A stretch of 13,549 nt of DNA from an uncultured Saprospiraceae bacterium (GTDB lineage: Bacteria; Bacteroidota; Bacteroidia; Chitinophagales; Saprospiraceae): NCBI GenBank assembly GCA_937942465.1, contig CALDEO010000114.1:1-13549 (forward strand), given 5' to 3'. Below the pieces are notes generated by a model that was not told the origin of the DNA, made no database searches, and worked only from the letters and a program-made list of their open reading frames with translations. The position numbers and the translations under genes were made by a program. This document shows positions 1-13,549 of the stretch, one piece after another (the first letter of the stretch is position 1; each line of letters starts with the position of its first letter).

Positions 1-2438
1 TCCGTTATAACCGGAGCATCACTACTACCTGCAATGACAACCACACCTGTAGATGTACAGTCATTATCATCAGTGATTGTATATGTGTATGTACCTGCAC
101 CTAAATCAGAAAGCGTATTACCTACACAATCATTAGGACTACATGACGGAGATCCAGTCCAAGTAACACTTAAGTCACCCGTACCTCCTGAAGTAGATAA
201 GATTACAGATCCACCTTCTGTACATGTTTCATTTGTTGATTCGGCTAAGCCTGTAATTTCATCCGGCTGTGTTATTGTTACAGTTTCTGATGCAGTTACT
301 CCATTAGCATCTGTTGCTACTAGCGTATGAACACCAGCTGCAGCTATCAAACTACAATTGGTAGATGCACCCGTATTATCCCAGTTACACATTATAGGAC
401 CTTGTCCAGTGACAGTAACATCTACTGACCCTAGACCACCAAAGCAATCAGGGTTAGTCGTACCATTGATGGTAATATCTGGTCCACATGTAGTGCTTGT
501 AGCAATCGTAACTGATCCGTTATCTATAATAACAGGCACCGACTCTGAAGCTGAGTTACCTACTTCAATGCTGACATTAGCATCACCTACTATCTCTACA
601 TTTGTAACTATAGCGTTATCTGCATCACATCCTATAACATCAAAACAAACGCAGAACATTACTTCTTCACTACCATTAAGTGAGTCATCTAGAGTCACAC
701 CACCTGTGCTAGAACTCCAACTCATTCTTAATTTGTTACCCTCTATGAAGTTAAAATTGGCACCATTAACACCCATCTCCGTATTTCTACATTGGATATT
801 GGGACTGATATAATCAAGTACACTCGCATCCCATACAATATTCAATTGTATAGAAGCTATATCTATAAAGTTAGTCGTAGAGAAATTAACACATACCTCA
901 TCTCCGGTTGTTCCAGTAGTCTCTTCTACGATAAACGTAATATCCGTAGGAGGAGGAGTACAACCTACAACCAACTCTCCACAATCAGTGAAAAATGGCA
1001 ATGTTGATCCCGTACTATTAGAAAATTCAATATCAAAGTTATTGAAACCCTCAAAAAGAATATCGGAGAACTCATCACAATCTCCTATTACATCAAAACA
1101 CAATTCGAATATGACCTCACCATCCGGTAAGTTAACAGGATTAACACCTGTATTATCAAACCATATAAATCTCAGTTGCCCATTATTCGCGTTAGCTGTA
1201 TTGAATGAGTTAACATTCAACCCTGTGAAATCAGGGTTATAGTTTTGTGTTCCTGTAAAGGTGAACACCGTCTCATCCCAAGTAATACCTGACTGAGCAC
1301 TCTGTATATCATTAAAGTTTTCAACACTTACTGGGATACATATATTTGATCCCATAGCTGCTGACATTTCTACTGTAAGTAGTCCTACTCCATCCATATC
1401 ACCTGTAGCGGCACAACCATCAGATGGTGGCGGCGGTCCATCATCCATGACTACTGCTATCTCACCACAATCGGTGTAGAAGTCCAGCGAGTTTTGATTA
1501 CTATCAGCAATCTCTACGTTAAATGGAGGCAATGATTGGAATATTATATCTGAAGACTCACCTATTGCGCCTATTAGCGTAAAGCATAATTCAAATATTA
1601 TAGAACCGTCTGCTAGTGTTGAAGGATTTGATCCTGTATTATCAAACCAGATAAACCTTAGTTCACCAGGCGTATTCATTGTGAATGAATTTGCATTTAA
1701 TCCCGTTAAATTATAATTCTGTGTACCCGTGAAATCTAAAACTGAAGTATCCCAAGTAATACCTGATTGTACGCTTTGTATATCCGTCCAGTTGTCTACT
1801 GTAACTTCAACGCAAATCATATCATTTGGATTACCAGATAACTCTTGCGCCAATAGTCCAACGTTGTTGGTATTACCTACTGGAGCACAACCTGATACCG
1901 GAGGTCCTGTTGTACAATCTGGGCCTTCTACGAAGATATTAGCTCCGTCTGTTATTGCTGTAAAAACATTTAAATCTACATCTGCAACTTCTCTTGTAAG
2001 AGGGTCATCAGATAAGACTAGGTTTACCTCAGAACAAGGTTCACCATCTCCATTCAGAGAGAATGAAAATAAAACGGTACCGTCTGGTATAGTGACACCG
2101 TTAGTTAAATCATCAACCGCATTGGCTGACCAAGAAATTCTTAATTGACCATCGTCCACACCTTGCGAACTAACTGGAGTACCAATATTAGAAACACCGA
2201 AATCAACTAGATCTGATGTTATATTAGTTACGTTATTGTATGACATCGCCAGTGAGTCCCAGTTAATAGAGAACTGTGCTGATATCAATCGATCGAAGTT
2301 ATTGACAGACACATCGATAGTGACTGTACCACCCGGAGCTACAGAAGAGGCAGCACTAAACTCAACCTCTAAATCCTGTGTCATGGCAGTGTTCGCCATA
2401 AATAATCCGAATACGAAAAGTATTAAAAACCTTTGCAT
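1..2438 (-). CDS. Multi-cohesin, SprB-repeat surface protein (3' end off the window)
   Basis: An uninterrupted minus-strand reading frame begins at the ATG at 2438 and runs off the left edge, giving 812 codons with no stop. Residues 1 to about 20 form a Sec signal peptide (MQRFLILFVFGLF, then polar residues before Q21). Four cohesin-like beta-sandwich modules follow, at roughly 22-165, 188-330, 346-488 and 496-650. Each has the pattern of a hydrophobic strand, an N-F/W-x-D/R-I segment, then Q-x-x-I-x-W-D and later a G-x-L-R-x-x-W stretch. Modules 2 and 3 are near duplicates, and each ends in a TDCGE motif. Residues about 653-728 match a SprB repeat (CFGG near 665, ending in TQPDEI), and a second one starts near 729. 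Such proteins in Bacteroidota are adhesins or matrix components; the missing C-terminus probably carries a T9SS sorting or gliding-type domain. Binding partner and exact function are not known. Confidence 0.88.
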   Translation of the reverse strand, partial: MQRFLILFVFGLFMANTAMTQDLEVEFSAASSVAPGGTVTIDVSVNNFDRLISAQFSINWDSLAMSYNNVTNITSDLVDFGVSNIGTPVSSQGVDDGQLRISWSANAVDDLTNGVTIPDGTVLFSFSLNGDGEPCSEVNLVLSDDPLTREVADVDLNVFTAITDGANIFVEGPDCTTGPPVSGCAPVGNTNNVGLLAQELSGNPNDMICVEVTVDNWTDIQSVQSGITWDTSVLDFTGTQNYNLTGLNANSFTMNTPGELRFIWFDNTGSNPSTLADGSIIFELCFTLIGAIGESSDIIFQSLPPFNVEIADSNQNSLDFYTDCGEIAVVMDDGPPPPSDGCAATGDMDGVGLLTVEMSAAMGSNICIPVSVENFNDIQSAQSGITWDETVFTFTGTQNYNPDFTGLNVNSFNTANANNGQLRFIWFDNTGVNPVNLPDGEVIFELCFDVIGDCDEFSDILFEGFNNFDIEFSNSTGSTLPFFTDCGELVVGCTPPPTDITFIVEETTGTTGDEVCVNFSTTNFIDIASIQLNIVWDASVLDYISPNIQCRNTEMGVNGANFNFIEGNKLRMSWSSSTGGVTLDDSLNGSEEVMFCVCFDVIGCDADNAIVTNVEIVGDANVSIEVGNSASESVPVIIDNGSVTIATSTTCGPDITINGTTNPDCFGGLGSVDVTVTGQGPIMCNWDNTGASTNCSLIAAAGVHTLVATDANGVTASETVTITQPDEITGLAESTNETCTEGGSVILSTSGGTGDLSVTWTGSPSCSPNDCVGNTLSDLGAGTYTYTITDDNDCTSTGVVVIAGSSDAPVIT
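975..1877 (-). repeat. Tandem duplicated cohesin-like modules 2 and 3
   Basis: Two adjacent modules of about 140 residues (approximately 1449-1877 and 975-1403) are highly similar. Both contain SGITWD, FTGTQNYN, TGLN, LRFIWFDNTG, IFELCF and a closing TDCGE. Module 3 carries a few extra residues (PDF before TGLN, and more in the following loop). The DNA has diverged at many synonymous sites, while stretches such as TCAGGTATTACTTGGGAT are still identical. This points to an older duplication kept under protein-level selection rather than a recent copy. Confidence 0.8.
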
Positions 2439-2722
2439 AATTTACTGTTTGGGGACCAATCTAAATGAAAATATAGAATCATAAAATAATCCTAAACACA
2501 TCTCACTTAAAATGATCTTTTGTTACTAATTACCTAGTACAAATAGTACGCCAATCCAACCGTTTCGAAAAACAATTTATCGATATACTATATTAAATGT
2601 AAAGTTGCTGCTCTATCCTAGCCTATAAACGTACCATTGCGTTGAATTGTACGGCGTTATATAAATAAAAAAATATAAATTGACCAGCGTAATTTTAATA
2701 AACTCATTAGGTAAGCTTGGTG

Positions 2723-2753
2723 CAAATATAAGAAAAAGCCCTTGTCGATGCAA
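2723..2753 (-). promoter_or_regulatory. Candidate Bacteroidota promoter for the multi-cohesin gene
   Basis: On the minus strand TATATTTG (2723-2730) fits the Bacteroidota -7 consensus TAnnTTTG exactly. A TTG at 2751-2753 lies 20 bases upstream, within the usual spacing for the -33 element. The -33 TTG falls in the loop region of the neighbouring terminator hairpin. Transcription would start near 2716, leaving a leader of about 280 bases before the ATG at 2438. The match is by eye, and such short motifs also occur by chance. Confidence 0.4.
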
Positions 2754-2766
2754 TCGACAAGGGCCT
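2731..2766 (-). terminator. Intrinsic terminator of the 1517-residue surface-protein gene
   Basis: A perfect 12-base-pair stem (GCCCTTGTCGAT at 2738-2749 against 2753-2764) closes a three-base loop. Read on the minus strand it is followed at once by TTTTTCTTATATTT, the expected U-tract, and it starts about 25 bases past the TAA stop at 2789-2791. There is no T-run on the plus-strand side, so it acts in one direction only. Confidence 0.92.
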
Positions 2767-2788
2767 TAACAATTTAATCTCTATAAAA

Positions 2789-5700
2789 TTACTGAATAAC
2801 GATCATTTTCTTAGTCGCAGTGAAATCACCAGCTTCTAATCTGTAATACAATACTCCAGTAGCACCTTCTAGAAGTGTATTGTCGATTGTAATTACATTC
2901 TGACCTTTATTGTATGTGTTATTAATCGTAGTAATCTTTCTTCCTGCTACATCATAAATTGATAATTGCGCAATCATCGATTCTGGTAGAGTGAAAGAAA
3001 TCTGTGTATCTGTATCAAATGGGTTAGGAGTATTCTGTCCTAATGCAAATCCATTTGACATGTCTGTATTTCTCACCTCTAAGTTGAGGTTTAATACTTC
3101 TAAGTCGTTGTTGTATGCCTCAGTTTGTGTAAGTTCTGAAGACATTCCGTAAATTGTATTGGTTAATACGTTATTCGCTTTTGCTCTAAATGTTAATGTG
3201 TAAACTTCTTCATCTGAATCTAAAGATGTGCTTTTGTAATCACTCCAGCTCATAGATATCAATCCAAGATCTGCATTGTTAGCATTTACATTTTGAGCAG
3301 TGATGTTAAGTGCATCAGATGATACATTTACAAACTCTAGGCTTGTCTCATCAAATGATAAAGTGTATTGCATACCTACTATCTTATCGAAGTTGGCACT
3401 TGTGAATACTACCTCTACTAGTTCATCTTTTGTGTAAGACTGGTTGTCTATTACTAGACTCAAAGTTTTAGATGATCTATTACCTGATACATTACCAGAT
3501 TGAGCATTTGCTTCAGCATTTCCAGTAACATCACCTATTTTCACAGCTTTAAAGTCATTGTTTACGTCGTCGCTATTTAACTGAGCGATATCGATTTGAC
3601 TTTGTATTGGCCATGGGTTATTTGCATCTGCAAATCCTTGTGTCGCATCTACAAATCTCCAAGATTCGTTGTTAGGTAGCTCATCATAGATTCCTAAGAT
3701 TAACTTTCTAAGCTCGATAAGGTCAGTTGCACTTACATTTGCAGAGTTATTGATATCTGCTGCGATCACTTTGTAAGGTGAATCTAAGTCAGTGATACCT
3801 AAGATATGCTTCTGGATTAATACTAAATCCAATGTAGATACACCATTCATATGGTTATCGTTTCTACTTGCAGATACTTGATATACATGTCCAGCTGCAT
3901 TGTTGTTGAATGCATACAATCCATCAGACTGTGTCATCATCATTGTAGGTACATATGTAGACATGTTTTCCAACATTACTTCTACATTGTCAACATCAGC
4001 TCCTGTTTCTGTAGCTACTCTACCTGCAACCATTGGTTTTGGGCTTTCAGTACATCCACCAGTGTTCTGGATATCAATCATTGTTTCACAATAGTCTTGG
4101 TTACCTGCTAAATCTGTTACCCAGATTTGAACCATATTGATACCTAAATCATCACAAGTATAAGTCTTGCTCGTATTAGAAGTACTTGAACTGAATGAGA
4201 ATCTTAAAGAAGCATCCGGTGTACAGTTATCAAAACTACCTAAGTCAAAGTCGTTAGCCCAGATACCAATTGTTCCAGTTGAAGGCATAACTACAGTAGT
4301 AATACCACTTAAACAGTATGGTGTAGGATTCTTCGCATCTCTTACTATGAATAGTTGAGTACATTCAGTGATATTTCCACACTGATCTTCAGCAGTCCAT
4401 GTAATACTGTGAGTACCTACTGGGTACGTACCACTTGCATTTGATCCATTACCAGTGATATCTGCTCCAGTACCGTCATTGAATGCATCAATAACATAAC
4501 TGTATACAATCTGATCAGCTGGAGTACAATCATCTGTTGCAACTGTGATAAATTCAATATCTCCTTCACATTCATCATCAAAAGTTGAGAATGATACTGT
4601 AGAACAAGATGCAAATACTGGACCTACACTGTTGTTGATCTTAATGATCTGAGTGTATTGTCTGATACCGTCACCGTTTGGTTGGTTTTGGTTATAAGTA
4701 CACCAGTCGATTACTGTCCAAGTTCTTAAGATTTTGAAACAAGCATCTTCAACAAAGTTGAATGTCTGGTCACTATATGTATATGCTAACTGACTACAGT
4801 TAGTATTTCCTGTGTAGCTAGGTACTCCAGGACCTGTTGGATTCTCAGGATCAGTATCTACCATCATACATCCAGTGAATGTCTTATCGGCAGGGAAAGA
4901 TACTTGAGTATTCAAGTTAAATGGTACTGAATTAGTAATTGAGATTGTTTGATTACATGATCTCAATGTTGCAAGTGTAACAGTGTTATAAGCTCTAAAG
5001 CTTCTTGTGATAGAGTATATTCCACATGTATTAGCAGTAGTAGATGTCTCACCTAAGTATTCTACTGCAACTTTACCACAGTTATCATTAGATATTGTGA
5101 ATACGTCAGCAACATTAGGTACTGCAGGTATCGCATCTGCACAATCGATTGACTGATTGTCTGTAGCTGTTGTACAAGTTATAACAGGTGTTACTTTATT
5201 ATCAACTCTTACATTGACCATACAAGTATTAGCATTTCCTGTTGCATCCCATACTACTAGTTCTACCATTACATCTTCAACGTCAACGTCGTTACAACAG
5301 AACTTTACAAAATCATAGTATCTAGTTCCACCGAAAGTAAATACTTCTGTAGGGTTACTTCCTGCTGTTGCTCCTGTAAACTGTCCACATGTATCTGACA
5401 TTCTTCTAACACCATAAGATATTGTAGAACTACAGTTATCATGACTACCGTCATCAAAAGTCAAAGCAAATGCATGAGCCCAACCACTTGTATTTAATGT
5501 AATTACAGTGTTCTGATCACATACTGGAGTAGGAGGCGTATTATCTACTACTTTAATATCTTTAGTACATGTAGTAATGTTACCACAAGCATCTTTTACT
5601 TCAAAGTATATCCATATACAACCTGCAGGTAATCCTGTGATTGTAAATGTTCCTGTTGATGCAAATCCATCTGCATCAAGGTCTGCTGCATTTCCATCAT

Positions 5701-7342
5701 AAGAAACACCATCAGATTTGTAATTGAATGCACTAGATGCGTTCGTGTTATTACAAACTCCATCAGCTGGAATTGATGCTTCTGACCACTTAATTCTGTA
5801 AGTAACTTCACTACAATCGAACTTAATTACATCATTTAAAGGCTCACTGTCAATATTCGGAAATGGTACAGTAAAGTCTGCAGTACATGTGTAAGGATTT
5901 ACATCAATATCAAAGTATGACTCACCACACTGGATACTTGGTCCTTCTGTATCTGCAATTTTAATTATTTGTGTATGCGTTGTTGATGTTGCTTCACACC
6001 AATCTAACGCTATCCAATTACGTAATAACTTGAAACTAACACCACATACGTCGATCATATCGTCGTTGTACGTAAGGTTAATCTCACAAAAACCGTTATT
6101 AGGGTGGATAACTTCGCCTCCGATAGTCGGTCTACCAGTATCATCAGGGCTAGTGCTTGTAGAAACACTACACTCAACTGAGTAATTTGCTGGCCATACT
6201 ATATCAGAAAGCGTTTTTCTTTCATAATAAATATTCTTAGTACAAATATTAGATAGATTACCACTAGCATCAGATGCTTGACAAGTAATTGTTCTAATAG
6301 CAGAGATACCAGGATTAGCAGCATCATCACAATCAATATCTACAGTATTATCTGTAAGAGTAGTAAATGTAATGGTGTTACAATTGTCAGCTGCTGTCAA
6401 CTGAGAGTTGAAAAATCCTCTTGTATTAAAATTAACTTGCCCACCAGTAAATCTAAACTGGATATTATCAGCACCTAAGTTATCAGTAATACATACTCTC
6501 CAATCTCCTTCAAAAATAGCATCTGTAGCCTGAACACCCAAATACGCTGCATTTGTGATATTAAGGTTCATACCATTAGTAGAAGTAAAACTGTTAACTA
6601 AAGCACCAGCAGGACTGTAAATGTCAATGCTGTACATGTTAAGAACAGTTTGTGGAGTTAAGTTTAAATCAAATTCAATTGTATTAACAATATCAAATTG
6701 GTTTAAACCATTCACTGTAATGTCTGCACAGATAGTACCACCATCTGTTGCTTGTTGAGCAGTCACAGAAGCTCCTGGATCAACGTCATAAGGTACATCC
6801 GTACCATTCAATACTAGACCACTTTCTTGGTCATAAGAGAATGAAGATGATACTGCACCATGTGTAAAGTCAGAAGAAACGATCGACTCGTTACAACCAA
6901 CTGTAATGTCAGTAGGACAAGAAAGCACTGGTGCCAACTTATCTTCAACACTAATAAAACCCCAACAAGAGTTTAATCCTCCACTAGCCGTAGTATCATT
7001 AATTCTGACTGTTAAAGTCTGACCAATGTGAGCTACTCCTACTGAAGGATGCGTAATAACTCCACCTACGGTGGCAGTTGTGATAGTAGAACCATCAGCC
7101 ATTTCGATAGTTACTGTGTAGTCATCATTAGTACAAGTTCCCATCCCCTCTAAGACTACGTCGGGACTGATAACTGCTGAGCAGGTACCATCTAAAGAAA
7201 TTTGTACGCTGTTGTTACAACCTAAGGGGCATTGTGCATGCAGGCTTAGTGTAAATGTCGCCAAGAAGGCGGTAAGGACTCCTAATCTTGCTAAAGCAAA
7301 ACTAAAGTTCTTCGTTAAGTTAGTAATTTTCTCCAATTTCAT
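2789..7342 (-). CDS. T9SS-sorted HYR/dockerin/cohesin-like surface protein
   Basis: This is a 1517-residue secreted protein. Residues 1-37 form a signal peptide ending in LSLHAQ. Residues about 38-1100 are cysteine-rich HYR-like beta modules, with recurring D-x-CGN-x-T-x-C-T and PTPxC motifs (near 131, 379, 584 and 984). The stretch at about 165-310 resembles a proprotein-convertase P-domain (a YSIDIYSPAG segment and a later GDWRVCITDN); this is tentative. A carboxypeptidase-regulatory-like segment (about 1100-1155) leads into a dockerin-like module (1161-1276). A cohesin-like module follows (about 1295-1425), then a type A T9SS sorting domain (1430-1517) that begins with NTPNPF and ends in KKMIVIQ. 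The protein should cross the outer membrane by T9SS and be anchored or released after the sorting domain is removed. A structural, adhesive or assembly role is more likely than catalysis, since no catalytic motif is visible. It has its own terminator. Confidence 0.93.
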   Translation of the reverse strand: MKLEKITNLTKNFSFALARLGVLTAFLATFTLSLHAQCPLGCNNSVQISLDGTCSAVISPDVVLEGMGTCTNDDYTVTIEMADGSTITTATVGGVITHPSVGVAHIGQTLTVRINDTTASGGLNSCWGFISVEDKLAPVLSCPTDITVGCNESIVSSDFTHGAVSSSFSYDQESGLVLNGTDVPYDVDPGASVTAQQATDGGTICADITVNGLNQFDIVNTIEFDLNLTPQTVLNMYSIDIYSPAGALVNSFTSTNGMNLNITNAAYLGVQATDAIFEGDWRVCITDNLGADNIQFRFTGGQVNFNTRGFFNSQLTAADNCNTITFTTLTDNTVDIDCDDAANPGISAIRTITCQASDASGNLSNICTKNIYYERKTLSDIVWPANYSVECSVSTSTSPDDTGRPTIGGEVIHPNNGFCEINLTYNDDMIDVCGVSFKLLRNWIALDWCEATSTTHTQIIKIADTEGPSIQCGESYFDIDVNPYTCTADFTVPFPNIDSEPLNDVIKFDCSEVTYRIKWSEASIPADGVCNNTNASSAFNYKSDGVSYDGNAADLDADGFASTGTFTITGLPAGCIWIYFEVKDACGNITTCTKDIKVVDNTPPTPVCDQNTVITLNTSGWAHAFALTFDDGSHDNCSSTISYGVRRMSDTCGQFTGATAGSNPTEVFTFGGTRYYDFVKFCCNDVDVEDVMVELVVWDATGNANTCMVNVRVDNKVTPVITCTTATDNQSIDCADAIPAVPNVADVFTISNDNCGKVAVEYLGETSTTANTCGIYSITRSFRAYNTVTLATLRSCNQTISITNSVPFNLNTQVSFPADKTFTGCMMVDTDPENPTGPGVPSYTGNTNCSQLAYTYSDQTFNFVEDACFKILRTWTVIDWCTYNQNQPNGDGIRQYTQIIKINNSVGPVFASCSTVSFSTFDDECEGDIEFITVATDDCTPADQIVYSYVIDAFNDGTGADITGNGSNASGTYPVGTHSITWTAEDQCGNITECTQLFIVRDAKNPTPYCLSGITTVVMPSTGTIGIWANDFDLGSFDNCTPDASLRFSFSSSTSNTSKTYTCDDLGINMVQIWVTDLAGNQDYCETMIDIQNTGGCTESPKPMVAGRVATETGADVDNVEVMLENMSTYVPTMMMTQSDGLYAFNNNAAGHVYQVSASRNDNHMNGVSTLDLVLIQKHILGITDLDSPYKVIAADINNSANVSATDLIELRKLILGIYDELPNNESWRFVDATQGFADANNPWPIQSQIDIAQLNSDDVNNDFKAVKIGDVTGNAEANAQSGNVSGNRSSKTLSLVIDNQSYTKDELVEVVFTSANFDKIVGMQYTLSFDETSLEFVNVSSDALNITAQNVNANNADLGLISMSWSDYKSTSLDSDEEVYTLTFRAKANNVLTNTIYGMSSELTQTEAYNNDLEVLNLNLEVRNTDMSNGFALGQNTPNPFDTDTQISFTLPESMIAQLSIYDVAGRKITTINNTYNKGQNVITIDNTLLEGATGVLYYRLEAGDFTATKKMIVIQ
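3515..3862 (-). other. Dockerin-like module within the surface protein
   Basis: Residues 1161-1276 hold two EF-hand-like segments. The second is close to a dockerin calcium loop, with D1196, N1198, S1200 and D1207 at positions 1, 3, 5 and 12, followed by LIELRKLILG. The first (N1161, N1163, M1165, D1172, then LVLIQKHILG) is degenerate at position 5. A conserved tail, FKAVKIGDVTGNA, ends the module. From memory this arrangement, with NGVST-D-LVLI and A-A-D-x-N-x-S motifs, is frequent in Bacteroidota T9SS proteins. Whether such modules bind cohesins is not established from sequence. Confidence 0.75.
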
Positions 7343-7480
7343 GAGATTAAATTGTTTTTGGGTAATTCCAAATAATTGTTAAAAAATCTCGTTCAGACTT
7401 CGGGGGAGAAGATATTTAAGAAGTAAAATGAAGTTTAGATTGGGGGGAATTAAACATTCATTCTATATGCATTGCAAGTA

Positions 7481-8155
7481 TCAGACCAATTGATATTCCA
7501 ATGCAAATTTGATTAAGTTGACTGTATTGCGAACACCTAATTTGCGCATTATATTTTTTCGGTGAACACCAACAGTCTGGTCACTAATGTATAGCTCTTT
7601 AGCTATTTCTTTGTTATTTTTCGCTTGTGTTATCAGCTGTAAAATTTCCTGCTCTCGGCGAGTCAATTTCTGTCTAATGACAAATCTATCTTCATAAAAG
7701 CTTCTATTTGCAACCTCTTTATTCATTCCATTTTTCTTGTTCTCGGGTGTAATCCGTAATCCCTTGGCAAGAAATGTATGTCCCTTCATGACTTCTGTAA
7801 TACCTTGTACTAGTTCAATCGTACTATTAGATTTTACAACATAGCCGTCAGCTCCAGACTGAAATGCTTCTTTCACAAACTTCGTATCACCGTAACTAGT
7901 AAGAATAATTATTTTGAGATTTTCAAAACGTGCTCTCAAGCCGGGTAAAATTGCAAGACCATCTTGATCAGGAAGACTGAGTTCAATAAGCAGTAAATCT
8001 GCTTCTTCGTCTTCTATCACTTGACTTAATCCTTCAGCTTTTTCAAGCTCCCCTACAAACTTTAAAGTAGGAGTTTTTACCTTTTCCATAAACGCCTTAA
8101 GACCTTCAACAAACATTCTTTGATTATCGACAATGACGGTCTTTATAGCTTTCAT
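7481..8155 (-). CDS. NarL/LuxR-type response regulator with Glu at the phosphoacceptor site
   Basis: This 224-residue protein has the standard two-domain layout. A receiver domain occupies about residues 4-124 and a LuxR-type helix-turn-helix about 164-220 (LTRREQEIL, then NNKEIAKELYIS and VGVHRKNIMRKL). It should bind DNA as a transcription regulator in the cytoplasm. The receiver keeps D10, T86 and K108. However, the expected Asp before S-x-P is Glu (E58 in LIELSLPDQDG), and the second residue of the acidic pair is Asn (N11). Phosphotransfer by a histidine kinase is therefore unlikely by the normal route; Glu can imitate a phosphorylated Asp, so it may be constitutively active or controlled in another way. 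No sensor kinase gene is in the window. It lies 138 bases upstream of the large surface-protein gene and 117 bases past the asparaginase gene, with which it might share transcripts. Confidence 0.93.
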   Translation of the reverse strand: MKAIKTVIVDNQRMFVEGLKAFMEKVKTPTLKFVGELEKAEGLSQVIEDEEADLLLIELSLPDQDGLAILPGLRARFENLKIIILTSYGDTKFVKEAFQSGADGYVVKSNSTIELVQGITEVMKGHTFLAKGLRITPENKKNGMNKEVANRSFYEDRFVIRQKLTRREQEILQLITQAKNNKEIAKELYISDQTVGVHRKNIMRKLGVRNTVNLIKFALEYQLV

Positions 8156-8225
8156 ATAGGGCTTTCTCAGTTGCTAGTAATATGATATGGAACCGCTTAC
8201 ACGATCCCTAACACTACAGAAGTTG

Positions 8226-8252
8226 CAAAGAGCCTGCCAAAACAAGGCTTTG
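8226..8252 (-). terminator. Weak hairpin between the asparaginase and regulator genes
   Basis: On the minus strand CAAAGCCT (8245-8252) can pair with AGGCTCTTTG (8226-8235) apart from a two-base bulge, about 20 bases past the stop of the asparaginase gene. No proper U-tract follows, only the CTTTG of the stem itself. It may attenuate transcription or stabilise an mRNA end rather than terminate fully. Confidence 0.3.
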
Positions 8253-8272
8253 TGGTCTAGTAGTTTAACATA

Positions 8273-9265
8273 TTATTTAGAGTAATATGAAAGTGCTTCT
8301 AATACAGAGTTTTGAGTAGAATCTGTTATTGTATAAATAAAACCAGGAAAAATACTGTAAGCCCCGAATTTACCTGATTTAGAACATGCAATGAAGCCTA
8401 CCTGCATATCTTTAGTGTCATAACGTTCCACGATCCTAATGACAGCTAGGCGACATGCCTCCTGCGGATTATGTCCTTGACGCATGAGCTCTACAACTAG
8501 AAATGACCCCAATGTTTTCATCACTAACTCTCCGACGCCAGTTGCTGTAGCAGCACCGATTTCGTTATCAACATATAGTCCTGCACCGATTATAGGACTA
8601 TCACCTACCCTTCCTTCTAGCTTATAAGCCATGCCGCTAGTGCTACATCCTCCAGAGATATTGTTATTATCGTCCATAGCTATCATACCGACGGTATCAT
8701 GGTTTTCTATATTGATTTCTGGTTGATATTGACTTGATTTAACCCATTTTTCCCATTCTTTCTTAGATGATGGTGTCAGTAAGTCTATATGTTCAAACCC
8801 CTTCTCTCTAGCAAACTTATAGGCTCCCTCTCCACTAAGCATGACATGTGGAGTTTCTTCCATTACATGACGTGCCACTTCAATAGGGTTCTTTATATTT
8901 TTTAAAAACGATACACTACCGGCATCCCCCTCTGCATTCATTATACATGCATCTAAGGTTACATTACCTGCTCTGTCTGGTCTACCCCCGTATCCTACTG
9001 ATGCATCATCAGGATTGTTCTCTACGTTCTTAATACCAGCTACGATGGCATCTAGTGAAGTCTTAGACTGATCTACCATAGTATTAAGAGCTATTGTATT
9101 ATCTACCTCGTGGTACCAGGTAGATAACACAAAAGGAGCCTTTAAACTAGTCAAAGGCTCCTTTTTAATATTTTCTGTTTTACAAGAATTTAGTATTGTC
9201 GAGGCATAACCTAGACCTAGTATCTGTAAAAATGATCTTCTCTTGAATAAGGACTTTCTAGACAT
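8273..9265 (-). CDS. Tat-exported lipoprotein glycosylasparaginase (N-terminal nucleophile amidase)
   Basis: This 330-residue protein belongs to the asparaginase-2/glycosylasparaginase family, which in characterised members cleaves the GlcNAc-Asn bond of glycoasparagines. The family matures by self-cleavage before a threonine. Here the HDTVG motif puts the cut between D190 and T191, making T191 the nucleophile. Other visible family signatures are CSTSG (207-211), RVGDSP (219-224, with R219 and D222 as likely substrate contacts) and TGVGE (242-246). The length is normal for the family. The N-terminus has a twin-arginine motif (KRRSFLQ, R9 and R10), a hydrophobic stretch and a lipobox LNSC (C28), so it should be exported folded by Tat and lipid-anchored. 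The peroxidase gene ends 70 bases upstream on the same strand. The exact substrate (glycoasparagine, isoaspartyl peptide or asparagine) is not settled by sequence, though similarity to the flavobacterial enzyme favours glycoasparagine. Confidence 0.93.
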   Translation of the reverse strand: MSRKSLFKRRSFLQILGLGYASTILNSCKTENIKKEPLTSLKAPFVLSTWYHEVDNTIALNTMVDQSKTSLDAIVAGIKNVENNPDDASVGYGGRPDRAGNVTLDACIMNAEGDAGSVSFLKNIKNPIEVARHVMEETPHVMLSGEGAYKFAREKGFEHIDLLTPSSKKEWEKWVKSSQYQPEINIENHDTVGMIAMDDNNNISGGCSTSGMAYKLEGRVGDSPIIGAGLYVDNEIGAATATGVGELVMKTLGSFLVVELMRQGHNPQEACRLAVIRIVERYDTKDMQVGFIACSKSGKFGAYSIFPGFIYTITDSTQNSVLEALSYYSK

Positions 9266-9313
9266 TGTTAATGTTTTGTGTCATGATATAATCATCAAAC
9301 AATACAATGCTAC

Positions 9314-9330
9314 AAAATCAATTTGATTTT
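9314..9330 (-). repeat. AT-rich palindrome just past the peroxidase stop codon
   Basis: AAAATCAA and TTGATTTT form a perfect inverted repeat around a single central base, starting five bases past the peroxidase TAA stop (9336-9338). On the minus strand the right arm ends in TTTT. The stem is almost entirely A-T, so it would be a weak terminator; an operator upstream of the asparaginase gene is the alternative. Confidence 0.3.
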
Positions 9331-9335
9331 ACTCT

Positions 9336-11237
9336 TTAGTTTTCTTTGACAATCCTCAACACATTTCTAGCTGATGGAGTTTCCATAAACAGATTGTACA
9401 TACCTCTAGGCATCTCCTCTGGTATAGAATAAGAAGTAAAGTTATCACCTGGGTCTAATACCATCGTGCTCGTAGAGATTAACTCTCCAAGTACACCGTA
9501 AAGACTGAAAGTAACAACCTCTTGAATATCAGCAAAAATTTTGATGTGAAACTTACTTTTAGTAGGGTTAGGGTACGCTACAGCGTCCAATTGAACATCA
9601 GCAAGATCTGGACCTGTAGGAATAGCGCTGTGTGGCATTGCTACAAACACATTTTCTTGCATTAAGTCTATTGTAGTATTTCTCATGATGATATCATGGA
9701 AACTTGTATTCGCAATATCGTCCATCTGGTGCTCCTCAAATTGATCACCATGCTGGTAGTAATAACTATCACCATCTCTTAACAATTGAAATTGTCTTTC
9801 AATGATTCTTAAAGCTAACTCACCAAATAAAGCATCAGGGTTGTGTCTTTCAGCTAACATTCCTACCCATGGGTCTATATTATCTACATCACCATATAAA
9901 CTCTCAAGCTGTGCAGCAGCATCTTGCGATCCTGTCAAGCTAAAGAAATTATTCATCGGAGGCATACCAAAATCATCTCTGATCGTATTATAATCTGCAA
10001 TACCTCTTTCTCTACCTCTCTTTACATTGATAGCAGCATAATCTTTACCAATCATAGCTACATCATCAATGACATAGTTACGCATTGCATCCACTACCTT
10101 ACAATCCAAATTTTGTTGAATCTGAGAAGCCATACCTTTAAAATAAGGCTCTACTCCACCTGCATGGTTTATTTCAATTGGTTTGAAATATGCATCACGA
10201 TAAGATATGTCTCCGTTAGGAATCATTCTTCCACTGTTATCCATTCTTACTATAGTACCGCTGTTAAGAGTCAATCCTATATTAAAGGTTGCAGCAGAGA
10301 ATACATTCATTATAGAAGGATTCATATCTGTTTTATACCCTGTATAATCAGGCAACCATATACCCATAGCAGGCAACCACTCATCAAATACAACTGACTG
10401 GTAGTATGCAATCAAATGCTTTCTAGCATTCTGATACAATTTTTCATCATTACCTAACCAGCTTGGATGCTTCTCCAAATAATGGTCACATAATCTATTA
10501 TGCTCTCTTACAAATAATGTATGAATAGCTATTAGTAGAGGATTTTCATTGGCTCGTACATCACCAGCAACAAAAAGTCTTTGATTATTCAACTTATCTA
10601 TCATTGAAGGTATCGCAGTAGATAGGTCTGTATCATTAAACTCACCTGATGGTGTATTCCAAGGAAGTAAATTTCCTTGACTAGTTTTTAACTTTCCAGA
10701 ACCATCACTTGCTCTTAACCACTTTGATCGCGCTTCGTCACATCCATACACACTAGATAAATCTAGATACGATGTAACTGAGTTTCGATATTGTCTTGGA
10801 TTATTTATATCTGTACCTGTACCTTCGATCTTTTGAGACCTCAGCATGAAAATATCAGAATTAGGGGCAAAAACCTCATCATCTTCTGGTACAGTAATAC
10901 TCAAATATTCATTCTCACTATCTTCAACAAAAACAATATCATGCTCTATAAACTGACCAAAGACCCATACAAAATCGCTTAGATTAAGTGGATCCATTAT
11001 CATATCAGTTTGAGAGAATAAAGTATTACTTATAACTCGCTCATTTGGTCGATTCCAACCACTTGGCTCTGATATACTATCTGAAAAAGATGAAGTTGTG
11101 TACTGGTTGAGGGGAGCACTGATACTACCCCAATCAAGCGGGTGGTTACCTGTGCCGTCTAACGATCTGTATTCTTGACAATAACTTGTTGTCAAAAACA
11201 GAATACTTAATAACAATGATGTCGATACTCTACGCAT
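9336..11237 (-). CDS. Secreted animal-type haem peroxidase homologue lacking the proximal His, with T9SS sorting domain
   Basis: This 633-residue protein starts with a signal peptide (residues 1-20, cleavage likely before Q21) and ends with a type A T9SS sorting domain (about 550-633, starting at YPNPTKSKF). Between them is an animal haem peroxidase (peroxinectin/cyclooxygenase superfamily) domain. Visible family motifs are FGQFIEHD (Q95, E98, distal H99), the calcium loop TSYLDLS (T155, Y157, D159, S161, with D100), RANE (R228, E231), HTLFVREHNRL (238-248) and INVKRGR (N404). The proximal motif, normally F-R-x-G-H, reads F318-N-I-G-L322, so both the haem-ligand His and the nearby Arg are missing. 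E98 replaces the Asp that normally binds haem covalently. Family members oxidise halides or organic substrates with peroxide; normal peroxidase activity is doubtful here. It may be a haem-free binding protein or use another ligand. The frame is intact, arguing against a decaying pseudogene. Confidence 0.9.
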   Translation of the reverse strand: MRRVSTSLLLSILFLTTSYCQEYRSLDGTGNHPLDWGSISAPLNQYTTSSFSDSISEPSGWNRPNERVISNTLFSQTDMIMDPLNLSDFVWVFGQFIEHDIVFVEDSENEYLSITVPEDDEVFAPNSDIFMLRSQKIEGTGTDINNPRQYRNSVTSYLDLSSVYGCDEARSKWLRASDGSGKLKTSQGNLLPWNTPSGEFNDTDLSTAIPSMIDKLNNQRLFVAGDVRANENPLLIAIHTLFVREHNRLCDHYLEKHPSWLGNDEKLYQNARKHLIAYYQSVVFDEWLPAMGIWLPDYTGYKTDMNPSIMNVFSAATFNIGLTLNSGTIVRMDNSGRMIPNGDISYRDAYFKPIEINHAGGVEPYFKGMASQIQQNLDCKVVDAMRNYVIDDVAMIGKDYAAINVKRGRERGIADYNTIRDDFGMPPMNNFFSLTGSQDAAAQLESLYGDVDNIDPWVGMLAERHNPDALFGELALRIIERQFQLLRDGDSYYYQHGDQFEEHQMDDIANTSFHDIIMRNTTIDLMQENVFVAMPHSAIPTGPDLADVQLDAVAYPNPTKSKFHIKIFADIQEVVTFSLYGVLGELISTSTMVLDPGDNFTSYSIPEEMPRGMYNLFMETPSARNVLRIVKEN

Positions 11238-11680
11238 TGATCATTCAATTTATGCTCATGGCCCAACTACGGGGTGATTAACTTTTCATAAGAAAAGCGC
11301 GATATTAAGCGCAAAGATATAATTTTTGGCCCATGAAGCTACCGAAAGCCTGAATACTTTATCATGAAGGGTGACAAATATATTCGATATTCCTGTTAAA
11401 AAAATAGATTTATACTACACCAATCAATTAATCAAGTTATTATACATAACAACAAAATACAATTTGATAGGTGCCATTCTCAAAATTGGTCTACTGTATT
11501 TATAGTTGCAAAAAGCATTCCACATATTACGATTTTAACTAATATAAATTGATTCTACGCCACTTTACTCCATAACTAACTCATATCCAAACGCTTAAAA
11601 AACATAAAGATTTTATTTAATATCAAATTTTCATTTCAGGTAGATTATTCTTCTATCTTCAACGTTGTAGTGTTATTACT
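11238..11680. other. Divergent intergenic region between peroxidase and envelope-protein genes
   Basis: This 443-base AT-rich region separates two divergent genes. I see no coding frame of note. The left part contains minus-strand promoter candidates for the peroxidase gene and a 12-base-spaced direct repeat of AAGCGC (11295-11300 and 11307-11312). A second TATATTTG match on the minus strand lies at 11375-11382. No exact TAnnTTTG was found on the plus strand for the envelope-protein gene; the nearest is TACAATTTG at 11458-11466, with one extra spacer base. No terminator hairpin is apparent, as expected between divergent genes. Confidence 0.6.
11312..11319 (-). promoter_or_regulatory. Candidate -7 element for the peroxidase gene
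   Basis: TATCTTTG on the minus strand fits TAnnTTTG exactly and would place the transcription start about 68 bases before the ATG at 11237. A clear TTG at -33 is not visible. The alternative TATATTTG at 11375-11382 also lacks one. The nearby AAGCGC direct repeat would fall in and just downstream of this element. Confidence 0.35.
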
Positions 11681-13549
11681 ATGTTCGAATATCTAAATCA
11701 TAAGATTACTTTTTCTTTAGCTATTGTGTTTACAATGCTGATTATAAGCACCGAGCTTCAAGGTCAAAACTCGCAATACCAGCACCTACGTACTATTATT
11801 TTTAATGATTCTGTTATCGATTTGACTGATAGTCTCACCATAATACCAGAATCAATCATTGCAACACTTAGTGACTCAGCTACTACTAATATCAAGCATC
11901 AATTGATACTAAATAAGATATTGATCTCCCCTCAGAATCAATTATCTGCTGGAGATACAATCAACATCACATATCGGACATTGTCTGCCGACTTGTACGC
12001 TACCCGATCCCATATAGATCAGAACCAACTAAAATCTAAGGATAGAGCGATCTACATTGGATACGAGTATTCGCCATTTGACACTGAGAATAAGAATGCG
12101 CTAATACAATCAAAAGGACTAGACTATGACGGGAGTTTTTCTAGAGGATTTTCATTTGGTAATGGGCAATCCCTCCTTCTCAATAGTAACTTCAACCTAC
12201 AACTGGCTGGAGACCTGGGTAATGATATCACTATCAAAGCAGCAATATCGGATGATAACATACCGATCCAACCAGAAGGCAATACCCAGGTATTACAAGA
12301 GTTTGATAAAGTATTTATACAAGTAGACAAAGGAAAAACAAGGCTGATTGCTGGAGATTTTCAAGAACAGGAAACAGATAGCTACTTCTTAAGATATTTA
12401 AAGAAACTCAAAGGACTCAAAGCGGCACATACTGTAGACCTCTCCGAAAAGAGCTACGTCAGAACTGGAGGGAGCTTTGCCCAATCCCAAGGGAAATTTA
12501 GCCGTCAGGAAATAAGTACTTCTGAAGGAAACCAAGGACCATATCGATTAAGTGGTAACAATGGCGAGTTATTCCTGATTGTGAGATCTGGTACAGAAAG
12601 AATATACTACGACGGTCGATTGCTGAAACGAGGGATTGATCTAGACTACATTATAAGTTATGATCGTGCTGAGATAACATTCACACCAAAAACCTTAATC
12701 ACTAAAGATAGTAGAATCGTAGTAGAGTTTGAATACATAGATCGAAGCTATCAAAGGACCAGCTATATTGCAGAAGCTACTTACGTAAATGGAAAATTTA
12801 GCTTTGATACCAATCTATACACAGAGAGCGACAGTAAGAACCTTCAACAGGATATACAACTAGATAGTACTGATATAAGTATACTGACAGAAGCCGGAGA
12901 TGACTTAAGTGATGCGATCAGACCAAGTATCAACCTTTACGACGGCGATGCAGATCCTGACCTCATACTTTACAAACAAATAGTAGAATCAACTGGTAAT
13001 ATATACTATGAGTACTCCACTAGTCCTGACAGTGCTAACTATCTGGTATCCTACTCAAATGTAGGAGCCAATAATGGTAGCTACATCATCGACACCGAAT
13101 CCACAGCTAATGGACGTGTATATAAATACGTAGGAGAAAACTTGGGTTCATTTGAGCCAATCAAAAGGTTAGTAGCTCCTCAGAAAAAACAAATAATGAC
13201 ATTTGCTAGTCAATACAAAGCGACTGAGCAACGAATAATTAAAGCCGAGCTAGCAGTAAGTCAGACCGACCTCAATCGATTTTCGGAAGTTGACAATGAA
13301 GACAATACTGGCAATGCCCTATCTATCTTATATGATGATCTGATCAAGCTAGATACAGTACCCAACGGATGGTCAATAGCACCTCAACTCAGTTATGAAT
13401 ATGTCAATAAAAACTTCTTGACAATCAATCCTTATCGATCACCAGAGTTTTCTAGAGATTGGAATCAAATTCAATCTAATGACACATTAATTAACAATCA
13501 ACAAATCATAACTGCCGGTCTAAAGCTCCAAAAAGCAAAATCATTTAAA
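11681..13549 (+). CDS. Large conserved envelope protein, predicted outer-membrane beta-barrel (3' end off the window)
   Basis: An open frame of 623 codons starts at the ATG at 11681, the first ATG after an in-frame TAA at 11618, and runs off the right edge with no stop. Residues 1 to about 28 form a signal peptide (K8, hydrophobic core 9-23, then ELQGQ). Conserved-looking motifs include SRGFSFGNGQ (154-163) and PIQPEGNTQ (195-203). The latter is followed by EFDKVFIQVDKG and LIAGDFQ (207-228). Downstream, alternating polar and hydrophobic residues suggest amphipathic beta strands. From memory, very long proteins with the same motifs occur across Bacteroidota as uncharacterised envelope proteins; I recognise no enzyme motif and do not assign a function. 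The gene is divergent from the peroxidase gene, so shared regulation in the intergenic region is possible. A beta-barrel is an inference from composition and strand pattern only. Confidence 0.85.
   Translation, partial: MFEYLNHKITFSLAIVFTMLIISTELQGQNSQYQHLRTIIFNDSVIDLTDSLTIIPESIIATLSDSATTNIKHQLILNKILISPQNQLSAGDTINITYRTLSADLYATRSHIDQNQLKSKDRAIYIGYEYSPFDTENKNALIQSKGLDYDGSFSRGFSFGNGQSLLLNSNFNLQLAGDLGNDITIKAAISDDNIPIQPEGNTQVLQEFDKVFIQVDKGKTRLIAGDFQEQETDSYFLRYLKKLKGLKAAHTVDLSEKSYVRTGGSFAQSQGKFSRQEISTSEGNQGPYRLSGNNGELFLIVRSGTERIYYDGRLLKRGIDLDYIISYDRAEITFTPKTLITKDSRIVVEFEYIDRSYQRTSYIAEATYVNGKFSFDTNLYTESDSKNLQQDIQLDSTDISILTEAGDDLSDAIRPSINLYDGDADPDLILYKQIVESTGNIYYEYSTSPDSANYLVSYSNVGANNGSYIIDTESTANGRVYKYVGENLGSFEPIKRLVAPQKKQIMTFASQYKATEQRIIKAELAVSQTDLNRFSEVDNEDNTGNALSILYDDLIKLDTVPNGWSIAPQLSYEYVNKNFLTINPYRSPEFSRDWNQIQSNDTLINNQQIITAGLKLQKAKSFK

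Follow-up and report, generated by a model that had tools for sequence, protein, structure and literature searches.

Inactive or haem-less peroxidase domains are already known in animals. The peroxidase domain of the dual oxidases (DUOX) carries no haem in the structures covered by the relevant passages of PMC8956913, which also describe cation sites in the domain and the failure of cation-site mutants to assemble. The passages of PMC4420034 on DUOX describe the domain as being without the proximal histidine and call its function obscure. Human PXDNL (peroxidasin-like protein), of the same superfamily, is enzymatically inactive and has Glu811 in place of the haem-linking Asp826 of PXDN, as given in part of PMC8533639. 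CyanoPOX, a bacterial lactoperoxidase (8s6c), is active with non-covalently bound haem b, and in the sections of PMC11776367 on its haem site the proximal residues are His294, Leu372, Asn376 and Arg291. DdPoxA, which also lacks the aspartate that forms a haem ester, is still active according to passages of PMC5787809, so this aspartate is not strictly required for an active haem peroxidase. No description of bacterial pseudo-peroxidases matching PF03098 was found by title or abstract in the literature searched, which covered few subscription journals. Earlier notice of such sequences is possible, since part of PMC4420034 mentions dead-end clades in the superfamily in which essential residues were lost.

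Here we describe a bacterial protein, encoded in a 13,549-nucleotide stretch of DNA (the window), for which the DUOX peroxidase homology domain is the nearest precedent; in our best reading, by analogy, it would be the bacterial counterpart of that domain. DUOX1 and DUOX2 are membrane NADPH oxidases with further domains, whereas the window protein stands alone, is bacterial, ends in a sorting-like tail and does not have the dual oxidase architecture of transmembrane, EF-hand and NADPH oxidase domains. The distal histidine is kept in the window protein; the distal residues of DUOX lay outside the comparison. The change in PXDNL to Glu811 is of the same kind as E98 of the window protein, but PXDNL is a multidomain animal protein and has Trp808 for Gln823 of PXDN, whereas the window protein keeps Gln95 (an equivalence taken from the Gln-x-x-Asp spacing and not from an alignment).

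The gene and its haem pocket

The putative pseudo-peroxidase gene (9336..11237, minus strand) has an intact frame of 633 codons for amino acids. An animal haem peroxidase domain (PF03098; residues 23-531; 9645..11171, minus strand) matched over the full length of the profile (1-530 of 530, E 6.1e-126, 421.5 bits against a cut-off of 25), which places the protein in the fold of the peroxidase-cyclooxygenase superfamily. Its own genome, which is 65% complete, gave no other match to PF03098. The rest of the domain content of the 633 residues was a weak PF18962 match, corresponding to a type IX secretion system (T9SS) sorting-like C-terminal domain (residues 555-622; 9372..9575, minus strand). This domain scored 20.9 bits for PF18962 and 20.2 bits for TIGR04183, below the Pfam cut-off of 27 and the NCBIfam cut-off of 23, respectively. 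The predicted model of the protein has beta-strands within residues 551-631, a protein database assigns PF18962 to the window's own protein (P0001), and five of the seven other altered proteins scanned passed the PF18962 cut-off. The protein is probably secreted.

At the position of the F-R-x-G-H motif of haem peroxidases the window protein reads F318-N319-I320-G321-L322 (10272..10286, minus strand), as the preliminary description had proposed. The assignment was confirmed by a phmmer alignment to CyanoPOX, in which a gap-free block sets N319 and L322 opposite R291 and H294. No other histidine aligns at or near the proximal site, and none occurs in residues 308-331; misregister and an alternative histidine ligand are therefore ruled out. 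The proximal axial histidine of haem peroxidases is missing, as it is in DUOX. The arginine that forms a salt bridge with a haem propionate (Arg291 in CyanoPOX) is replaced by N319, and a second such arginine, Arg379, is kept as R407. Of the four proximal residues of CyanoPOX, three are replaced (L322 for His294, N319 for Arg291, Y400 for Leu372) and Asn376 is retained as N404. The codons are AAT for N319 (10281-10283) and TTG for L322 (10272-10274); orthologues from two genomes of the same genus (G001, G002) read FRLGH, with codons AGA and CAT. It had been argued that TTG is more than one base away from a histidine codon, and all three bases do differ from CAT, but by itself the argument is weak because CAT to CTT is a single step after which a synonymous change is possible. 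In the predicted model the helix at 311-324 runs on without a break, and in a control model of the relative P0004 it stops at residue 316 of that protein (window 317), a difference that carries little weight.

To place these changes we used an alignment of 358 proteins (226 from three protein searches, 132 from genomic loci), in which proteins were classed as altered if they departed at positions 95, 99, 228, 319 or 322. R319 and H322 each occur in all 345 unaltered proteins, partly by construction. Other residues of the pocket are also replaced. E98 (10944..10946, minus strand) stands for the aspartate that esterifies haem in mammalian relatives (Asp80 of CyanoPOX in the haem-site sections of PMC11776367), a position that is D in 343 of the 345 unaltered proteins; with Glu231 kept, one partner of the Asp and Glu ester pair is thus changed. 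At near-invariant columns, Y346 (10200..10202, minus strand) replaces a leucine at a position that is aromatic in none of the 345 unaltered proteins, V389-I390 (10068..10073, minus strand) replace Leu-Phe, and Y400 (10038..10040, minus strand) replaces the proximal leucine. A reading of RERG for RDHG as a further oddity was dropped, RERG being common among unaltered relatives.

Much of the remaining site is kept. The distal Gln, His and Arg are all present as Q95, H99 (10941..10943, minus strand; His81 in the same sections of PMC11776367) and R228, the last within R228-A-N-E231 (10545..10556, minus strand), which holds the distal arginine and the second ester glutamate. The remaining two members of the proximal triad, as named in part of PMC5787809, are retained in N404 to R407 (10017..10028, minus strand). 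The calcium-site loop T155-S-Y-L-D159-L-S161 (10755..10775, minus strand) is kept together with D100, so that the ligands D100, T155, D159 and S161, as named in part of PMC11776367, are all present in the sequence; the cation sites of DUOX were not in this alignment. The preliminary description had listed the distal histidine, the RANE motif, the calcium loop, the sorting domain and an intact frame as retained; all of this stood except that the sorting domain, while present, falls below curated cut-offs. Retention of H99, R228, N404 and R407 would fit a protein that binds haem loosely, or distally through H99, without turnover, as a haem store or scavenger might. We consider this decidedly unlikely: the near-invariant hydrophobic residues L346, L389, F390 and L400 are all changed, and no Pfam match to a haem-uptake family was found in the five other window ORFs scanned, one of which had no match of any kind.

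A pocket state shared with the closest relative

In the first protein search (the best 120 of 5,002 proteins found, from 7,996 candidates scored), 118 of the listed proteins have H322 and the other two are the window's own protein and P0002. P0002 is 84% identical to the window protein and has the same N319, L322 and E98, so that the closest homologues do not all carry F-R-x-G-H. Neither of the two findings named beforehand as refuting the preliminary description, another histidine at the site or F-R-x-G-H throughout the clade, was thus made. A local sequencing or assembly error might be suspected, the assembly of the window genome being fragmented and 65% complete, yet the same residues on a separate contig in a protein of 84% identity virtually rule such an error out. 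A scan of genome contigs for relatives gave one relative only, and the clade comprises two proteins so far. The next relatives, with 65-69% identity to the window protein, differ from it in having FRLGH and D98: these are the same-genus orthologues (G001 and G002, loci L004 and L003), P0003 (69%) and P0004 (65%). At 346, 389, 390 and 400, all four of them changed in the window protein, P0003 and P0004 still have the usual Leu, Leu, Phe and Leu.

In the tree, the window protein groups with P0002 (support 1.0) on a stem of 0.217 substitutions per site, and P0003 is the sister of this clade (support 0.989). We examined 103 near-invariant columns, each at least 98% conserved in 117 homologues and lying before residue 540. 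The window protein and P0002 share an identical set of 11 departures, compared with none in P0003 and one in P0004. Besides R319N and H322L, the set comprises D98E, A317T, L346Y, D384A, L389V, F390I, L400Y, I405V and R491S, a rebuilding of the whole pocket that the preliminary description had not noticed. The two proteins differ at 16% of columns overall and at none of the 103 near-invariant columns (16.2 expected if differences were spread evenly, P 2e-8), and 142 control pairs of unaltered relatives with 80-88% identity had a mean of 0.10 differences at such columns. The absence of any difference argues that the new pocket state is under selection, and the history it implies is a rapid run of changes along the stem, after which these columns were as constrained as they are in unaltered relatives. 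A separate relative, P0009, departs at 14 of 130 columns that are 95% conserved and keeps all ligands.

Recent functional decay of a dispensable enzyme was weighed against this pattern. The window lineage has evolved moderately faster than its sister (0.306 substitutions per site since their common ancestor, compared with 0.195 for the sister), and its distal site is still intact, as might be seen early in decay. The frame is intact, however, and a stem of 0.217 followed by no near-invariant difference over 16% divergence is hard to reconcile with decay, which we regard as very improbable. Partial relaxation on the window lineage is possible. General relaxation as the sole cause was rejected, since a relative-rate comparison of the window lineage with P0003 (outgroup P0004; wider background of 345 proteins, 84 near-invariant columns) gave counts of 9:0 at near-invariant columns and 64:41 elsewhere. 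Comparison with the same-genus orthologues (pS 0.75 and 0.77, pN 0.24) was uninformative as to dN/dS because synonymous sites are saturated.

The window gene lies in a conserved neighbourhood. On the minus strand it is followed by an asparaginase_2 or beta-aspartyl-peptidase-like gene (8273..9265, PF01112), which adjoins the peroxidase gene in four of nine loci compared (L032/G034, G001, G002, G347) and had no match in the stretches taken from G194, G105 and G390, and by a LuxR-type response regulator (7481..8155, PF00072 and PF00196), present in seven of the nine. A divergent gene truncated by the window end (11681..13549, plus strand; no Pfam or NCBIfam match) adjoins the peroxidase gene in eight of the nine loci, and its conserved position suggests a conserved partner of the peroxidase gene. 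In the stretches taken, G137 matched the divergent gene only and G323 matched none of the neighbours. Two large cohesin-domain ORFs also lie beside the peroxidase gene (2789-7342 and 3-2438, minus strand); the 1517-amino-acid ORF additionally carries a sorting tail and matches dockerin weakly, and matches to one or other of the two were found in seven of the nine loci. The order of divergent gene, peroxidase, asparaginase-like gene, response regulator and large cohesin-type protein is the same in the window, G001, G002, G034 (L032) and G347. These neighbours, held in common with FRLGH orthologues, argue that the window gene is the in-place orthologue of ligand-keeping genes. Eight of nine genomes have one PF03098 copy and G390 has two, the second of which (L154) has all ligands; G194 (100% complete) and G323 (97%) have an altered copy only.

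Altered relatives and recurrent pocket columns

H322 is kept in 348 of the 358 aligned proteins and is missing in three of the 132 loci and two of the best 120 proteins from the first search. These are not unbiased rates: two of the three protein searches used altered queries and so enriched for altered proteins, and the loci, nearly all from genomes of the same family, are the top of match lists and probably include one contig twice (L008, L032). The replacements of H322 are Leu (window protein, P0002), Tyr (L088, P0121), Ala (L087 and P0188, the same Portibacter lacus protein), Ser (P0127, P0130), Glu (L121) and Pro (P0165). Of these ten proteins P0121 alone still has R319; the other nine have Asn (three), Asp (two) or Lys (four) in its place. 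In P0128 and P0131, R319 is changed and H322 kept. P0011 (649 amino acids) keeps both (MRLNH) and shows mainly distal loss (Q95E, H99S, E231R), with further changes at D98 and G321 and N404S.

Altogether, ligand or pocket residues were lost in about six to eight lineages among the 358 aligned relatives. The count is given as a range because L088/P0121, P0127-P0130 and P0131 may share one loss; three separate losses are uncertain here, the separating node having a support of 0.41, and all three groups are changed at 94 and 351 while two share R420S. Like the window protein, the other altered relatives (L087/P0188, L088/P0121, L121, P0127/P0128/P0130, P0131, P0165 and P0011) have lost ligand or pocket residues and still match the family and keep the calcium-site residues; they differ from it in their replacements, and several also lose distal residues. 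None of the 13 altered proteins has lost T/S155, D159 or S161, and each has D or E at 100. In L087 (229-2172) the proximal histidine is replaced by Ala, the arginine by Asp, Q95 by Leu and E231 by Lys; this is the only PF03098 match in a P. lacus genome listed as 100% complete, and Portibacter marinus (P0183, L070) keeps the ligands.

We asked how often the same columns were changed, with the five picking columns (95, 99, 228, 319, 322) excluded. Counting six lineages, six columns were changed in at least three (0.76 expected, none of 20,000 shuffles) and four columns in at least four (0.05 expected, none of 20,000 shuffles). Counting eight lineages in a shuffle weighted by variability, seven columns were changed in at least four (2.1 expected, 1 of 5,000) and six in at least five (0.44 expected, 0 of 5,000); the nine columns changed in at least three were unremarkable (7.0 expected, 946 of 5,000). 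A five-lineage test in which the picking columns were retained was not relied on. The recurrent columns are 389, 390, 346, 400, 98 and 351, the contribution of L121 at 389-390 being a deletion. Position 346 is aromatic in the window protein, P0002, L087/P0188, L121 and P0131. Position 400 is aromatic in the window protein, P0002, L088 and L121 and in one of 345 unaltered proteins. Position 389 is charged in eight of 13 altered proteins from four groups (L088, P0121, L087, P0188, P0127, P0128, P0130, P0165) and in none of the unaltered ones, and 351 is Tyr in L088, P0121, L087/P0188, L121, P0127, P0128, P0130 and P0131 and in one of 345 unaltered proteins. From this pattern of convergence, and not from coordinates, we infer that 346, 351, 389 and 390 touch the haem. 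P0126, classed as unaltered, keeps its ligands and has Y351, H389 and I400; it is perhaps an intermediate.

The two new tyrosines raise the question of whether haem might be bound through a new ligand, with Tyr400 or Tyr346 acting as a tyrosinate and the distal Gln-His-Arg site kept. A tyrosinate ligand is catalase-like. The distal triad and E231 are intact, both tyrosines are fixed at near-invariant columns in the window protein and P0002, and position 400 corresponds to Leu372 on the proximal haem side of CyanoPOX (part of PMC11776367). In a separate lineage, L088 (277-2187 in G323) and P0121 (21 member sequences), Tyr is found at 322 itself, in a proximal segment reading F-N/R-I-G-Y with the distal site intact and, in P0121, the propionate arginine also kept; on its sequence, this lineage is a direct candidate for Tyr-ligated haem in the superfamily. 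However, position 400 in the other altered proteins is Phe, Ile or Val, none of them able to act as an iron ligand, or is still Leu; at 346 they have mostly non-Tyr residues (Leu, Val, Phe, Met, Ile, Thr), with Tyr again only in L087/P0188. Packing fits these residues better, and the loss of the propionate arginine also speaks against tyrosinate ligation. We therefore regard tyrosinate ligation in the window protein as unlikely. That the proximal side has been rebuilt for Tyr-ligated haem (Y400 or Y346, and Y322 in L088/P0121) while the distal machinery was kept also seems quite unlikely; if true, one member of a superfamily described as having His for its proximal ligand would be ligated through tyrosinate instead.

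A fold probably kept without haem

The reading we favour, and consider probable, is that the window protein is a haem-free, calcium-stabilised, secreted pseudo-peroxidase. A haem-free fold with a structural or binding role is suggested because the axial histidine, the propionate arginine and near-invariant hydrophobic residues have been lost while the calcium site is kept, and because aromatic and charged residues recur at the same columns in other members of the family. Loss of the same pocket in relatives suggests that the protein has been kept for a job other than peroxidation. The gene would descend, without having moved on the chromosome, from one for an ordinary haem peroxidase, and a single branch would have seen the replacement of the axial histidine, propionate arginine, ester aspartate and several near-invariant side chains of the pocket. 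The space left empty is probably taken up in part by the bulkier tyrosines at 346 and 400, and the domain would still fold around its calcium site. With the C-terminal sorting domain mediating its export and anchoring, the protein might then serve as a surface scaffold or binding module without H2O2-driven oxidation of substrates. A scaffold or adhesion role would have an analogy in the peroxinectins, for which part of PMC4420034 gives an adhesion function.

Some observations count against a haem-free protein. Distal Q95, H99, R228 and E231, together with N404 and R407, are kept in both members of the clade, and a wholly haem-free protein need not keep them. Lys, found in four of the nine proteins above with R319 changed, could still bind a propionate, and the faster evolution of the window lineage counts against a clean story. 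Stem lengths bear on the first point. The lineages with shorter stems (window 0.22, L088/P0121 0.28) keep the distal triad, and distal residues are lost in four with longer stems (P0011 0.63, L121 0.67, P0127-P0130 0.45, L087 0.46) and not in two (P0165 0.49, P0131 0.54). This pattern roughly fits distal constraint that fades after haem loss, two of the six longer lineages being misfits, and it makes the intact distal site a weaker objection to the haem-free reading. The preliminary description had left a choice between a conserved secreted pseudo-peroxidase and an unusual haem-binding mode, as opposed to simple decay. Conservation within the clade, in two members, supports that statement, and the evidence leans to a pseudo-peroxidase because the propionate arginine, ester aspartate and hydrophobic residues disappeared jointly and the same positions are hit in other lineages.

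The window protein is a bacterial relative of the human antibacterial peroxidases. Because it and all seven other altered proteins scanned each score above 400 bits for PF03098 against a cut-off of 25, a match to this family is not readable as a peroxidase without a check of the pocket. The P. lacus protein, found in a named species as the sole PF03098 match of a genome listed as complete, may make one such case testable. Losses of the haem pocket recur within one bacterial order, affect the same positions and often bring in similar residues; they amount to a natural replicate experiment on the fold without haem.
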